Source: Rhodothermales bacterium
GTDB taxonomy: Bacteria > Bacteroidota > Rhodothermia > Rhodothermales > UBA10348
Assembly (NCBI GenBank): GCA_028284865.1
Contig: JANQQV010000009.1
Coordinates: 1-64,000 of the forward strand
Length of the DNA: 64,000 nucleotides
Direction of reading: 5' to 3'
Numbering within the stretch: the stretch's first letter is position 1; each line of letters starts with the position of its first letter. The notes beneath the pieces were generated by a model, which saw nothing but the letters and a program-made list of their open reading frames with translations, did no database searches and was not told where the DNA came from. The position numbers and the translations under genes were made by a program. Positions 1 through 64,000 of the stretch are shown piece after piece.

Positions 1-316
1 CGCTCGGCAGATTGGCGATGGAGGAGAAGTAGCGAGCCGATACGTCTTCTCGCGCTTGAACGTATCCCTCATACCCATCAACTGGAATGATCAATGACGG
101 ATGCGATCCATACCCTACGAGGCGTAGTCCGCCTTCCAGAAGGATGAGAAGGGCGAACGGCAACAGGATAGCCGCCAGCGTGAATCCAATCCTACGGCCT
201 TTCGACAGGCCTTGCTCTTCCACGGACGAATCCGTCGACGTGCGCGACCTTGCGGCTTGCCCGGAACGAGGCTTTCCTTTTTTTGAAGAGTCAGAAGGGG
301 AGGGGCCGGCAGCCAT
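1..316 (-). CDS. N-terminus of a membrane-anchored protein (cut by window edge)
   Basis: The frame opens with ATG at 314-316 and runs leftward off the window without a stop, giving about 105 residues. A Ser/Lys/Arg-rich cytoplasmic start of about 45 residues is followed by one hydrophobic segment (IGFTLAAILLPFALLILLEG), then GLRLVGYGS and a Tyr/Phe-containing extracytoplasmic stretch. The arrangement of one membrane helix followed by LEGGLRLxGYG is common at the N-terminus of anchored SGNH-hydrolase-like or TPR proteins in Bacteroidota. The diagnostic domain lies outside the window, so no function is assigned. The start codon is the first ATG ahead of the basic segment. Confidence 0.55.
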   Translation of the reverse strand, partial: MAAGPSPSDSSKKGKPRSGQAARSRTSTDSSVEEQGLSKGRRIGFTLAAILLPFALLILLEGGLRLVGYGSHPSLIIPVDGYEGYVQAREDVSARYFSSIANLPS

Positions 317-433
317 GACAGCTCGTGAGGTACACGATTTCGAAGGGTGAGCGCGGTGTACTCTTTGAATGAAGGGTGGGTTCGCTTTTCTATCCAAAGC
401 GCTTCGTCACGCCTGCACGCAGCGGGAAAACCA

Positions 434-468
434 TAAAAAAAGCCGCCCGGTGGTACACCGGGCGGCTT
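434..468 (-). terminator. Rho-independent terminator of the tRNA gene
   Basis: On the minus strand, 12-bp arms (441-452 and 456-467) with a 3-nt loop are followed by a run of seven U (435-441). It lies just downstream of the tRNA. Confidence 0.85.
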
Positions 469-476
469 GAAGGGTG

Positions 477-550
477 TGGCGAGAGAGAGACTTGGACTCT
501 CGACCTCCGGGTTATGAATCCGACGCTCTAACCAGCTGAGCTACCTCGCC
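477..550 (-). tRNA. tRNA with CAU anticodon (elongator tRNA-Met; tRNA-Ile2 not excluded)
   Basis: A full cloverleaf can be drawn: acceptor arms GGCGAGG and TCTCGCC with one G-U pair, anticodon loop TTCATAA, and T stem GAGAG/CTCTC. The discriminator base is A at 477 and CCA is not encoded. G1-C72 pairing excludes an initiator tRNA. CAU can also be a lysidine-modified tRNA-Ile2, which sequence reading alone does not settle. The T loop reads TCCAAGT, so position 55, almost always U (pseudouridine), is C here. Confidence 0.93.
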
Positions 551-735
551 ATGTTCTGCTCTAAGCTCGGGGAGCTACGATTTTTGCAGAAGCGGAGCGA
601 AAATACGGCGCGCAATGGCCTTCAACAACGGGATGCCCTGGAAGCCTACCTGATCCGCGCCAATTTCACGTGCCTGTTCACGGGAATCCGGGCCCGGTCT
701 CGGGATCCCCCTGCTGAACTTGCCGTCTCACCTGC

Positions 736-1893
736 ATGGCATTGGACAGCATCATCGGTCAGGCGCGGGTTCGCGCTTCCCTCCAACGGGCGCTCTCGTC
801 GGGAAGAGTGGCGCACGCGTATCTCTTCCATGGACCAGACGGTTCGGGAAAGGCTGCTGCGGCGCTCGCATTCGCTCGCGCCCTCCAGTGCATGCGACCA
901 GTGAATGGTGATGCTTGTGGGGAATGCATGGCGTGTCAGAAAACGGAAAGAGGCGTTCATCCGGATGTCCACGTCTTGATGCCGGTCACGAAAGACACGG
1001 ATGAAGAAGAACGCGGACGACGCATTCAGCTTCTCTGGGAGGACCCCTACCAGCCAGCGGATCTGCAATCCCTTCCGTCCCTGGACGGCAAAGGGGCCGC
1101 CTCAAACAAGCAGATCATCTACTCCCGAGAGAACGTCGTTGCCTGGCTCCAGCGCCCCATGAGTTTCCACCGCGTGGAAGGACGGTATCGAGTGGCCATC
1201 TTGCTCCGAGCTGACAAGATGCGGGAGGAAGCGGCCAACGCTTTCCTGAAGCTACTCGAGGAGCCTGGTAGCCAGTCTGTCTTCTTGCTCCTGACCGATC
1301 GTGTTGATCACCTGTTGCCGACCATTCTGTCGCGATGTCAGCAGATTCGGTTCGACCCTCTGGCCCGCGAAGAAGTGGAGCTGGCGATGCAGCAGCGTGG
1401 GATGGCTCCCGCGCAAGCGGCCACGCTTGCGCGGATGTCAGGTGGTTCGCTTCGTCAGGCCATTGCTCTGTCGGAAGATGCAGACATGCTGGCCATTCGC
1501 GACGATGTACTGCAGTATCTGCGCAAGAGTTATCAGGGCAAGGGCGACGCGGTCGTAGCGCAAGTCGATCAGATGGCACGACCCGGCAGGGAAGCAGTCA
1601 AGTTCCAGCTGGACGTACTGTTGGGAATTCTGAGGGACATGCTGTTGCTACAGCAATCCGGTGATCGCGACCTGGTCGTAAATATTGATCAGATCGTATC
1701 GCTGATGAAATTCACCAACAAGCTTCCCGATGCGAGGCTCGATCTCATGATCCAGTCGGTTGAAAAGACCACGCGCCTCGTGGAGCGCAATGTTAATGTC
1801 CGGCTGGCATTGACCACCCTGTCGCGGTCCCTGCAAATGGGTATGCACGGTGCACCTGATGCTGCAATGTCCACCGACTTGGTTGCAGGCTGA
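736..1893 (+). CDS. holB: DNA polymerase III delta-prime subunit (clamp-loader ATPase homologue)
   Basis: This is a clamp-loader subunit of the replicative polymerase, helping load the sliding clamp at primed sites. It opens with LDSIIGQ, a typical gamma/tau/delta-prime start. A P-loop, GPDGSGK, lies at residues 33-39. A four-cysteine zinc module follows at C52, C61, C64 and C67. LLEEP and the sensor motif SRC come later in the AAA+ core. A classical DExx Walker B is not visible, as is usual in delta-prime. The length, 385 residues, suits the family. The gene stands alone, with the tRNA upstream on the other strand and the GroES gene convergent 48 bp downstream. Confidence 0.88.
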   Translation: MALDSIIGQARVRASLQRALSSGRVAHAYLFHGPDGSGKAAAALAFARALQCMRPVNGDACGECMACQKTERGVHPDVHVLMPVTKDTDEEERGRRIQLLWEDPYQPADLQSLPSLDGKGAASNKQIIYSRENVVAWLQRPMSFHRVEGRYRVAILLRADKMREEAANAFLKLLEEPGSQSVFLLLTDRVDHLLPTILSRCQQIRFDPLAREEVELAMQQRGMAPAQAATLARMSGGSLRQAIALSEDADMLAIRDDVLQYLRKSYQGKGDAVVAQVDQMARPGREAVKFQLDVLLGILRDMLLLQQSGDRDLVVNIDQIVSLMKFTNKLPDARLDLMIQSVEKTTRLVERNVNVRLALTTLSRSLQMGMHGAPDAAMSTDLVAG

Positions 1894-1941
1894 CACGCTC
1901 CTGACTTCCGGACGTGCACCCGCAGGTCACGCACAAGGCCC

Positions 1942-2352
1942 TCAGTCGTCATCTTCCAACTCGTCGAGATCCTCGATGGGCCCGATGCTATCCAGAATGT
2001 CGTCAGCATCGCTGCGATGCAATGCGAGAATGGCTCCGTGGGGCACGATGACGAAAGTGTCCCCTTCGAACTCGATCTCGATGGCTTCCTTGCGCAGGAA
2101 GAAGGCGTGATCACCTGCTTGGGCCTGAAGGGGCAGATATCGGACGGCCTCCCGATTCTGGGACCACGGTTCGCCTTCTGAGAATTCGGGGTTCGGCGTG
2201 ACATATCCCGGTCCGGAGCTGACTACCCGCCCGCTGTGGACGCGCTCCTGCTCGGCAACGGAGGCCGGCAGTACGAGTCCTGAACTGGTTTTCCGTTCGC
2301 CGCCGTCCGGTGCAATCAGCACCCGGTCTCCCACCATGATCAATTCGCCCAT
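1942..2352 (-). CDS. GroES-family co-chaperonin, extended form
   Basis: The product is a Cpn10/GroES-like protein that should cap a GroEL ring. The start GDRVLIAP, the mobile loop KTSSGLVLP and the following GRVVSSGPG match the family. At 136 residues it is about 40 longer than standard GroES. The extra length sits in a central insertion (around PEFSEGEPWSQN) and an acidic tail ending LEDDD. No groEL lies in the window. The body still ends with the FVIVPHGAILA strand expected of the family. It may be a second, specialised GroES beside a canonical groES-groEL pair elsewhere. It follows the glycosyltransferase gene on the same strand by 96 bp. Confidence 0.82.
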   Translation of the reverse strand: MGELIMVGDRVLIAPDGGERKTSSGLVLPASVAEQERVHSGRVVSSGPGYVTPNPEFSEGEPWSQNREAVRYLPLQAQAGDHAFFLRKEAIEIEFEGDTFVIVPHGAILALHRSDADDILDSIGPIEDLDELEDDD

Positions 2353-2448
2353 ATGCTGCCGTCCCGCGCTGAAGTGATGCGTCGAACTCTGAAGTGTAGG
2401 GATGAGAAATTCGCCGATTGAACTGCATGATCGAAATGCCTGATCGAA

Positions 2449-3699
2449 CTATGTGTTCTTGGCCATCAGGCTTTCGAGGACTGCTACGCACCGATCGATA
2501 CCACGGTCCCGGTCATAGAAAGCCCCTCTGACGAGTGCTTTGCGACTCCATTCTGTGACTCGGTCGGGTCTTGAGCGGATCTCGTCAAAGAACCGATCCA
2601 ATGCAGTCTCGTCCTCCCATTGCGCAAGAAAGCCCACTTCATATTGGCTGACTTCCAGTCCCAGCGGGCCTTCCGGATCACAGACGGCCAGAATCGGGGC
2701 GCCGGACGTCATTCCTGGAATGAGCTTGGAAGGGACAAACGAGCTTCCTGCTCCGGGCTTCTCGGTGATGACGTACGCATCGGCCCAGGCAAGCTTTGTT
2801 GCCAGTCCTGCCTCGTCGGTGAGGTCACCCATGGAAAATCGGTGGTCGCCGCTTTCCTCAATCCAGCTTCGGATCTCTTCGGCTCGTCCTCCAGCACCCT
2901 GGATCCGCATTTCGAAATCATGCCGCGTCTCAGACAGTCGTTTGCAAAACGCCAGCAAGTGCTGTTTGCCTCCAATGTTGCCCGAGTAAAGAAGACGAAC
3001 CGGGCGATCTTCAGAGACCGGATGTCTCACCTCGGCGCCCTTCAGGTGCTGGGCCAGCGAGGAGTGCATCCAATTCGGAACGAGCGAAAGCTTGTCTGGA
3101 TGACCGTCAATTCTCCCTAGTGCATCAAGCATGGGTTGCGAGATCGTCGTCCAGTGGTCGGCCAGTCTGAAGAGCGCGTTCTGGATCCGCTCCAAAAAAG
3201 AGGTATTCGAGGCGATGCCGCCGGCAGCAGCTGCTTGGGCGGAGAGATCCTGTACGTTGAGCCACAATGGCGTTTTCGATCGGCGCGCATTGAATCCCGC
3301 GTAGGCAACGGCACCGACGAGGGGGCAGAAGACCAAGATGGCGTCGAACTCGTTCTTGCGAATCGGTCGCCGGCTCAGTGACAAGAAGAACGAGGCTTCA
3401 TAGACGAGACGCTGGATGAAGCTGTTTGGATTGCTGGGGATGTAGAGACCAAAGCGTTCCACGCGCAACGATCCCTCAGACCCGGTGCGAATCCGCCAAC
3501 CGTTGTCCCCGCTCATATCCTTCCATTGTGGATAGTACGGGTAGGCACATCGCACCGTCACATCGAATCCCCGCTCAGCCAGACCATCACACAGATCAGC
3601 GAACAGCACGCCGCCACCCAGGTCAGGGCGGAACACGTTGACAACGACCAGGACGCGCTTTCTGGACACCGAGGCAGGGGATGCGGACTGTTCAGTCAC
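2449..3699 (-). CDS. Family 4 glycosyltransferase, WcaI-like
   Basis: This cytoplasmic GT-B fold enzyme probably adds a sugar during surface polysaccharide synthesis. The N-terminal half carries the GT4 opening VVNVFRPDLGGG, with the glycine-rich nucleotide-sugar fold and Arg/Tyr-rich acceptor region. The link LVPNWMHSS and the later LLYSGNIGGKQ are typical GT4 features. The C-terminal half contains SSFVPSKLIPGMTSGAPILA, the E-x7-E-type donor loop region. The overall pattern is closest to WcaI-type colanic acid transferases. Length is 416 residues. There is no polysaccharide cluster around it, so the acceptor is unknown. Confidence 0.8.
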   Translation of the reverse strand: MTEQSASPASVSRKRVLVVVNVFRPDLGGGVLFADLCDGLAERGFDVTVRCAYPYYPQWKDMSGDNGWRIRTGSEGSLRVERFGLYIPSNPNSFIQRLVYEASFFLSLSRRPIRKNEFDAILVFCPLVGAVAYAGFNARRSKTPLWLNVQDLSAQAAAAGGIASNTSFLERIQNALFRLADHWTTISQPMLDALGRIDGHPDKLSLVPNWMHSSLAQHLKGAEVRHPVSEDRPVRLLYSGNIGGKQHLLAFCKRLSETRHDFEMRIQGAGGRAEEIRSWIEESGDHRFSMGDLTDEAGLATKLAWADAYVITEKPGAGSSFVPSKLIPGMTSGAPILAVCDPEGPLGLEVSQYEVGFLAQWEDETALDRFFDEIRSRPDRVTEWSRKALVRGAFYDRDRGIDRCVAVLESLMAKNT

Positions 3700-3902
3700 G
3701 TGCGCTTCTGATTGCGAATGGTTCGGATTGGATCCTGCTCACGAGTGACCAAGATGGCCCATTCAGTGCTTATGGAACGGGAGCATACAAAAATAGCACA
3801 GCCGACAAGGTGACTGTGCAGATTCGGGATGGAATCCTTTTCATCCGCGAAAGCGGGAGAGAGGATGGTCTGAAGGAGTCGGGACGACGCGCCGCAGTGG
3901 AC

Positions 3903-3995
3903 TCAGAGAAGCTGGAAGACCGTCAGGATGAGCAATCCTACGGCTCCCGCTCCAAAGGTCATGGCTTTGATCGCCCGATCGACCGGATTTCGCAT
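3903..3995 (-). CDS. Candidate 30-residue single-helix membrane microprotein
   Basis: An ATG frame of 30 codons ends in TGA. It encodes a short amphipathic start (RNPVDRAIKAM) and a C-terminal hydrophobic helix, FGAGAVGLLILTVFQLL, reaching the end of the protein. It lies about 95 nt downstream of a promoter-like sequence on the same strand and upstream of the glycosyltransferase. There is no clear Shine-Dalgarno sequence. I do not recognise a family. The coherent helix is the only evidence for translation, so chance is quite possible. Confidence 0.25.
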   Translation of the reverse strand: MRNPVDRAIKAMTFGAGAVGLLILTVFQLL

Positions 3996-4096
3996 GGGTG
4001 GCTGTGTGGGGTTCGGTATGGAGCAGACTCGGAGAGAGCAGATTCCGGGTCCAACGGTCCAGACACGTCGTTCTACGGACGTTTCGAACTTCAAGC

Positions 4097-4125
4097 AATA
4101 TACATACACATATATAACAGCACAA
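4097..4125 (-). promoter_or_regulatory. Candidate sigma-70-type promoter
   Basis: On the minus strand, TTGTGC (4120-4125) and TATATT (4097-4102) are separated by exactly 17 nt within the most AT-rich block of this region. It would drive the microprotein candidate and possibly the glycosyltransferase. Bacteroidota often use a different housekeeping consensus, which lowers confidence. Confidence 0.35.
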
Positions 4126-4220
4126 CTTGTCTACATATTTATGGTCTTCTGTGTGAAAACGCTCCTCAGAGCGCGATAATGGCCGATAATGACCTCGTCA
4201 GAGGCATCGATAGGGGTCAG

Positions 4221-4256
4221 AAAAAAGCCGCGAGAGACATCTTGTCTCTCGCGGCT
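4221..4256 (-). terminator. Rho-independent terminator downstream of purF
   Basis: A near-perfect 13-bp stem (4226-4255, loop TCTT on the + strand) is followed on the minus strand by six U (4221-4226). It is 44 bp after the purF stop. Confidence 0.87.
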
Positions 4257-4299
4257 GATCACAAACACTCAGAGAAAGCTGGTAGAAAACCGGCCTCAA

Positions 4300-5805
4300 C
4301 TACCACTCATTTTCGTCCTTGGAAACGCCCATGTCGACTGGGACGGGGTAGGAACGAGAGAAGCAGGCATCGCAGTATCCGTGCTCACTGTCATTGGCGG
4401 ATTTGACTGCCTTTGTCATGCCATCCACCTTCAGATATCCCAGCGAATCGACTCCCAGCCATTTGGCCATGGCATCCACATCGCCATTGTGCTGATTGGC
4501 CAACAGCTCTTCGTGACTGGGGAAATCCATCCCGTAGAAACACGGGCTCACGACCGGGGGAGAAGCCACGCGGAAGTGGACTTCTTTGGCTCCGGCTTGT
4601 CGGACCATCTTGATCAGCTGTCGAGCCGTCGTGCCACGCACGATGGAGTCGTCGACCATGACGACCACGCGATCTTTCAAGACCCCTTCGACCGTGTTGA
4701 ACTTGGAGCGTACGCGCTGCTCCCGGGACTGCTGTCCAGGTGAGATGAAGGTCCGTCCCACGTAATGATTTCGGATGAGACCGATTTCATATTTGGCAGG
4801 TCGGTCCAATTTCTTGCACTCAGAGACGTATCCGAGCGTAGCGGTATTGGACGAGTCAGGTACGGCGATGACGACCGGAGCCGGATCGCCTTCAGGGACT
4901 TCAGGTACCGGCGCGTCGTGAGCCAGTTGCTTGCCCATCTTGCGACGGACCTTGTCCACCATCTCGCCAAAGATCTTTGAATCAGGGCGGGAGAAGTAGA
5001 TGTACTCGAAGATGCACTGGCTGACACCGTTGTTCTGGGCCAGCTGGTAGGACTCGAACGAGCCTCGGTCGATGCCTTCCTGGTTGATGACGATCAGCTC
5101 ACCCGGTTCCACGTCGCGGACGTACTCGGCGCCCACCAGGTCGAACGCACAGGTCTCGCTGCCGACGCACCAGGCGTCTTCCGACGGATTGCCGTTCGCC
5201 GATGGAATCCTGCCCAGCGCCAGCGGCCGGAATCCATTGGGATCTCGCAGCGCGATGAGGGAATCATCCGTGAGGATGGCCAAGGAGAACGCACCTTCAA
5301 GTTGGGAGACTGCATCCGTAATCTTGTCGATCTGCTTGCGCCGCGTGCTCTGTGCGATCAGGTGGAGGATCAACTCGGAGTCGGCTGTGCTTTGAAACAG
5401 CGTTCCGCGCTCGATGAAGCTGTGACGGATCTCCCGGGCATTCGAAATATTGCCGTTGTGCGCCAGCGCCAGATTTCCGTCGCGGTAGTGAACAAGGAAC
5501 GGCTGGATATTGGCCAGATTGTCGGCAGCTCCGGAGGTGGAGTACCGGTTGTGTCCGATCCCTGACGATCCGAGGAGTTTGGTATCAAAGACAGTGGGGT
5601 CCTTGAATACATCCAGCACGAGGCCAGGCCCCTTGTGAACCGGCATCACTTTCTTGCCACGTGTCTCATCGAAGACGGATGTGACGATACCGGCCGACTC
5701 TTGGCCGCGGTGCTGCAGGGCGTGCAGCCCCATGTAGATTTTATGGGCTGCATCGCGGGCGTTGTAAATGCCGAAGATGCCGCAGTACTCGCGAATTTGG
5801 CGCAT
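4300..5805 (-). CDS. purF: Amidophosphoribosyltransferase
   Basis: PurF makes 5-phosphoribosylamine from PRPP and glutamine, the first committed step of purine synthesis. The Ntn-hydrolase nucleophile is the Cys of REYCGIFG, residue 8 from the chosen ATG, so a 7-residue propeptide must be removed. The PRPP loop VMVDDSIVRGTTA lies at about 380-390. Cysteines in SQCIFEY, VSPCFYG and the C-terminal YCDACF match the ligands of the Bacillus-type 4Fe-4S enzyme. A TTG in frame at 5838 would add 11 residues; I prefer the ATG because a short propeptide is the norm. No other pur gene is adjacent, and a strong terminator follows. Confidence 0.95.
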   Translation of the reverse strand: MRQIREYCGIFGIYNARDAAHKIYMGLHALQHRGQESAGIVTSVFDETRGKKVMPVHKGPGLVLDVFKDPTVFDTKLLGSSGIGHNRYSTSGAADNLANIQPFLVHYRDGNLALAHNGNISNAREIRHSFIERGTLFQSTADSELILHLIAQSTRRKQIDKITDAVSQLEGAFSLAILTDDSLIALRDPNGFRPLALGRIPSANGNPSEDAWCVGSETCAFDLVGAEYVRDVEPGELIVINQEGIDRGSFESYQLAQNNGVSQCIFEYIYFSRPDSKIFGEMVDKVRRKMGKQLAHDAPVPEVPEGDPAPVVIAVPDSSNTATLGYVSECKKLDRPAKYEIGLIRNHYVGRTFISPGQQSREQRVRSKFNTVEGVLKDRVVVMVDDSIVRGTTARQLIKMVRQAGAKEVHFRVASPPVVSPCFYGMDFPSHEELLANQHNGDVDAMAKWLGVDSLGYLKVDGMTKAVKSANDSEHGYCDACFSRSYPVPVDMGVSKDENEW

Positions 5806-6023
5806 CGGAAAGGAATTCGTGCGGAGGAGCGACTTCAATAGCCGCCCATGGGAAGGAGTTTCGTGGAGAATCTGTGCGTGCCTGGAATGGACTCTCCGAC
5901 GCGAGCGTGACCAAGTGTGTCAACCTACCGCGTGGACTCGCCTCGTCAATATACCTCGTCGGAGGCTGAGAAGGCGATCGACGAATTATGGGTTTTCCAC
6001 AGAAGTAATCCTTCCACAGGCGC

Positions 6024-7379
6024 TCAATCTTCTTTCGGATCAGACTCTGGATCGACCTCCAAACGGACCTGCAGAATCCGGTTGTTCTCGACCTCGTCCA
6101 CTGTCAGCTTCAAGGGCCCATCTTCGAAAGAGTCCCCTTCCTGAGGAATCTCACGCGCGAGGTGGAAAATCAGTCCGCCCAGCGTTTCGAAGTCATACTG
6201 CTCCGTATCCACATCCACATCGATGGCCTCGAACAGGTCATCCAGGTCGATCTTGGCATCAACCATGTACTCGTGTTCGCCCATCTCTTCGATAAGCTCT
6301 TCCTCAGCTTCGTCGTGCTCGTCCCTGATTTCGCCAACTACCTCTTCGAGCACATCCTCCATCGTGACCAGCCCTGCCGTGCCACCATATTCGTCGACAA
6401 CGATGGCAATGTGTGTCCGTTTGGCCTGGAAGTCCTTCAGCAGGTCGTCCAGCATCTTGCCCAGCGGCACGAAGATGGCTGGTCTTGCCAGACGGGTCCA
6501 GTCAAGTGTCTTTTCCTTGGGTTGTTCGGTCTGGAAGCGGAGGAGGTCTTTCGCGTAAACGATCCCCAGAATGTTGTCCAGGTGTTCGACATAGAGCGGC
6601 AGGCGTGAATGACTGCTTTCCCGGATGATGTCAATCGCCTCATCGATGGTCGCATTCACATTCAGCGCGACCATGTCGAGGCGGCTGTTCATGATTTCCC
6701 GAACGCTCGTTTCCCCGAAGTCCACTATCGAGTGGATGAGTGCTTTTTCTTCCTGCTCAAGCGTTCCGCTGGCCTCGCCGATTTCTGCAATGGTTTTGAG
6801 GTCCTCGGCCGAGATCTTTTCGTTCATGCCAGCGAAGCGCCCATGGAACGCAGACATGGATCGCGCGAGGAGCGCTGAGATGGGCATCAGGAGGCGGTGC
6901 AGCAGAGATAGAATGCCGCTCATGCGCCGTGAGAACGCAATAGGCTGCTTTGAGGCAATCAGCTTGGGCGTGATCTCACTCACCACGAGGATGACGAACG
7001 TCAGAACGACGATTTCGATCAGCAATGTGACCACCTGAGACCATCCGTTGGCGCGCGCAATTTCGTGCGTCATCACCGCAGCAATGATGGCTGCCCCGAC
7101 GTTCACCACCGTGTTCATGATCAGGATCGTGACCAGAACCGTACGAGGATGGTTGAGCAGGCGCACAACCCGCTGGGAGGCCGGGTCGTCGGCTTTCTGA
7201 AGATCCTCTTTCTGGCCCGATTCAAGCGTGAACAACGCCACCTCAGACCCCGAGAACAGGGACGACAGCACCAGCAGGATCAATAGCGTGATGACGCCCG
7301 CAATCAGGGCCCCAGCATCAAGCGGGGCTTCCTGGAGCATCAGGAGCATGGATAAATCCGGCGCGGGGGGAGGCTCCAC
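6024..7379 (-). CDS. CNNM/CorC-type membrane protein with CBS pair (hemolysin family)
   Basis: The protein belongs to the HlyC/CorC family implicated in divalent cation (Mg or Co) handling. An N-terminal CNNM domain with about four membrane segments (residues 20-190) opens with SSLFSGSEVALF and includes the conserved VSEITPK. Two CBS motifs follow, with VDEYGGTAGLVTMEDVLEE in the second. The last 90 residues form a CorC/HlyC transporter-associated domain (DFETLGGLIFHLAREIPQEG). The length, 451 residues, is normal. Some Bacteroidota members of this family are called GldE; the context here gives no support for gliding. It is downstream of the symporter gene by 61 bp and may share its transcript. 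Confidence 0.9.
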   Translation of the reverse strand: MEPPPAPDLSMLLMLQEAPLDAGALIAGVITLLILLVLSSLFSGSEVALFTLESGQKEDLQKADDPASQRVVRLLNHPRTVLVTILIMNTVVNVGAAIIAAVMTHEIARANGWSQVVTLLIEIVVLTFVILVVSEITPKLIASKQPIAFSRRMSGILSLLHRLLMPISALLARSMSAFHGRFAGMNEKISAEDLKTIAEIGEASGTLEQEEKALIHSIVDFGETSVREIMNSRLDMVALNVNATIDEAIDIIRESSHSRLPLYVEHLDNILGIVYAKDLLRFQTEQPKEKTLDWTRLARPAIFVPLGKMLDDLLKDFQAKRTHIAIVVDEYGGTAGLVTMEDVLEEVVGEIRDEHDEAEEELIEEMGEHEYMVDAKIDLDDLFEAIDVDVDTEQYDFETLGGLIFHLAREIPQEGDSFEDGPLKLTVDEVENNRILQVRLEVDPESDPKED

Positions 7380-7440
7380 AGGGGGAGAGGTCGATCCTCA
7401 GGCAAGTGGCAGGGACGGGTGCAGGGAAGATACCTCAGAA

Positions 7441-8808
7441 CTAGAAGTACTGTTGCGTGATGATGATGTAAACCAGGATCGCGCCAACAGCGACCGGGCA
7501 TACAAACCGCACGAGCACCGACCAGAGCTGGTGGCCCTGGAGCTTGTGTCCACTGGCTTCCAACGAAGCAATGGCAGCAGGTACACCCCACTTCCAGCCC
7601 ACAAAGATGCACAGTCCCAACGCACCAATGGACAGGGAATAGTTACCCCAGATGATGTTCTGGATATCCAGGTACGTGGTACCCGTGCCGAGGAAGTCTG
7701 TCAGGCCACCTACGGCACCCTGCGAGAGTGCTGATGGAACAGCGAACACGAGACAGGCCAGACCGATCCAAAGCGATGCTTTCTTGCGATCCCACTGCTT
7801 TTCATCCACGAAGTAGGCCACAACGACCTCCAGGAGGGAAATCGTCGACGTAAGCGCGGCAATGGTCAGCAGGAAGTAGAAGGCGATGGCGAACAATCCG
7901 CCTGCCGGAAGCTGAGCGAAAATGGACGGCAGGACGACAAAAACGAGGCCGGGGCCTGCGCTTGGATCGACGCCAACACTGAACAATGCCGGGAAGATGA
8001 TGAGTCCTGCAAGGAATGCGATACCCGTGTCAAAGAAGGCAACCGTGATCCCAGCTTGCGGCAGGTTTTCACGATCCGGGAAATAGGACCCGTACGTGAT
8101 CATGGCGCCCATGCCGAGCGAGAGGCTGAACAGAGCCTGACCCAGCGCGGCCATGATTACACCTACAGACAGCTTGGAGAAGTCGGGCTGGAACAGGTAT
8201 GCGATTCCCGCGCTACCGCCATCGAGCGTCATGGCGCGGATGGCCATGACGACCAGCATGACCAACAGGGTCGGCATGAGGATCTTTGTGGCACGCTCAA
8301 TACCATCTGAAACCCCGCCGCGAACAACCAGGATCGTCAAAGCCATGAAGATGGCTGTCAGCACCAAAGGCATGATGGAGCCGCCGATCAACGCCTCAAA
8401 GACGGCATTGCTTTGTTCTGCGGTGGTTACGCCGCCAACCTGTCCGGTCACGGCACCCCAGAAGTAGGAAAGCGTCCAGCCTGCAATGACGGAGTAGAAC
8501 GCCAGGATACCGAAGCCGGTCAGGACTCCGAGTCCGCCGAGCCATTTCCAGTTCGTACCCGGAGCAAGCTTCTTGAATGCTCCGACCGGATTCAGCTTGG
8601 TGAAACGTCCAATGGAAAGCTCGGAAAGCACAACCGGCACCCCGATAAGCAGGACGAAGAACAGGTAGACCAGCACGAAGGCGCCGCCGCCATTCTCACC
8701 AGCCGTGTAGGGGAAGCGCCAAATGTTGCCGAGTCCGATAGCGGAGCCGGCAGCTGCCAGGATGAATCCTGTCTTACCACTCCATTGACCGCGTCCTGCA
8801 GAAGCCAT
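7441..8808 (-). CDS. Sodium-dependent transporter, NSS/SNF family
   Basis: This is a LeuT-fold secondary transporter, likely for amino acids or related solutes driven by sodium. The diagnostic first helix reads GLGNIWRFPY followed by GENGGGAFVLVYLFF. It is 455 residues with about 11 to 12 hydrophobic helices, the usual size for bacterial members. The core repeat also shows SLSLGMGAMITYGSY in the region of helix 6-7. The exact substrate cannot be read from sequence. Upstream is a 352-bp non-coding stretch; downstream is the CNNM/CBS gene. Confidence 0.92.
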   Translation of the reverse strand: MASAGRGQWSGKTGFILAAAGSAIGLGNIWRFPYTAGENGGGAFVLVYLFFVLLIGVPVVLSELSIGRFTKLNPVGAFKKLAPGTNWKWLGGLGVLTGFGILAFYSVIAGWTLSYFWGAVTGQVGGVTTAEQSNAVFEALIGGSIMPLVLTAIFMALTILVVRGGVSDGIERATKILMPTLLVMLVVMAIRAMTLDGGSAGIAYLFQPDFSKLSVGVIMAALGQALFSLSLGMGAMITYGSYFPDRENLPQAGITVAFFDTGIAFLAGLIIFPALFSVGVDPSAGPGLVFVVLPSIFAQLPAGGLFAIAFYFLLTIAALTSTISLLEVVVAYFVDEKQWDRKKASLWIGLACLVFAVPSALSQGAVGGLTDFLGTGTTYLDIQNIIWGNYSLSIGALGLCIFVGWKWGVPAAIASLEASGHKLQGHQLWSVLVRFVCPVAVGAILVYIIITQQYF

Positions 8809-9160
8809 GGGGTTCAGTACGATTGAGTTCGGGGTACAGAAAAGCCAAAGGAACAGGGCGAACGGACTCTTGATGAGCCACCCAGATCATCAAGCGAATG
8901 ATGAGCGGATTCTTCACCGCTCGGGTTCGCTCATGCTGGAGGCATCGTCCCGGCCTTCGGCGAACGCAATAACCCCTTCGCCGCAGATAAAAGCAAGCCG
9001 AATCCGGCCGTGGAGTGCATCCATAAACGACGTGCGGGGCGCCGGAGCGATCTTCGATCGCCGGCGCCCCGCACATCATGGAATATGACGTTATCCTGTT
9101 CGGATGTCGCGACCACCCTGCAGCTCATTGGATCGCCGGGGTGGTCGACCGTAATCTGGA
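8809..9160. other. Non-coding stretch between ssb and the symporter gene
   Basis: No gene is seen. The region should contain the symporter promoter near 8809-8900. It also holds the long two-tier hairpin at 9032-9074, which probably ends the ssb transcript. Confidence 0.5.
9032..9074 (-). terminator. Two-tier GC-rich hairpin downstream of ssb, no U-tract
   Basis: Perfect 14-bp outer arms (9032-9045 and 9061-9074) enclose an inner 5-bp stem CGATC/GATCG (9048-9052 and 9056-9060) with a TTC loop. No T-run follows on either strand. Position after the ssb stop suggests transcript end or 3' stabilisation. Confidence 0.5.
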
Positions 9161-9625
9161 TCAGAATGGAAGGTCGTCGTCAGGCTGGAACGTGTAGTCG
9201 TCCCGCTTTCCAGAGTCAGCTGCCGCCGGTGCCGGTGAAGACATCGAATTCGACGGTGCCGAGGAGCCGAACGAGCCGCCTCCGTCCATGCCACGTCCGC
9301 TGAGCATCATCATCTCACGCGCCTTGATTTCCGTCGTATAGCGCGTGTTGCCGTCCTTGTCTTCCCACTGGCGGGTCTGAAGGGAGCCTTCGAAATACAC
9401 TTGAGAGCCCTTTTTGAGGTACTCATTGCAAATCTCTGCCAGGCGAGCCCAAGCCACTACACTGTGCCACTCGGTCCGCTCGACCCACTCGCCCGATGAA
9501 TCCTTGTAAGACTCATTGGTTGCCAGACGGATATTGCAAACCGCCGTGCCGGATCCCGTGTAGCGGAGCTCCGGGTCCTGTCCAAGATTACCTACGAGAA
9601 TGACTTTGTTGATCCCACGTGCCAT
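9161..9625 (-). CDS. ssb: Single-stranded DNA-binding protein
   Basis: SSB coats single-stranded DNA in replication, recombination and repair and recruits partners through its tail. The OB-fold domain covers about residues 1-110, beginning [15 protein letters not shown] with RYTGSGTAV and WHSVVAW. A Gly/Ser/Pro-rich linker leads to the acidic tip DDDLPF, the canonical partner-binding tail. The start is fixed by a strong Shine-Dalgarno sequence, AGGAGGTG (complement of 9631-9638), five nt before the ATG. It stands alone, without rpsF or rpsR. Confidence 0.96.
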
Positions 9626-10068
9626 CAGTACACCTCCTGAATTGTCAATACGTTGTGTTCATGAGCCCCTGGCGATTCTATACGTGTCCGTCGATGAGTC
9701 CTTTCAGGCGTGCACCGACCTTTGGTGTGGCGATCGATTGACGACCCCACACCCTCTCTCACTTCGAAACCACCAGGAGATGCAAATGAATTGGGGAGTG
9801 AATGAAGGACTTCGTCCGCGCTCCCTTTTCATAGAGCCCGGGAAGTCCGGTTTGTAACTTCGTCGTCCAAGAAACGGCCCGGGAATGACACCCCTTTGTC
9901 ACTCTGTCCATTGTCACTCTGTGTGTTGTCACTCTGTGCACGAAGGACGATGCATGACGATTCAGGGCATCCCGAGCTGCTCGAGGAACTCGACACCGAT
10001 TCTACGCTTCGGCTGTTGAACGTTCATCGGAAGTTTTCCACAACTCCCATCGTCCCCGCCCGAATCCC
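9626..10068. other. Non-coding stretch between ssb and mazG
   Basis: It is shared by the divergent ssb and mazG genes, so both promoters should be here. I see no convincing gene. The only clear structure is the triple 12-bp repeat at 9896-9937. Confidence 0.5.
9896..9937. repeat. Three perfect 12-bp direct repeats with 15-nt period
   Basis: TTGTCACTCTGT occurs at 9896-9907, 9911-9922 and 9926-9937, separated by three different trinucleotides (CCA, GTG). It lies 131 nt upstream of mazG and 270 nt upstream of ssb. The fixed period with variable spacers suggests protein-binding iterons more than simple slippage, but that is inference. Confidence 0.85.
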
Positions 10069-10884
10069 ATGTCAGAAAAGATCTACGATCCCGTTTTTAC
10101 CGAGTCCGGTGAGCCTGTCGAGAAATGGGCGGATTTCGTGGCCATCGTGCGCCAGCTTCGTCGCGACTGCCCCTGGGATCGCGAGCAGACCCATGACAGC
10201 GTCAAGCACCTGCTGATTGAGGAGGCCTACGAAACGGTCGAGGCCATTGATGATGGCGACATGGGTCACTTGCGCAAGGAGTTGGGTGACATCCTCTTGC
10301 ACGTCGTTTTTCATTCGGTCATGGCCGCAGAAACCGGTTCGTTTACGCTGCAGGATGTGATCGAGGCTGAGACGGAGAAGCTTGTTCGTCGTCATCCACA
10401 CGTCTTCGGCGATACCAAAGTGGGCAGCGTCGATGACGTGCTCACCAACTGGGAAACGATCAAACTGCGGGAAGGTGAGAAGAAATCAGCCATGGAAGGC
10501 GTGCCGCGGCATCTACCGACACTGCTGAGAGCCTATCGTATTCAGGAAAAAGCAGCCGGGGTCGGGTTCGATTTCCCGTCGCCAGACGATGCGTGGGAGA
10601 AGGTCTCCGAAGAGCTGGACGAATTTCGTGAACTGGTTGCCAGCGATGCTTCGGCTGAGCGGCAGGAGGAAGAGCTGGGTGACCTGCTGTTCGCCATCGT
10701 CAATCACGCGCGGCTGAGCGGCATCAATCCCGAGAACGCGCTCGCACGGACGAATGCCAAGTTCATCCGGCGATTCCAGGGTGTGGAGCAGGCACTTGAA
10801 GAGGAGGGATCGTCACTCGTCGATGCGACCCTCGAAGAGATGGATGCCCATTGGAATCGCATTAAAAAAGAGGAGCAGGCCTGA
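10069..10884 (+). CDS. mazG: Nucleoside triphosphate pyrophosphohydrolase MazG
   Basis: MazG hydrolyses NTPs to NMP and pyrophosphate, acting in nucleotide-pool cleaning and (p)ppGpp physiology. The first domain has CPWDREQTH (from residue 34), the metal-binding EExxE (E51, E52, E55) and ExxD (E71, D74). A second MazG domain follows, with DEFREL and EELGDLLFAIVNHAR. The two-domain layout and 271-residue length match the Escherichia coli enzyme. It converges with the amidohydrolase operon; a hairpin sits over its stop codon. Confidence 0.95.
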   Translation: MSEKIYDPVFTESGEPVEKWADFVAIVRQLRRDCPWDREQTHDSVKHLLIEEAYETVEAIDDGDMGHLRKELGDILLHVVFHSVMAAETGSFTLQDVIEAETEKLVRRHPHVFGDTKVGSVDDVLTNWETIKLREGEKKSAMEGVPRHLPTLLRAYRIQEKAAGVGFDFPSPDDAWEKVSEELDEFRELVASDASAERQEEELGDLLFAIVNHARLSGINPENALARTNAKFIRRFQGVEQALEEEGSSLVDATLEEMDAHWNRIKKEEQA

Positions 10885-10899
10885 ATCCAGACCTGCTCC
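10872..10899 (+). terminator. Hairpin spanning the mazG stop codon
   Basis: Arms GGAGCAGG (10872-10879) and CCTGCTCC (10892-10899) pair across a 12-nt loop that contains the TGA. No T-run follows, so it may serve as a weak terminator between converging genes. Confidence 0.4.
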
Positions 10900-10928
10900 C
10901 CTGAAAATGTCCTCGCGTTCGTAATCGC

Positions 10929-12257
10929 CTAGTTGTCCGCAGGAAGGATCTCGACCGGCTGGAGGCGACCCTCATCGCGGTTCAGGAATTCCTCATAGAG
11001 GTCGATGTGGCGATTGTCGATGGGCACATTGAACCCGTCTATGAACAGCGCCAAGATATTGGTGCTCGTTTCGAACGGATCGCCATCTGACACGAACAAG
11101 TTGGCTTTCTTGCCGACTTCGATGGATCCGTAGTCATCGGAAATACCGAATACTTCTGCAGGTCCCAGGGTGACGGCACGAAGGGCTTCTTCCTTACCCA
11201 ATCCGTAGGCGGCCGCAAAGCCGGCGTTGAATGGCAGGTTGCGGACGTTTTCCGATTCGCCAGAGCGAATGGCCACTTTCACGCCCGCCTCGGCCATCAA
11301 GCCCACGTTGGCATAGGCTCGGTCATACCGGTCTGAGGAGCGGGTTGGCGTAGCCAGTACCGGACCGACCAGAGCAGGAATGCCGGCAGCGGCCAGTTTG
11401 TCAGCCACCCGCCAGCCCTCGTTGACACCGCTGAAGATGACATTCGGCAATTCCCGTTCGGCCACCCAGTCGATCGCCTTTAGGATATCGTCGGCTGCAT
11501 TGACCTTGATCATCAGCGCGACATCGCCACTGAGGACGGGTCGAAGCGCATCCATTTCCGGGGCATAGACGGGCATTTCCTTGCCGGTGGGGTCGGCTTC
11601 ATAGGCGCTCACGATGCGATCGTAGAGCACGGCACGATCGAAGACCTCATTCAGCTTTGCCATGCCATTGCGATACATCAGCGCGCGACGATCCACTCCC
11701 TGCATCCAGGATGGACGTGCCCCGCGAGGGGCTTGAGGGAACTGGACAATCACCATCTGGGCGCCAGCAGACATCTGCTCGGCCGTGTAGCCATGCAGGT
11801 TGATGACCGCAGCGGTCCCAGGAAGCAGTCCGCCAGAAGGCTCAGAGACAACGGTTGTGACCCCACTCACTCTCGTGACGGGGATCGCCACCGCGTTTGG
11901 ATTGACGGCCGTCAAAGCGGACATGTGAGGGGTTACATCCCCGATCTCATTGGTGTCGTTGGTTTCGGCCACGCTGCCGATCTCTACGAGTCCCAGCGAC
12001 GTTCCTGAGTCGATCATACCCGGATAAACATGCAGTCCGGAGCCATCGATTACTTGAGCGCCCTGTGGAATGGCCACATCCGCGCCAACGGCAATGATTC
12101 GATCGCCTTCAATGACGACGGTGCCTTGCTCAATCGTTCCGTTGGCAACGGTTTCGATCTTCGCGTTGGTGATGGCATACGTGCCCTGACGTGCCCGGTC
12201 ATCCTGTTGCTGCAGGAACAGACCCATCGCCAGAACAAATGTCATAAACAGATTCAT
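10929..12257 (-). CDS. Exported amidohydrolase-fold protein lacking the HxH metal motif
   Basis: The fold is that of an imidazolonepropionase-like amidohydrolase: an N-terminal composite beta domain (ITNAKIETVANGTIEQGTVV), a TIM-barrel core, and a C-terminal GSIEVGKKANLFVSDGDPF strand. Residues 1-18 form a hydrophobic export signal. Where catalytic members read DAHTH, this protein has DSGTS (residues 83-87), so both metal-binding histidines are missing. The later strand positions, for example VALMIKVNAADD and VIFSGVNEG, also lack the expected His. It is probably a non-catalytic paralogue. It is last in a three-gene operon, 16 bp after the next gene. Confidence 0.8.
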   Translation of the reverse strand: MNLFMTFVLAMGLFLQQQDDRARQGTYAITNAKIETVANGTIEQGTVVIEGDRIIAVGADVAIPQGAQVIDGSGLHVYPGMIDSGTSLGLVEIGSVAETNDTNEIGDVTPHMSALTAVNPNAVAIPVTRVSGVTTVVSEPSGGLLPGTAAVINLHGYTAEQMSAGAQMVIVQFPQAPRGARPSWMQGVDRRALMYRNGMAKLNEVFDRAVLYDRIVSAYEADPTGKEMPVYAPEMDALRPVLSGDVALMIKVNAADDILKAIDWVAERELPNVIFSGVNEGWRVADKLAAAGIPALVGPVLATPTRSSDRYDRAYANVGLMAEAGVKVAIRSGESENVRNLPFNAGFAAAYGLGKEEALRAVTLGPAEVFGISDDYGSIEVGKKANLFVSDGDPFETSTNILALFIDGFNVPIDNRHIDLYEEFLNRDEGRLQPVEILPADN

Positions 12258-12273
12258 GGTGCGTTGGGGTCTA

Positions 12274-13719
12274 TCAGTTGTTCGGGGTGTGGTAGTAGAG
12301 CGTATGCAGATCGATGTCGGCTGCCGAGCGGAAGAAGCTCATCATGTCCGTTGCTTCGTCGTGAACGTGTGCATGGTCATGGCCGGTGATCTGCCCCTCG
12401 TACTGACCAACGCCGGTTGACGGGTTGATATCGACACGCATGTCATCCGGATCGTTTTGGCGGTCGAACACCTTCTCTCCGTCCACATAGGTGAGCACTG
12501 GGATCGTATACACCGATAGCGGGTGTCCCTCGAAAACAGCGACGTCACCGTCTTTCCCGATTTCGATGGAACCGACACGATCCTGGATACCCAACTGGAT
12601 GGCTGGGTTGATGGTGATCATCGCGAGGGCCTCATCGTCGGTCAATCCACCGTACCGCTGCGACTTGGCCGCTTCGTGATACAGGTGACGGTTCAGCTCG
12701 GCGCTATCCGAGTTGACGGAAGTCAGGACACCGTTTCGGGCGAGAATGGCCGCATTGTAGGCCGTCGAGTAGTAGACTTCGAACTTGTAGGACCACCAGT
12801 CCGAAAACACGCTGGCAAACGCACCATATTCGGCGAGCTCGGGGGCCACTTTGAACGCTTCGTTGGCATGCTGGAAGGTGATGTTTGTCACACCATAGTC
12901 GTCCAGGACGCGAAGAAGCATCACGATCTCATCGGCGCGGTAGCTGTGGCAGTGTACCAGGATTTCGCCTCGAAGGATGTCTGCCATTACTTCAAGCCGC
13001 TCATTCCAGACAGGAGGGACGGCCCGAGGGTTGTTCTGGAGGTCTGCTTCGTACGCATCCCAGGCTTCCATGTACCGTTTTCCATTCTCGAATGCGCCAC
13101 GCAGGACCTGTTCGACGCCCATGCGCGTGGCCGGAACGATAGCGCCCGTGCCGCCCGATGCGCGTCGCCCATGGACACGTGTCGGATTCTCTCCGAGTGC
13201 GAACTTGATCGTGCGAGGAGCGCCTTCGAATCGGATGTCATCCGGGTTGGTGGCTCCCCAGAGGTGTTTGATGGTCTCGTTCTGACCGCCAATCACGTTG
13301 GCTGAACCGTGCATGATGTGGGAGACGGTCACACCGCCTGCAGAGGCACGATAGATGCCCAGGCTGTAAGGGTTGGTGACGTCTTCCATCGACACTTCAG
13401 CCGTCACAGGGCTGGTCCCTTCGTTGACTGACGAAAGCGCAATATGCGCGTGAGCATCGATGATGCCGGGCATCACGAACTTTCCGGTGGCGTCAACCTC
13501 TTCGACTCCTCTCGGGGCCCGCAGGTTGGTACCGATTTCCGCAATGATTCCGTCGGAAATCAGGATGTCCGTGTCCTCAAGCGTACCGTTCGTGACGGTC
13601 AGGACGGTGGCGTTGCGAATCAGGACATCCTGGGCGTGGGAATCCTGCGCAACCAGCGCAGAACCAACCAAGACCGCCAGGATCGTGAGCAGCGTTGTTT
13701 TCATGATTGCGTTTCTCAT
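12274..13719 (-). CDS. Exported metal-dependent amidohydrolase (intact active-site motif)
   Basis: This is the only member of the trio with the metal ligands kept: IIDAHAHIA gives H90 and H92, with further His in LVHCHSYRADE and TFQHANE, and an Asp in NSDSAELNR. The N-terminus (MKTTLLTILAVLVGSALVAQ) is a signal peptide, so it acts outside the cytoplasm. The C-terminal NPAIQLGIQDRVGSIEIGK region is the usual closing strand. A long His/Asp-rich tail follows (GHDHAHVHDE). The ATG at 13719 overlaps the previous stop by ATGA, implying translational coupling; ATG at 13704 is the alternative. The substrate is unknown; peptidase or cyclic-amide hydrolase is likely. Confidence 0.85.
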   Translation of the reverse strand: MRNAIMKTTLLTILAVLVGSALVAQDSHAQDVLIRNATVLTVTNGTLEDTDILISDGIIAEIGTNLRAPRGVEEVDATGKFVMPGIIDAHAHIALSSVNEGTSPVTAEVSMEDVTNPYSLGIYRASAGGVTVSHIMHGSANVIGGQNETIKHLWGATNPDDIRFEGAPRTIKFALGENPTRVHGRRASGGTGAIVPATRMGVEQVLRGAFENGKRYMEAWDAYEADLQNNPRAVPPVWNERLEVMADILRGEILVHCHSYRADEIVMLLRVLDDYGVTNITFQHANEAFKVAPELAEYGAFASVFSDWWSYKFEVYYSTAYNAAILARNGVLTSVNSDSAELNRHLYHEAAKSQRYGGLTDDEALAMITINPAIQLGIQDRVGSIEIGKDGDVAVFEGHPLSVYTIPVLTYVDGEKVFDRQNDPDDMRVDINPSTGVGQYEGQITGHDHAHVHDEATDMMSFFRSAADIDLHTLYYHTPNN

Positions 13720-15152
13720 CGATTTGCCCCGTTGTCATCTCCACCTCGCTCATTCGAGGCAGCAGGTTCATAGACGTGACCATTCACGAACACCATTGTG
13801 ACTGAGGTGTCTTCGTCAAACACATCTCCGGTCGTCACTACCAGGTTGGCCATCTTGCCTGTGTCCAGCGAACCCACCAGACCATCGATGCCAAGGATAC
13901 TGGCAGCATGGGTCGTCAGGGCTGCCAGCGCGGCATCGCTGGACAATCCATTCTCAATCATTTCCCTGAGATTGGCGTGGATGTTCTTGGCACTGACGCC
14001 CATGGAGGCGAATGCGAAGTCGACACCAGCGGCCTCATACATGGCCGCCATGCTTAAATAGCGGGCGCGGGACCAGAGCTGACGGGCTTCCAGGTTGCTC
14101 CGCTCGGCCTCTACATCACGGTAGGTGGCTGTTCTGGTGTCATCGTTGTACGAATCAAGGATTTGCTGCAGCGAGTCAGCCTGAATCTTGGCCGTCCATT
14201 GTGGCTTCTCCGGCAAATCCAGAGTCAGGACGGTTCGGCCACCACTCGCCGCCACTTTTTCGACCGTATCAAATCCTCCCTGGAGACCAGTCAGGATCAT
14301 GTCGAAGCCCAGCTCTTCCTGGAGGGTCATGGCCCGATGGACTTCCAGCACCTCGTCGGTCCACACGACCACTGGTCGCTCGCCCGCGATGACCGGGAAG
14401 AAAGCTTCATGCACCTGGTCAAACGGAGGCTTGGGCAATCCACTCGGATCTTCGGCGTACATGGCTTCCAGTTTCATCCGGCGATCGGCTTCCCGATAGA
14501 GCTGACGGAATCGGGACATAATGGCCATCGGCGTTCCCGGGTAAACCCCCTGGGCGCCACGGAACTGAAAGAACATGGGCTGCATCCCTTGAAGGATCAT
14601 CTCGGCGGCTTCAGTCCCGCCCAGCAATGCCAAGGTGGCTTGTCCGGGGAGCATACGCCCCCGTGGAGCTACGAGTGCGGCCGTGAATCCAGCGTTGCGC
14701 ATGGCTTCAATCGCATCGTCGTCCGGGTCCAGTGCCGTACGCGCTGATTGCTCGGGTGTAATGCCTGCCCGCTCGTACGGTGGGTTGCTGCGATCAGGCA
14801 CGGATTCAGGTTGTCCCTGATTGCGAGGCTCCGGGATGCCGACGTGAGACAGGGCATCAATGAATCCGGCATACACCGTGAGGCTGTCGCCATCAATGAC
14901 GTGCGCGTCGTACGGAATGTCTACTCGTCGACCAACGTCGGTGATGACTCCATCCCGGAAGACAATCGTCCCGGACTCGATCACCTGACCAGGTGATTGC
15001 ACGATGCGGGCGTTCTGGATGGCAACGACGTTTGACACCACAGGGATGTCAGGGCTGTTTTTCTGGGCGAATGCCTCATCGGGCACACTCCAGAGCCAGA
15101 TGAAGGCCGCCAGAGCGGCGGCGATCAAACGGCGTCCTCGGGGAGAGGGCAT
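13716..15152 (-). CDS. Exported amidohydrolase-fold protein with degenerate metal motif
   Basis: First gene of the trio. A basic start and hydrophobic segment (residues 8-29) end at AFAQ, a signal peptide. The composite beta domain reads IQNARIVQSPGQVIESGTIVF, and the end GSLDTGKMANLVVTTGDVFDED is characteristic. The HxH site is DALSH (residues 99-103), losing the first His. The barrel positions VVVWTDEVLEV and TLDLPEKPQW also lack the usual His. It is probably catalytically inactive or has a changed chemistry. Sequence differs greatly from the other two, so the duplication is old. Confidence 0.8.
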   Translation of the reverse strand: MPSPRGRRLIAAALAAFIWLWSVPDEAFAQKNSPDIPVVSNVVAIQNARIVQSPGQVIESGTIVFRDGVITDVGRRVDIPYDAHVIDGDSLTVYAGFIDALSHVGIPEPRNQGQPESVPDRSNPPYERAGITPEQSARTALDPDDDAIEAMRNAGFTAALVAPRGRMLPGQATLALLGGTEAAEMILQGMQPMFFQFRGAQGVYPGTPMAIMSRFRQLYREADRRMKLEAMYAEDPSGLPKPPFDQVHEAFFPVIAGERPVVVWTDEVLEVHRAMTLQEELGFDMILTGLQGGFDTVEKVAASGGRTVLTLDLPEKPQWTAKIQADSLQQILDSYNDDTRTATYRDVEAERSNLEARQLWSRARYLSMAAMYEAAGVDFAFASMGVSAKNIHANLREMIENGLSSDAALAALTTHAASILGIDGLVGSLDTGKMANLVVTTGDVFDEDTSVTMVFVNGHVYEPAASNERGGDDNGANR

Positions 15153-15297
15153 GGGATTTCAGGACTGGTGAGCACGTCAACAGGGTGCCCAACATAGCGT
15201 CACCGGCCGATCCGAACAAGGCATCTCGCCCGATGCACGGCGGCTGTCAACGCGTCCCTGCGTTCGCTATGGACCGACGTTCGTCCCGGCGGAACGA

Positions 15298-15576
15298 CTA
15301 GGCCTCTGCTGACCAGTCGTCCACCACTCCCAGAATGATGACATTGGCCGGAACGTCGTCCTTGTTCATCAACTGGCGAACAACGGATCCCTCGCGTGCG
15401 ACAATTACCACGTCGTCCATGCCCGCCCCGTACCCTGGGTCAATGGCCAACATGTCCATCTCGCCTTCGAGATCTCCAAGGGTGTCGATGGGGTGGACAA
15501 TCAGCAGTTTGCCGTCCTTGAAGGAAGGGGCTTTTCGTGAGGACACGATGGTGCCGGTCACTTTGCAAAGTTGCAT
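15298..15576 (-). CDS. EutN/CcmL-family microcompartment vertex protein
   Basis: A 92-residue protein of the BMC-P family, whose pentamers cap the vertices of bacterial microcompartments. The start MQLCKVTGTIVSSRK, the central IDPGYGAGMDDVVIVAREGS, and VVRQL match the family closely. No BMC-T or BMC-H shell protein or encapsulated enzyme gene is in the window. The gene is alone, 145 bp beyond the amidohydrolase operon and possibly read from its own promoter. Isolated EutN-like genes occur in several phyla, and their role is not established. Confidence 0.88.
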   Translation of the reverse strand: MQLCKVTGTIVSSRKAPSFKDGKLLIVHPIDTLGDLEGEMDMLAIDPGYGAGMDDVVIVAREGSVVRQLMNKDDVPANVIILGVVDDWSAEA

Positions 15577-16010
15577 GCCGTTGGGAAGGAATCAGACCTC
15601 GCGGTCCCGTGGGTGAGGGGGATCGATAGCGGAATCCGCGGTCGGCGCTTGGTGGTGGGTGATTCCATCAAGCTGAAGTCCTGTAAGGTGCGTCCGATTC
15701 ATCCGATGCGCAAAGGTAGTGCACGACGCATCACCACACAGGGGAAATTTGTGACCGGGTGCTGCTCCGTGCATGCATCAGAAAATCCACGTGAGGGTGC
15801 ACGAACGGAGAACCCTTCTGCCCGAGGTAGGCACAGATGTAGGCTCGGAATTGGACCGTAAGGAGGCACTCCAATTTGTGGATAAATACGTAGTTGAATT
15901 TCGGGACACATTCTTTATTATTTGGCCCCGCGAAAGGCACTCTCTCGCAGAAACGGCCTCCATGGCCTGCATTTCGCGTTTAGCCCCCGATCACTGACTC
16001 CCGATAAGGC
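15577..16010. other. Non-coding stretch between eutN-like gene and phd-like gene
   Basis: The two genes diverge, so their promoters should lie here. An AT-richer block at about 15870-15930 is the likeliest promoter area. A 74-codon + strand frame (15773-15997) has no recognisable domain and was not called. Confidence 0.45.
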
Positions 16011-16235
16011 ATGTATCTGACGAAAGGCATCGACGCCATTGCGACGATTACCGAACTGCGGTCCAATACATCCGAGCTGCTGGAGTACGCCAAAGAGATT
16101 GAGCGAGGCATCCTGATCCAGAAGAACAATCAGCCCTACGCGGTGCTGATCAGCTGGGAGCTGTACGACAAACTCCTGGCCTCGGAAGGCAATCAGCCTG
16201 ACGAGAAACCCTGGATGAAGAAAAAGAAGAAGTAG
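16011..16235 (+). CDS. Phd/YefM-type antitoxin-like protein, no adjacent toxin
   Basis: The product resembles Phd/YefM antitoxins: ITELRSNTSELLEYAKE corresponds to the DNA-binding beta-alpha core, and QPYAVLISWELYDKL to the usual V-L-I-S-x-E-x-Y-x-x-L motif. The C-terminus, which in antitoxins wraps the toxin, is short and ends with five lysines. No RelE, Doc or PIN-type toxin gene adjoins; the next gene is a convergent AAA+ ATPase five bp away. It may be a stand-alone repressor or a relic. The length is 74 residues. Confidence 0.75.
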   Translation: MYLTKGIDAIATITELRSNTSELLEYAKEIERGILIQKNNQPYAVLISWELYDKLLASEGNQPDEKPWMKKKKK

Positions 16236-16246
16236 GCGACCTACTT
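16230..16246. terminator. Small hairpin over two converging stop codons
   Basis: AAGTAGG and CCTACTT (7-bp perfect arms, loop CGA) overlap the stop codons of the Phd-like gene and the convergent ATPase gene. On the minus strand it could help end the ATPase message. Confidence 0.3.
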
Positions 16247-18226
16247 GACGAGATGGGATAGTTCGTCCACGCGACGGACGATCGTTTCCCGATCCATGGT
16301 GCGATACTTCTCTGGTAGCAGCGCACGCGAAGTGCATTCGAGCACGGCGACGAGCGTCTGAAGCTCCACTTCCAACGGATAGGTTGGCGGCATGAAGTCG
16401 TCGACGACATCCTGAAGAACCCGCTGTGTCACTTTGCCTTTCGTTCGTCCATCGGAAGCCGCACGAAACTTGGCTCGCGTGAGAAGTGCTTCCATGTCGG
16501 CGCCTGAGAACGTTCGCTCACCGTTGAGCAAAGCATCCGGGACGTCCTTCATGTCGATCTCGACGCCCGTCTTCTTGAGCATGACCTCGAGCAGCTCCTC
16601 GCGCTCTTCGCGCGTGGACGGGTAGAAGAGGGCGATGTGCTCTTCAGCACGACCCTGTCGCTTCAAGTCAACCGGCATGTAATCCGGGCGGGCCGTCAGC
16701 AAGAACCAGATGACCTTGCCGCGATTCTTCGAGTTCGACATGAACTGCGCGATCTGTCCGAATACGCGCTTCGAAACCCCGGAGTCGCCACCGGCATCAC
16801 GGTTGCCCAGGGCCGCGTCAGCTTCGTCAATCATCACGGCAACGGGCGTCATGGCCTGAAGCAATGTGAGAATCTTCTCCAGATTGGCTTCGGTCTGCCC
16901 CTGCCACTGGCTCCGGAAGTTCTTCAGCTTGACCATCGGCACACCGATGTCGCCGGCGAAGCACATGATGGTGAAGGTCTTTCCCGTTCCGACGGGTCCG
17001 GAAACGAGATATCCCATCGGCATGACATCCTGTCGCCCTGCTTTCAGAGCTTTGGCGGCGTCTCGAAGGTGGGCCTTGGCCTGTGCGTGGCCGGCGACCA
17101 TGTCCAGGTTGAGGTCCGTCTCCATGAACTCCAGCATGCCGAACGCTTCGGCCTCGATGAAGTCCTTTTTCATGGCCGAGAGGGCATCGAACGTGAAGTC
17201 CGTATGGTTCTCAAGCACGTCGGCAATGATCGAGCGGAGCTGGATGAAGCCCAGTCCGGCCGTATTCGAGGCCAGCTGGTCTGCTTCGACCGTGGAATGT
17301 TGCTTCCATTCGCCCTCCAGACCGTCGAGGGAGTAGGAAACGAATTCATGGCGAGCCGTTTCGTCGGGAATCGGGATCTGGATTTCCGCGGTGTACGGGC
17401 TTTGGACGACCTGCTGATTCAGCTCGCTCAGATTCTGCGCGACGAGCGTTACGGTGAAGTCGCTGTCCAGGAACAGCGGGTCGTGTGCCCACTTCTGCAG
17501 GAAGACCAGCGTGTTGCGGTCCTCGGCGGAATACATCGAGGCTTCCGCCATCGGAATGACGGTTTCAGCATAGTCGATGATGCACGCGATCCGTTTTCCC
17601 TCTCCGAGGCGGAGACGGAAATAGTTCTCCAGAACGGAGAGGACGCGGACCGGGTCTTTCGGAAGCTTCTTGGCGTAGTCCGTTCCGAAAATGGTGTCGT
17701 ATCCAGACAGCGCGCGGTTGAAGTCTTTTTGCGATGCCTTATCGGCAAAATGAATGCCGGACGAGCGATCGTAAAAGAGTACGATGTCCCGTGCGGCGAA
17801 CAGCTCCTGCAGCAAGAAGTCATGCAGGGAGATGTAGATTCGATTGCCATCAACGTCTTCAGTGGGCACCAGATCGCGGACATTTCCATACAGGATGAAC
17901 TGCGTCAGCGTCTTGGTGAAATACTTCCGGGCGTATTCCTTGGCCCACTCCGGATAGTGCGAGGTGTACTTCTCCAGCAGGCTGGGGCCAGCCGGTGAGG
18001 GCACATCGATTGAGACTGACTCAGGAACGCTGTCTCCCGACTCGTCTGGTACGATTTCGTCTTCTGCGTGATCGTCGCCATCCGCATCGGTGGCTTGTTC
18101 CGCAGCCTGGTCTTCGTCCACGGTCGGCGTTTCGGCGGCAGAGGCGCTGGTCGTGTCCTGCTCAGAGGTCTCGTCGACGCTGGTTTCTTCTACCTGCGTC
18201 TCTTCGCTTTCGGGCTTCTTCGCCAT
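16241..18226 (-). CDS. AAA+ ATPase with degenerate first ATPase-like domain
   Basis: From ATG 18226 the protein has 661 residues. Residues 1-75 are a disordered Glu/Asp/Thr-rich stretch. Residues 80-330 look like a P-loop ATPase fold with a Walker-B-like strand (IACIIDYAE, about 215-221) but no Walker A. Residues about 375-600 are an intact AAA+ module: GPVGTGKT (410-417), VMIDEAD (464-470), a sensor region, and a lid with GRAEEH. The layout resembles cyanobacterial/plastid Ycf46, an analogy only. An upstream GTG/ATG frame (to 18292) would add 22 Pro/Arg-rich residues and is unlikely. It has no obvious operon partner. A remodelling role is inference. Confidence 0.82.
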   Translation of the reverse strand: MAKKPESEETQVEETSVDETSEQDTTSASAAETPTVDEDQAAEQATDADGDDHAEDEIVPDESGDSVPESVSIDVPSPAGPSLLEKYTSHYPEWAKEYARKYFTKTLTQFILYGNVRDLVPTEDVDGNRIYISLHDFLLQELFAARDIVLFYDRSSGIHFADKASQKDFNRALSGYDTIFGTDYAKKLPKDPVRVLSVLENYFRLRLGEGKRIACIIDYAETVIPMAEASMYSAEDRNTLVFLQKWAHDPLFLDSDFTVTLVAQNLSELNQQVVQSPYTAEIQIPIPDETARHEFVSYSLDGLEGEWKQHSTVEADQLASNTAGLGFIQLRSIIADVLENHTDFTFDALSAMKKDFIEAEAFGMLEFMETDLNLDMVAGHAQAKAHLRDAAKALKAGRQDVMPMGYLVSGPVGTGKTFTIMCFAGDIGVPMVKLKNFRSQWQGQTEANLEKILTLLQAMTPVAVMIDEADAALGNRDAGGDSGVSKRVFGQIAQFMSNSKNRGKVIWFLLTARPDYMPVDLKRQGRAEEHIALFYPSTREEREELLEVMLKKTGVEIDMKDVPDALLNGERTFSGADMEALLTRAKFRAASDGRTKGKVTQRVLQDVVDDFMPPTYPLEVELQTLVAVLECTSRALLPEKYRTMDRETIVRRVDELSHLVK

Positions 18227-18421
18227 CGTCGTTCCGTTGAGTTGGGGAGCCGGGTGGGGGGGAGCGGGCCGTGCGATGCGCCCGCGCCACAAGAAACGAC
18301 TTTCCTACGGTCCGGGTCCAGCCCGGTTGCGATTGATCAAGCGCTCCAGACGCTCACGTTTTCAGGTTTGGATTGCCTCAAAGCATTGCGTCCCACGATT
18401 GATACAATAAAGAGTGGGTAC

Positions 18422-18456
18422 AAAAAACGGCGGGCCGCCCATCGGGCGGCCCGCCG
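18422..18456 (-). terminator. Rho-independent terminator of the aldolase gene
   Basis: Perfect 13-bp GC-rich arms (18428-18440 and 18444-18456) with a 3-nt loop precede six U on the minus strand (18422-18427). Confidence 0.88.
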
Positions 18457-18493
18457 CATCAAATCGCTGATCGTTCAGATATGGTTGAACGTC

Positions 18494-18540
18494 GGGCGAT
18501 CGTCGGACGTCAGGTGTTGCCGTATGACAGACGATCGCCC
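18494..18540 (-). repeat. 11-bp inverted repeat in the aldolase 3' region
   Basis: GGGCGATCGTC (18494-18504) is answered by GACGATCGCCC (18530-18540) across 25 nt. It lies between the aldolase stop and its terminator, so it would fold in the 3' untranslated RNA. Confidence 0.6.
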
Positions 18541-18562
18541 AGCATCAGTCGTTCGTCAATCG

Positions 18563-19642
18563 TTAGGCGATCGTGACTGAGTCATCGAGGTAGACATCCT
18601 GAATCGCGTTCAGGATACCCACGCCTTCGCCCATTGGGCGCTGGAAGGCTTTGCGACCCGAAATAAGTCCCATACCGCCAGCACGTTTGTTGATGACGGC
18701 CGTCTTGACCGCCTGCTGCAGATCATTGCTGCCCGAGGCACCACCAGAGTTGATCAGGCCGGCACGACCCATGTAGCCGTTGGCTACCTGGTAGCGGGTC
18801 AGATCGATCGGGTGATCGGTGGCCAATTCCGTGTAGATCCGCTCGTCCAGCTTGCCGTACGAGGAATCGCCCGAGTTGAGGGCCTTGTAGCCACCGTTTG
18901 AGGTTGGCTGTTTCTGCTTGAGGATGTCGGCCTCGATCGTGGCACCGATGTGGTTGGCCTGACCCGTAAGGTCCGCACTGGCTTCGTGGTTGACGCCGTC
19001 GACCTTGAAGCCTGAGTTTCGCATGTAGCACCACAGGATGGTGAACATGCCCATTTCGTGGGCCATGGCGAACATCTCGCTGACTTCCTCGAGCTGGCGA
19101 TTGGATTCGTCCGAGCCAAAGTAAATGGTAGCGCCGACACCGACACAACCCATATTCCAGGCCTCCTCGATGCGAGAGAAGATGATTTGGTCAAAGGTGT
19201 TCGGATAGGTCAGAAGCTCGTTGTGGTTGAACTTCAAGATCATCGGGATCTTGTGGGCATACTTGCGAGCCACTGCACCGAGCACGCCATACGTTGAAGC
19301 AACGCCGTTACAACCGCCTTCAATGGCCAACTCAACGATGTTGGCCGGATCAAAGTAGGCCGGGTTCTTGGCGAACGAGGCACCACCGGAGTGCTCAATT
19401 CCCTGGTCAACCGGCAGGATGGATACATATCCAGTGCCGCCCAGTCGGCCCGTTCCGTAGAGGCGCTGCAGGTTGTTCAGCGTCGGGATGTTGCGGTCCG
19501 AGTGCATCCAGATGCGATCCACGAAATCGGGTCCCGGCAGATGGAGATGGGACTTGTCGATTGTCGTGCTTTTGTGATCAAGCAGGAAGGACGCTTCGTC
19601 GGCCAGGATGTCAGCGACGTTCGTATTGGAAGTGTCGGCCAT
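18563..19642 (-). CDS. fbaB: Class I fructose-bisphosphate aldolase (DhnA/FbaB type)
   Basis: This Schiff-base aldolase interconverts fructose-1,6-bisphosphate with the two triose phosphates. Family signatures include [20 protein letters not shown] near residue 75, the repeated [11 protein letters not shown] and the MILKFNHNE segment. The C-terminal [15 protein letters not shown] and [16 protein letters not shown] form the phosphate site of archaeal/FbaB-type aldolases. The length is 359 residues. Class I DhnA aldolases are often linked to gluconeogenesis. The FAD oxidoreductase gene is 47 bp upstream on the same strand, so the two may be cotranscribed, and a terminator follows. Confidence 0.93.
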
Positions 19643-19689
19643 TGGATCAGATCGGATAAAGGTTCAGGACCGGGGCGAACAAGTGGATG

Positions 19690-20790
19690 TTAGGACTCAG
19701 CGCCACGATGGACAACCCTGCATCGGGCTGGAATCGCTTCCGGATCCTTGAAGAAGGCGGGAATCCGGGAGCCAAACCAAGCCGAATACATCAAGCCCCG
19801 TGCCCCCAATCCAGTCAGGACCCAGATATTGGATCCGGGCTGCAGTGGACCAACCATCGGCAGCCGCACTCCGGGGACATTGACCCGGACGCCCACGCGC
19901 GACTCGAGCACTTCAGCCCCCTGGAGGGACGGGATCGTCTTTGAAGCCCTCTCCAACAGCGACTGCTCAGCTTCTTGAGTGGGGGCGAGAGAATCGTAAT
20001 CGCGTTCGAACGTGGATCCCACCCAGAGACCGTCATTCCCATCGTCGATGATGTAGGCCCACGAGGATATGGCTGGCAACGGATCAGGTAAACCATCCGG
20101 CCTACGAACGCGGATGATCTGTCCCTTGATGCCCTCGATCCTCAGCGTTCGTGTGAGTGGATGATCGAGCATTCCACGACCCATGCAAAGCAGCATGCGC
20201 GCGGCCACGAAAGAGCCGAGACTGGTCCCCAACGTCACGCCTCGCTCGTTCTCGACTACGGTCCAGTCGGGTGCGATTTCGAGGGTGGGTACATCCGATA
20301 GCCACCGTGCGACGGTATCACCGAGATTCGCGGATGCACCACGTTTCACCTTCAAAAGCCCGAATTCCGTGTTCAACCAGGCAAGAGACGGGTCAACGTG
20401 ATCCGATTCGATGAACAGGCCGAGGTCGGGGTGATCGGATGCTTGTCGTTTGAATGAGGCAGCCTGTTCACCATCTCTGGCCGGTCTGACCAGCGCGAAC
20501 CCTCCTTCTTCTGCATCGGGTGATGTTTCGATCCCCATGGACGTCAAGGCGTCGAGTGCCGCACGGCACTCCCAGACGGGACGCCCTTTACGGGCCATCA
20601 TGGGGTTGGCCAATCCACCGCCGATTCCCGAGGCCCCAGAGGCCTTCGGGCCGATATCTAGAATCAGGACGCTCTGACCGGCACGTCGCAGGTGCCACGC
20701 CGATGCAGCACCCGCCAGGCCGGCTCCAACAATGATGGTGTCGAATTCCTTATTCAAGAACGTGACGGTATCAGGTGAGGTGGGGTCCAT
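19690..20790 (-). CDS. FAD-dependent oxidoreductase of the DAO family
   Basis: The N-terminus TIIVGAGLAGAASAWHLRRAG is a dinucleotide-binding Rossmann motif, with LILDIGPKASGASG following. The C-terminal part shows VLTGLGARGLMYSAW, the second FAD-contacting segment. The pattern resembles the oxidase domain of MnmC and D-amino-acid oxidase relatives, so oxidation of an amine is likely, but the substrate is not identifiable. 366 residues. It is divergent from thiO (another DAO family member) across 187 bp and precedes the aldolase gene. Confidence 0.82.
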   Translation of the reverse strand: MDPTSPDTVTFLNKEFDTIIVGAGLAGAASAWHLRRAGQSVLILDIGPKASGASGIGGGLANPMMARKGRPVWECRAALDALTSMGIETSPDAEEGGFALVRPARDGEQAASFKRQASDHPDLGLFIESDHVDPSLAWLNTEFGLLKVKRGASANLGDTVARWLSDVPTLEIAPDWTVVENERGVTLGTSLGSFVAARMLLCMGRGMLDHPLTRTLRIEGIKGQIIRVRRPDGLPDPLPAISSWAYIIDDGNDGLWVGSTFERDYDSLAPTQEAEQSLLERASKTIPSLQGAEVLESRVGVRVNVPGVRLPMVGPLQPGSNIWVLTGLGARGLMYSAWFGSRIPAFFKDPEAIPARCRVVHRGAES

Positions 20791-20977
20791 GAATTAGAAA
20801 GGTATCCGTGTCGCGAGGCGCACTCCAGGCGGTTGGCAACCATACGGGAAGCTATCTTTCGAAGGTCCTGCAGTCGGGACGGCGAAAGCTATCCTGACTG
20901 GCATCTGAAACCAAGTCGGGTCGTGACAACCGCAGAAGTCATTTCGGCTACTCGGGGTCCATCCCGTCCGAAGCAGC

Positions 20978-22126
20978 ATGTCGCAATCCTACCCCTCTTC
21001 GGCCTCACATCCGATCGTTGTGGTGGGCGGGGGAGTCATAGGGCTTTCCATCGCCTGGAGATTGGTTCGCCGTGGCGAATCCGTTGTCATACTGGAACGG
21101 GACACGGTTGGACAATCAGCCAGCCGTGCGGCCGCCGGCATGCTGGCTGCCGCTGCGGAAGTTGGCTTCGAGGAGCCTGAGCTGTACGACCTTTGCCGGG
21201 CATCCTTGCAAGAGTGGCCAGGATTCGCTGCCGAACTGGAATCCGAGTCAGGCGCGGCCCTGGACTATCGCAGTTTTGGCACCCTGGTAGTGGCCGACGA
21301 TCGGGACGCTGCGGAAGCGCTACGTCGAGGTTACCGGTTCCAGAAAGAGCAGGGTTATCCGGTCACCTGGCTGGATGGGGCTGAGGCGCTGGAGGTGGAG
21401 CCGATGCTTTCGCCGCGAATTGTGGCAGCGGTAAGCGTCCCTGAAGATCACGCGGTCGACAACCGGGCATTGACGCAAGCGCTGGCCACAGCGGTTCGAC
21501 AAGGAGGAGGCGTCATCCGTGAAGGCGTGAATGTAATCGGCATGGACGCCGATCCGCCTACACCAATTGTTCAGTTCGTCAACCCGGCAACGGGAGAGAC
21601 CGAACAGATTGAGGCCTCGCGCATCGTGGTGGCGGCGGGGGCGTGGACATCAGCGCTGTCGGGCTGGCCTTCAGGTAATGGTCCCTCCATTCGTCCGGTC
21701 AAAGGACAGATCCTGGAGCTCAAGACCCGTGCACCGTTCGATTTGCGTCACGTGGTTCGCGGTCCGCACGCGTACCTCGTGCCGAGGTCAGATGGTCGCC
21801 TGATCGTAGGAGCGACCAGCGAAGAGATGGGATTTGACGGACGCATGACGGTTGGCGGGGTTTACGCCGTCATGGATGGCGCGTGGGAAATCGTGCCGGG
21901 CATCCTCGATCAGGACCTGCTCTCCATCGACGTGGGCTTCCGTCCGGCCAGCGTTGATCATCAACCGATCATTGGATTCACGTCCAATCCGCGGATCTTT
22001 ATCGCCACGGGGCATTACCGACATGGTATCGTATTATCCGTAATCACGGCGCTGGCGGCCGAACGGATGCTCGTCGATGAGGAGATCGAGCCACGCGTTG
22101 CCGCGTTTGCCCCCGATCGATTCTGA
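20978..22126 (+). CDS. thiO: Glycine oxidase ThiO
   Basis: ThiO oxidises glycine with oxygen to dehydroglycine, the two-carbon donor for the thiazole ring of thiamin. The N-terminal IVVVGGGVIGLSIAWRLVRRG is the FAD motif, followed by SASRAAAGMLAAAAEV, typical of ThiO. The C-terminal FIATGHYRHGIVLS matches the flavin-contact motif of the family. 382 residues. First gene of the thi operon, 73 bp ahead of thiS. I saw no TPP riboswitch signature in the 187 bp upstream. Use of ThiO in place of the radical-SAM enzyme ThiH points to an aerobic life style. Confidence 0.93.
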   Translation: MSQSYPSSASHPIVVVGGGVIGLSIAWRLVRRGESVVILERDTVGQSASRAAAGMLAAAAEVGFEEPELYDLCRASLQEWPGFAAELESESGAALDYRSFGTLVVADDRDAAEALRRGYRFQKEQGYPVTWLDGAEALEVEPMLSPRIVAAVSVPEDHAVDNRALTQALATAVRQGGGVIREGVNVIGMDADPPTPIVQFVNPATGETEQIEASRIVVAAGAWTSALSGWPSGNGPSIRPVKGQILELKTRAPFDLRHVVRGPHAYLVPRSDGRLIVGATSEEMGFDGRMTVGGVYAVMDGAWEIVPGILDQDLLSIDVGFRPASVDHQPIIGFTSNPRIFIATGHYRHGIVLSVITALAAERMLVDEEIEPRVAAFAPDRF

Positions 22127-22199
22127 AGCGGGATCCTGTCGGGATTGACAACCACCTTTATCGGCGCCTTCGACTTGTGCGTCCTTCATACGCTTCTCC

Positions 22200-22418
22200 A
22201 TGAGCGAATCCATCATCCAGATCAACGGAATGGAGGCGACGCTGCCCTTGCCGGCGTCCCTCGCAGACGTCCTTCGCAAGGAAGGCATTGATCCAGAGGA
22301 GGCTCGGGGGGTCGCCGTGGCAGTGAACGAGCGCATCGTGCGGCGTCATGACTGGGCCGAGAAACGCATTGATACGGGAGACGCCATCGAAATTGTCACC
22401 GCTCGCCAGGGCGGGTGA
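22200..22418 (+). CDS. thiS: Sulfur carrier protein ThiS
   Basis: A 72-residue ubiquitin-like carrier whose C-terminal Gly-Gly is adenylated and thiocarboxylated to deliver sulfur to ThiG. It ends TARQGG, with AVAVNERIV and GDAIEIV as conserved segments. It lies between thiO and thiG as expected. The adenylating enzyme ThiF is not in the window. Confidence 0.93.
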   Translation: MSESIIQINGMEATLPLPASLADVLRKEGIDPEEARGVAVAVNERIVRRHDWAEKRIDTGDAIEIVTARQGG

Positions 22419-22446
22419 TTTGACCAGGATATGCTGAGAGCAGGAA

Positions 22447-23274
22447 ATGCAGGCATCGAAATCGACGACAGCACAAAACGGCAATGAGCAACCGTGCGGC
22501 GATCCGCTGGTGATCGGCGATCTGACGTTGCAATCCCGGCTGCTGTTGGGCACATCGGGTTATCCCAATATGCAGGTGCTTCTGGAGTCGATCGCGGCTT
22601 CGGGGACGGAGTTGATCACGGTTGCCATCCGCCGCATCAACTTGGCGGATGACCAGGAAGCTGGATTCCTGTCTACCATCCGATCTTTGCCGGTATCCTT
22701 GCTTCCAAACACAGCAGGTTGCTACACGGCAAAAGAAGCTGTCCTGGTGGCTGAATTGGCCCGCGAAGCTCTTGAGACCAACCTCATCAAGCTTGAAGTC
22801 ATCGGAGATGATGAAACCTTGATGCCGGACGCCGAGCAGCTTCTCAAAGCGGCCTCAGAGCTCGTGATGGAAGGGTTCACGGTCATGGCCTACGCCAACG
22901 ATGATCCGATCACGTGCCGAAAATTGGCAGATATCGGCTGTGCTGCGGTCATGCCGCTGGCTTCCCCGATCGGTAGCGGGATGGGTTTGGTCAATCCCTA
23001 CAACTTGCAGCTTATCCGGGAACTCTTGCCCGATATCCCGTTGCTGGTCGATGCCGGAATCGGAACGGCAAGCGATGCTGCGCTGGCGATGGAGCTGGGC
23101 TATGACGGAATCCTGCTGAATACTGCGGTCTCGAAAGCCGAGCATCCGGTTCAGATGGCAGCGGCCATGCGTCATGCCGTAATGGGTGGACGACTGGCCC
23201 ATCAAGCGGGACGTATTCCGCGTCGGTTCTATGCACAGGCCTCGTCGCCAATGCAAGGACGCGTAGGTCAGTAG
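22447..23274 (+). CDS. thiG: Thiazole synthase ThiG
   Basis: ThiG joins dehydroglycine, 1-deoxyxylulose-5-phosphate and ThiS thiocarboxylate into the thiazole phosphate. Typical motifs are [25 protein letters not shown], and [15 protein letters not shown], where the Lys is the Schiff-base residue. The C-terminal half shows [15 protein letters not shown] and [14 protein letters not shown] 20-residue N-terminal extension precedes the first strand. 28 bp after thiS and 10 bp before the next gene. Confidence 0.96.
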
Positions 23275-23284
23275 GTCGGTCGAA

Positions 23285-23944
23285 ATGGGAGCGGATCGAA
23301 GTTTGCCTTCGCTGGTATTGATTGCTGATGGGTTCACCCGTCCGGGTATCGATCAGCGCATTGTGCAGGCCGTACGCTACGGAGTGTCCTGGGTGATTCT
23401 GAGAGATCAAGGGGCCCGTCCAGACATCATTGAGCTGAGTGCCGGGCTGTTGGTGCAGCGCATGCGCAAGGTGATGCCAGAAGTCATCATTGGTCTGAAC
23501 GGGCCTGAGCCCATCGCCAGGCGACTTGAAGTCGGGTGGCACCGCACGTCGCACGTTCCGTTTGCGGGAGAGGCATCGGGAGGGACGAATCAGGGGAGAC
23601 GAGGTCAACGGATGCTTGAAGGTCGCAGCACGCATAACCCGGAAGAGGTTCGCCGAGCCGTAGACGAAGGGATGGACTACGTCTTATTCGGGCACGTCCA
23701 TGCGACCGCATCCCATCGGGGCGAACCACCGCGAGGACTTTCTGCATTGAGAGAAGCCGTGGAAGCAGCTGGAACGATGCCCGTTATTGCATTAGGCGGC
23801 ATTACACCAGCGTTGGTCAACGGGTGCTTGGAAGCCGGTGCGCGAGGAGTGGCGGTGCTGTCCGGGTTGATGCAGGCACCTAACCTGTTCCAGGCCGTTG
23901 ATGCGTACACCAAACCGCTCATCCAACCACCTCCCAGCGAATAG
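23285..23944 (+). CDS. tenI: Thiazole tautomerase TenI-like protein (ThiE relative)
   Basis: The TIM-barrel protein belongs to the ThiE/TenI superfamily. It resembles TenI, which aromatises the ThiG product: [11 protein letters not shown] carries His137 at the place of the catalytic His of Bacillus TenI (in FGHVF). The ThiE substrate motif with adjacent Asn-Asp is replaced by LNGPEPIA. So it is probably the tautomerase and not thiamin phosphate synthase, although many databases label such proteins ThiE. The end [19 protein letters not shown] is common to both. 219 residues. Single-nucleotide gap to thiD. Confidence 0.8.
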
Positions 23945-23945
23945 C

Positions 23946-24743
23946 ATGTCCATACCCGTCTCATTGACCATCGCCGGCAGCGATTCAGGGGGAGGAGCCG
24001 GCATCCAGGCTGATATCAAGGCGATGCAGGCGCAGGGTACATTTGCAGCGTCTGTCATCACGGCCATCACCGCTCAGAACACAGTGGCCGTCACGGACGC
24101 TTTTGAACTGCCACTCTCCTTGATCCGGAGTCAGATCGAAGCGGTCATGACTGATCTGCCCGTGGCGGCGACCAAAACCGGGATGCTCTCGTCTATCGGT
24201 ATCATTGAGACGGTCGCAGCAGCCGTTACTGACTTCGGAATCGATACACTCGTGGTGGACCCGGTCATGATCTCCAAAAGCGGATTCTCCCTGTTGAAGG
24301 AAGATGCCGTGGAAGCACTTGTTGCGGAGATGCTTCCTCGAGCCACGATCTGTACGCCGAACGCGCACGAGGCGGCGCGATTGGTCGGCGGCACGATTCT
24401 GACGGAGTCGGACGCCGTCGAAGCGGCACGAGCCATCCATGCCTTGGGCCCGTCCGCGGTTCTGGTGAAAGGCGGTCATCTGGATGACGAGCCGGATGCG
24501 GTAGATATCCTGTTTGATGGGAGCGAAGTACACGTCATGCGATCTCCTCGTATTGATACGCCGCATACGCACGGAACGGGCTGTACCTATGCAGCGGCAA
24601 TTGCTGCCCGGTTGGCTCTGGGAGATGGGGTGGCAGGTGCCGTCAGGACCGCTCATGACTACGTCCACGAAGCCATCAAGGCCGGACTGCCCATTGGCAA
24701 TGGACACGGCCCGACAGATCATTTCTATTTCCTTCGCGGATAG
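23946..24743 (+). CDS. thiD: Hydroxymethylpyrimidine/phosphomethylpyrimidine kinase ThiD
   Basis: ThiD phosphorylates HMP and HMP-P to HMP-PP for thiamin assembly. It opens [20 protein letters not shown], the family signature, and carries [11 protein letters not shown] and the C-terminal [20 protein letters not shown] anion-hole/catalytic region. The start ATG 23946 is one base after the tenI stop; upstream in-frame ATGs lie within tenI and lack support. The length is 265 residues. It is the last gene of the operon, and a strong terminator begins 50 bp later. Confidence 0.95.
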
Positions 24744-24793
24744 TCAGCCCCGATCAAAAATATCCAGCTGGCGTCTCTTGGCTTTACGTGTCC

Positions 24794-24830
24794 AAAAAGG
24801 CTCCTCAGCAGCGCTGAGGGGCCTTTTTTT
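24794..24830 (+). terminator. Rho-independent terminator of the thi operon
   Basis: A stem of about 16 bp (24794-24809 with 24813-24828, one G-U pair, loop AGC) ends in seven T (24824-24830). The A-run on the other arm makes it potentially bidirectional. Confidence 0.9.
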
Positions 24831-25023
24831 AATGGTTGCACTGGAAATGTGAACGCTTGACGCAACCGGCGTGAAGGTTCACTGAACCAGATGTGACGAA
24901 AGTGTTACGGCTGTAACCCGGTCCAACTTTCTCGAACAGACCCCGTACTGCTTTCAAAACGGCGGCTTCACCCGGCCACCAATCATCCACATTCCGAATC
25001 GATCGATTCAAACCAGAACAATC

Positions 25024-25797
25024 ATGTCACGCTCTTTTCTCGTAGGAAAATTCCTTCCGGCCTACGGTGGCAAATTCGGTCGCATGCCCAAGCGGGAAAT
25101 GTCGGCTGAAGGTCTTTCCGATGAGGCCCTCAAACAGCGTTTTACCGAACGCGGCACGAAGTACGTTCGTCGCAGCCGCGAGTATCTCGTCATGGGTCAG
25201 ATCGGCATGGTGATCGCATTGCTGATGACGACCGGAGCATTCCGCGTCAGCTTGACGGGCGGAGAGAAGCTGGAGTTTGTCATGCCCGACCAGGAGATCG
25301 TCCAGATGGAAGAGATCATGCAGACGGCTCAGATCGAGAAGCCACCACCACCACCGCGTCCGCCGATCCCGGTGGAAGTGCCGAACGATGAGATCCTGGA
25401 AGACATCGACCTGGACCTGGATGTATCGCTCGATCTCGACGAGGTCATCGTGGATCTGCCCCCACCGCCGGCTGAGCCCGCGGAAGAAGAGGAAGAAGAA
25501 ATCTTCCTGATCGTGGAGAAAGCCCCGGAAATCGTGGGTGGTCTCAGCGAGCTGTACAAGTACGTTTCCTACCCTGAAGTGGCCCGCAAGGCAGGTATCG
25601 AAGGGGTGGTCGTCGTGCAAATCATCGTCATGCCGGACGGAACGGCTGCTGAGCCTACTGTCATTCGCGGCGTGCATGAACTACTCGACAAAGAGGCTGT
25701 CCAGGGCGTCATGAAGCTGTCCTTCAAGCCTGGTATGCAGCGTTCGCGTGCCGTACCGGTCTACATGTCGATTCCGGTCCGTTTCGAACTGAATTGA
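25024..25797 (+). CDS. TonB-family energy transducer
   Basis: The protein should couple the proton motive force (through ExbB/ExbD) to outer-membrane receptors. Residues 1-55 are cytoplasmic, longer than in classical TonB. A membrane helix lies at about 56-75 (LVMGQIGMVIALLMTTGAF). A Pro-rich and Glu/Asp-rich periplasmic spacer follows, with PPPPPRPP and DIDLDLDVSLDLDEV. The C-terminal domain has YVSYPEVARKAGIEGVVVV, the usual YP motif, and ends PVRFELN. 257 residues. No exbB, exbD or receptor gene is nearby, as is common for TonB paralogues in Bacteroidota. Confidence 0.92.
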   Translation: MSRSFLVGKFLPAYGGKFGRMPKREMSAEGLSDEALKQRFTERGTKYVRRSREYLVMGQIGMVIALLMTTGAFRVSLTGGEKLEFVMPDQEIVQMEEIMQTAQIEKPPPPPRPPIPVEVPNDEILEDIDLDLDVSLDLDEVIVDLPPPPAEPAEEEEEEIFLIVEKAPEIVGGLSELYKYVSYPEVARKAGIEGVVVVQIIVMPDGTAAEPTVIRGVHELLDKEAVQGVMKLSFKPGMQRSRAVPVYMSIPVRFELN

Positions 25798-25924
25798 CGT
25801 GACCGGCCTGAATTGATCTAAACAGGTCCGACCTGGCTTGTCTTCGGCTATCGACGGGCAGTCCTGATCGCAGGTTCTGCATTCAGGATGGCATCTCAGC
25901 CTGTCCCTTTGCATCTTGCGCGGC

Positions 25925-27286
25925 ATGGCCACGCTACGAAGGGAACTGACGACTTTTGATGGGATCGCCCTGCTGATCGGGATCACGATCGGTTCGGGCA
26001 TCTATTCCACGCCGTACCTCATTGCAGGGTACTTCCCCGACTTCGCCGCGACGATCATCACATGGATGATCGTCGCGGCGTTTGTCATGATGGGGGGGCT
26101 GATATATGCCGAGCTCGGTACACGCCTGCCCGACACGGGTGGCGAGTACAGCTACATGACCCGCGCCTATGGTCCTTTTGCCGGATTCATGTTCGGTTGG
26201 GCACAGCTGTTCATCATCCGGACCAGTCCGGCCGCCGGGTTGGCGATCATCGCCACGGACTATATCGGGTACTTCACGCCACTTGATGGCTGGAACCACA
26301 CACTGGTTGCCCTCTCCATCATCGCACTGTTGGGCCTGTTCAATTATGCAGGGCTCCGATGGTCGGCACTATTCAATCGGGTCACTTCGGCGGCCAAAGT
26401 GTTCGGATTGCTGGCCTTTGTTGCACTCTTTCTTTTCCTGCTGGGCGGGTCGGAAAGCCAGCTGGGTTCGTCTGCACCTCCGCTACAGGAGATCGGGTTC
26501 TTTGGTAACCTGATCCCGGCGCTCATGCTGATCGTGTTCACCCACACCGGATTCGATCGCGTGGGCTATGTGGCCGGGGAGATGACCAATCCGCGCAAGA
26601 TCATTCCGCGCAGCATGGTCATTGGCCTGAGCATCATCATCTTCATCTACGTGGCGATGATCACCATCTACTATTTCGTGATGGGGGTCGAAGGGCTGCG
26701 AGCAACCACTACGCCTGCGGCAGACGTCGCCGGCATGATGATTGGCTCGGCAGGTGCTGCAGTCGTCGCCGTATTGGCCATTGTATCGGCGGTGTCGAGT
26801 ATCAATGGCACCATGCTCTCGTCATCACGCGTGTATTACGCGATGGCACGGGACGGGCTCTTTTTCAAGTCGCTCGACTATGTCCACGAGCGCTTTCGCA
26901 CGCCCACACGTGCCATCCTGGCCCACTGTGTCTGGGGAGGTGTGATCCTGATCGTGCGCGGTTCTTTCGAGGATATCGCAGCAGGAATGGTGTTCGCCAT
27001 CCTGATTTTCTACACCATGACCACGCTGGCGCTATTCAAGTTCAGGCGGGATGGAGTGGGCGAAGAGCCTGAGGTGCAAGCGCAACACGAAGGAGGCATT
27101 TATCGCGTCCCGTTCTATCCCTGGCTACCAGGTCTGTATCTGGTCGGTGTATTCGGTCTGCTGGTCTTCCGAGCGATTTTCGAGTGGCAGAATTCCCTGA
27201 TTGACCTTGCCTTCCTGCTGACCGGCCTGCCCGTTTCATTCATCTGGCTTCGAAAGCGGAAGAACGCTTCCACCGCAACCGACTGA
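25925..27286 (+). CDS. APC-superfamily amino-acid permease
   Basis: A cytoplasmic-membrane transporter with about 12 helices. Helix 1 carries the APC motif ITIGSGIYSTP; helices 2-3 show GGLIYAELGTRLPDTGGEY, the other diagnostic segment. HTGFDRVGYVAGEMTNPRK follows helix 5-6. The length, 453 residues, is normal. I use ATG 25925; a TTG three codons earlier is less likely. The class IV aminotransferase gene starts five bases after its stop, so both probably belong to one amino-acid uptake/transamination operon. Confidence 0.92.
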   Translation: MATLRRELTTFDGIALLIGITIGSGIYSTPYLIAGYFPDFAATIITWMIVAAFVMMGGLIYAELGTRLPDTGGEYSYMTRAYGPFAGFMFGWAQLFIIRTSPAAGLAIIATDYIGYFTPLDGWNHTLVALSIIALLGLFNYAGLRWSALFNRVTSAAKVFGLLAFVALFLFLLGGSESQLGSSAPPLQEIGFFGNLIPALMLIVFTHTGFDRVGYVAGEMTNPRKIIPRSMVIGLSIIIFIYVAMITIYYFVMGVEGLRATTTPAADVAGMMIGSAGAAVVAVLAIVSAVSSINGTMLSSSRVYYAMARDGLFFKSLDYVHERFRTPTRAILAHCVWGGVILIVRGSFEDIAAGMVFAILIFYTMTTLALFKFRRDGVGEEPEVQAQHEGGIYRVPFYPWLPGLYLVGVFGLLVFRAIFEWQNSLIDLAFLLTGLPVSFIWLRKRKNASTATD

Positions 27287-27290
27287 CGCC

Positions 27291-28193
27291 ATGCTGCAGA
27301 CGTTTGACGAGCGCAATCGGGACCTGAAAATCTGGATCAACGGCGATCTGGTTCACCGCGACCAGGCAGGCATCAGTCCGTTTGATTCGGCGGTCCAGGG
27401 TGGCGACGCCGTGTGGGAAGGCCTGCGCCTCTACGACGGTAAGATCTTCAAGCTCATCGAGCACTTGCAGCGGCTTGAAGGGTCGGCCAAGGCACTGGCA
27501 TTCACGGACATTCCTGATTTGGATGCGCTCATTGACGCCATCCGCCAAACGCTACGCGCCAATGACATGCGCGATGGCGTTCACATCCGGCTGACGCTGA
27601 CGCGCGGAGTTAAAATCACATCCGGGATGGATCCCCGTCTTAATCAATCCGGGTCCACCTTGATCGTCCTTCCGGAATACAAGCCGCCTGTCTATCGGAA
27701 AGACGGATTGACGTTCATTACGGCGTCCGTTCGGCGCTTTCCTCCGGATTGTCTGGATCCCAAGATCCACCACAACAATCTGATTCAGTCCATCCTGGCC
27801 AAGATTGAGGCGAATGCTGCTGGTGCTGATCAGGCCCTCATGTTGGATCGCGAAGGGTTCATTGCGGAAGCGCATGGAACGCATGTGTTCATCGTCAAAC
27901 ACGGTTGTGTGTTCACATCTGCTGCCGATGCCTGCCCTGAGGGCATCACGCGAGAAACCGTCCTGGAATTGTGCGAGCGAAACGGGATCCCGGCGCACGT
28001 GGGGCGTATATCCACGACGGATGCGTACCGCGCTGACGAGATGTTCTGCTCGGGGACCATGGGCGAATTAGCGCCCGTTACCAAGCTGGACGGACGCGTG
28101 ATCGGCGATGGCCAACCGGGTCCCATGACCCGACGCCTGAGTGACCTTTTCCAGGAGGAGACGCGGCTATCCGGTTACCGCATTCTTGATTGA
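27291..28193 (+). CDS. Class IV PLP aminotransferase, branched-chain type
   Basis: A fold-type IV aminotransferase of the IlvE/DAT/PabC family. Signatures are the opening WINGDLVHRDQAGISPFD, GDAVWEGLR, the PLP lysine in PKIHHNNLIQS, and the C-terminal region EGITRETVLELCERNGI with TDAYRADEMFCSGTMGE. The phosphate-contact TM GEL motif fits a branched-chain aminotransferase. 300 residues. Substrate (branched-chain versus D-amino acid) is not certain. The tight linkage to the upstream permease favours breakdown or interconversion of imported amino acids. Confidence 0.87.
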   Translation: MLQTFDERNRDLKIWINGDLVHRDQAGISPFDSAVQGGDAVWEGLRLYDGKIFKLIEHLQRLEGSAKALAFTDIPDLDALIDAIRQTLRANDMRDGVHIRLTLTRGVKITSGMDPRLNQSGSTLIVLPEYKPPVYRKDGLTFITASVRRFPPDCLDPKIHHNNLIQSILAKIEANAAGADQALMLDREGFIAEAHGTHVFIVKHGCVFTSAADACPEGITRETVLELCERNGIPAHVGRISTTDAYRADEMFCSGTMGELAPVTKLDGRVIGDGQPGPMTRRLSDLFQEETRLSGYRILD

Positions 28194-28212
28194 ATGAGCT
28201 GATTGCCCATCC

Positions 28213-29487
28213 TTGTCGGATCCCCTTTTGAATCGTCCCTCTTTTTCCTCGTTTCCTGTCAGATTCGCGCAGATCCCCGCTGTATTTCTGATCGCACTGC
28301 TCGCGGGCGCTTTGGCTCCGTCGTTGAGGGCCCAAAGCCTTCAGGCAGCTGCTGACACGGTTGTTGTTTCGTCTTCCGCATCCTCGGTCATCGCTTCCAG
28401 CGCCTTGCTGGCGAATGACCTGGTTGGCCCCGATTCCATTCAGGTGATCCTGGTGAGCGGTCCTTCAAACGGGACGCTCCAGCAGACCGCAGATGGAAAC
28501 TTCATGTATGTGCCGAACAATGGCTTCGCGGGAGAGGATGGGTTCACGTATCGCCTTCAGACCATTCCTCTTCAGCGGTTGACTGTCGCCCCGAGTACCT
28601 CATCGCTTTCCTTTGACGCCACATTGACGACGGATTTGGGGCCGGCTTCAGACCAGGAGACCATTCCCGTCGTGGGGGAGATTGTGGTTGATTTGGGAGC
28701 GGATGCTGTGCGAATCGACTCGGTGCACGTCACGGATCTGCAACTCAGGAATGAGGGCGATCACAGCCTTCGATTCGACTATGGGCTGCTCCTGGGGTCC
28801 ATCCGAATCGAGGCACCGGCAGATTCCATCTCGTTGGCCATGCTGCGAGCTGGGGAGACGGTCCCCACTTCTGGATTGCTCAACAGCTTCGAGCAGCCCG
28901 GTAATGACATCAATATCACGGTCTCGGCGTCGTTGGAAGGGACGGGCATTCTCAGCTCGCAGGTGCCGTCGGGAACGGAAAGGTTGGAGACGCAGACCAC
29001 GGAGTCGATCGGCGGGTCGGCCATCGTTTCTGGTGGAAACGTGCTGTTGCTGCTCAACGTGAATTCGTCATACACCTTCGATCTCGAGGGTAATGCGGTG
29101 GAGCTGGCTCTCGAAGGGGCGTTGCAAGCGAGTGGACCATTCCAGGCCGCCGAGGTATCAAACGAAGTGTCTGTCGTCATTCAGGTGGTATCAGGTGCCG
29201 ACGTGGACGATATGCCAAACGTTCGTGATGTGCGCCTCGATGTTTATCCCAATCCGGCGATTGATCACGTGACCGTCCAATGGCGGCTACCATCCGGCCA
29301 TTCTTCCAACGGTGCTGAGTTTCGAGTATTCGACCTTCTGGGACGGGAGGTAGCGACGTGGAGTACGGAGTCCTGGTTGCCGGAAGGCCAGAAGCGGATG
29401 GATGCATCGTCGTGGGCATCAGGCGTTTATGTTGTCCAGATCCTGACACAAGAAGGGCGATCGCAGCGGATAATTGTTCGGCAATAG
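28213..29487 (+). CDS. Secreted protein with Ig-like domain and T9SS type A sorting domain
   Basis: The N-terminus (AQIPAVFLIALLAGALAPSL, then AQS) is a signal peptide. Residues about 45-115 form an Ig/cadherin-like repeat with LLANDLV and GEDGFTYRL. Two central beta-rich parts follow, unrecognised. The last 80 residues, VYPNPAIDHVTVQW through GVYVVQILT, are a type A sorting domain for export by the type IX secretion system. The start is TTG 28213, the first in-frame start after the previous stop; another TTG lies at 28228. 424 residues. Function is not known; a surface adhesion or binding role is likely. Confidence 0.75.
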   Translation: MSDPLLNRPSFSSFPVRFAQIPAVFLIALLAGALAPSLRAQSLQAAADTVVVSSSASSVIASSALLANDLVGPDSIQVILVSGPSNGTLQQTADGNFMYVPNNGFAGEDGFTYRLQTIPLQRLTVAPSTSSLSFDATLTTDLGPASDQETIPVVGEIVVDLGADAVRIDSVHVTDLQLRNEGDHSLRFDYGLLLGSIRIEAPADSISLAMLRAGETVPTSGLLNSFEQPGNDINITVSASLEGTGILSSQVPSGTERLETQTTESIGGSAIVSGGNVLLLLNVNSSYTFDLEGNAVELALEGALQASGPFQAAEVSNEVSVVIQVVSGADVDDMPNVRDVRLDVYPNPAIDHVTVQWRLPSGHSSNGAEFRVFDLLGREVATWSTESWLPEGQKRMDASSWASGVYVVQILTQEGRSQRIIVRQ

Positions 29488-29583
29488 CCCGAACTGCCTC
29501 GCACGTTCGGTTTCATTCTGCTACATTGGCGTGCTTTTGCTGATTGCCAGCAATGATCCCGCAAACCCAACCCACCTTTTGTC

Positions 29584-31959
29584 ATGAGAAAAACAGCCTT
29601 ATACCTGGCCGTGATGGCATTCATGGTGTTCACCGCCCCCGCCGTGCTGGCTCAGGGTTTTGGTGGCGCTCTTGCCGTATCCGGTTCAGATATCCTCGTC
29701 GGTGAAACCGGCAATAGTCAGTATCCCGGTGCCGTTTATGTCTTCAATAAATCGGCAGACGGCACCTGGACAGAGACCGCGCAGATTGCAGCGCCTGATG
29801 GAGGTGAAACCGGCGACGGGTTTGGAAACGCTCTTGCTTCGAATGGCTGGCATCTCGTTGTCGGTGCAGCTCGCAGCAACGAAACCTACGTGTTTGCGCG
29901 CCAGGACGACGGTAGCTGGGATGCTGGAATACTTCTGACCGCTGACGACCTTGGCGACGAGGATGCGTTTGGTTCGCGTGTTGCGGTCGGAGATGGCTTC
30001 GTGGCTGTAGCTGCGACCGGCCAAGGCGAGAACGCCGGAGCGGTGTACGTCTTTACGATGTCTGACGATGGTTGGACGATGGCGGCCAAGTTGGCACCTG
30101 AAGGCCTTGCAGCTGGCGCCTACTTCGGCGCAGCCATGGCTGTCGAGGGCGATCGACTGGTAGTGGGCGCTCCAGCCCGGATGAGCGCATTCGCTCGAAG
30201 AGGACAGGAGTTCACACAGGTTGGTTCTGCCTACGTCTACCGCCGTGGACACGATGGTGAGTGGGCAGAAATTTCTCAGGTGAGCCCGATGGCCGTGTCT
30301 GAAGGCGGCGGATATGGCGCTTCCCTGGCATTGAACGGTGCTCACCTGGCCGTTGGCGCACCCTATGACAACGGTTCCGTTGGCAGCGTTTCGCTGTACG
30401 AGTGGGACGCGGATTCGGACGCTTATCAACCGGTTACCAAGCTGGCTCCATTCATGTCCACCCCGGGTACCCAGTTTGGTTCATTCGTAACCGTTGATGA
30501 GTACGGCGTGTTTGTCGGTGCGCCCGGCCACGAGCGTGGACAGGGTGCGACCTACTACTTCACGGCTTCACCTGATGGTGGATTTGTTGACGCCATGGTT
30601 TCTGGCGCTGAAAGCACGTCCGGACGCGCTTCATATGGTTCCGGTCTGGCCGCTGGCGGTCAGGTTGCCGTCATCGGTGCACCTGGACAGGATGGTCGCG
30701 CGGGAGCCGCTGTCGTCTGGGAAATGGCCGCGGAAGGTGGATGGGTCGAGTCCAACATGATCATCAATGACATGAAAGGGCTGCCGTCATTCTCTGGCGA
30801 AACGGTCGAGTGCGAAGATGGAATGGCTGCCGGATTCGAGTGCGGCAACATCGAGATCACATCCTACATGAACATGAAAGACCTGGGTGCCAATCGCGGT
30901 ACCATGGTCAACGACATCTGGGGATGGACCGATCCGGACACGGACAAGGAATATGCCATCGTAGGTCGCTCGGATGGAACGTCGTTTGTCGACGTCACCA
31001 ACCCGAACATGCCGGTCCTCCTCGGCACGCTGCCGATGACCGAGGGCGCACGGGCTGCGGCCTGGCGCGACATGAAGGTGTACAACAATCACACCTATAT
31101 CGTCGCTGATGGCTCAGGACAGCATGGCTTGCAGGTATTCGACCTGACGCGTCTGCGCGAGCTGGATGGCAGCAATCCACCAGTCATGGAGCCTGACTAC
31201 CTCTATACGGATATCGCTTCCGCCCACAACATTGTCATCAACGAGGAAACAGGCATTGCTTACTCGGTGGGTGGCAGCTCAGGCGGAATCACCTGCGGTG
31301 GTGGTCTGCACATGCTGGATCTGAACAAGGATCCGAAGAAGCCTGAGTTCGTCGGTTGCTTTGCCGATCCGGCAACGGGTCGTCGCGGTACAGGGTACTC
31401 GCACGACGCCCAGTGCGTGACCTACGCGGGTCCGGATACCGAGCACGCTGGTAAGGAAATCTGCCTCGGTTCGAATGAGACGGCGCTTTCGATTGCCGAT
31501 GTCACGGACAAGGATGATCCGGTTGCCATCTCGATGGTCGTATACCCGAACGTGGCTTACGCCCACCAGGGATGGCTCTCAGAAGACCACGAGTACTTCT
31601 ACATGAACGATGAAGGCGATGAGCCGCAGGGTCTCGTCGACGGGACGCGCACCCTCGTCTGGGATGTCCGTGATCTGGACGAGCCTGTGCTGGTCACCGA
31701 GTTCATCCAGCAGACCACGACGACCGACCACAACCTGTACATCAAGGACAATCTGATGTACCAGTCGAACTACGGCTCGGGCCTGCGCATCATCGACATC
31801 ACCGATCGTGCAAACCCGGTTGAAGTCGGATTCCTCGTCACTCACCAGGGTGGTGGAGGCTCCTGGAGCAACTACCCTTACTTCAAGAGCGGCGTGATTG
31901 CTGTGACGGATATGGGTGCCGGACTCTTCATGGTCCGCAAGAAGGATCCGGAGATGTAG
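29584..31959 (+). CDS. Choice-of-anchor B-type secreted protein with FG-GAP-like repeats
   Basis: A signal peptide (MRKTALYLAVMAFMVFTAPA) opens a 791-residue protein. Residues about 25-390 contain at least six repeats of the pattern G-x-x-L-A-V-x-G-x-x-L-V-V-G-A, an FG-GAP/integrin-like propeller. A short linker with C-x6-8-C (VECEDGMAAGFECGN) leads to the second part, with DIWGWTDPDTDKEYAIVGR, DVTNPNMPVLLGTLP and LRIIDITDRANPVEVG, typical of LVIVD/choice-of-anchor B propellers. The protein is probably exported to the surface. There is no visible T9SS sorting domain at the end. A terminator follows. Confidence 0.88.
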   Translation: MRKTALYLAVMAFMVFTAPAVLAQGFGGALAVSGSDILVGETGNSQYPGAVYVFNKSADGTWTETAQIAAPDGGETGDGFGNALASNGWHLVVGAARSNETYVFARQDDGSWDAGILLTADDLGDEDAFGSRVAVGDGFVAVAATGQGENAGAVYVFTMSDDGWTMAAKLAPEGLAAGAYFGAAMAVEGDRLVVGAPARMSAFARRGQEFTQVGSAYVYRRGHDGEWAEISQVSPMAVSEGGGYGASLALNGAHLAVGAPYDNGSVGSVSLYEWDADSDAYQPVTKLAPFMSTPGTQFGSFVTVDEYGVFVGAPGHERGQGATYYFTASPDGGFVDAMVSGAESTSGRASYGSGLAAGGQVAVIGAPGQDGRAGAAVVWEMAAEGGWVESNMIINDMKGLPSFSGETVECEDGMAAGFECGNIEITSYMNMKDLGANRGTMVNDIWGWTDPDTDKEYAIVGRSDGTSFVDVTNPNMPVLLGTLPMTEGARAAAWRDMKVYNNHTYIVADGSGQHGLQVFDLTRLRELDGSNPPVMEPDYLYTDIASAHNIVINEETGIAYSVGGSSGGITCGGGLHMLDLNKDPKKPEFVGCFADPATGRRGTGYSHDAQCVTYAGPDTEHAGKEICLGSNETALSIADVTDKDDPVAISMVVYPNVAYAHQGWLSEDHEYFYMNDEGDEPQGLVDGTRTLVWDVRDLDEPVLVTEFIQQTTTTDHNLYIKDNLMYQSNYGSGLRIIDITDRANPVEVGFLVTHQGGGGSWSNYPYFKSGVIAVTDMGAGLFMVRKKDPEM

Positions 31960-32018
31960 GGTCGTTCCGCTGTCAGGCGCCGAGTCTGACTGCATCTTTC
32001 TGATTGCAAGCGTATTCG

Positions 32019-32052
32019 GGGCGCGGGCGACGAAAGTCGCCCGCGCCCTTTT
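32019..32052 (+). terminator. Rho-independent terminator after the FG-GAP/LVIVD gene
   Basis: 13-bp perfect GC-rich arms (32019-32031 and 32036-32048) with a GAAA tetraloop are followed by TTTT. Confidence 0.85.
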
Positions 32053-32221
32053 CGTTGGATCCGGGTAGGATTCTCCCCGACACGGCTGTGGGAAGGCGCT
32101 GTACACGCCGCGGCAGGGATGGCTGTCCGTGTTGCGTACCAGGATTCCGTCCATTGCAGGTCATGTTCTGCGCTGATTGGACTATTCGGCGCATTCCATT
32201 CTCATCAAACCCCAGCCCGTC

Positions 32222-34318
32222 ATGAACGGAAAACGCTTCTGGTCCCTGACCCTCCTGTTCGCCCTGATCACGCTCCCCGCCTTTGGACAGGCTGGCAAGT
32301 TTGACAACGGCAAGATGTGGACCTTCGACTATCCGCCCACTGAGCACATTACCTCCACGTATGGCTTCACGCCCGATGCTGCGTGGTTCGAGAAAGCACG
32401 CCTGGGCGCGCTTCGACTGCCAAACTGTACGGCCAGCTTTGTTTCTCCGTACGGTCTGGTGATGACGAATCATCACTGCGCTCGCGGATCAGTCGCTCAA
32501 GTCGCCATGGAAGGGGAAACGCTGCTCGATGATGGATTCATGGCGGCCGATCTGGCGGATGAACGACCCATTCCGGGACTGTACGTCGATCAATTGATCG
32601 CCATCGAAGACGTCACGGACGAGGTTTTTGCCGCGTTGGACGGCGCCGAAACGGACGCTGAAAAAGCCGCGGCCCGACAGGAAGCGATTGCCGGGGCTCA
32701 AGCCCGGATTGAGGAAGGTCTTGGCGACGGCCATGTCGTTCAGATCATCAATCTGTATAACGGTGGTCGCTATTCGGCGTACACGTTCCGTCGCTTTGAC
32801 GACATGCGTCTGGTCATGGCGCCTGAGCTGCAGCTGGGTTACTTCGGTGGCGACACGGACAACTTCACCTACCCCCGCTACGCGCTCGACATGACATTCC
32901 TTCGTGTCTACGTCGATGATGCGCCATACGAGCCGGACCACTATTTCGAGTGGAGTCCGACTGGTCTGGAAGAAGGCGATGCTGTTTTCGTCGTGGGAAA
33001 CCCTGGTTCGACGCTCCGTCTGGAAACGGTCGCTCAGCTTGAATTCCGTCGGGACATCCAGGAGAAATTCCTTCTGGAGATTCTGAATTCCCGTATTGCC
33101 GCGCTGGAAGCCTACTACGACGAGAATCCATCCGATGGACTGCGCAATCAGATCTTCGGTCTGAAGAATGCCCAGAAGCTGTACGGCGGCCGCGTCAAGG
33201 GTCTCAATGATCCCATGATCATGGCCAAGCGGAATGACACGGAGCAGACCTTCCTGGCCGATCTGGAGGCCAAGTATGGAGGACAGCTGACGACAGACGT
33301 GCCGCAGCCGTATTCGACCATCATTTCTGATCTGGCTGACATTCAGTCGCAGAAGCGAGAGTATGCCGCCGAGTATGGCGCCTTCCTGTCGTTCTTCCCG
33401 AACTCCAGTCTCGCATCGCCGACGATGCAACGCGCTGCAGCCGCTTTGCAGCTAATCAATGCCCGGGAAAGTGGCGGGAATGTGGCCACCTATGAAAACG
33501 CGCTGCGCAGCGTGCCCGCCAAGGACGAAGGCATTGACCGGCGCTTCTTCGAAGCCCGCCTTCGCGATTTCGTGATGTACATGGGTGAACAGGGCATGTT
33601 GGCCGAGATGGATGCATCTGCCGTCACAGAAGCGGTTTGGACAGGATCGGCCTTGATGGATCTGGAGAATCTGGACGTAGCCGAATTGACCATGGACGAC
33701 CCCGCAATTGCGGCTCTTGCACCGTACATGGCTTCCTACGCTGATTTCCAGAGCGCCTTCGCGGGCCTCGCTGGTCAGGAGCAAGAGCTGAACGCTCAGC
33801 ACGGCCGGGCCCGATTCGAAGTCTACGGAACCACGCGTCCGCCCGACGCCACGTTCTCCTTGCGCATCGCCGACGGAGTCGTCGCCTCATACGAGTACAA
33901 CGGGTCCAAAGCACCGCCCTTCACGTCGTTTTACGGCTTATACAACCGGCATGTCAGCCATGCGCGGTCTTCGGATCCAACGGGAGAATTCCAGCTGCCG
34001 GATCGCTGGCTGAATGCCCCTGCATCGTTTGATCGCTCGACGCCGATCAACTTTGTTTCGACGAATGACATCATTGGAGGCAACTCGGGGTCACCTGTGC
34101 TGAACAAGGACCTGCAGGTGGTTGGCTTGGTCTTCGACGGCAACATCGAGTCGCTGCCTTCGGCCTTCATCTATCAGACGGAAGTGGCCCGTACCGTCTC
34201 TGTCGACGCTCGCGGCATGCTGGAGTCACTGGATCATGTCTATGACATGGATCGCGTCGTACTCGAGCTGACCGATCACGTGCTAATCCCGACGGAAGCC
34301 GAAGCCGACGCGCGATAG
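32222..34318 (+). CDS. S46-family dipeptidyl-peptidase
   Basis: A secreted serine exopeptidase of the DPP7/DPP11 family, which removes dipeptides from peptide N-termini in the periplasm. Signal peptide: MNGKRFWSLTLLFALITLPA. Catalytic His in VMTNHHCARGS (84/85), Asp in GGDTDNFTYPRYALD, and Ser in GGNSGSPVL (about 622). The residue 25 positions after the nucleophile, Gly in DPP7 and Arg in DPP11, is Ser here (NIESLPSAF). The length, 698 residues, matches the family. The ATG at 32222 precedes the signal sequence directly. Downstream, a U-less hairpin separates it from the convergent DUF3465 gene. Confidence 0.95.
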   Translation: MNGKRFWSLTLLFALITLPAFGQAGKFDNGKMWTFDYPPTEHITSTYGFTPDAAWFEKARLGALRLPNCTASFVSPYGLVMTNHHCARGSVAQVAMEGETLLDDGFMAADLADERPIPGLYVDQLIAIEDVTDEVFAALDGAETDAEKAAARQEAIAGAQARIEEGLGDGHVVQIINLYNGGRYSAYTFRRFDDMRLVMAPELQLGYFGGDTDNFTYPRYALDMTFLRVYVDDAPYEPDHYFEWSPTGLEEGDAVFVVGNPGSTLRLETVAQLEFRRDIQEKFLLEILNSRIAALEAYYDENPSDGLRNQIFGLKNAQKLYGGRVKGLNDPMIMAKRNDTEQTFLADLEAKYGGQLTTDVPQPYSTIISDLADIQSQKREYAAEYGAFLSFFPNSSLASPTMQRAAAALQLINARESGGNVATYENALRSVPAKDEGIDRRFFEARLRDFVMYMGEQGMLAEMDASAVTEAVWTGSALMDLENLDVAELTMDDPAIAALAPYMASYADFQSAFAGLAGQEQELNAQHGRARFEVYGTTRPPDATFSLRIADGVVASYEYNGSKAPPFTSFYGLYNRHVSHARSSDPTGEFQLPDRWLNAPASFDRSTPINFVSTNDIIGGNSGSPVLNKDLQVVGLVFDGNIESLPSAFIYQTEVARTVSVDARGMLESLDHVYDMDRVVLELTDHVLIPTEAEADAR

Positions 34319-34353
34319 GGCAGTACCTGGCACTGTTGGAATCTCGACGGATA

Positions 34354-34379
34354 GGGCGGGCGACAGGAGTCGCCCGCCC
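34354..34379. terminator. GC-rich hairpin between converging genes, no U-tract
   Basis: 11-bp perfect arms GGGCGGGCGAC (34354-34364) and its complement (34369-34379) flank AGGA. It abuts the stop of DUF3465 and lies 36 bp after the S46 stop. Confidence 0.55.
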
Positions 34380-34685
34380 TTATTCGTAGCGCTCACCGCG
34401 GAATTCGATCCACCCGCCTTCTATACGGCCTTCCGGATCGTGATGGGTCCAGTGGATGATTCCTCCGAGGTCATTCCACTCGTATTCGCCGAATACCTTG
34501 ATTTGGCCGCCCACGTACAATCGCTCCACGCGCGGAGCGACGTCGATGTTGTGCGCGACCAGCAGCGAGCGACCAGATTCTTCTTCTATCACGAATCGCT
34601 GATGCCGATCGCCCTTGTTGTCGTCAGGCAACATTCTGATGATGCGGCCTTCGAACAGCTCAAGCGGAGTATCGGGGAGGGCCAT
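34380..34685 (-). CDS. DUF3465-family protein
   Basis: A 101-residue protein matching the DUF3465 pattern: GDRHQRFVIEEESG, LLVAHNIDVAPRVERL, GEYEWNDLGG, and the very conserved IHWTHHDPEGRIEGGWIEFR. There is no signal peptide in this start. The family has no established function; the His-rich WTHHDP motif suggests metal or nucleic-acid binding but that is a guess. It follows the M16 protease gene by 11 bp and may be cotranscribed. Confidence 0.88.
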   Translation of the reverse strand: MALPDTPLELFEGRIIRMLPDDNKGDRHQRFVIEEESGRSLLVAHNIDVAPRVERLYVGGQIKVFGEYEWNDLGGIIHWTHHDPEGRIEGGWIEFRGERYE

Positions 34686-34696
34686 AAGTGGATCAC

Positions 34697-37507
34697 TTAG
34701 AGGTCAGATGATTCTGGATACAGGGTCACTCGGACGAACTGATCATCCCTCAATACACGCTTCGCCATCTCAGAGACATCCTTAGGAGTGACTGATTCCA
34801 GCACTTCCGTCGGATTGGTGAGGATCCGGACCGGATCCATTCCGCGCGTGACGTAGAACTCGATGGTGTTCAACCAATAGCTGTTTTCCTCAAGACCCGT
34901 TTCCCACGACCTGAAGGCTTGTTCGCGGGCATTGGCCAAGTCCTCGGCCTCTGGCCCTATCTCCTGCATCTCCCGAATGGTCTCCCAGACCTTGGCAACA
35001 AGTTCGTCCACGCGCTCAGGGTCACAACCAAAAACGATGACGAATTGGTAGTGCTCATAGGGCTGATCCCGAAGCGATCCTTGAACAGAGACTCCGTAGG
35101 TACCTCCAAGGTCTTCGCGAAGGACTTCTCGAAGACGCGTATCCAACGTTTCGCGCAGCATGTTCAGTGCACGACGGGACTCCATCGACCAGGGCATTTC
35201 TCCTGTAAACACAATTCCGACCTGGGAACGTGGCTCGACGCCACGATAGACGGCCTTCTCGATGGCTCCCTCGGGTGCACGCATGCCCACATCCCGACCC
35301 GACTCTTCCCGATGAATCGACGGGAGGGAGGCCAAGTACTGCTCCACGTATGGCTTCATGTCCTCAGGCTGGAACGTACCCACCAGCAGGAACGTGAAGT
35401 CGGAGAAATCGGCAAAGCGATCTGCGTAGATGGCCTCCATGTGGTTCAGGTCAGCCTCTGACAAGACATCCTCCGACATGGGGCGTGCCCGGAAATGATA
35501 GTCGTTCAATGTGACATTGAGCGTATCACCAAATGCGGACTGTGGGTTGGTCTGCAGCGTCCCCAGCATGCTGTTCATGCGGGTCATGAATGACGCATAC
35601 ACGGTGGAATCGGCTCGCGGCTGTGTTCCATACAGGTAAGCCAGCTGGAAAAGCGTCTCCAGATCCTGCGGGCTGGCCGATCCGCTGAAGCCTTCATCCA
35701 AATTGGCGATATACGGACGAATACGAGCCACCTTGCCTGACAGCTTTTTGGACAGATCCACTGCGTTGAACGTGCCCACGCCACTGCCGCCAACGATGTT
35801 GGTAGTCAGGGATGCGGACATGTACATCGAATCGGCCACGAGCGAAGCGCCGCCCGGGCTCCAGGCCGATAGCAAGATTTCATCCGCCTTGAAGTCAGTC
35901 GGCTTGAGGATGACCGTTGCGCCGTTTGAAAGTGTCCACGTGGTCAGATCCAGGTCTTCCCGGTACGACTCGTTCACCACCTGACCAGGGGCGGGGAGCT
36001 CCGCAAGGAGGGGCGCGTCCTGATCGCCATCGTCATACGGCTCCAGCTCAGATTGGGCGACCTGGTCGAATACAGCCTGCACTTCGGAAATGGTAGGCAT
36101 GGGTTCATCATCTCCGCCTGGCCCTGACACCATGATGACCTGATTTTCTCGGGTCATCAATGTGGGCACGAGTGCATTTACATCGCCCAGGGATACGGCA
36201 GGCAACTCACGCTGAAGCAGTCTGAACTCGGCGTCGATCCCCGGAATAGCCTCGCCGGAGAGCACATGGCGCCGGTATTCGTCGGCCAATGCGGAGGAGC
36301 GCTGGTTGTCGCGCTCATTCCAAGCCACTTCCATCCGACGCAGCCGGGCTTGACGCGCTCGTGCGAACTCTGAATCGGTAAACCCGTGTTGGCGCACGCG
36401 CTCTGCCTCTTCCAGCACGGACTGGAGTGCGCGCAGGTACGCGCCATCGCGCACACTCGCACTGAGCGAGAAAGCGGACTTGGTCCGCACCAGAGACCCA
36501 TCTCCGCCACCGGCTCCGATGAACGGCGGGTCTGCATCCTGCGTCAGTTCACCCAGACGTCGGTTCAGCATACTGGCGAACAAGCTCCGCTTCAGGTCCT
36601 CGCGATACTGCTCACGCGTACCCGGATCGCCGTTTTCATGCTTGTAGACCAACTCCACGCTCGCAAATCCGGCCTCAGGATCGGACTCGATGCTGATGAG
36701 GGGCTCAGGGTGATCCGGGACGGGGTAGGACTCGCGAGGTCGGGGATCGACCGGGTTCTCCAGATCTGCGAACAGCTCGGTGATCCGGGCTTCAATGGAT
36801 TGGGCGTCAAAATCACCCACCGCAACAACCGTCATCAGGTCCGGGCGATACCAATCCCGGTAGTACTGGATCAGGCGATCGTGGGTGAAGGCGCGAAGGT
36901 TTTCTTCCGTTCCAATGGGAAAGCGCTCCGGATAACGTGAACCGCTCAACAGGATCGGATACTGGCGTTCGATGATGCGATTTGCGCCGCCCTGACGAAG
37001 GCGCCATTCTTCGATGACCACGCCGCGCTCCTTGTCAATCTCCTCCGGGTCGAATGACACGCTGCCAGCCCATTCGCGCAGAATACGGAGGCCCGTGTCG
37101 AGGGCTTCACCGTCATCGGTGGGTAATTGAAGCATGTACACCGTCTCGTCGAAACTGGTGTAAGCATTCACATCGGGGCCAAACTGCATCCCGATGGATT
37201 CGAGGTACTCGACCAACGCCTGCTTTTCGAAGCTGGCTGTTCCGTTGAATGCCATGTGCTCAACGAAATGGGCGAGACCCACTTGATCGTCGTCCTCCTG
37301 CATCGAACCAGCATTCACGATCAACCGCAACTCGGCCCGATTGTCGGGACGGCCATTCTCGCGGATCATGTAGGCCAGCCCATTGTCAAGCGTACCGGTG
37401 GTGATTGCAGGGTCCAATGGAATCTGCTCCTGGGCCTGTCCAGTCATCGGGACCAGCCCGGTGACGAGAAGAACTACGAAGACGCCAAAGCCACGAAGAG
37501 TTTGCAT
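34697..37507 (-). CDS. M16-family zinc metalloprotease (pitrilysin/insulinase type)
   Basis: A signal peptide (residues 1-25, ending TGQAQ) puts it in the periplasm. The inverted zinc motif HFVEH is at 80-84 and the distal ligand region reads VVIEEWRLR. Two further M16 inactive-type halves follow, the last with VGIVFTGEMPW and LREDLGGTYGVSVQGS. At 936 residues it is a full-length two-chain-in-one peptidase like those common in Bacteroidota. The likely substrates are peptides released from periplasmic proteins. It lies 51 bp after selO in a leftward gene run. Confidence 0.93.
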   Translation of the reverse strand: MQTLRGFGVFVVLLVTGLVPMTGQAQEQIPLDPAITTGTLDNGLAYMIRENGRPDNRAELRLIVNAGSMQEDDDQVGLAHFVEHMAFNGTASFEKQALVEYLESIGMQFGPDVNAYTSFDETVYMLQLPTDDGEALDTGLRILREWAGSVSFDPEEIDKERGVVIEEWRLRQGGANRIIERQYPILLSGSRYPERFPIGTEENLRAFTHDRLIQYYRDWYRPDLMTVVAVGDFDAQSIEARITELFADLENPVDPRPRESYPVPDHPEPLISIESDPEAGFASVELVYKHENGDPGTREQYREDLKRSLFASMLNRRLGELTQDADPPFIGAGGGDGSLVRTKSAFSLSASVRDGAYLRALQSVLEEAERVRQHGFTDSEFARARQARLRRMEVAWNERDNQRSSALADEYRRHVLSGEAIPGIDAEFRLLQRELPAVSLGDVNALVPTLMTRENQVIMVSGPGGDDEPMPTISEVQAVFDQVAQSELEPYDDGDQDAPLLAELPAPGQVVNESYREDLDLTTWTLSNGATVILKPTDFKADEILLSAWSPGGASLVADSMYMSASLTTNIVGGSGVGTFNAVDLSKKLSGKVARIRPYIANLDEGFSGSASPQDLETLFQLAYLYGTQPRADSTVYASFMTRMNSMLGTLQTNPQSAFGDTLNVTLNDYHFRARPMSEDVLSEADLNHMEAIYADRFADFSDFTFLLVGTFQPEDMKPYVEQYLASLPSIHREESGRDVGMRAPEGAIEKAVYRGVEPRSQVGIVFTGEMPWSMESRRALNMLRETLDTRLREVLREDLGGTYGVSVQGSLRDQPYEHYQFVIVFGCDPERVDELVAKVWETIREMQEIGPEAEDLANAREQAFRSWETGLEENSYWLNTIEFYVTRGMDPVRILTNPTEVLESVTPKDVSEMAKRVLRDDQFVRVTLYPESSDL

Positions 37508-37558
37508 GGTAGACTGTAGGCTAAGAATGTGGAATCAACAGCGTGCAGCGGGACTGCG

Positions 37559-39124
37559 CTAGGAACTGCACGAGAGCATGGAAGCTCCCGCTTGTTCACG
37601 CGCCCACTCTGGTCTGCGGGCGGCGAGGTGCTCTCGATCTTCCTGCGCCTCATACGGTGCTCGGGAAGCGTCGAGTAAATCCTCCACCAGGAATAGATCT
37701 CCCTTTTCGGCTGCCTCGATGGCCTGGAAGACCTGATAATTACGGGGGATGAACCATGGATTCGCTGACGACATGCGACCCAGACGATCCTCGTCGTAGC
37801 CGTCATCTTCAAGGCATGCTTCTGCCCAATCGGTCACCCACTTCGAGATACCCTCAAGGTCAGAAACGAAAGGAGGGGTGTAGAAGGCGTTTTCCAGGCG
37901 AGATACGTCTGGATCCTCTGGATCGATCTCCATCAGACAGCGGAAAAAGAGGGTCCAGTCTGTTTCAAATGCCTGCATCCAGGCAAACAGATCGCCAAGC
38001 AGCTCTTCGTTGGGAAGCTCAGAGAGGCCCAACTTGCTGGCCATCGCAGATCGGTACGCTACGCCGAAACGCTCCGGATACGTATCGATTACGGATTGAA
38101 CGGGCTCGATGTCCTCGATCAAGGGAAGCAAGGCGCGTCCCAGCTGCGCCAGATTCCAGTGTGCGACCCTGGGCTGGTTGGCATACACGTAGCGTCGCGA
38201 ATGGGCGTCCGTTGTGTTGGGGGTGAAGTCCGGATTGAAGTCGTCCAACCATCCGTACGGACCATAATCGATCGTCAATCCCAGGATGGACATGTTGTCG
38301 GTGTTCATGACCCCGTGTACGAAGCCAACCCGCATCCAATCGGCCACCAAGTGGGCCGTTCGCTGGATCACTGTTTCGAGCAGGTGCAGCGGCGCGTCAG
38401 GAGCGTCGGCGTCAAGCTCCGGGAAATGTTGGTCGATGGTCCAGTGCACGAGCTGCGCCAGGAGATCGCGCTCCTGACGCGCCGCGTGGATCTGGTAATT
38501 TCCGAACCGCAGGAAGGAGGGTGCGACGCGACAAACGATCGCTCCTGGTTCTGGAGCCGGTCGACCGTCGTAAAACATGTCGCGAACTACCTGATCTCCC
38601 GTTCCCACGAGACTCAGTGCCCGAGTGGTAGGGATGCCAAGGTGGTACATTGCTTCCGAACACAGGAATTCCCGGATCGAGGATCGAAGCACGGCTCTGC
38701 CGTCTGCCGTCCGGGAATAGGGAGTAGGCCCCGCGCCTTTCAATTGCATGGTCTGCCAATGGCCTGATGCGTCCTGGAACTCACCCAGATTGATGGCGCG
38801 ACCATCGCCCAATTGACCGGCCCAGTTTCCGAACTGATGCCCGCCGTAATTCATCGCATACGGCTGTTGCCCTTCAGGAACAGCGTTGCCGCTCAGCCAT
38901 GACAGCCACTGGTCTGATGAAGACCATTCAGCCGGCAGGCCCAGTTCATCGGCCAGCTCCGGCGAGGTGGCCAGCATCAAGGGCCGGGATACCGGTTCCG
39001 GCGAGACTGGAGACCAAACGGCACCTTCGACCTGGCGAGGCCGATTCTCGGAAGAAGGATCCCCGGGAAGCGCATCGGTGAACCGGTTGGCCCACCGCGT
39101 GGATTGTGATTCCAGGCTGCTCAT
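37559..39124 (-). CDS. selO: Protein adenylyltransferase SelO (YdiU family)
   Basis: SelO is a pseudokinase-fold enzyme that AMPylates protein Ser/Thr/Tyr residues and is linked to oxidative stress. Signatures are QLKGAGPTPYSRTADGRAVL near residue 100, the SSIREFLCSEAMYHLGIPTT segment, FVHGVMNTDNMSILGLTIDY (metal-binding Asn and Asp), and GWLDDFNPDF. From ATG 39124 it has 521 residues; a longer frame upstream lies inside greB and is rejected. The start is two bases after the greB stop. The C-terminus lacks a selenocysteine-type Cys motif and ends in Cys-Ser-Ser. Confidence 0.95.
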   Translation of the reverse strand: MSSLESQSTRWANRFTDALPGDPSSENRPRQVEGAVWSPVSPEPVSRPLMLATSPELADELGLPAEWSSSDQWLSWLSGNAVPEGQQPYAMNYGGHQFGNWAGQLGDGRAINLGEFQDASGHWQTMQLKGAGPTPYSRTADGRAVLRSSIREFLCSEAMYHLGIPTTRALSLVGTGDQVVRDMFYDGRPAPEPGAIVCRVAPSFLRFGNYQIHAARQERDLLAQLVHWTIDQHFPELDADAPDAPLHLLETVIQRTAHLVADWMRVGFVHGVMNTDNMSILGLTIDYGPYGWLDDFNPDFTPNTTDAHSRRYVYANQPRVAHWNLAQLGRALLPLIEDIEPVQSVIDTYPERFGVAYRSAMASKLGLSELPNEELLGDLFAWMQAFETDWTLFFRCLMEIDPEDPDVSRLENAFYTPPFVSDLEGISKWVTDWAEACLEDDGYDEDRLGRMSSANPWFIPRNYQVFQAIEAAEKGDLFLVEDLLDASRAPYEAQEDREHLAARRPEWAREQAGASMLSCSS

Positions 39125-39126
39125 CG

Positions 39127-39672
39127 CTACTGGGAGTCCGCCGACGCTGGGAACGCCGGGTACTCTATGGCAATCACTTCGAGCGTTTCCTCGACACCGC
39201 CCATCATCAGCGTGGCCGTGTCTCCGAGCTTGCATCCGGTGAGTGCCCGTGCCAGTGGAGCGATCCAACCCACCCGCATCGTTGCGATATCTGATTCGTC
39301 CACGCCCACAATCTGAAAGGTTCGCTCGAGCCCAGGTTTGCGGCCTTTCACCGTCTTTGTGGTCACCTTGGCACCAAATCGAACTTCGTCTTTCGGCTGT
39401 TCGGACGGTCGCACCAATTTGGCCCCAGTCAGGCGTGCCTCAAGGTCTTTGATTTGCCCGCGAACGACGGTCAACGCGCGATTCCGGTCTTCGCTATGTG
39501 GATCGCCTTTCTTCAGTCGCTCCCGCTCTGCTTCCAGTTCCTGAAGCTCTTCCTTCAAGAGCTCGAGGCCACGCTGCGTGACAAAGTTCACGGCACCTGT
39601 CGGCAGCGGCGCACGAGGCGGGATATAGACGTCGCCACTCGGCGCGTCTTCATTGACGAACGCTCGGGACAT
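39127..39672 (-). CDS. GreA/GreB-family transcript-cleavage factor
   Basis: The protein rescues backtracked RNA polymerase by stimulating RNA cleavage. Residues 1-35 are the MSRAFVNED opening with LPTGAVNFVTQRG. A coiled-coil of about 40 residues follows (LLKEELQELEAERERLKK); its tip carries the acidic/Asp residues ED. The C-terminal FKBP-like domain shows FGAKVTTKTV, VGVDESDI and GWIAPLARALTGCKLGDTA. 181 residues, near GreB size (158) plus an N-terminal extension. It lies between the ABC exporter (3 bp) and selO (2 bp), so all three are cotranscribed. Confidence 0.88.
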   Translation of the reverse strand: MSRAFVNEDAPSGDVYIPPRAPLPTGAVNFVTQRGLELLKEELQELEAERERLKKGDPHSEDRNRALTVVRGQIKDLEARLTGAKLVRPSEQPKDEVRFGAKVTTKTVKGRKPGLERTFQIVGVDESDIATMRVGWIAPLARALTGCKLGDTATLMMGGVEETLEVIAIEYPAFPASADSQ

Positions 39673-39675
39673 GGC

Positions 39676-41529
39676 CTACTCCGCGGTTTCGGGCAGGTAG
39701 TCCTCACCCGGATTGACGAAGAGGTTTTCCTCCCAGGCGTACTGCTGGTCGTGGAGCTCCTTGTATCGACCGCCTCGTTCCATGAGCTCGGCGTGGGTGC
39801 CGCACTCTTCAATGTGTCCTTCTTCGAGCACGACGATCTGATCCGCACTCCGAATGGTGGACAAGCGGTGAGCGATGACAAAGGTCGTCCGGCCCTCCCT
39901 CAGGGACGCGAATCCGGCCTGGATAAGTGCTTCGCTCTCTGAATCCAGGGACGAAGTAGCCTCATCAAGGACCAGAATACGAGGATTGGCCAGGATGGCG
40001 CGTGCGATGGCGATACGCTGGCGCTGACCACCTGAAAGCTTGATACCGCGTTCCCCAACGACCGTGTCATAGCCGTCCGGGAAGTCCGACACGAACTGGT
40101 GGCAATTGGCGAGTTCGGCGGCGCGCTGAACCTCGTCCTGGGTCGCGTCCGGTTTCGCGAAGCGGATGTTGTCGCCGACGGTGCCATCGAAGAGGAAGTT
40201 CTCCTGCAAAACCACACCGAGCTGGCTCCGATAGTCGTGCAAGCGCACTCCCATCAGATCCTTGCCGTCGATTTTCACCTTTCCGCTGTCGGGTCGGTTG
40301 AATGCCATGACGAGGCTGACGAGCGTGCTCTTTCCAGAGCCGCTCGAGCCCACGAGGGCCGTGGTAGTACCGGCAGGAGCTTTGAGGGAGACGCCATTCA
40401 GAACCGGGACATCTTCTTCGTATGCAAAGTGGACATCTTCGAGTTCGATCGTGCCTTCAACCTCGGAAAGCGGCTCGCGGGCTTCGTCCTCCTCGTCCTC
40501 GGTAGGGTGCTCGAGCAACTCGCGGATGCGGTCCAGACCAGCGAACGCTTCGGAGACCTGCGTACCGATGGCCGCCAACTGAATGATGGGCGCAGCAAGC
40601 AGACCGATCAGGAAGATGTACATCACGAAATCCCCGAGGGTCATGCTGCCGGACGCGATGGCATTGCCACCCACGGTGATCATCAGAATTCCCACGCCGC
40701 CAATGACGATTCCGGCAAACGTGGATATCGCGGCTCGGCCTGTGATGGCTTTTTTGACGTTCTGGAACAGCTCATCCACTCCGTCAGCAAACACACTTTG
40801 CTCGCGCGATTCAACGCCGTAGGCTTTCACAATGCGGATGCCGTTCAAGGTCTCATTCAGACGCCCCGTGACCTGCGAGTTGATCTCACCTCGCTCGCGG
40901 AAGAGGGGACGCAGTTTGGCAAAGGCGAATGCCATTGCTGCCCCAAAGGCCAGCAGGAAGCCCATCGTGGACGCCGTCAACTGCCAGTTGATGACGAACA
41001 GCCAGGAAAGTGCGATGATGGCCGTCAACACGCCTCCAACCATCTGGACGATACCCGTACCCACCAGATTGCGAATACCTTCTGCGTCCGTCATGATGCG
41101 AGAGATGAGTACGCCCGTCTTGGTACCGTCGAAGTAGCGGATCGGTAGCCGCGTCACGTGCGCCTGAACGCGTCGGCGCATGTCCATGATGGCGGCTTGA
41201 GCAGTCACCGAGATGACCTGTGAAAGGGCGAACGTCGTAATTGCCCCCAGGATGGTCGCACCGCCCACGGCCAGGGCGATCGGAAACAGCATTTCCATCT
41301 TGCCCTCGGCCAGGATCGTATCCACCAGATACTTCGAAGCCCATGGAAGCACGAAGCCGCTCAAGCGATTGATCAGCATGAGCACGAACCCGAACGCCAG
41401 CTTGCCGCGGTGCTGCCACATGAGGGAGCGCACTTCCTGGAAGGTGGCCCCTTTCTTCTTGGGCTTCAGGTCCTTGTTTTTCTTTGGATCCTTTGGTGCT
41501 TGGAGGTCTTTTTTCTCGGAATCGGACAT
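39676..41529 (-). CDS. ABC exporter, fused permease and ATPase (MsbA/LmrA type)
   Basis: A type IV exporter half-transporter of 617 residues. A Lys-rich start (residues 1-35) precedes six membrane helices (about 40-330). The ATPase has Walker A GSSGSGKST, signature LSGGQRQRIAIARA and Walker B ILVLDEATSSLD. It should homodimerise in the cytoplasmic membrane and expel lipid or drug-like compounds. The substrate is unknown. First gene of the exporter-gre-selO-M16-DUF3465 run, behind a hairpin that separates it from the outer-membrane protein gene. Confidence 0.93.
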   Translation of the reverse strand: MSDSEKKDLQAPKDPKKNKDLKPKKKGATFQEVRSLMWQHRGKLAFGFVLMLINRLSGFVLPWASKYLVDTILAEGKMEMLFPIALAVGGATILGAITTFALSQVISVTAQAAIMDMRRRVQAHVTRLPIRYFDGTKTGVLISRIMTDAEGIRNLVGTGIVQMVGGVLTAIIALSWLFVINWQLTASTMGFLLAFGAAMAFAFAKLRPLFRERGEINSQVTGRLNETLNGIRIVKAYGVESREQSVFADGVDELFQNVKKAITGRAAISTFAGIVIGGVGILMITVGGNAIASGSMTLGDFVMYIFLIGLLAAPIIQLAAIGTQVSEAFAGLDRIRELLEHPTEDEEDEAREPLSEVEGTIELEDVHFAYEEDVPVLNGVSLKAPAGTTTALVGSSGSGKSTLVSLVMAFNRPDSGKVKIDGKDLMGVRLHDYRSQLGVVLQENFLFDGTVGDNIRFAKPDATQDEVQRAAELANCHQFVSDFPDGYDTVVGERGIKLSGGQRQRIAIARAILANPRILVLDEATSSLDSESEALIQAGFASLREGRTTFVIAHRLSTIRSADQIVVLEEGHIEECGTHAELMERGGRYKELHDQQYAWEENLFVNPGEDYLPETAE

Positions 41530-41542
41530 AGGTCAAGGGTGT

Positions 41543-41568
41543 GGTGCCGGGCTTACACGCCCGGCACC
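41543..41568 (-). terminator. GC-rich hairpin downstream of the outer-membrane protein gene, no U-tract
   Basis: Arms GGTGCCGGGC (41543-41552) and GCCCGGCACC (41559-41568) with loop TTACAC. It lies 37 bp after the stop of the gene to its right and before the ABC exporter start. Confidence 0.5.
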
Positions 41569-41605
41569 CGTCTCCGATCCAATGCCGCATTCTTCAGGCG
41601 CGGCC

Positions 41606-42910
41606 TCAGAAGAATATGATGTTGCCGCCGCCACCTCCGCCCATGCGCGGATTCACGACATTGTTGAAGAGCGATCCGAAGCGATAGGTGATACCCAGAT
41701 TGATCTGATACGAGTATCCGGTGGGCAGTCGCTGTGACTGAAGCAAGATTTCCTCGCGGGTGGCGGCCTGACCGGGCAGGTCGATCTGGTCACGAATGCG
41801 ATTGTAGGAGGCGAACGCGTTCAGTGAGAATCCCCTGAACAGGCGAACATTCATGCTGCCGAAGAGACCGAGGTTGTACGAGTCGGTAAGGCTGCGCTCA
41901 AAGTTGGTCAGCATGTGACTGACATCGCTCGAAACCGATACAGACCCCCACTTCTGATTCAGACTGAGGGTAATGTCCAGCGAATGCCGCAGCACCTTTT
42001 CTTCGTCCAGCGCGAATATGGTCAGTTCGTCGTATCGGCGGTGACTCAGCTTGACGCCGTACTGCACGGTGAAGTACTTCCGCGTGGACTCGGTGTACGG
42101 AAAGATGTTGTACTCGATGGCCGGTCCGGCTTCAATGATGCGCTTGGAATTCGAGAAGCTGGAGCCGGAGATGAATCCTGAGCCACCAACTGCCCATTGT
42201 CCTCCGATCGATTTTACGATGTTGGAGCGCAGGGACTCCGAGTCTCGCTCGTTGCGAATGGTTTCGTCGCCGATGTCGAATTCGCTGACATTCTTGCTCG
42301 TGTTGCCGGAGAAACTGACTTTCAATGCTTCGGTTGTGCGATTCGCACTGAAGCTCATATTCCTCCGAGTCGACTTCGTCGTCTCCTGACCTCGGAGATT
42401 GCCGCTTCCCCGAATCGAAAAGACCCAGTAGTTCCAGGGGTCATCCTCGATGCTGGCCTCAACGGGTGCGTCGACGGTGGGCATGACGGCCCGAATGACG
42501 AGCTTTTCGGAGAGCCCCGCACGGGCCAGATACCGAGCGAGGCCAATGCTCAGGTGATGGACCAACGCCTCCCGGCTTTCGTCACGAGTGGCATCGGCTC
42601 CCGTGGCAAAAGTGAGTGTATCGGACAACGCCTCGTACGATCGCTGCCCCAGAAACGTAAGGGTGATCAGATCGCCACCTGATCCTGTGTTCTGCTGCGC
42701 GTGCAGGATGTGAACGTCAGCTTGTGTTCGCTCGTTGAGCCAATCCACGATGGGGAGGGACTCCTTGATGAATTGGTTGTCACAGAAAAACTGACAATCC
42801 AGAAAGACGCGCAGGGAGGATTCGGAAGATTGCTGCTGTGCGTGAACTGAGGGCGCGACAAACAGAAGGGCTACGAGCAAGCCCAGCAAGCGGGTTTGAA
42901 AAGGGTGCAT
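41606..42910 (-). CDS. Outer-membrane beta-barrel-like protein of unknown function
   Basis: The signal peptide (LLGLLVALLFVAPSVHA) is followed by a globular N-terminal domain (about 30-140) with two cysteines in FLDCQFFCDNQF. From about 150 on, alternating hydrophobic/polar strands rich in Ser, Gly and aromatic residues (for example SGNTSKNVSEFDIGD and RYDELTIFAL) suggest a beta-barrel of about 12-14 strands. The protein ends with a run of six glycines and NIIFF; a terminal Phe is typical of outer-membrane proteins. 434 residues. I do not recognise the family. The N-terminal domain may face the periplasm. Confidence 0.65.
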   Translation of the reverse strand: MHPFQTRLLGLLVALLFVAPSVHAQQQSSESSLRVFLDCQFFCDNQFIKESLPIVDWLNERTQADVHILHAQQNTGSGGDLITLTFLGQRSYEALSDTLTFATGADATRDESREALVHHLSIGLARYLARAGLSEKLVIRAVMPTVDAPVEASIEDDPWNYWVFSIRGSGNLRGQETTKSTRRNMSFSANRTTEALKVSFSGNTSKNVSEFDIGDETIRNERDSESLRSNIVKSIGGQWAVGGSGFISGSSFSNSKRIIEAGPAIEYNIFPYTESTRKYFTVQYGVKLSHRRYDELTIFALDEEKVLRHSLDITLSLNQKWGSVSVSSDVSHMLTNFERSLTDSYNLGLFGSMNVRLFRGFSLNAFASYNRIRDQIDLPGQAATREEILLQSQRLPTGYSYQINLGITYRFGSLFNNVVNPRMGGGGGGNIIFF

Positions 42911-43265
42911 GGCGGGTCAGGTTGAGTGCACCCCGCGACAAATAGGCGACGCGTCTTCCGGAAGCATCGCGGGTAAGGGTTGGACACGGATAACGTCCAA
43001 GAGGCTTACATATTGTCCGACAATGGATTGAATCCGTTTCCCAGCCCCATTCAAGACCGTTCTGCATGGACGAAGTTGCCGCCACTACAACGCTTGAATC
43101 GATCGCCCGACAGGAGACCGTGGGGAATTCCTGAAATGGGCCTCAACGAGACGCGCCGCGGCGGACCTGCATGCAGGTCCGCCGCGGCGCGCTCACATTC
43201 TGACTGATCATTCAGTCGCTATCTATCGAGTCGGTGATGATTGAATACCTGACTCAGGTCCGTCA
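42911..43265. other. Non-coding stretch between outer-membrane protein and dipeptidase genes
   Basis: It holds the 40-nt perfect palindrome at 43152-43191 and should hold the promoter of the gene to its left (about 42911-43020). No gene is seen. Confidence 0.5.
43152..43191. terminator. 40-nt perfect palindrome downstream of the dipeptidase gene
   Basis: The sequence equals its own reverse complement over 40 nt, centred on GCATGC at 43171/43172, with 16 of each 20-base arm being G or C. It follows the dipeptidase stop by 74 bp. No T-run is attached. It may act as a terminator-like 3' hairpin. Confidence 0.55.
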
Positions 43266-44567
43266 TCATCCCTCATCCTGGATCTGGGCAGCCACGGCTT
43301 GCACCTCGTCGAGGACCCGAAGGAGGTTGCCGCTCCAGATTTTGCCGATCTCTTCTTCGGAGTATCCGCGACGAACCATTTCCAGGGTCACGTTGAAGGT
43401 TTCGGAAGCATCATTCCAGCCCTGAACGCCGCCACCACCATCGAAATCAGAAGAGATGCCGACGTGATCTACGCCGATCGTCTCCACCAGGTAGTCAATG
43501 TGATCCACGAAGTCAGCAACGTCAACCGGCTTCTGCTCCAGGTCAGCAGCCCGGACGGCCAGCTCTGCTTCAAGGGGAGCAATGGCCTCAGCGTAGGCTT
43601 CGCGCTCTTCCGCAGACAGCGCAAAGAACTGCCGACGGTCGGTGATGACGGGAATTCCCATCTCTTCCGAGATCTCCTGTCTCAACACGTTGGTCGCCTC
43701 GCGATAGGCACGATCCTTTTCCTGGTCGACGTAGCTGCGGAATGCCACCGTCTGGATTACGCCGCCATTCTCTTTGAGGGCAGTCAACTGCTCATCGTCC
43801 ATGTTGCGACTGTGCGAGTTCAATGCTCTTGCAGACGAGTGCGACGCGATCACAGGTGCTCGCGAGAGCTCGAAGGTCTGCATGTTGGCAACTTTGGACG
43901 GGTGGGAGACATCAATCATGATGCCCCACTTGTTCATTTCGGCAATCGCCTCGCGACCGAGGTCGCTGAGTCCGTCGTGCAACCAGACACCATCGCCTTC
44001 GCCCGTATTCGAGTCGGCCAGCTGGCTGTGGCCATTGTGGGCGAGCGACATGTAGCGAGCTCCGCGCTCAGCAAACTCCTGAATGCGGCCGAGATCCGTG
44101 CCCATCGGGTATCCATTCTCGATCCCGATCATGGCAACCAATTTTCCGTCAGCGACGATGCGGCGAACATCGTCCGACGTCAGGGCCAGTTCGATTTCAT
44201 CTGGAGCTTTTTCGGTTGTCAGCCAGTGGATGGCATCAAACTTCGAAATCGCATTCTCATAGGCCGCATCGAACCCAGCATCGTCCAGGTCACCTTGTCC
44301 GGTGTAAACGATCAGCCAGGCGACATCCAGGCCTCCTTCACGCATTTTCGGAAGGGTGACCTGGGTCGGCAGGTCCATGGTGTAGTTGCGTTCCTCGGTA
44401 AAGTTGGACACGTTGATGTCATCGTGCGTGTCCAGCGTGATGACGCGCTCGTGGATGCCACGAGCGCGCTCGATCAGCTCTTCCTCCGTTTCTGCGGGGG
44501 CATTGCAGCCGATGGTCGCAAAAGCGACAACCAGCGAAAGGGACAAAATGAATCGGCGGGCAAACAT
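43266..44567 (-). CDS. Lipoprotein dipeptidase, M19 family
   Basis: The enzyme should hydrolyse dipeptides with two zinc ions, in the periplasm. A lipobox ends at residue 21 (AFATIGC), so it is lipid-anchored. The first metal motif reads LDTHDDI (HxD). Later blocks are IGIENGYPMG, LAHNGHSQLADS, IIDVSHPSK-like (MIDVSHPSK), SHSSARALN, and VDHVGISSDFDGGGG, which together define the M19 renal-dipeptidase family. From ATG 44567 it has 433 residues; an upstream frame to 44672 lacks a signal start. A 40-nt palindrome follows it. Confidence 0.93.
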   Translation of the reverse strand: MFARRFILSLSLVVAFATIGCNAPAETEEELIERARGIHERVITLDTHDDINVSNFTEERNYTMDLPTQVTLPKMREGGLDVAWLIVYTGQGDLDDAGFDAAYENAISKFDAIHWLTTEKAPDEIELALTSDDVRRIVADGKLVAMIGIENGYPMGTDLGRIQEFAERGARYMSLAHNGHSQLADSNTGEGDGVWLHDGLSDLGREAIAEMNKWGIMIDVSHPSKVANMQTFELSRAPVIASHSSARALNSHSRNMDDEQLTALKENGGVIQTVAFRSYVDQEKDRAYREATNVLRQEISEEMGIPVITDRRQFFALSAEEREAYAEAIAPLEAELAVRAADLEQKPVDVADFVDHIDYLVETIGVDHVGISSDFDGGGGVQGWNDASETFNVTLEMVRRGYSEEEIGKIWSGNLLRVLDEVQAVAAQIQDEG

Positions 44568-44693
44568 GGGATAAAACCGTTGGTGGTACAAGTCGGAAAA
44601 CGGGTGGAGGAAACGACCAATATAATACAGGACCTTCCAGTCGGATATTCCTCCTCTGGGCCGGATAACCATGCTGCTCGTCAGGGTGATCCT

Positions 44694-45083
44694 CTACCTG
44701 GAAGCCCCGGAAAGCGGATCCCTGAAGAGGGTAGAGGCGAATCCCACGGCAAAAACGGTGTACAGAATGGCCAGCACGATGAACAGGCCTCCCAGATGTC
44801 CCTGAAACACCTCTTTCAGGAGCATCAAACCGACGACCACGAAGTGGAGCAGATTGGCGGTGGCCAGCGGCTTTCCATAGATGCCGCCAATAGGAGCATT
44901 ACGACTCATCCAGTTGAGGACAGCGAACCCAAGGTAGAGCCCACCCATGATCTGGAACATGACGACCGTTTCCTTGAACGGATCGATCTCAGCCAGAACA
45001 AGGACCTCAGCGGGGATGAACGTACCCACCAGGCCCATCAACGCCAGGAAGAGTGCGGAAGCAGACAGCAGCAGTTTGGACAT
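44694..45083 (-). CDS. Small four-helix membrane protein, unrecognised family
   Basis: From ATG 45083 the product has 129 residues and four hydrophobic segments: residues about 4-24, 42-60, 74-93 and 98-118. It shows QIMGGLYLGFAVLNW and LLHFVVVGLMLLKE, which recall DUF4345-like integral membrane proteins; that match is uncertain. It is divergent from padR and its 5' end is 115 bp from the PadR operator, so it could be controlled from the same region. It has no enzymatic motif. Confidence 0.6.
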   Translation of the reverse strand: MSKLLLSASALFLALMGLVGTFIPAEVLVLAEIDPFKETVVMFQIMGGLYLGFAVLNWMSRNAPIGGIYGKPLATANLLHFVVVGLMLLKEVFQGHLGGLFIVLAILYTVFAVGFASTLFRDPLSGASR

Positions 45084-45177
45084 CGGATCCTCGCATTTGT
45101 TGAGGGCAAGATAGGAGGTATGGGGTCGTTCGGGGCGATTTCGAGTTTTTTGCCTGCTACCCGTAACAAGCCCCACC

Positions 45178-45206
45178 TTGTGTCGTAGGTCTACATAGCC
45201 TATGTT
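45178..45206 (+). promoter_or_regulatory. Candidate padR promoter
   Basis: TTGTGT (45178-45183), 17-nt spacer, TATGTT (45201-45206). The -10-like hexamer lies inside the left arm of the operator. A transcript would start near 45213, about 40 nt before the padR ATG. Confidence 0.45.
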
Positions 45207-45221
45207 GATTCACAACATAGG
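45199..45221. promoter_or_regulatory. Perfect 9-bp inverted-repeat operator upstream of padR
   Basis: CCTATGTTG (45199-45207) and its exact complement CAACATAGG (45213-45221) flank ATTCA. PadR proteins bind palindromes of this kind. The site covers the candidate -10 element, so binding should repress padR and the permease gene. Confidence 0.75.
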
Positions 45222-45252
45222 TCTCGTCCATCCTCAAACGACCGCTCCATTC

Positions 45253-45600
45253 ATGTTTTCCAGACCCCTCGTCGCTGCGACGATCAAACCCTTGATGCTG
45301 GCCATCCTCGCGGATGGCGAAGCCTACGGGTACCAGATCATCCAACGAGTCCAGCGCCTCTCAAACGGACAGATCGAATTGACCACAGGTACACTGTACC
45401 CCCACCTTCATCGCATGGAGGCCGATGGTCTGGTCGAGTCGTACTGGAAAGAGGTCTCCGACGCGCCTCGTCGCAAGTACTATCAATTGACGGCAACGGG
45501 TCAGGAAGCGCTGGCTGCAGAGAAGCAGCAGTGGCTTGATGCAAACGCCATCCTCTCGGCACTGTGGGGATCTGTAACCGTGGAGGGCCAGCGCGCATGA
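45253..45600 (+). CDS. PadR-family transcriptional regulator
   Basis: A 115-residue winged-helix repressor. The core is LMLAILADGEAYGYQIIQRV, then LTTGTLYPHLHRMEADGLVESYW and RRKYYQLTATGQEAL, which is the PadR HTH and wing. ATG 45253 follows the operator; a longer frame to 45202 would start inside the operator and is rejected. The stop overlaps the start of the permease gene (ATGA). The pair padR plus prefix-domain permease recurs in Bacteroidota and Acidobacteria. It probably senses a toxic or membrane-active compound, which is inference. Confidence 0.92.
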   Translation: MFSRPLVAATIKPLMLAILADGEAYGYQIIQRVQRLSNGQIELTTGTLYPHLHRMEADGLVESYWKEVSDAPRRKYYQLTATGQEALAAEKQQWLDANAILSALWGSVTVEGQRA

Positions 45601-48284
45601 ATCGCTCAGAATCTCGCTTCGATCTGGAGACGGCCATTGGCACGTGGCGTCACATCATGAAGAATGAACGGGCCATGATGGCCGAGGACCTGGATGAACT
45701 CGAACAGCATGTACGCGACCAGACGGCCTGGCTCATGGCCGAGGGGATGACCGAGGAGGAAGCCTTTCGCAAAGCCATGCGCGAGATGGGCGACCAGGGT
45801 AGCGTGCAGCAAGCATACAAGGATGTCTTCTGGAAGAAAGTGCGACATCGGAAGTCCATCTCGGACGAACTTCGCTGGCGCTTCTCTCTGATGGCCCATC
45901 ATGTTCGACTGACTCTGCGCAGTCTCTCACGAAGCAAAGTGTACTCGGGCGTCACCATCGCAGGACTGGCCATCGGCCTTGCTGCATTTCTGTTGATCAG
46001 CCTGTTCATCAGACAGGAATTGAGCTACGACCGGCACTTTGCGGACGCCGATCGTCTCTATCGGGTGATCAAGCAGGATCCTGGTAGCTTTTTCATGGGC
46101 AATGACCGGTTTGCATTCACGCCCGTCCCCTTGCCTGACGCCTTGGAAGCCGAGGTGCCCGGAGTAGAAGTCGCGACCCAGATTTCCAGAGTCTCCGGTC
46201 TGATGAAAGTTGGTGGAGGGTCGTTCGTTGAAAGCGGCTTACACGCCCGTTCGTCCTTTTTCGATGTGTTCTCCTTCGATCTCGTTGCTGGAGAAGCGGC
46301 CAATGCTCTTCTGGGTCCGGACAGGGTCGTTCTGACCTCCACCTTGGCCCGTCAACTGTTCGGAAACGCCGATCCGCTGGGTCAGGCCATCACGTTCGTT
46401 TCCAACAATCGCGAGAAGGTGCTGGAAGTGACCGGGGTCGTGGCGGATCCATCGCCCAATACCCACTTTTCCTTCTCCTACCTGGTTTCGATGGAGTCAG
46501 ACAGGTGGTGGCAACGTGGTCAGGATGAATGGGACAACAGTGACAGGTACACGTATTTCAAGGCGCACGCTTCAGCGGATCCCCAGATTCTGGTGGCTTC
46601 CATTGAAGCCCTGGGAATCGCGAAGCTGAGTCCGCTATCCTGGTATCAGGCCAATCCCGATCGCGTTTCCCGATACGATATCCAGCCGGTGACCTCCATT
46701 CATCTCCACTCGGATGTCAACTTCGAAATCCAGGCAACGGGCAGTTATCGCACGACGATTACGTTGGGACTGGTGGCCATTTTCATTCTGCTGATCGCGT
46801 GCATCAACTACATGAATCTGGCCACCGCACGCTCGGCCACCCGAGCACGAGAGATCGGAATTCGGCAGGTCTCCGGCGCGCGTCAAGGCCAACTCATCCA
46901 GCAATTCCTGGGCGAGTCCTTCGTATTGACCGGGATTGCAGCCCTATTTGCCGTGGGCCTCGGGCTGATGCTTTTGCCCGCTTTCAAGAGCCTGGTCGAC
47001 CGCGAGCTGGTTGCTGCTCAACTACTCGATCCCGGAGCGATCGCAATCCTTGTGGTCGCGCTGATTGTCGTCGCGCTCGTGTCAGGAAGCTACCCGTCGT
47101 TCATGCTATCTCGTTTGCAGCCGGCGCATGCGTTGGGCGGCCACCGACAGCAGCGCAACCGCTCGCGCTTGCGCAGTACGCTGGTCGTCCTCCAATATGC
47201 CGTGGGCATCATCCTGATCATTGGTACCCTGGTTGTGGAGCGACAGGTCGGATTCATGGCGACAACGGACACCGGACTGTCTCGCGAGCAAACCCTCGTG
47301 GTCACGCTTCTTGACGAGTCCCTTGAAGACCAGGCCGGAACGATCCTGGATCAGATGCGGGCGATTCCAGAGGTGACGCATGCGGCGTCCTCGTGGAGCA
47401 TGCCCACCAATATTCAGCCTCAGTCTTCAGTCGTTCAGTACGAAGGCAATGACGATGAAAATCGGATTTACGCCTACAATACTGCGGTGGGCTATGGTTG
47501 GACGGAGCTGCTGAATCTCGAGATGGTCGAAGGCCGCACATTCACCCCGGACCAGCCGGGAGATGAATGGAGCGGGCTGATCGTGAACGAGCGATTCAAG
47601 GAGGCAGCCGGATGGGATACAGCCGTTGGGAAAACCATGGAATACGGAGGGCGTGGTGATCACGTGATCGGAGTGGTCAGCGACTTCCATTTCCATTCCC
47701 TGAAACGAGAAATCGAACCGTTGGTCCTGTATCTGGCACCCAAGCAGGTCAGCTATCTGCTCGTCCGATTCGCAGCAGATGACGTGCCGGGTACGGTCTC
47801 GCGCGTGAACGCCATCATGGATCAATTCTCCCCGGACTACCCGTTTGAATACACGTTTCTGGACGATGCCTACAACAACATGTATCGGACGGAAGTGCGA
47901 TTCGGCCAGATCTTTCAGGGATTTGCACTGCTGGCCATTTTGATTGCATGCCTGGGTTTGTTCGCACTCAGCGCATTCATGGCTGACCAGCGACGCAACG
48001 AGATCGGTGTACGAAAAGCGTTGGGCGCGAGTACCTCCAACATCGTCCGCGAACTGTCATCCGAATTCCTGCGCCTAATCGTCGTGGCGCTTGTGCTGGC
48101 AGTCCCCGTTGGCTGGATACTCATGAACCGCTGGTTGGAAGACTTTGCCTATCGAATTGATGTCGATTGGCAGGTGCTGGTCCCGGCAGCTGTCGTGACA
48201 TTGCTGGTGGCGTGGTCAACCATTGCCTGGCAATCCATCAGGGCCGCGAAGACCAATCCGGCAGAGGTGTTGCGGCAGAATTGA
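45597..48284 (+). CDS. MacB/FtsX-type ABC permease with PadR-linked prefix domain
   Basis: An 895-residue permease. Residues 1-85 are the prefix domain found in PadR-linked permeases (DQTAWLMAEGMTEEEAFRKA). Two copies of the MacB periplasmic-core plus FtsX unit follow; the first helix is SGVTIAGLAIGLAAFLLISL, and later NYMNLATARSATRAREIGIR and RRNEIGVRKALGAS are the coupling helices. The start overlaps the padR stop as ATGA, so they are translationally coupled. The companion ATPase (MacB-type) is not adjacent; the protein must use one encoded elsewhere or work without one. It may act in export or in stress signalling of the envelope. Confidence 0.9.
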   Translation: MNRSESRFDLETAIGTWRHIMKNERAMMAEDLDELEQHVRDQTAWLMAEGMTEEEAFRKAMREMGDQGSVQQAYKDVFWKKVRHRKSISDELRWRFSLMAHHVRLTLRSLSRSKVYSGVTIAGLAIGLAAFLLISLFIRQELSYDRHFADADRLYRVIKQDPGSFFMGNDRFAFTPVPLPDALEAEVPGVEVATQISRVSGLMKVGGGSFVESGLHARSSFFDVFSFDLVAGEAANALLGPDRVVLTSTLARQLFGNADPLGQAITFVSNNREKVLEVTGVVADPSPNTHFSFSYLVSMESDRWWQRGQDEWDNSDRYTYFKAHASADPQILVASIEALGIAKLSPLSWYQANPDRVSRYDIQPVTSIHLHSDVNFEIQATGSYRTTITLGLVAIFILLIACINYMNLATARSATRAREIGIRQVSGARQGQLIQQFLGESFVLTGIAALFAVGLGLMLLPAFKSLVDRELVAAQLLDPGAIAILVVALIVVALVSGSYPSFMLSRLQPAHALGGHRQQRNRSRLRSTLVVLQYAVGIILIIGTLVVERQVGFMATTDTGLSREQTLVVTLLDESLEDQAGTILDQMRAIPEVTHAASSWSMPTNIQPQSSVVQYEGNDDENRIYAYNTAVGYGWTELLNLEMVEGRTFTPDQPGDEWSGLIVNERFKEAAGWDTAVGKTMEYGGRGDHVIGVVSDFHFHSLKREIEPLVLYLAPKQVSYLLVRFAADDVPGTVSRVNAIMDQFSPDYPFEYTFLDDAYNNMYRTEVRFGQIFQGFALLAILIACLGLFALSAFMADQRRNEIGVRKALGASTSNIVRELSSEFLRLIVVALVLAVPVGWILMNRWLEDFAYRIDVDWQVLVPAAVVTLLVAWSTIAWQSIRAAKTNPAEVLRQN

Positions 48285-48418
48285 TCGCACAAAAACGGAA
48301 GGTTCACTCCCTCCGGTGAATGGAAGCGCTTTTGCTCACCGCTCCTTAACAAGGTGGGTAGAACCCGTCCCGATGGGCCCGGTAGACTCATGGAACCGTT
48401 TACTTCTCGGGTGCCATC

Positions 48419-49438
48419 ATGCGAATCGTCTTCTTCAGCTCCAAGAAATGGGTCGTGGATGCCTTCCAGGCTGCCAACGCCACCCACGGATACGAATTCA
48501 ATCACCTTGAAGCGCGACTGACCAGAGACACCGCATCGTTGGCGGACGGCTATGATGTCGTCTGTGTTTTCGTGAACGATATCGTGAACGAAAGCGTCAT
48601 TGATCGCCTGGTTAAGGGTGGTGTGAACACGTTGGCGCTGCGATGCTCTGGATTCAACAACGTCGCACTTCGCAGGGCTGAAGAGCTGGGCCTGGATGTG
48701 GTTCGCGTGCCCGCGTATTCGCCGTATGCAGTAGCCGAGCACGCCCTGGGCTTGATGCTAGCCCTGAACCGCAAGTTCTACCGCGCCTACAACCGCGTCA
48801 GGGATGGCAATTTCTCCCTCGACGGTCTGCTTGGATTCGACATCCACAAGAAGACGGTCGGTGTCATCGGAACGGGAAAGATCGGCTTGAATCTCATTCG
48901 CGTCATGCGCGGGTTTGACTGCCGCGTTTTGGCCTACGACAAGTTTGAAAACCCCGAAGCGCTAGAAGCCGGCGCCGAGTACGTGGGACTCGAGGAGCTT
49001 TATGCAAGCAGTGACATCATCTCATTGCACTGCCCGCTCACGCACGAGACGTACCACATGATCAATGACTACGCCATCCAGGCCATGAAGCCAGGCGTGA
49101 TGATCATCAATACGAGCCGCGGTCCGCTGATCAATACAGGGGCCGTCATTGAAGGACTCAAGACCGGGCAAATCGGGTACCTCGGTCTCGATGTGTACGA
49201 GGAGGAGGCTGATCTATTCTTCGAAGACCTTTCGGATCAGGTCATTCAGGACGATCAGTTCGTCCGCCTGCAGACGTTCCCCAACGTGCTGATCACCAGT
49301 CACCAGGCGTTCTTCACCCAGGAAGCTGTTCAGAATATTGCTGAAACCACGTTGCAGAACGTCAAGGACCTGGTCGAGACAGGGACCTCGGTCAATATGC
49401 TGAAAGTCGAGGACGTCTACGGAAACGGGAGGAAGTGA
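48419..49438 (+). CDS. ldhA: D-isomer 2-hydroxyacid dehydrogenase, D-lactate dehydrogenase type
   Basis: NAD-dependent reduction of pyruvate to D-lactate is the likely reaction. The NAD motif VGVIGTGKIGLNLIRVM lies near residue 150. The catalytic Arg is in NTSRGPLINT and the catalytic His in LITSHQAFFT. The N-terminal lid domain includes NDIVNESVIDRLV and LALRCSGFNNV, as in fermentative LdhA proteins. 339 residues. ATG 48419 is 134 bp after the permease gene, with its own promoter region. It stands as a single gene; the next is convergent. Confidence 0.92.
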   Translation: MRIVFFSSKKWVVDAFQAANATHGYEFNHLEARLTRDTASLADGYDVVCVFVNDIVNESVIDRLVKGGVNTLALRCSGFNNVALRRAEELGLDVVRVPAYSPYAVAEHALGLMLALNRKFYRAYNRVRDGNFSLDGLLGFDIHKKTVGVIGTGKIGLNLIRVMRGFDCRVLAYDKFENPEALEAGAEYVGLEELYASSDIISLHCPLTHETYHMINDYAIQAMKPGVMIINTSRGPLINTGAVIEGLKTGQIGYLGLDVYEEEADLFFEDLSDQVIQDDQFVRLQTFPNVLITSHQAFFTQEAVQNIAETTLQNVKDLVETGTSVNMLKVEDVYGNGRK

Positions 49439-49466
49439 CCTCCCTAGCTTGAAGGCCGAGCAATGC

Positions 49467-50435
49467 CTACCGAGTTTTGAACACGGTACGTGTCTGAACG
49501 GCGTGCATGCCTGTCATCTTGATCAAGTACGGCCCAGTAGCCCATCCGGCGCCGTCCAGCGTCACCAAGTTCGTCCCAGGAAGGAGGGTCTGCTGGGTAC
49601 CCAGCACGCGACGGCCCTGGATGTCAAACACATCAATCAGGATGGTCTCCGCTGAGGAAGATTCAATCTGCACGGAAAGGGACGACGAAAACGGATTGGG
49701 CCACGCCGATTCCAGCGTTGTCTGGACTGGCTGATCGACATCTTCGACGAACGTAGCCGTGACGGTATAGAAAACCCGAAGGACGGGGCGTGATGATGCG
49801 TCAGAGTTTTCTCGACTTGCGAAACGCTGGGATGAACGACTCGCAACTTCATCACCCATGACCAGCCAGCCAAAGCTCTCGCCCGGGGCTGCGAGCCAAT
49901 GATTCACGTCTGCCACCAATTCTGGTGTGGAATACCAGATGACAGACCCCTGGGACTGAATCGGTATGGAGGCGCTTTCTTGCCCAACGAAGTCCCCACC
50001 TGCGTTCGTCCAAGTCGTTCCCGGTCGCACGGCATGCAACCAGGTTGCGTCCCCATCCACGGCAAGCGTGCCGCCGCCTTCTTGACCACCAGAGTCTGAT
50101 GTCCCTTCACCCCAATCTTTCGTCACACGGTGAAGGTGGACGTGATGCTGTGACCCCTGGCTCTTGTTCATCGTCAGTTGAACCTGAACGGAGTCAACTA
50201 CGGCCCCGTCAGGTATCATGCCAACCAGGTCAAACGCTACCAGCGCTCGACGTAGTTCATCGCGCGAGGTTTTACCGGCAAACAGGTTCTGTCCAGCGCC
50301 ATTGCTGAAGTTGCCGTCCGGATCCTGGTAGAGCGTGTTGTCTTTCGACGCGGTGATTTCAACGACTTGTTGGGCTTGGACAGGCACAACAAGCAGCGCA
50401 AGAAAAAGGAGGGAGGCAGTAGCGATTCGCAGCAT
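49467..50435 (-). CDS. Secreted DNRLRE-domain protein with T9SS type A sorting domain
   Basis: Signal peptide (residues 1-21, ending VQAQ). Residues about 22-225 form a DNRLRE-type beta domain: DNTLYQDPDGNFSNGAG, RALVAFDL, LHRVTKDWGEGTSD, and a Trp/Gly-rich block. The last 80 residues (SAWPNPFSSSLSVQIES to YLIKMTG) are a type A sorting domain of the type IX system. 322 residues. DNRLRE domains occur in surface enzymes and structural proteins; no catalytic part is present here. It converges with ldhA over 28 bp. Confidence 0.85.
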   Translation of the reverse strand: MLRIATASLLFLALLVVPVQAQQVVEITASKDNTLYQDPDGNFSNGAGQNLFAGKTSRDELRRALVAFDLVGMIPDGAVVDSVQVQLTMNKSQGSQHHVHLHRVTKDWGEGTSDSGGQEGGGTLAVDGDATWLHAVRPGTTWTNAGGDFVGQESASIPIQSQGSVIWYSTPELVADVNHWLAAPGESFGWLVMGDEVASRSSQRFASRENSDASSRPVLRVFYTVTATFVEDVDQPVQTTLESAWPNPFSSSLSVQIESSSAETILIDVFDIQGRRVLGTQQTLLPGTNLVTLDGAGWATGPYLIKMTGMHAVQTRTVFKTR

Positions 50436-50548
50436 GATGGGGTAACTCCGATTGATAGTTAGCGCGTCACGTACAAGAGCAAGGAAAGGATCTGGTTCAG
50501 AAAGGCAGTGTGGAGAGCACCCGTCAACGCTGCGGAGGTCTCACCAGC

Positions 50549-53206
50549 CTAATTCTTTTGCCAAGGGGCTATTGAGTGGGCTCGCTGATCCCACTCGGTA
50601 TACACCGTGATTTTGGCTGGGACGTCGATGCTTTCTTCCCCCACCAAGGAGTTGTCAATCAGCCCAATTACGCGTCCTGCCTCATCGACAGAGAATCCTC
50701 CCAAGCCGACAAAGGTACCAAACGTTTCCGTCTGACCGACAATTCGGAAGGTTGGCTCCGTGGTGACGTTGACCCTTCGAAGGTCGCCATTCACATTCAG
50801 ATAGATGTATCCGTTCGAAGCCCACTCCCAACCGAAAGCCGGTTCTCCAGCAGTGGACAATGGGCGAATAGCACCCGTTTCTGTGGATATGACCTGCAGA
50901 TTCAGTCTCATATCTGCGGCAATCAGGTAGCGCCCGTCCGGAGACAGTCGGGGGGTGAAGAACTGTCCTTCTGCGAGTATCCGGTCTTCTCCTGTTTCCA
51001 AGTCGAGCTCCCGGATGCGTCCCCAGTCAGCGTTCGGATGATTGATGTAATACACCTTCGATTCATCCGTCGTGATGTCGAACGTCGAAGGAAACCCCGT
51101 TGCCCCCCAAGATTTCTCCACCTGGAGTGAGGTCATCGACCACTTCTGAATCTCGTTTCCGGTACCCACATAAAGCGCGTTCCCATCGGGCGTCCATCTC
51201 ACGTCGACGGGAGGTGACGGGAAAGGGACTCTCTGGCTGATATCGCTGCCGCGATCAACCAACGTTGTGTAGTCCAGCATAAGGTCACCGTTCGTGTCAA
51301 TGCCTGCTATGATGGAGCGACCGTCGGGAGAGACAGCGAATTGGCGCGTATTCTCGGGTGCGGCGAATGGCGCTTCTCCTCGACTTTCAGGGTCCACCTC
51401 AACGAAGCGAAATCGCTGTCCGGCGAGTGGCGCGACGTTTTCCGGTCGATCGAGAAAGTAGGCCGTGTTGTACCCATCGAAACCCCATTCCCCTACGTTC
51501 CCGGCTTCCTCGAGAATGGCTGGTGGACCAGCCCACTCAAGCCGATCCACATCGAAGGGACGAAGGAGCATCTGACCTGAGGCGGACAGCGATCCGTCGA
51601 CGTACAGGATGTGGCCGCTGTCGAGGAACGTCGCTGACGCACCGTTGCCAATCACCCGGTGTTCGCTCGTGGACAGATTCAAAATCGCCAATTGCCGGAC
51701 TTCACCCGTTGTCCGCGTGATGTGGATGATCGCGTGTTTGCCATCAGGTAACATGGTGGCATTGTAATGTCCGCCTTCGCCATTGAGGGAGTCGACCTGG
51801 GAGACCTGATAGGGGTCTGAGCCGTCGGCTGGATGCAGCCACAAACTTTCATTCCAGTCAAAGATCAAGTCACCATCGAGCGTCCACTCCGGCCATCCGG
51901 AGCCATAGCGCCCTACTTCGATGGGGGTTCCACCAAGAACACTGACTTTGTAGATGTTGATTCCCTGGCGATACGCAAGCTCAGTCTGGTCCGGAGAAAA
52001 GAAATAGCGATCGCCCGTGTTCTGATTGAGAACACGCAATTCGCGCTCCACCGTGTCGTAGATGTAGGTGTAAAACGAAGTCAGCGTCGAATCCTGCCCC
52101 ATGATCACAAGCAGGCGGCCATCCTGACTCGGTTCTACGTACACCGGATTCCGGATTTCATCCAGGGATATTTCGAAGATCTGTGGGGTACCCGGGAGCG
52201 CTTCTGGCGGGCGTGAGAACCACCAGCCCGCTACGGCTCCCATCGCGATGAAGAGCACAATGGCTGCGGGGTGCAGACGACCGGTCAGATCCAGCGGATT
52301 GCGCTTTATTGTCTGCGCCGCAGGAGCAGCTGGCATACTCTTCAAGGTTGTCGTGCGGGAGAGACCTTCTTTGGTCAGGTCCACCGTGCGGAGGTCGACA
52401 ATCAGGTCCTTTGCATGTTGGTACCGGTCATCGGCTTTCTTGGCCAGTAACTTGGACACGATCCACTCAAGCCCCATCGGGACGCCCGTTCGCACCGCCG
52501 TCAGTGGTTGAGGGTCTTCATTCAGAATCGAGTAGGTGACAGCCTGCTCGTAATCGCCTCCAAAAGGGAGGCGTCCGGCGACAAGCTGGTAGAGCAGGAT
52601 GCCCAGCGCCCACAGGTCTGTCCGACCATCAACGTCTTCGCCACGCGCCTGCTCAGGGCTCATATAGGCGACCGTACCCAGCGTGGAGCCCATGCGGGTC
52701 AGCATGGTGGACTGTGCCGTTTTGGCGAGGCCGAAGTCGAGCACCTTGGCATCGCCCTTGGCTGTCAGCATCACATTAGCTGCCTTGATGTCACGATGAA
52801 CGATATTTTTCTCGTGGGCGACTTCCAGGGCTTGAGCTATCTGGGTCGTCAATCGGACCGCTTCGTCTAGCGGCAACGGCCTCTCGCTGACGTGGGCGTC
52901 GAGTGACATGCCATCGATATACTCCATGGCGATGAACGGCCGCGGTTCTTCGACCGAGCCTCCCTCAGGAATCGCCTCGTCAATCTGATAGATCTGAGCG
53001 ATGTGCGGGTGATTGAGAGCTGCCGCTGACTTGGCTTCTCGATAAAACCGCGCACGATCGTCCTCACTTGTCAATGCACTCGCTGGTAGCACCTTTATGG
53101 CGACCGTCCGGTCGAGCTTGGTGTCCTCGGCCTTGTAGACAATGCCCATGCCACCACGGCCGAGCTCGTCAATGATCCGGTAATGGGAGAGCGTGGTACC
53201 GATCAT
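50549..53206 (-). CDS. Transmembrane Ser/Thr protein kinase with C-terminal beta-propeller (downstream copy)
   Basis: An 885-residue Hanks-type kinase sensor. The cytoplasmic kinase covers 1-290: glycine loop GRGGMG (16-21), Lys38, HRD at 137-139, DFG at 157-159, and the APE region as SPEQA. A single membrane helix (about 313-330) leads to a TolB/WD40-like propeller with repeats such as SPDGRYLIA. The kinase half is almost identical to the gene upstream; the propeller half is not. Its start overlaps the upstream stop (ATGA). It is likely membrane-inserted with the propeller outside the cytoplasm; ligand unknown. Confidence 0.9.
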   Translation of the reverse strand: MIGTTLSHYRIIDELGRGGMGIVYKAEDTKLDRTVAIKVLPASALTSEDDRARFYREAKSAAALNHPHIAQIYQIDEAIPEGGSVEEPRPFIAMEYIDGMSLDAHVSERPLPLDEAVRLTTQIAQALEVAHEKNIVHRDIKAANVMLTAKGDAKVLDFGLAKTAQSTMLTRMGSTLGTVAYMSPEQARGEDVDGRTDLWALGILLYQLVAGRLPFGGDYEQAVTYSILNEDPQPLTAVRTGVPMGLEWIVSKLLAKKADDRYQHAKDLIVDLRTVDLTKEGLSRTTTLKSMPAAPAAQTIKRNPLDLTGRLHPAAIVLFIAMGAVAGWWFSRPPEALPGTPQIFEISLDEIRNPVYVEPSQDGRLLVIMGQDSTLTSFYTYIYDTVERELRVLNQNTGDRYFFSPDQTELAYRQGINIYKVSVLGGTPIEVGRYGSGWPEWTLDGDLIFDWNESLWLHPADGSDPYQVSQVDSLNGEGGHYNATMLPDGKHAIIHITRTTGEVRQLAILNLSTSEHRVIGNGASATFLDSGHILYVDGSLSASGQMLLRPFDVDRLEWAGPPAILEEAGNVGEWGFDGYNTAYFLDRPENVAPLAGQRFRFVEVDPESRGEAPFAAPENTRQFAVSPDGRSIIAGIDTNGDLMLDYTTLVDRGSDISQRVPFPSPPVDVRWTPDGNALYVGTGNEIQKWSMTSLQVEKSWGATGFPSTFDITTDESKVYYINHPNADWGRIRELDLETGEDRILAEGQFFTPRLSPDGRYLIAADMRLNLQVISTETGAIRPLSTAGEPAFGWEWASNGYIYLNVNGDLRRVNVTTEPTFRIVGQTETFGTFVGLGGFSVDEAGRVIGLIDNSLVGEESIDVPAKITVYTEWDQRAHSIAPWQKN

Positions 53207-55917
53207 CGGGAGCCTCCCACGGCGCTGGTAAAGTTCGAAATGATGGAAGCTTCTATTCCTGCCTCATCCAGGTCGATTTCCGTGTCCTCTTCTGAATCCG
53301 CGTCAGGCAGGGCGAATAGAAAGTTGTTCTCTCCCGGCATTGTATCAAAGAAATCCAGGGAAAATGCCCACCAGGAATCATTGTAGTCTCGTTCATTACC
53401 CAATGTGGTGAATACCGGGTCCAGGCGAACATCCATTCCAAAGCCACCCCCGTTTACATCCAGCGCGTACAAGCGGCTTCCATCCGGCGCCCATCGAGGT
53501 GCCGTTTTCCCGTTGGGCCAGATTTCGACCGCTGGAGACTGCGCATCTTCCAGCGACTGAACGTAAATCCCGCCCTCATCTTCGAAGGCTACATATCGGC
53601 TATCCGGTGAAATTTGGTAGTGACGAGGGTTGCCATTGACAGCAGGTTCACCGACATCTGCGGGAATTTGACTCGGCTGGGTACTCAGATCCATTACGAC
53701 CATGCGACTCCAGGAATCCCATGAAGTCGGCAGGCCGCCAGACACAACGAGCCAGCGTCCATCCGGGCTAACGTCGAGATCACCCAGATAAGGAGCGGTG
53801 GAAGGCAGCAAAACCCTTGAATTTCCTTGTCCGGAGGCCGCCCGGACAACCACATCAGACGATGTTGCCCTGACTTCGATGTGATACAACGAATCACCAG
53901 CCGGATTCCAAGCGGGATAGTCACTTATCCCTCCTGAGGTGATTCTTCTTCGCGATCCCGTCTCGAAGTCCAGAACCCAGATATCGGTATTCGGGAGAAT
54001 CTTGTCCTCTACCGGTTCCTCAATGACCACCGCCACACGTTGCCCGTCTGGACTCACAGCTGCACTCCGATATATGGCCGCCGGGAAGACATCCTCTGAC
54101 CTGGTCAGAAACGTCCCTTCCGCTTGATCCACGATAAGCGGCTTGCGTGGCCGGGTGTTTGCAATCAGGCCAATATCTGAGCCGAAATGGACCAAAGTAT
54201 TTTCTCGAGAGGCGGCAAAACCTTCGGGGAGAATTTGGGAATCGAGCGGCGTGATGGCGCCAGATTGGGTAAGCGATTTCTCGTCGAAGGACATGGTCAC
54301 CAGGTCGGCGCCGAGGGTGAACACCAGTTTGCCAGGCGCAGCATATTGAACGCGTCTTCCAGCCAGGTCCAAGTAGTTCAGAAGTTCACCCGATTCGAGG
54401 TCCCAGAACCCAATTTTGTCGTTTCCGTCGCGATACTGAACAGAGGCAACCAGGATGTCGGTGCCGGGAAGCATGTACGGGAAATCGAGGTCATCCTGGC
54501 CTCCGAGGCTATCCCGGACGACCACCATGCGTGAGGCTCCTGTCGAAAGGGATCGATAGTGCACGGTGCCCGTGTCTTCATAGACGATCGACTCTTCATC
54601 TGCCCATTCCGCTCGGGGACCGCCCTCGCTGGATTGCAACACGTTTATCTTCGAGCCGGTCTCGATGTTGAGGATGTCGATTCCGGTTGCGGTCGTGATA
54701 AGTAGCCGATCACTAGAAGGTGAAAAGTCCAGGTGGACGAAGACGCCTCCCAAATCGAACGATCCGACCCCGCCGGTCGACAAATCCACGATGTACACGT
54801 CATCGCTTGCGACGGCCAGAAACCGGCCATCATTGGACATGTCGGAAACCGCGATTGGTCCCTGGATTGGAAGCGTCTGGGTGAATCGCTTGAGGGTTCC
54901 AGGAGCTTCGTCGGGCTCAGAATCGCCACCTATCCACCAACCGGCCAAGGCGGCCAATAGAATGATCAGGACCATGGCGGCTGGGTGCAGCCGGCCCGAC
55001 AAGTCCAGCGGATTGGCCTTTTGTTTAGCCGGCGGAGCCGCGGGCATGCTCTTGACCGTGCTTGCCCGTGCCATCCCTTCTTGAGTCAGGTCGACAGTTC
55101 TCAGATCCACGATCAGGTCTTTCGCACTCTGGTACCGGTCATCGGCGTTTTTGGCGAGTAGTTTGGACACGATCCACTCCAAGCCCATCGGCACGCCTGT
55201 CCGGATCGCTGTCAGAGGTTGTGGGTCCTCGTTCAAGATGGAGTAGGTGACGGCCTGCTCGTAATCTCCACCGAAGGGCAAGCGTCCGGCAATCAGCTCA
55301 TACATCAGGACGCCAAGGGCCCACAGATCGGTGCGGTGGTCGACGTTTTCGCCGCGAGCCTGCTCCGGGCTCATGTAAGCCACCGTGCCCAGCGTGCTAC
55401 CCATGCGGGTCAGCATCGTGGAGTGGGCTGTTTTGGCGAGTCCGAAATCCAGCACCTTCGCATCGCCTTTGCCGGTCAGCATGACGTTTGCTGCCTTGAT
55501 ATCGCGATGCACGATGTTCTTTTCGTGGGCGACTTCGAGGGCCTGGGCAATCTGGGTCACGATCCGGACGGCCTCTTCAAGCGACAGCGGGCCTTGCTTG
55601 ACCGTTTCGTCCAGCGCTTGTCCATCGATGAATTCCATCGCGATGAATGGACGGGGCTCTTCCGAGGATCCACCTTCCGGTACCGCCTCATCGATCTGGT
55701 AGATCTGGGCGATGTGGGGATGGTTCAGGGCCGCCGCCGACTTGGCCTCGCGATAGAAGCGCGCCTTGTCATCTTCGCTGGAGAGGGCACTGGCCGGAAG
55801 AATCTTGATTGCGACCGTACGGTCGAGCTTGGTGTCCTCGGCCTTGTAGACGATGCCCATGCCGCCGCGGCCGAGCTCTTCGACGATTCGATAATGGGAG
55901 AGGGTGGTGCCGATCAT
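53203..55917 (-). CDS. Transmembrane Ser/Thr protein kinase with C-terminal beta-propeller (upstream copy)
   Basis: From ATG 55917 the protein has 904 residues. It opens with the same MIGTTLSHYRIVEELGRGGM as its neighbour; a longer frame to 56058 lacks conservation. The kinase is intact: Lys38, HRD, DFG. By eye about 35 of the first 290 residues differ from the paralogue, mainly in one 30-residue patch after residue 95. A helix at about 312-330 is followed by a propeller rich in SPDG-type repeats. The acidic tail has DSEEDTEIDLDEAG. First gene of the pair, divergent from the DUF6090-like gene by 155 bp. Confidence 0.9.
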   Translation of the reverse strand: MIGTTLSHYRIVEELGRGGMGIVYKAEDTKLDRTVAIKILPASALSSEDDKARFYREAKSAAALNHPHIAQIYQIDEAVPEGGSSEEPRPFIAMEFIDGQALDETVKQGPLSLEEAVRIVTQIAQALEVAHEKNIVHRDIKAANVMLTGKGDAKVLDFGLAKTAHSTMLTRMGSTLGTVAYMSPEQARGENVDHRTDLWALGVLMYELIAGRLPFGGDYEQAVTYSILNEDPQPLTAIRTGVPMGLEWIVSKLLAKNADDRYQSAKDLIVDLRTVDLTQEGMARASTVKSMPAAPPAKQKANPLDLSGRLHPAAMVLIILLAALAGWWIGGDSEPDEAPGTLKRFTQTLPIQGPIAVSDMSNDGRFLAVASDDVYIVDLSTGGVGSFDLGGVFVHLDFSPSSDRLLITTATGIDILNIETGSKINVLQSSEGGPRAEWADEESIVYEDTGTVHYRSLSTGASRMVVVRDSLGGQDDLDFPYMLPGTDILVASVQYRDGNDKIGFWDLESGELLNYLDLAGRRVQYAAPGKLVFTLGADLVTMSFDEKSLTQSGAITPLDSQILPEGFAASRENTLVHFGSDIGLIANTRPRKPLIVDQAEGTFLTRSEDVFPAAIYRSAAVSPDGQRVAVVIEEPVEDKILPNTDIWVLDFETGSRRRITSGGISDYPAWNPAGDSLYHIEVRATSSDVVVRAASGQGNSRVLLPSTAPYLGDLDVSPDGRWLVVSGGLPTSWDSWSRMVVMDLSTQPSQIPADVGEPAVNGNPRHYQISPDSRYVAFEDEGGIYVQSLEDAQSPAVEIWPNGKTAPRWAPDGSRLYALDVNGGGFGMDVRLDPVFTTLGNERDYNDSWWAFSLDFFDTMPGENNFLFALPDADSEEDTEIDLDEAGIEASIISNFTSAVGGSR

Positions 55918-56072
55918 ACTGCTTGGCGACCGCGAGCAAGGCGATGCGAGAGAAAGTGATCGGCCAATATGCGGCGCGGCAGGTTCGCCTGCAAAGTTCA
56001 GTCCTTCCTGGGGTGACTCCGGCCTGATTTGGAGATCGCCTATCTTGGCAAATCTCAATTCTCCATCCCGCC

Positions 56073-56801
56073 ATGCCTACTCCTTCTCGAAGTATCTCCA
56101 GCAAGCTGAAATGGTTCGCTACCGAGTTGGTCATGATCGTGACCGGTATCCTGGTTGCGTTGGCCATCAATACCTGGTGGCAGGGTCTCGAAACCGCGCA
56201 GCGGGAGCACGACTATCTGGCTGACCTCGTGCTCGATTTTGAGGAGAATGCTTGGCGAATCGGGGAGACGCTGAATGATGCAGATGAGGTGATCGAGGCT
56301 GCCCAGATTCTCTTGGACGTGAACAGCGCTGCCGAGGGACGGGCGATCGGATTGGACTCCTTGAACTATCTGCTGCAAGGACTGTCCATAATGCCCACGT
56401 ATCAGCCTGTTACCCGGACGTGGGATGATATCCTGGGTGCCGGGGAGCTGCAAACACTCTCAAATCCGGAGATTCGCATGCTCTTGGCTGAATTCGAGAG
56501 CGCGATGCACCTGGTCGAGATTGTAGAGCAAACCCAGGAGCGGCAATTGGTGGAGTTGTTCGTCCCATACATCCTGGAGAATCTGGACTATGCGGCAGTG
56601 GCATTATTTGCAGGAGAGGACATTGAGTATCCCGATGCGCCATTCGAGGACTCAGTCTTTTCGGTGCTGGGAACTCGGGAATTCCGCAATTGGCTCGTAT
56701 TGCGCCTGACCTGGGCCGATGACCTCAAAGGGGTGCACATGGGCACTCAGGATGTGATCAAGGACGTCGAAGAAGAACTGAAGCTTGAATTGGGCGGCTG
56801 A
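56073..56801 (+). CDS. DUF6090-like single-pass membrane protein
   Basis: Residues about 12-38 make one membrane helix (WFATELVMIVTGILVALAIN) next to a WW pair. An alpha-helical domain follows, with ADLVLDFEENAWRI, a coiled-coil region and ILGAGELQTLSNPEIRMLL, which resembles DUF6090 proteins of Bacteroidota. 242 residues. The function is not known. It shares a divergent promoter region with the kinase genes and is followed 97 bp later by the SnoaL-like gene. Confidence 0.75.
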   Translation: MPTPSRSISSKLKWFATELVMIVTGILVALAINTWWQGLETAQREHDYLADLVLDFEENAWRIGETLNDADEVIEAAQILLDVNSAAEGRAIGLDSLNYLLQGLSIMPTYQPVTRTWDDILGAGELQTLSNPEIRMLLAEFESAMHLVEIVEQTQERQLVELFVPYILENLDYAAVALFAGEDIEYPDAPFEDSVFSVLGTREFRNWLVLRLTWADDLKGVHMGTQDVIKDVEEELKLELGG

Positions 56802-56898
56802 GCCTCCATTCGGCGGCCTCGACCGACGGCTCAGGCAATTGCCTGCCTGGATGCCGCATCACGAGAGTGAACTTGCCGGCGAATCAACCCGTCCTGTC

Positions 56899-57744
56899 AT
56901 GTCTCGTCTATGTTCTATCGTTCTGATGTTGTTGCCGCTCGTTGCGCACGCGCAATCAACCAAGCAGGTATCGATGCAGTATCTCGAGTGGGATGCGGCA
57001 TTGATGGCCGATTCCGCACGGACCCTGCTGGCAGATGACTTTTCGTTTCATGATCCGACAGGCGAAGTCTTTCAGACGGGTTCGTCGGGGATGGCCGTGA
57101 CGGGTGCTGAGGCCTTCCTGGCGCTTCAGGCTGGTTGGGGATTGGCCGAAGTGGAGTTCGACCCAGAGGAGTCGTTTTACGTTGGGGAATATGCCTTGCA
57201 CCGCGGGACGTATCGCGCGCGCTTCGCAGGAGGCGAGAACTGGACAGATATCCCGTTCATCACGATTCATCGGGTGCGGAATGGACTACTGACCGAGCGC
57301 CTGGATTTTGGCGAATACATCCAGTCCTTCGGGCTGGGCGATGGCTTCGACGACAGCACCACGTGGACGGAGATTGTGGCAGATCAATACCTCTCAGCCT
57401 ATACCGGGGCTGATCTGGACACCCAGAATGTGTTGATGGCTGATGATGTCGTCTTTCAGGATCCGACGGCGCAAGTTTTCGGGCCGCCGTCAGGTCAGCT
57501 GTTCGAAGGCAAAGACTCGTTGCTGGCCCGCCGGGCTCAGATCTATGAAAATGTTGGCGCTTTCAGCATGGACGTGGCCTCAAGTTTCTACGCCAACCAC
57601 CACGCCGTGTACATCGGACACGTCGAGTATTCAGCAGGAGGGAGCGACTATCGGCAGCCAGCGGTGTTCGTGGTGGAAGTACGCGACCAACTGGTTACCC
57701 GGCACTGGGATTTCGTGGACTATTCGGTTGGAGCATTAGAGTAG
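56899..57744 (+). CDS. Secreted protein with two SnoaL/NTF2-like domains
   Basis: From ATG 56899 a signal peptide (MSRLCSIVLMLLPLVAHAQ) is followed by two similar halves. Each has the pattern YL..W..D...A...L.DD..F.DPT...F. with a substrate-pocket region: LLADDFSFHDPTGEVFQTG in the first and MADDVVFQDPTAQVFG in the second. NTF2-like folds serve in catalysis or small-molecule binding, and the two-domain secreted type is uncommon. 281 residues. An upstream frame extends to 56785 but overlaps the DUF6090 gene and lacks a signal peptide start. Confidence 0.7.
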   Translation: MSRLCSIVLMLLPLVAHAQSTKQVSMQYLEWDAALMADSARTLLADDFSFHDPTGEVFQTGSSGMAVTGAEAFLALQAGWGLAEVEFDPEESFYVGEYALHRGTYRARFAGGENWTDIPFITIHRVRNGLLTERLDFGEYIQSFGLGDGFDDSTTWTEIVADQYLSAYTGADLDTQNVLMADDVVFQDPTAQVFGPPSGQLFEGKDSLLARRAQIYENVGAFSMDVASSFYANHHAVYIGHVEYSAGGSDYRQPAVFVVEVRDQLVTRHWDFVDYSVGALE

Positions 57745-57763
57745 CGCCTCAAATCAGGCGGCG

Positions 57764-60631
57764 TTAATTCAACTCCCGAATCCGAATATTCCGCCACTCC
57801 ACCGTCTTGCCGGAGAGTTCCGGATCACCAATGGAATGCACCTGCAGGCCAATGAAGCCCTCTGCTGTCATGGAGTCGATCAGGTCAGCCGCCAACACGC
57901 CGTTCACCCAGGTCCGGATGTGATCGCCGCGGGCTTCGATGCGATAGTGATTCCACCCGTTCTGCCGGAAGGCTTGCTGAGCTGATTCGCGGTTCTGAAG
58001 ATTGAACAGCCATCCGCGACGTCCTTCATCATAGATCCCACCGCTCCACGCGCGATTGGAGGGGTCGATTTCGACCTGGTAGCCGTGTACTCGTCCGTTG
58101 TTGTAGTCCGGCAGACTGTTTGATCGGATCTGGATGCCTGAGTTCAGCTGAGGATCGACCCGGAATTCCAGTTCAAGGATGAAGTCGGCATATCGCTGAT
58201 CGGTGGTCAGGAATGAGTTTGGTGTGTTGGGTGTCGATGTACCGACGATCACCCCATCACGGGCTTCGAATGAAGCTTCTCCTCCCAGCTGGGTCCAGCC
58301 GGTCAGGTCCTCTCCGTCGAACAACGGCGTCCAGTCGGTTTCGCTGGCAGCAAGTGTCTCAGCGGTCCAAGCGTCCTGGGTCGATTCTGCCCTGACTTCA
58401 GCCACCTGGGCCGGGGTGACACCCCCGCTTTGGTTGCTCCATGCGTTGCGCACGTAGGTCAACACGTCGGCGATCTCCGCGTCCGTGTATCCAAGTTGGC
58501 GAACACCGGGCATGTGGTCGACCACATCGGGCGAGGTGTACTCCTTGCCATCCACGCTGAACGGTCCTTCAATGCCATCCAAAACCAATCTGGCCAGTCG
58601 TTTTTCGTCCTGGAGGACCCATTGGGATCTCAGCAAAGGCGGGCCGACCGAAGGGAGCCCCGCGCCATCCTGGCCGTGGCAGTTGCCGCAATACAGATCG
58701 TAGGTCTCCCGACCGCGCTCGAAGCTGACCTCGAATGAGGCAGGCAAGAGGCGCACATCAGCCAGGTCTTGCACCAGCGCCATCCCTGCAGCGTGCTTGA
58801 CGGCCTGAGCGATCACTCCACCTCCAGTCACATCCAGAAACTCTTGCTCCTGATCCTCAAGAGCACCAATGACAGCGTCGACGATATACAGATCGTCATC
58901 GTGCTGAGCGGCGAGTGCCAGCTGAGCATTCCATGCTTCATCGCGAAATGCCGGATAGTCGGCCATCTGGCCCAGCGCTCCAGCGACGTAGCGCGCGACA
59001 ACAGGGTCTCGTTCACTCGACATCCCAGCAAGAATCTCGAAGGCCCAGCGTTCGCCCACAGCAACGGCTACCCGCGCGGCCGCGGAGCGGACGCGCGGAT
59101 CGCGCGCGCCAGATGCATCACGCAAGACATACGGCGAGACCAAACCCAACCCCTCCAGCGTCCACAGAGCATGAATGCGCACACGCGGATCATCTGCACT
59201 GGTCGCCCAGACTTCCAAGGTCATCTGCATCTCGGTGGCGTTGCGCTCAATCAGCAGGCGCTGCGCCGTATCGCGCCACCATCCATTGTCGTGCATCAAC
59301 CGCATGAGGAGATCCTGGTTGGAGTCCTCCGACATACGAGGCATCGGTCCAAGGGGCGCATCAGCCCATCGTACACGATAAATGCGGCCCAAGCCCAGCG
59401 GTGTGTCCAGGTCGCGCATGTCGATCTGTCGCTGGAGGTACGCCGTCAGGTAGGTGCTGTGCTGGATCACCCCCCGGTACATGTCCAGGATGAACAGGCT
59501 TCCATCCGGCGCGGTGAATCCGTTGACGGGGCGGAACCGCTCATCTGTGGCTGTGAGGAATTCGCGACCTTCGCCGGGTCCATTTTCGCCTTCAATGCGG
59601 CCGTTTTCTTCTGAGAGCACAACGCGCTTCACCAGATTGGCCGCTGTCTCCTGGACGAACGCATTGCCTTGGTACTCAGGCGGAAATTGATCGCCTCGAT
59701 AAATGACTGGCCCCGCAGCCGAAGTGACATTCACCAACCGCCCTGTGTCATCCAACGTCTCGGGCCGATAGCCTCGATTCACCCCTGGAGTCACACGACG
59801 CGGCCATACGCGAGTCGGAACCCTGGCCTCGCCATACATGCGACGATCACCTGTTTGACGATGCGGATTCGACTCCACGGCGTTGGGGACCATGTCGTCG
59901 ACCTGGAGGACCGTGCTGTTGTGGTTGTAGAACAGCCGGCCCCAGTCATCCTGCGTAATGCCCCACTGGCCACGATACTGGGTTTTCTCTTTTTCCCAGA
60001 CACCGTTTCGAAGGCGATATCGCACATCCGACTTGGCATTGTAGATCCAATTGTCGACGCCCAACATCAGTCCGTTGGGTTGATGCTCCGGGTTGCCCCC
60101 GACGGCGTAGGTCGAATCGACGACCGTCAATTCGCCCGCTTCGTAGCCGTCACCTTTTCGCTCAACGAAGTACAGACTGGGAGGGACGGCCAGGAGGATT
60201 CCGCCATTGTACACCGCGATGGCCCGCGGGAGAAAAAGACCGTCCATGAATACGGACGAAGTCTCATAGGAACCATCACCATCGATGTCCCGGAGCGTGA
60301 CGACACGCCCGGCAGGATCACCCGTTTTGTCGCCTTCGGTGGTCCACATGTAGTCGCGCATCTCGACCACCCACATGGCGCCATCCTCATCAAAGGACAA
60401 TGCCACGGGGTCGACCACGTCAGGTTCGCTGGCCACCAGTTCGACCGTGAAGCCTTTCTCGACTTCGAAATCCAGTAGAGCTTCCTCGGCGGCACGAACC
60501 GGGGCCTCAGGAATTTCTGCCGGGTCGACGATGTCCACGTCCATGGGAGCATCGCCTGACGAGTTTGCTTGAGGCGCCTCGTTGGTTGTGCAACCTGCCA
60601 GCAGAATGAACGCGATCAGGAGATAACGCAT
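57764..60631 (-). CDS. Large lipoprotein cytochrome c with propeller, HEAT and DUF1080 domains
   Basis: A lipobox ends at Cys14 (FILLAGC). Residues about 50-440 form a DUF7133/PVC-type propeller (VEMRDYMWTTEGDKTGDPAG and ILDMYRGVIQHS). HEAT-like repeats follow at 440-620. The c-type haem motif CGNCH is at about residue 645-650, with the axial Met in VDHMPGVRQ. The last 190 residues (FDGEDLTGWTQLGG to VEWRNIRIREL) are a DUF1080/3-keto-disaccharide hydrolase domain. 955 residues. Such proteins are associated with sugar oxidation and degradation of keto-sugar polymers outside the cytoplasm. Convergent with the SnoaL-like gene. Confidence 0.9.
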   Translation of the reverse strand: MRYLLIAFILLAGCTTNEAPQANSSGDAPMDVDIVDPAEIPEAPVRAAEEALLDFEVEKGFTVELVASEPDVVDPVALSFDEDGAMWVVEMRDYMWTTEGDKTGDPAGRVVTLRDIDGDGSYETSSVFMDGLFLPRAIAVYNGGILLAVPPSLYFVERKGDGYEAGELTVVDSTYAVGGNPEHQPNGLMLGVDNWIYNAKSDVRYRLRNGVWEKEKTQYRGQWGITQDDWGRLFYNHNSTVLQVDDMVPNAVESNPHRQTGDRRMYGEARVPTRVWPRRVTPGVNRGYRPETLDDTGRLVNVTSAAGPVIYRGDQFPPEYQGNAFVQETAANLVKRVVLSEENGRIEGENGPGEGREFLTATDERFRPVNGFTAPDGSLFILDMYRGVIQHSTYLTAYLQRQIDMRDLDTPLGLGRIYRVRWADAPLGPMPRMSEDSNQDLLMRLMHDNGWWRDTAQRLLIERNATEMQMTLEVWATSADDPRVRIHALWTLEGLGLVSPYVLRDASGARDPRVRSAAARVAVAVGERWAFEILAGMSSERDPVVARYVAGALGQMADYPAFRDEAWNAQLALAAQHDDDLYIVDAVIGALEDQEQEFLDVTGGGVIAQAVKHAAGMALVQDLADVRLLPASFEVSFERGRETYDLYCGNCHGQDGAGLPSVGPPLLRSQWVLQDEKRLARLVLDGIEGPFSVDGKEYTSPDVVDHMPGVRQLGYTDAEIADVLTYVRNAWSNQSGGVTPAQVAEVRAESTQDAWTAETLAASETDWTPLFDGEDLTGWTQLGGEASFEARDGVIVGTSTPNTPNSFLTTDQRYADFILELEFRVDPQLNSGIQIRSNSLPDYNNGRVHGYQVEIDPSNRAWSGGIYDEGRRGWLFNLQNRESAQQAFRQNGWNHYRIEARGDHIRTWVNGVLAADLIDSMTAEGFIGLQVHSIGDPELSGKTVEWRNIRIRELN

Positions 60632-60658
60632 GCGTAGAAATTCGAGCGAGGGGTAAGT

Positions 60659-61012
60659 CTAGCGACGGAATCCACCGAAGTGATCCAGAAAAACAGCGCC
60701 CATCGGTGTCAGGGCGCCACGAATATCATCGCCAGCAGGTCCGTATACAACGAATGAGCGAGGCGTGACACAGGCCATGAACCTCTCTGCGAAATGCTCT
60801 CCGAAGTTGCCCAGGTGCACCAACGCGGCGCCGTTGTCTGCGTAGCGCTCCTGGATGTGCACTTCCGAACCGTCGGGCATGATGTACCAGTCGTAGGTCA
60901 TGCAGCCTTCCTCAGCCGTTGTGGAAGCCACCATCTCTGTCATGAGGGCTTTGAAGTCGTCGAGCTTGCCTTCGTTGATCGAGAGTTTGAGATTCCAGGA
61001 GATGTTGTTCAT
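60659..61012 (-). CDS. Antibiotic-biosynthesis-monooxygenase (ABM) domain protein
   Basis: A 117-residue dimeric alpha-beta barrel protein of the ABM/quinol monooxygenase type. It shows KLSINEGKLDDFKALMTEMV, the EEGCMTYDW strand, and HIQERYADNGAALVHL, with a His in HLGNFGEHF. ATG 61012 is used because a 21-residue upstream extension is Ser/Arg-rich and unconserved. The exact substrate is unknown; related proteins act on quinones or as stress proteins. It is upstream of the cytochrome lipoprotein gene by 27 bp. Confidence 0.8.
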   Translation of the reverse strand: MNNISWNLKLSINEGKLDDFKALMTEMVASTTAEEGCMTYDWYIMPDGSEVHIQERYADNGAALVHLGNFGEHFAERFMACVTPRSFVVYGPAGDDIRGALTPMGAVFLDHFGGFRR

Positions 61013-61125
61013 GATGAAGTCCGGAGAGTGAGTGATGGAGCGCGACAATCTTGTCGATGAGGAGCGGGATTGCAAATCGGAAGCGGGTTACCTTGACGCT
61101 GCCTTTCATCGATCCCAATTGATTC

Positions 61126-62097
61126 ATGCCTCGATATAATGACATGACGTACCGCCGCTGCGGTCGAAGTGGTCTTCAACTTCCGCTGATTTCGCTGGGT
61201 CTGTGGCACAACTTCGGCGACGTGGATGATCAGAGCGTCGCGCGGGACATGATCCTGCACGCCTTCGACGCAGGGATCACGCATTTCGATTTGGCGAACA
61301 ATTATGGACCGCCTGCCGGCTCAGCGGAATCGAATTTCGGAAAGGTCCTGGCAAGTGATCTGGCGGCGCATCGCGACGAACTGGTGATCTCCACCAAGGC
61401 CGGTTATCACATGTGGGATGGCCCGTATGGTGATGGCGGCTCGCGCAAGTATCTGATTGCCAGCTGCGATCAGTCATTGAAGCGGATGGGTCTGGACTAT
61501 GTCGACATCTTCTATTCGCATCGATACGATCCGGAGACGCCGCTTGAGGAAACGATGGGTGCGTTGGACACGATTGTGAGAAGTGGACGCGCGCTTTACG
61601 TCGGGATTTCGAGCTATGGACCAAAGCATACTCGCGAAGCGGCGCGGATTCTGAAGGAGATGGGAACGCCATGCCTTATTCACCAGCCGAAGTACTCCAT
61701 GTTCGATCGGTGGATCGAGCATGGGCTGACGGACGTGTTGGAAGAGGAGGAGATGGGGTGCATACCGTTTTCGCCACTGGCGCAGGGCATGCTGACCAAC
61801 AAATACCTGAACGGCATTCCTGCTGAATCGCGCGCTGCGAAGGAGCATGGATTCTTGAGGCCGGACGCGCTCACGATGGAACGGGTCGATCAGATCCGGC
61901 TTCTGAATGACATGGCTGCAGAACGTGGCCAGACGCTGGCACAGATGGCCTTGCAGTGGGTGGCTCGCATTCCTGCTGTCACATCTGTGTTGATCGGCGC
62001 CAGCCGGGTGGATCACATTGACGATGCGCTGGGGATTCTGGAGGCGCCGGAATTCAGCGAATCCGAGCTCCAATCCATCGAGAGAATCCTGAATTGA
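61126..62097 (+). CDS. Aldo/keto reductase, YghZ-type
   Basis: An NADPH-dependent (beta/alpha)8 reductase. The opening YRRCGRSGLQLPLISLGLWH and FGDVDDQSV, the catalytic tetrad region (ANNYGPPAGSAE with Tyr, ISTKAGYHMW with Lys) and the C-terminal SVLIGASRVDHIDDALG match E. coli YghZ (L-glyceraldehyde 3-phosphate reductase). 323 residues. Divergent from the ABM gene across 113 bp. The gene before it on the same strand is the SnoaL-like gene, several kb away. Confidence 0.92.
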   Translation: MPRYNDMTYRRCGRSGLQLPLISLGLWHNFGDVDDQSVARDMILHAFDAGITHFDLANNYGPPAGSAESNFGKVLASDLAAHRDELVISTKAGYHMWDGPYGDGGSRKYLIASCDQSLKRMGLDYVDIFYSHRYDPETPLEETMGALDTIVRSGRALYVGISSYGPKHTREAARILKEMGTPCLIHQPKYSMFDRWIEHGLTDVLEEEEMGCIPFSPLAQGMLTNKYLNGIPAESRAAKEHGFLRPDALTMERVDQIRLLNDMAAERGQTLAQMALQWVARIPAVTSVLIGASRVDHIDDALGILEAPEFSESELQSIERILN

Positions 62098-62309
62098 GCC
62101 TTTTTCCCCGTTCTTTTTCCGCAGAGGGCACGGCTCGCGATGAAAAAGTCGCGATCGGCAACAAAAAAATGATTTTGGGAAGGGCAATGTGCCCTATTTT
62201 GTTGGCCACGCTCTTGACACGCAAGGGCTAAAGCCACATTTTGTGGTTTAATCCAAAGTTGGATATCCAAAACTGACCATTCGATACCCGCAGGGGGAGC
62301 TTGAACACC

Positions 62310-63164
62310 GTGATAAAGCGCAACTATTTCGCACTTTTCATCTTTCTTCTCGCAGCATCTGTCACGTTGACCGCTTGCGACTCTAATGACGCCGACGACA
62401 CTGAAGTCGTGATTGAGGAAGAGGTCACCGAGACGGAAACGACGGTTACGACTTCTGACGCAACCGTCCAGCAGATTACCGCGGCGCTTGCTCAGCCGGG
62501 GTCGCTCGGAGGTATCGTCGGTGACAACATCATCGTAGACAACTCTCCTGGAGCCATCATCCAGACAACGTCAACGACCAGCGGTGCTTCAGGTACCTCT
62601 TCTGTCACGACAACGGTTGCACCGCTGGTGAACACCACCACCGGTCAGCCTACAGGTCAGGTAGCCGTTGCTGTTCAGAGTGGCGGTACGACGCAAACAG
62701 CCATTGCTACGCCCAACGTGTCGAATACGGCAAGTGTCAGCGTCGCCACACGGACTAGCACCGGCTCCACGGCCAACGTGAATCTGAACCAGGCATTCAA
62801 CCCGACGACAATCGCGTCATCGAATGCGAGCTTCCAGTCCAGCCGCCGCCAGGTTCGCCAGGATATCGTCGCTGGAGGTGGAACGTTTGCAGGTACTGTT
62901 ACGGCAAACGGACAGACGTGGGCGCAGCGAATCCAGGCCGCTATTGCAGCGGGCAAGCGCCGGAATGTTCAGGTCGAACTGACTGCTTATAACACTGCGG
63001 TTCTTCAACGTCTGCTCGTCACGGGCCGAGCCGTAGCTGGTGCGTGTTCCCAGAACAACAGCGCGACCGAAACCGTGAGAATTACTAACGCTGGCACCAC
63101 CGTCGCATACGCTTGTGTCAACTACCAGAGCATCAGTCAATTCCAGAATGTTCTGCCTGACTGA
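62310..63164 (+). CDS. Thr/Ser-rich lipoprotein of unknown function
   Basis: From GTG 62310, placed about 10 nt after GGGGGAG, a 284-residue protein starts IKRNYFALFIFLLAASVTLTAC, a lipoprotein signal ending in Cys. TTG at 62301 would add three residues but lies one base after the Shine-Dalgarno. The next 30 residues are acidic (EVVIEEEVTETETTV). A long Thr/Ser/Gly/Val-rich part with low complexity follows, then a basic patch (SSRRQVRQDI) and a C-terminal part with two Cys (GACSQNN, AYACVNY). An AT-rich upstream stretch carries TTGACA at 62214 and a small hairpin at 62231-62249. Function unknown. Confidence 0.65.
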   Translation: MIKRNYFALFIFLLAASVTLTACDSNDADDTEVVIEEEVTETETTVTTSDATVQQITAALAQPGSLGGIVGDNIIVDNSPGAIIQTTSTTSGASGTSSVTTTVAPLVNTTTGQPTGQVAVAVQSGGTTQTAIATPNVSNTASVSVATRTSTGSTANVNLNQAFNPTTIASSNASFQSSRRQVRQDIVAGGGTFAGTVTANGQTWAQRIQAAIAAGKRRNVQVELTAYNTAVLQRLLVTGRAVAGACSQNNSATETVRITNAGTTVAYACVNYQSISQFQNVLPD

Positions 63165-63190
63165 TCCTTTCTATCCTATCAGGATTCAAG

Positions 63191-63222
63191 AGCGGCGCGC
63201 CGAATGGCGCGCCGCTTTTTTT
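63191..63222 (+). terminator. Rho-independent terminator of the lipoprotein gene
   Basis: Arms AGCGGCGCGCC (63191-63201) and GGCGCGCCGCT (63206-63216), loop GAAT, followed by seven T. Confidence 0.88.
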
Positions 63223-63286
63223 ATGTCTCCGATTTGAATGGTAGCTTTTGCCAAGCGTCACTTTTTGAATGCAGGAGTCTTGATCG

Positions 63287-64000
63287 GTGCTTGACGACTA
63301 CAAGATGCGTACGGGCCTATTGGTGGTCATCACGGCTTTGCTCTCAGCAGGGCCCTCAGCCGGGCAGAAATTGTCACCCGGCGAATCCCAGATCGTGATT
63401 CCCACAGCTGACGCACGTCAGGATGCCCGCCTCTCAATCGGCTATGGGCAATTGCCTGCTGACGTATCCAGTCCGCCCAGTGCCCGTGATCCGTTGAGCC
63501 GATCGGCCAGGGACGAACTCTACGTGATCACGATTCAGTTCATTCCGCGTCTTTCCCTTCATTATCGACAGTCGTTCAAGAGGGCAGACTTCATTCAAGC
63601 TACCGGTGACCGCGTACTTGGAGCTCAATTCAAGGTCATCAAGCAGGGGCGCATCCGACCAGGATTGGCCTTTGGCATAAGGGACACCGCAGGGACGCGG
63701 AAGCATCACGCAACGTATGCCGTCATGACCCGGACCTACGATTTCAAGAGTGCCCAGTTGGGGGCCACGGTTGGGGTTTCCAGAGCTTTTCTGGATGCTA
63801 CATTCCTCGAGATGAAAGATGGCCCATTCTGGGGCTTATCACTACGATTTCGGGATCGCATCGAGTTGCTGGCTGAACACGACACACGTTTTTTCTACGC
63901 AGGGTCCAGAATTTGGCCAATCAAGTGGCTTTGGTTGACGGGCTTTGCCGCGGAAGGGAAGCATCCAGGGTTCGCATTCGGAATATCACACTCGCTTCGT
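63287..64000 (+). CDS. N-terminal part of a YjbH-like outer-membrane protein (cut by window edge)
   Basis: The frame stays open to the window end. GTG 63287 lies nine nt after AGGAG; ATG 63305 is the alternative. A signal peptide (GLLVVITALLSAGPSAGQ) is followed by IVIPTADARQDARLSIGYG, like the PTA...L..GY opening of YjbH proteins. RPGLAFGIRDTAGTRKHHA and DFKSAQLGATVGVS resemble the repeated strands of that beta-barrel family, which is linked to exopolysaccharide secretion. About 238 residues are visible. A polysaccharide operon could begin here. Confidence 0.55.
   Translation, partial: MLDDYKMRTGLLVVITALLSAGPSAGQKLSPGESQIVIPTADARQDARLSIGYGQLPADVSSPPSARDPLSRSARDELYVITIQFIPRLSLHYRQSFKRADFIQATGDRVLGAQFKVIKQGRIRPGLAFGIRDTAGTRKHHATYAVMTRTYDFKSAQLGATVGVSRAFLDATFLEMKDGPFWGLSLRFRDRIELLAEHDTRFFYAGSRIWPIKWLWLTGFAAEGKHPGFAFGISHSLR

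Follow-up and report, generated by a model that had tools for sequence, protein, structure and literature searches.

Conserved linkage of an exported-type amidohydrolase to two metal-less homologues in Bacteroidota, and its fusion to one of them, suggest an enzyme with pseudoenzyme subunits

Three adjacent reverse-strand genes of a Rhodothermales bacterium encode amidohydrolases of which only the middle one has a complete metal site, and it is likely that this middle protein serves as catalytic subunit in an exported hetero-oligomer whose other members, its two neighbors, are metal-less subunits of the same fold. The genes lie in a window of 64,000 nucleotides, the whole stretch of DNA that was analyzed, and are named A, B and C in their order of transcription, with A first. 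There is strong indirect evidence that B forms a hetero-complex with A, and B is probably associated with C as well. A wider evolutionary reading – an exported enzyme with a single live subunit and two different metal-less ones, both obligatory, whose dead lineage arose once before these enzymes spread in the Bacteroidota and Alphaproteobacteria, co-evolved with the live subunits in the style of proteasome alpha and beta chains, and was later fused in much of the phylum – we regard as evenly balanced between right and wrong.

Gene A (13716..15152, reverse strand) encodes a protein of 478 amino acids without metal ligands, gene B (12274..13719, reverse strand) one of 481 amino acids with the complete site, and gene C (10929..12257, reverse strand) one of 442 amino acids, again without ligands. 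The stop of A and the start of B share a 4-nt ATGA overlap (13716..13719, reverse strand) and B and C are separated by 16 nt (12258..12273, reverse strand); the positions, strand and spacing given in the original prediction are all correct. Each product matches the Pfam profile Amidohydro_1, and NCBIfam profiles of dipeptidase-like proteins and further amidohydrolases are matched in part. The three belong to one subfamily, and for each the nearest solved structure is 3ooq, an uncharacterized amidohydrolase of Thermotoga maritima (E values of 3.6e-60 for B over its full length, residues 31–422, 1.6e-33 for C and 2.6e-14 for A). Signal peptides had been claimed for all three; by eye they are clear in A (...EAFA/QK) and B (...SHA/QD), both of which appear to be exported; C has a short, hydrophobic N-terminus with no charge in the n-region, its orthologues looking clearer. 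We note that B ends in a His-rich tail (GHDHAHVHDEA, 12330–12365, reverse strand) that varies among orthologues and may bind metal.

The metal ligands were read from an alignment of 132 proteins. B has the set of the superfamily, namely the HxH of its DAHAH motif (H90 and H92, codons at 13444..13452, reverse strand), K172, H258, H284 and D338, and all of these are invariant among 111 B orthologues (111/111 for the HAH), as are H134 and H137. The DAHAH place is taken by DSGTS in C and by DALSH in A, and the later ligand positions are occupied by Q172, K251, G277 and G333 in C and by Q196, W264, G289 and M384 in A. None of 110 A orthologues and none of 110 C orthologues has the ligand set. In C, Gly stands at the first HxH position in all 110 and at the beta-6 His position in 109; in A these positions are mostly Leu or Met and mostly Gly, respectively, and there is free variation at beta-5 and beta-8, with F, N, Y, H, K or W at beta-5 in the split form. 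The motifs and lost histidines first read from the three genes are thus borne out, down to the complete set in the middle gene, and neither an outer-gene homologue with the ligand set nor any other decay was found in approximately 110 orthologues of each. HxH is also retained by the other amidohydrolases inspected in this genome, except where a paralogue is adjacent, and with this control and 110 to 111 orthologues per gene the ligand pattern is beyond chance. B looks like a working amidohydrolase of the 3ooq subfamily, predicted to be active from its full-length match to 3ooq and its complete ligands.

Because the ligands are invariant in B and the set is missing throughout A and C, the metal-less state is fixed rather than a product of decay, and A and C belong with structural members of the superfamily rather than being filed as metallohydrolases. 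That they are relics, decaying tandem duplicates kept by chance, is scarcely credible: it would suit the loss of all metal ligands from two of three genes, but is refuted by the intact frames and fixed losses, by the slow evolution of C, which nearly matches that of B, and by co-retention even when the genes are unlinked. It is very improbable, too, that the alignment misleads and that different barrel residues coordinate a metal in A and C, as might be supposed because His is retained at the second HxH place in approximately 45% of A proteins and occurs at the beta-5 place in some C proteins of the fused type; no alternative invariant metal-binding cluster was found in A or C, and neither has a His among its positions that are at least 95% conserved.

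The A-B-C order extends across approximately 14 families of the order in a panel of forty related genomes. For a broader comparison of loci we took the best 80 of 462 relatives of B in a named genome collection, and 78 of these have A-B-C, the other two being A-B or B-C at contig ends. The best 80 include Rhodothermales, Balneola, Roseivirga, Algoriphagus, Fulvivirga, Saprospiraceae, Salinimicrobium and others; the median gap is 4 nt between A and B and 7 nt between B and C (quartiles −4 to 17 in both cases). The original prediction held that it would gain support if related genomes kept the order of the three genes and had lost the same residues, and that an unconserved order would count against it; the order and the losses are both kept across a phylum. 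Since flanking genes are common only to close relatives and the order persists where the flanks differ, the linkage of A, B and C is not mere synteny. The neighboring genes were also considered as a clue to the substrate, but MazG, AAA and SSB genes flank the operon in near relatives only and point to no pathway. An AAA ATPase with a long N-terminal part (16241–18292, reverse strand) is a conserved upstream neighbor in 27 of the best 80 loci. Just upstream of A, here and in dozens of near relatives, is a gene for a 92-residue protein that by eye resembles EutN/CcmL and is a putative microcompartment vertex protein (15298–15576, reverse strand); two BMC shell genes are found elsewhere in the same genome (contig C18).

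Retention of the genes was followed in 198 genomes of the phylum. B is present in 106 of them at E ≤ 1e-90, and a C profile run on the same genomes identified a C orthologue (E < 1e-100) in 108, including all 106 with B. Two genomes, G137 and G141, at first seemed to have C without B, but this is a threshold effect, since B is there in a frame of approximately 1,010 amino acids just outside the cut-off or below the matches scored at first. Both genes are therefore present in 108 genomes and neither in 90, a partition whose chance would be 1/C(198,108), or about 1e-58, for independent genomes; the genomes here are not independent. In approximately 12 genomes (for example G079, G095, G121, G135 and G139) C persists at a distance from A-B or on a different contig, so that linkage alone does not explain its retention. 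The inactive homologues are both co-encoded and co-retained with live B, and the three genes are kept together in about half of the sampled phylum, often with one dead partner fused to the live protein.

In the more distant half of the genomes with B, B lies inside a frame of approximately 1,000 residues. Forty of these frames were inspected and every one is a natural A-B fusion with the dead half first, the A-like part occupying residues ~1–530 and B residues ~560–990. The B half keeps six of six ligands in all 40 and the A half never has the set, showing instead its own preferred replacements at the ligand positions (Y, D, S and E); C adjoins the fusion in 31. A 983-residue frame over B in genome G014 was rejected as a fusion, being just an overlapping frame. 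Most A proteins (for example locus L066, 619–2412) and the A-B linkers of the fusions contain an extra beta domain of ~110 residues with no Pfam match, which is missing from the A protein of the window. By the 'Rosetta stone' argument the fusions suggest an A:B complex. An AlphaFold2 model of one fusion, computed with 39 natural sequences, has a pLDDT of 87.4 and a pTM of 0.85 over 1,014 residues, and its live half superimposes on 3ooq with a TM score of 0.89 at 36% identity. Although only an overall score, this pTM is above expectation for freely floating barrels and suggests a defined arrangement of the two. Gene order, A-B fusions and B/C co-occurrence favor the hetero-oligomer originally suggested, the latter two exceeding what had been predicted, and it is from these that we infer the association itself, above all that of C, together with the A:B:C assembly and the roles of the partners.

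The fusions also bear on the idea that the dead partners are secretion or folding helpers, chaperones for B, or decoys, and form no lasting complex. All three proteins appear to be exported, and dead homologues can stabilize their partners, as in the ATCase-pDHO of Pseudomonas aeruginosa, where complex formation raises the subunit melting temperature by ~30 degrees (PMC7053772). However, fusion leaves A permanently attached to B and the conservation of C is unusually high for a loose helper, and we consider this explanation improbable.

The dead proteins differ in how strongly they are constrained. Averaged over alignment columns, entropy rises from 1.13 bits in B to 1.32 in C and 1.85 in A, and mean identity is 71%, 64% and 52%, respectively, A being fast-evolving and weakly aligned outside the motifs. 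A is a barrel with a composite sandwich according to profile and fusion model, and C likewise according to its own model, in which the barrel is intact (pLDDT 89.9, pTM 0.87; TM score 0.85 to 3ooq). C has 100 positions that are at least 95% conserved, including E92, D101, R129, E280, W282, D309, N337 and R339, and the loops of its former catalytic face, with limits set from the model, show higher conservation than the remaining core (p 0.017). A surface that lacks metal yet is so highly constrained fits an interface or a binding pocket.

Such constraint might also be expected if A and C were neofunctionalized and acted alone, by metal-independent or different chemistry, at steps of a pathway consecutive with that of B. 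In C a set of invariant polar residues particular to this protein follows the barrel strands (E92, D101, R129, E280, R306, D309, N337 and R339), the A halves of the fusions have preferred residues of their own, and B/C co-occurrence suits a pathway as well as a complex. On the other hand, the more distant genomes encode A and B as a single chain, whose overall packing is confident in the model, and the ligand positions of split-form A drift in a manner unlike a catalytic site. Neofunctionalization of both proteins seems unlikely.

In the complex that we favor, A and C would be dedicated TIM-barrel subunits that have lost metal binding, derived from a single ancient metal-less lineage that later split in two. 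The A-B fusions suggest that A is structural and tightly packed on B in a fixed arrangement; C would be the second partner, its former catalytic face now a conserved interface or a small-molecule (sensor) pocket, although C could act separately from A:B. B would hydrolyze a small amide in the periplasm – a peptide, N-acyl amino acid or cyclic imide – and would be active exclusively, or most active, in association with A and C. Its substrate is probably a periplasmic peptide or N-acyl amino acid, as is weakly hinted by a peptide transporter in Qipengyuania, an M19 dipeptidase gene beside a second set in the same genome (both discussed below) and the partial dipeptidase-like NCBIfam matches.

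This second set, D and E, is an unlinked live/dead pair from the same subfamily whose genes overlap by 4 nt (contig C21, 240471–242860, locus L078), in which D keeps HSH, K, H, H and D and E has lost the set; it is present without the A-B-C set in some genomes. The adjoining gene on the opposite strand encodes the M19 membrane dipeptidase. Live and dead members also lie side by side in the Sphingomonadales Qipengyuania and Novosphingobium, the Qipengyuania pair being located behind a peptide MFS transporter. In Bacillota and one actinomycete the live gene has no adjacent dead partner and its product appears to be cytoplasmic, so that the fold of B can presumably be active alone. A tree of 78 rows unites A, C, E and the dead proteins of Alphaproteobacteria in a single clade (support 98), and B groups apart from it with the alphaproteobacterial live proteins (99); in a 43-row tree the dead clade has support of 98/97, and still 97 when the seven ligand columns are removed. 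Local death of tandem paralogues was rejected with A+B+C as one clade (AU p 4e-65), and D+E as a pair of their own was not (p 0.12). The outer genes are thus not paralogues that died beside the enzyme, as had been supposed, but members of a single ancient dead lineage, which is found with live enzymes in the Alphaproteobacteria as well. From these sequences a single dead origin appears firm where A and C are compared with B, and less firm for E, in trees whose long branches, above all that of A, call for caution. A further adjacent dead/live pair, of a different, D-aminoacylase-like branch and 36% identical, is encoded at locus L248, 466–3760 (contig C9, 12965–16259); the first protein has HxH replaced (PGFINMLSW) and later His kept, and the second has HxH intact.

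The amidohydrolase superfamily is very large and its members are usually annotated as metal hydrolases, which two of the three operon copies cannot be. Our findings account for a set of entries named 'amidohydrolase family protein' in Bacteroidota, including those of approximately 1,000 residues, and advise caution in assigning activity to them. The natural series of single live protein, live and dead pair, live protein with two dead partners, and dead-live fusion makes it possible to test directly how a pseudoenzyme subunit arose and what it does. No papers on inactive or tandem amidohydrolases or on the A/B/C set were found in the open-access literature, a search that covered few subscription journals; enzyme/pseudoenzyme complexes are known as a kind, and the set itself is undescribed in the literature searched.

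Among proteins of known structure, 3ooq resembles B in fold and ligand set and differs from the A/B/C set in that its metal-site residues are complete and it has no known partner; the open-access literature yielded neither paper nor function for it. Solved-structure matches also include CRMP and dihydropyrimidinase-related structures such as 4b90 and 4cnt. CRMPs have the amidohydrolase fold without a metal site and form (hetero)tetramers, but they are animal proteins of the hydantoinase branch and are not known to be coupled in an operon or fused to an active enzyme. In Helicobacter pylori Csd1:Csd2 a metal hydrolase is joined by a homologue with incomplete ligands that binds no metal (PMC5053510), although the fold is that of M23 peptidases and there is a single dead partner. 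There is a likeness also to the ATCase-pseudo-dihydroorotase of P. aeruginosa, in which an active enzyme requires an inactive chain of the amidohydrolase superfamily as a subunit (PMC7053772). There, however, the active chain, a transcarbamoylase, has a different fold and belongs to a known pathway, whereas in the A/B/C set the live and dead chains are homologous and apparently exported, two dead proteins accompany one live protein, and natural live-dead fusions occur.
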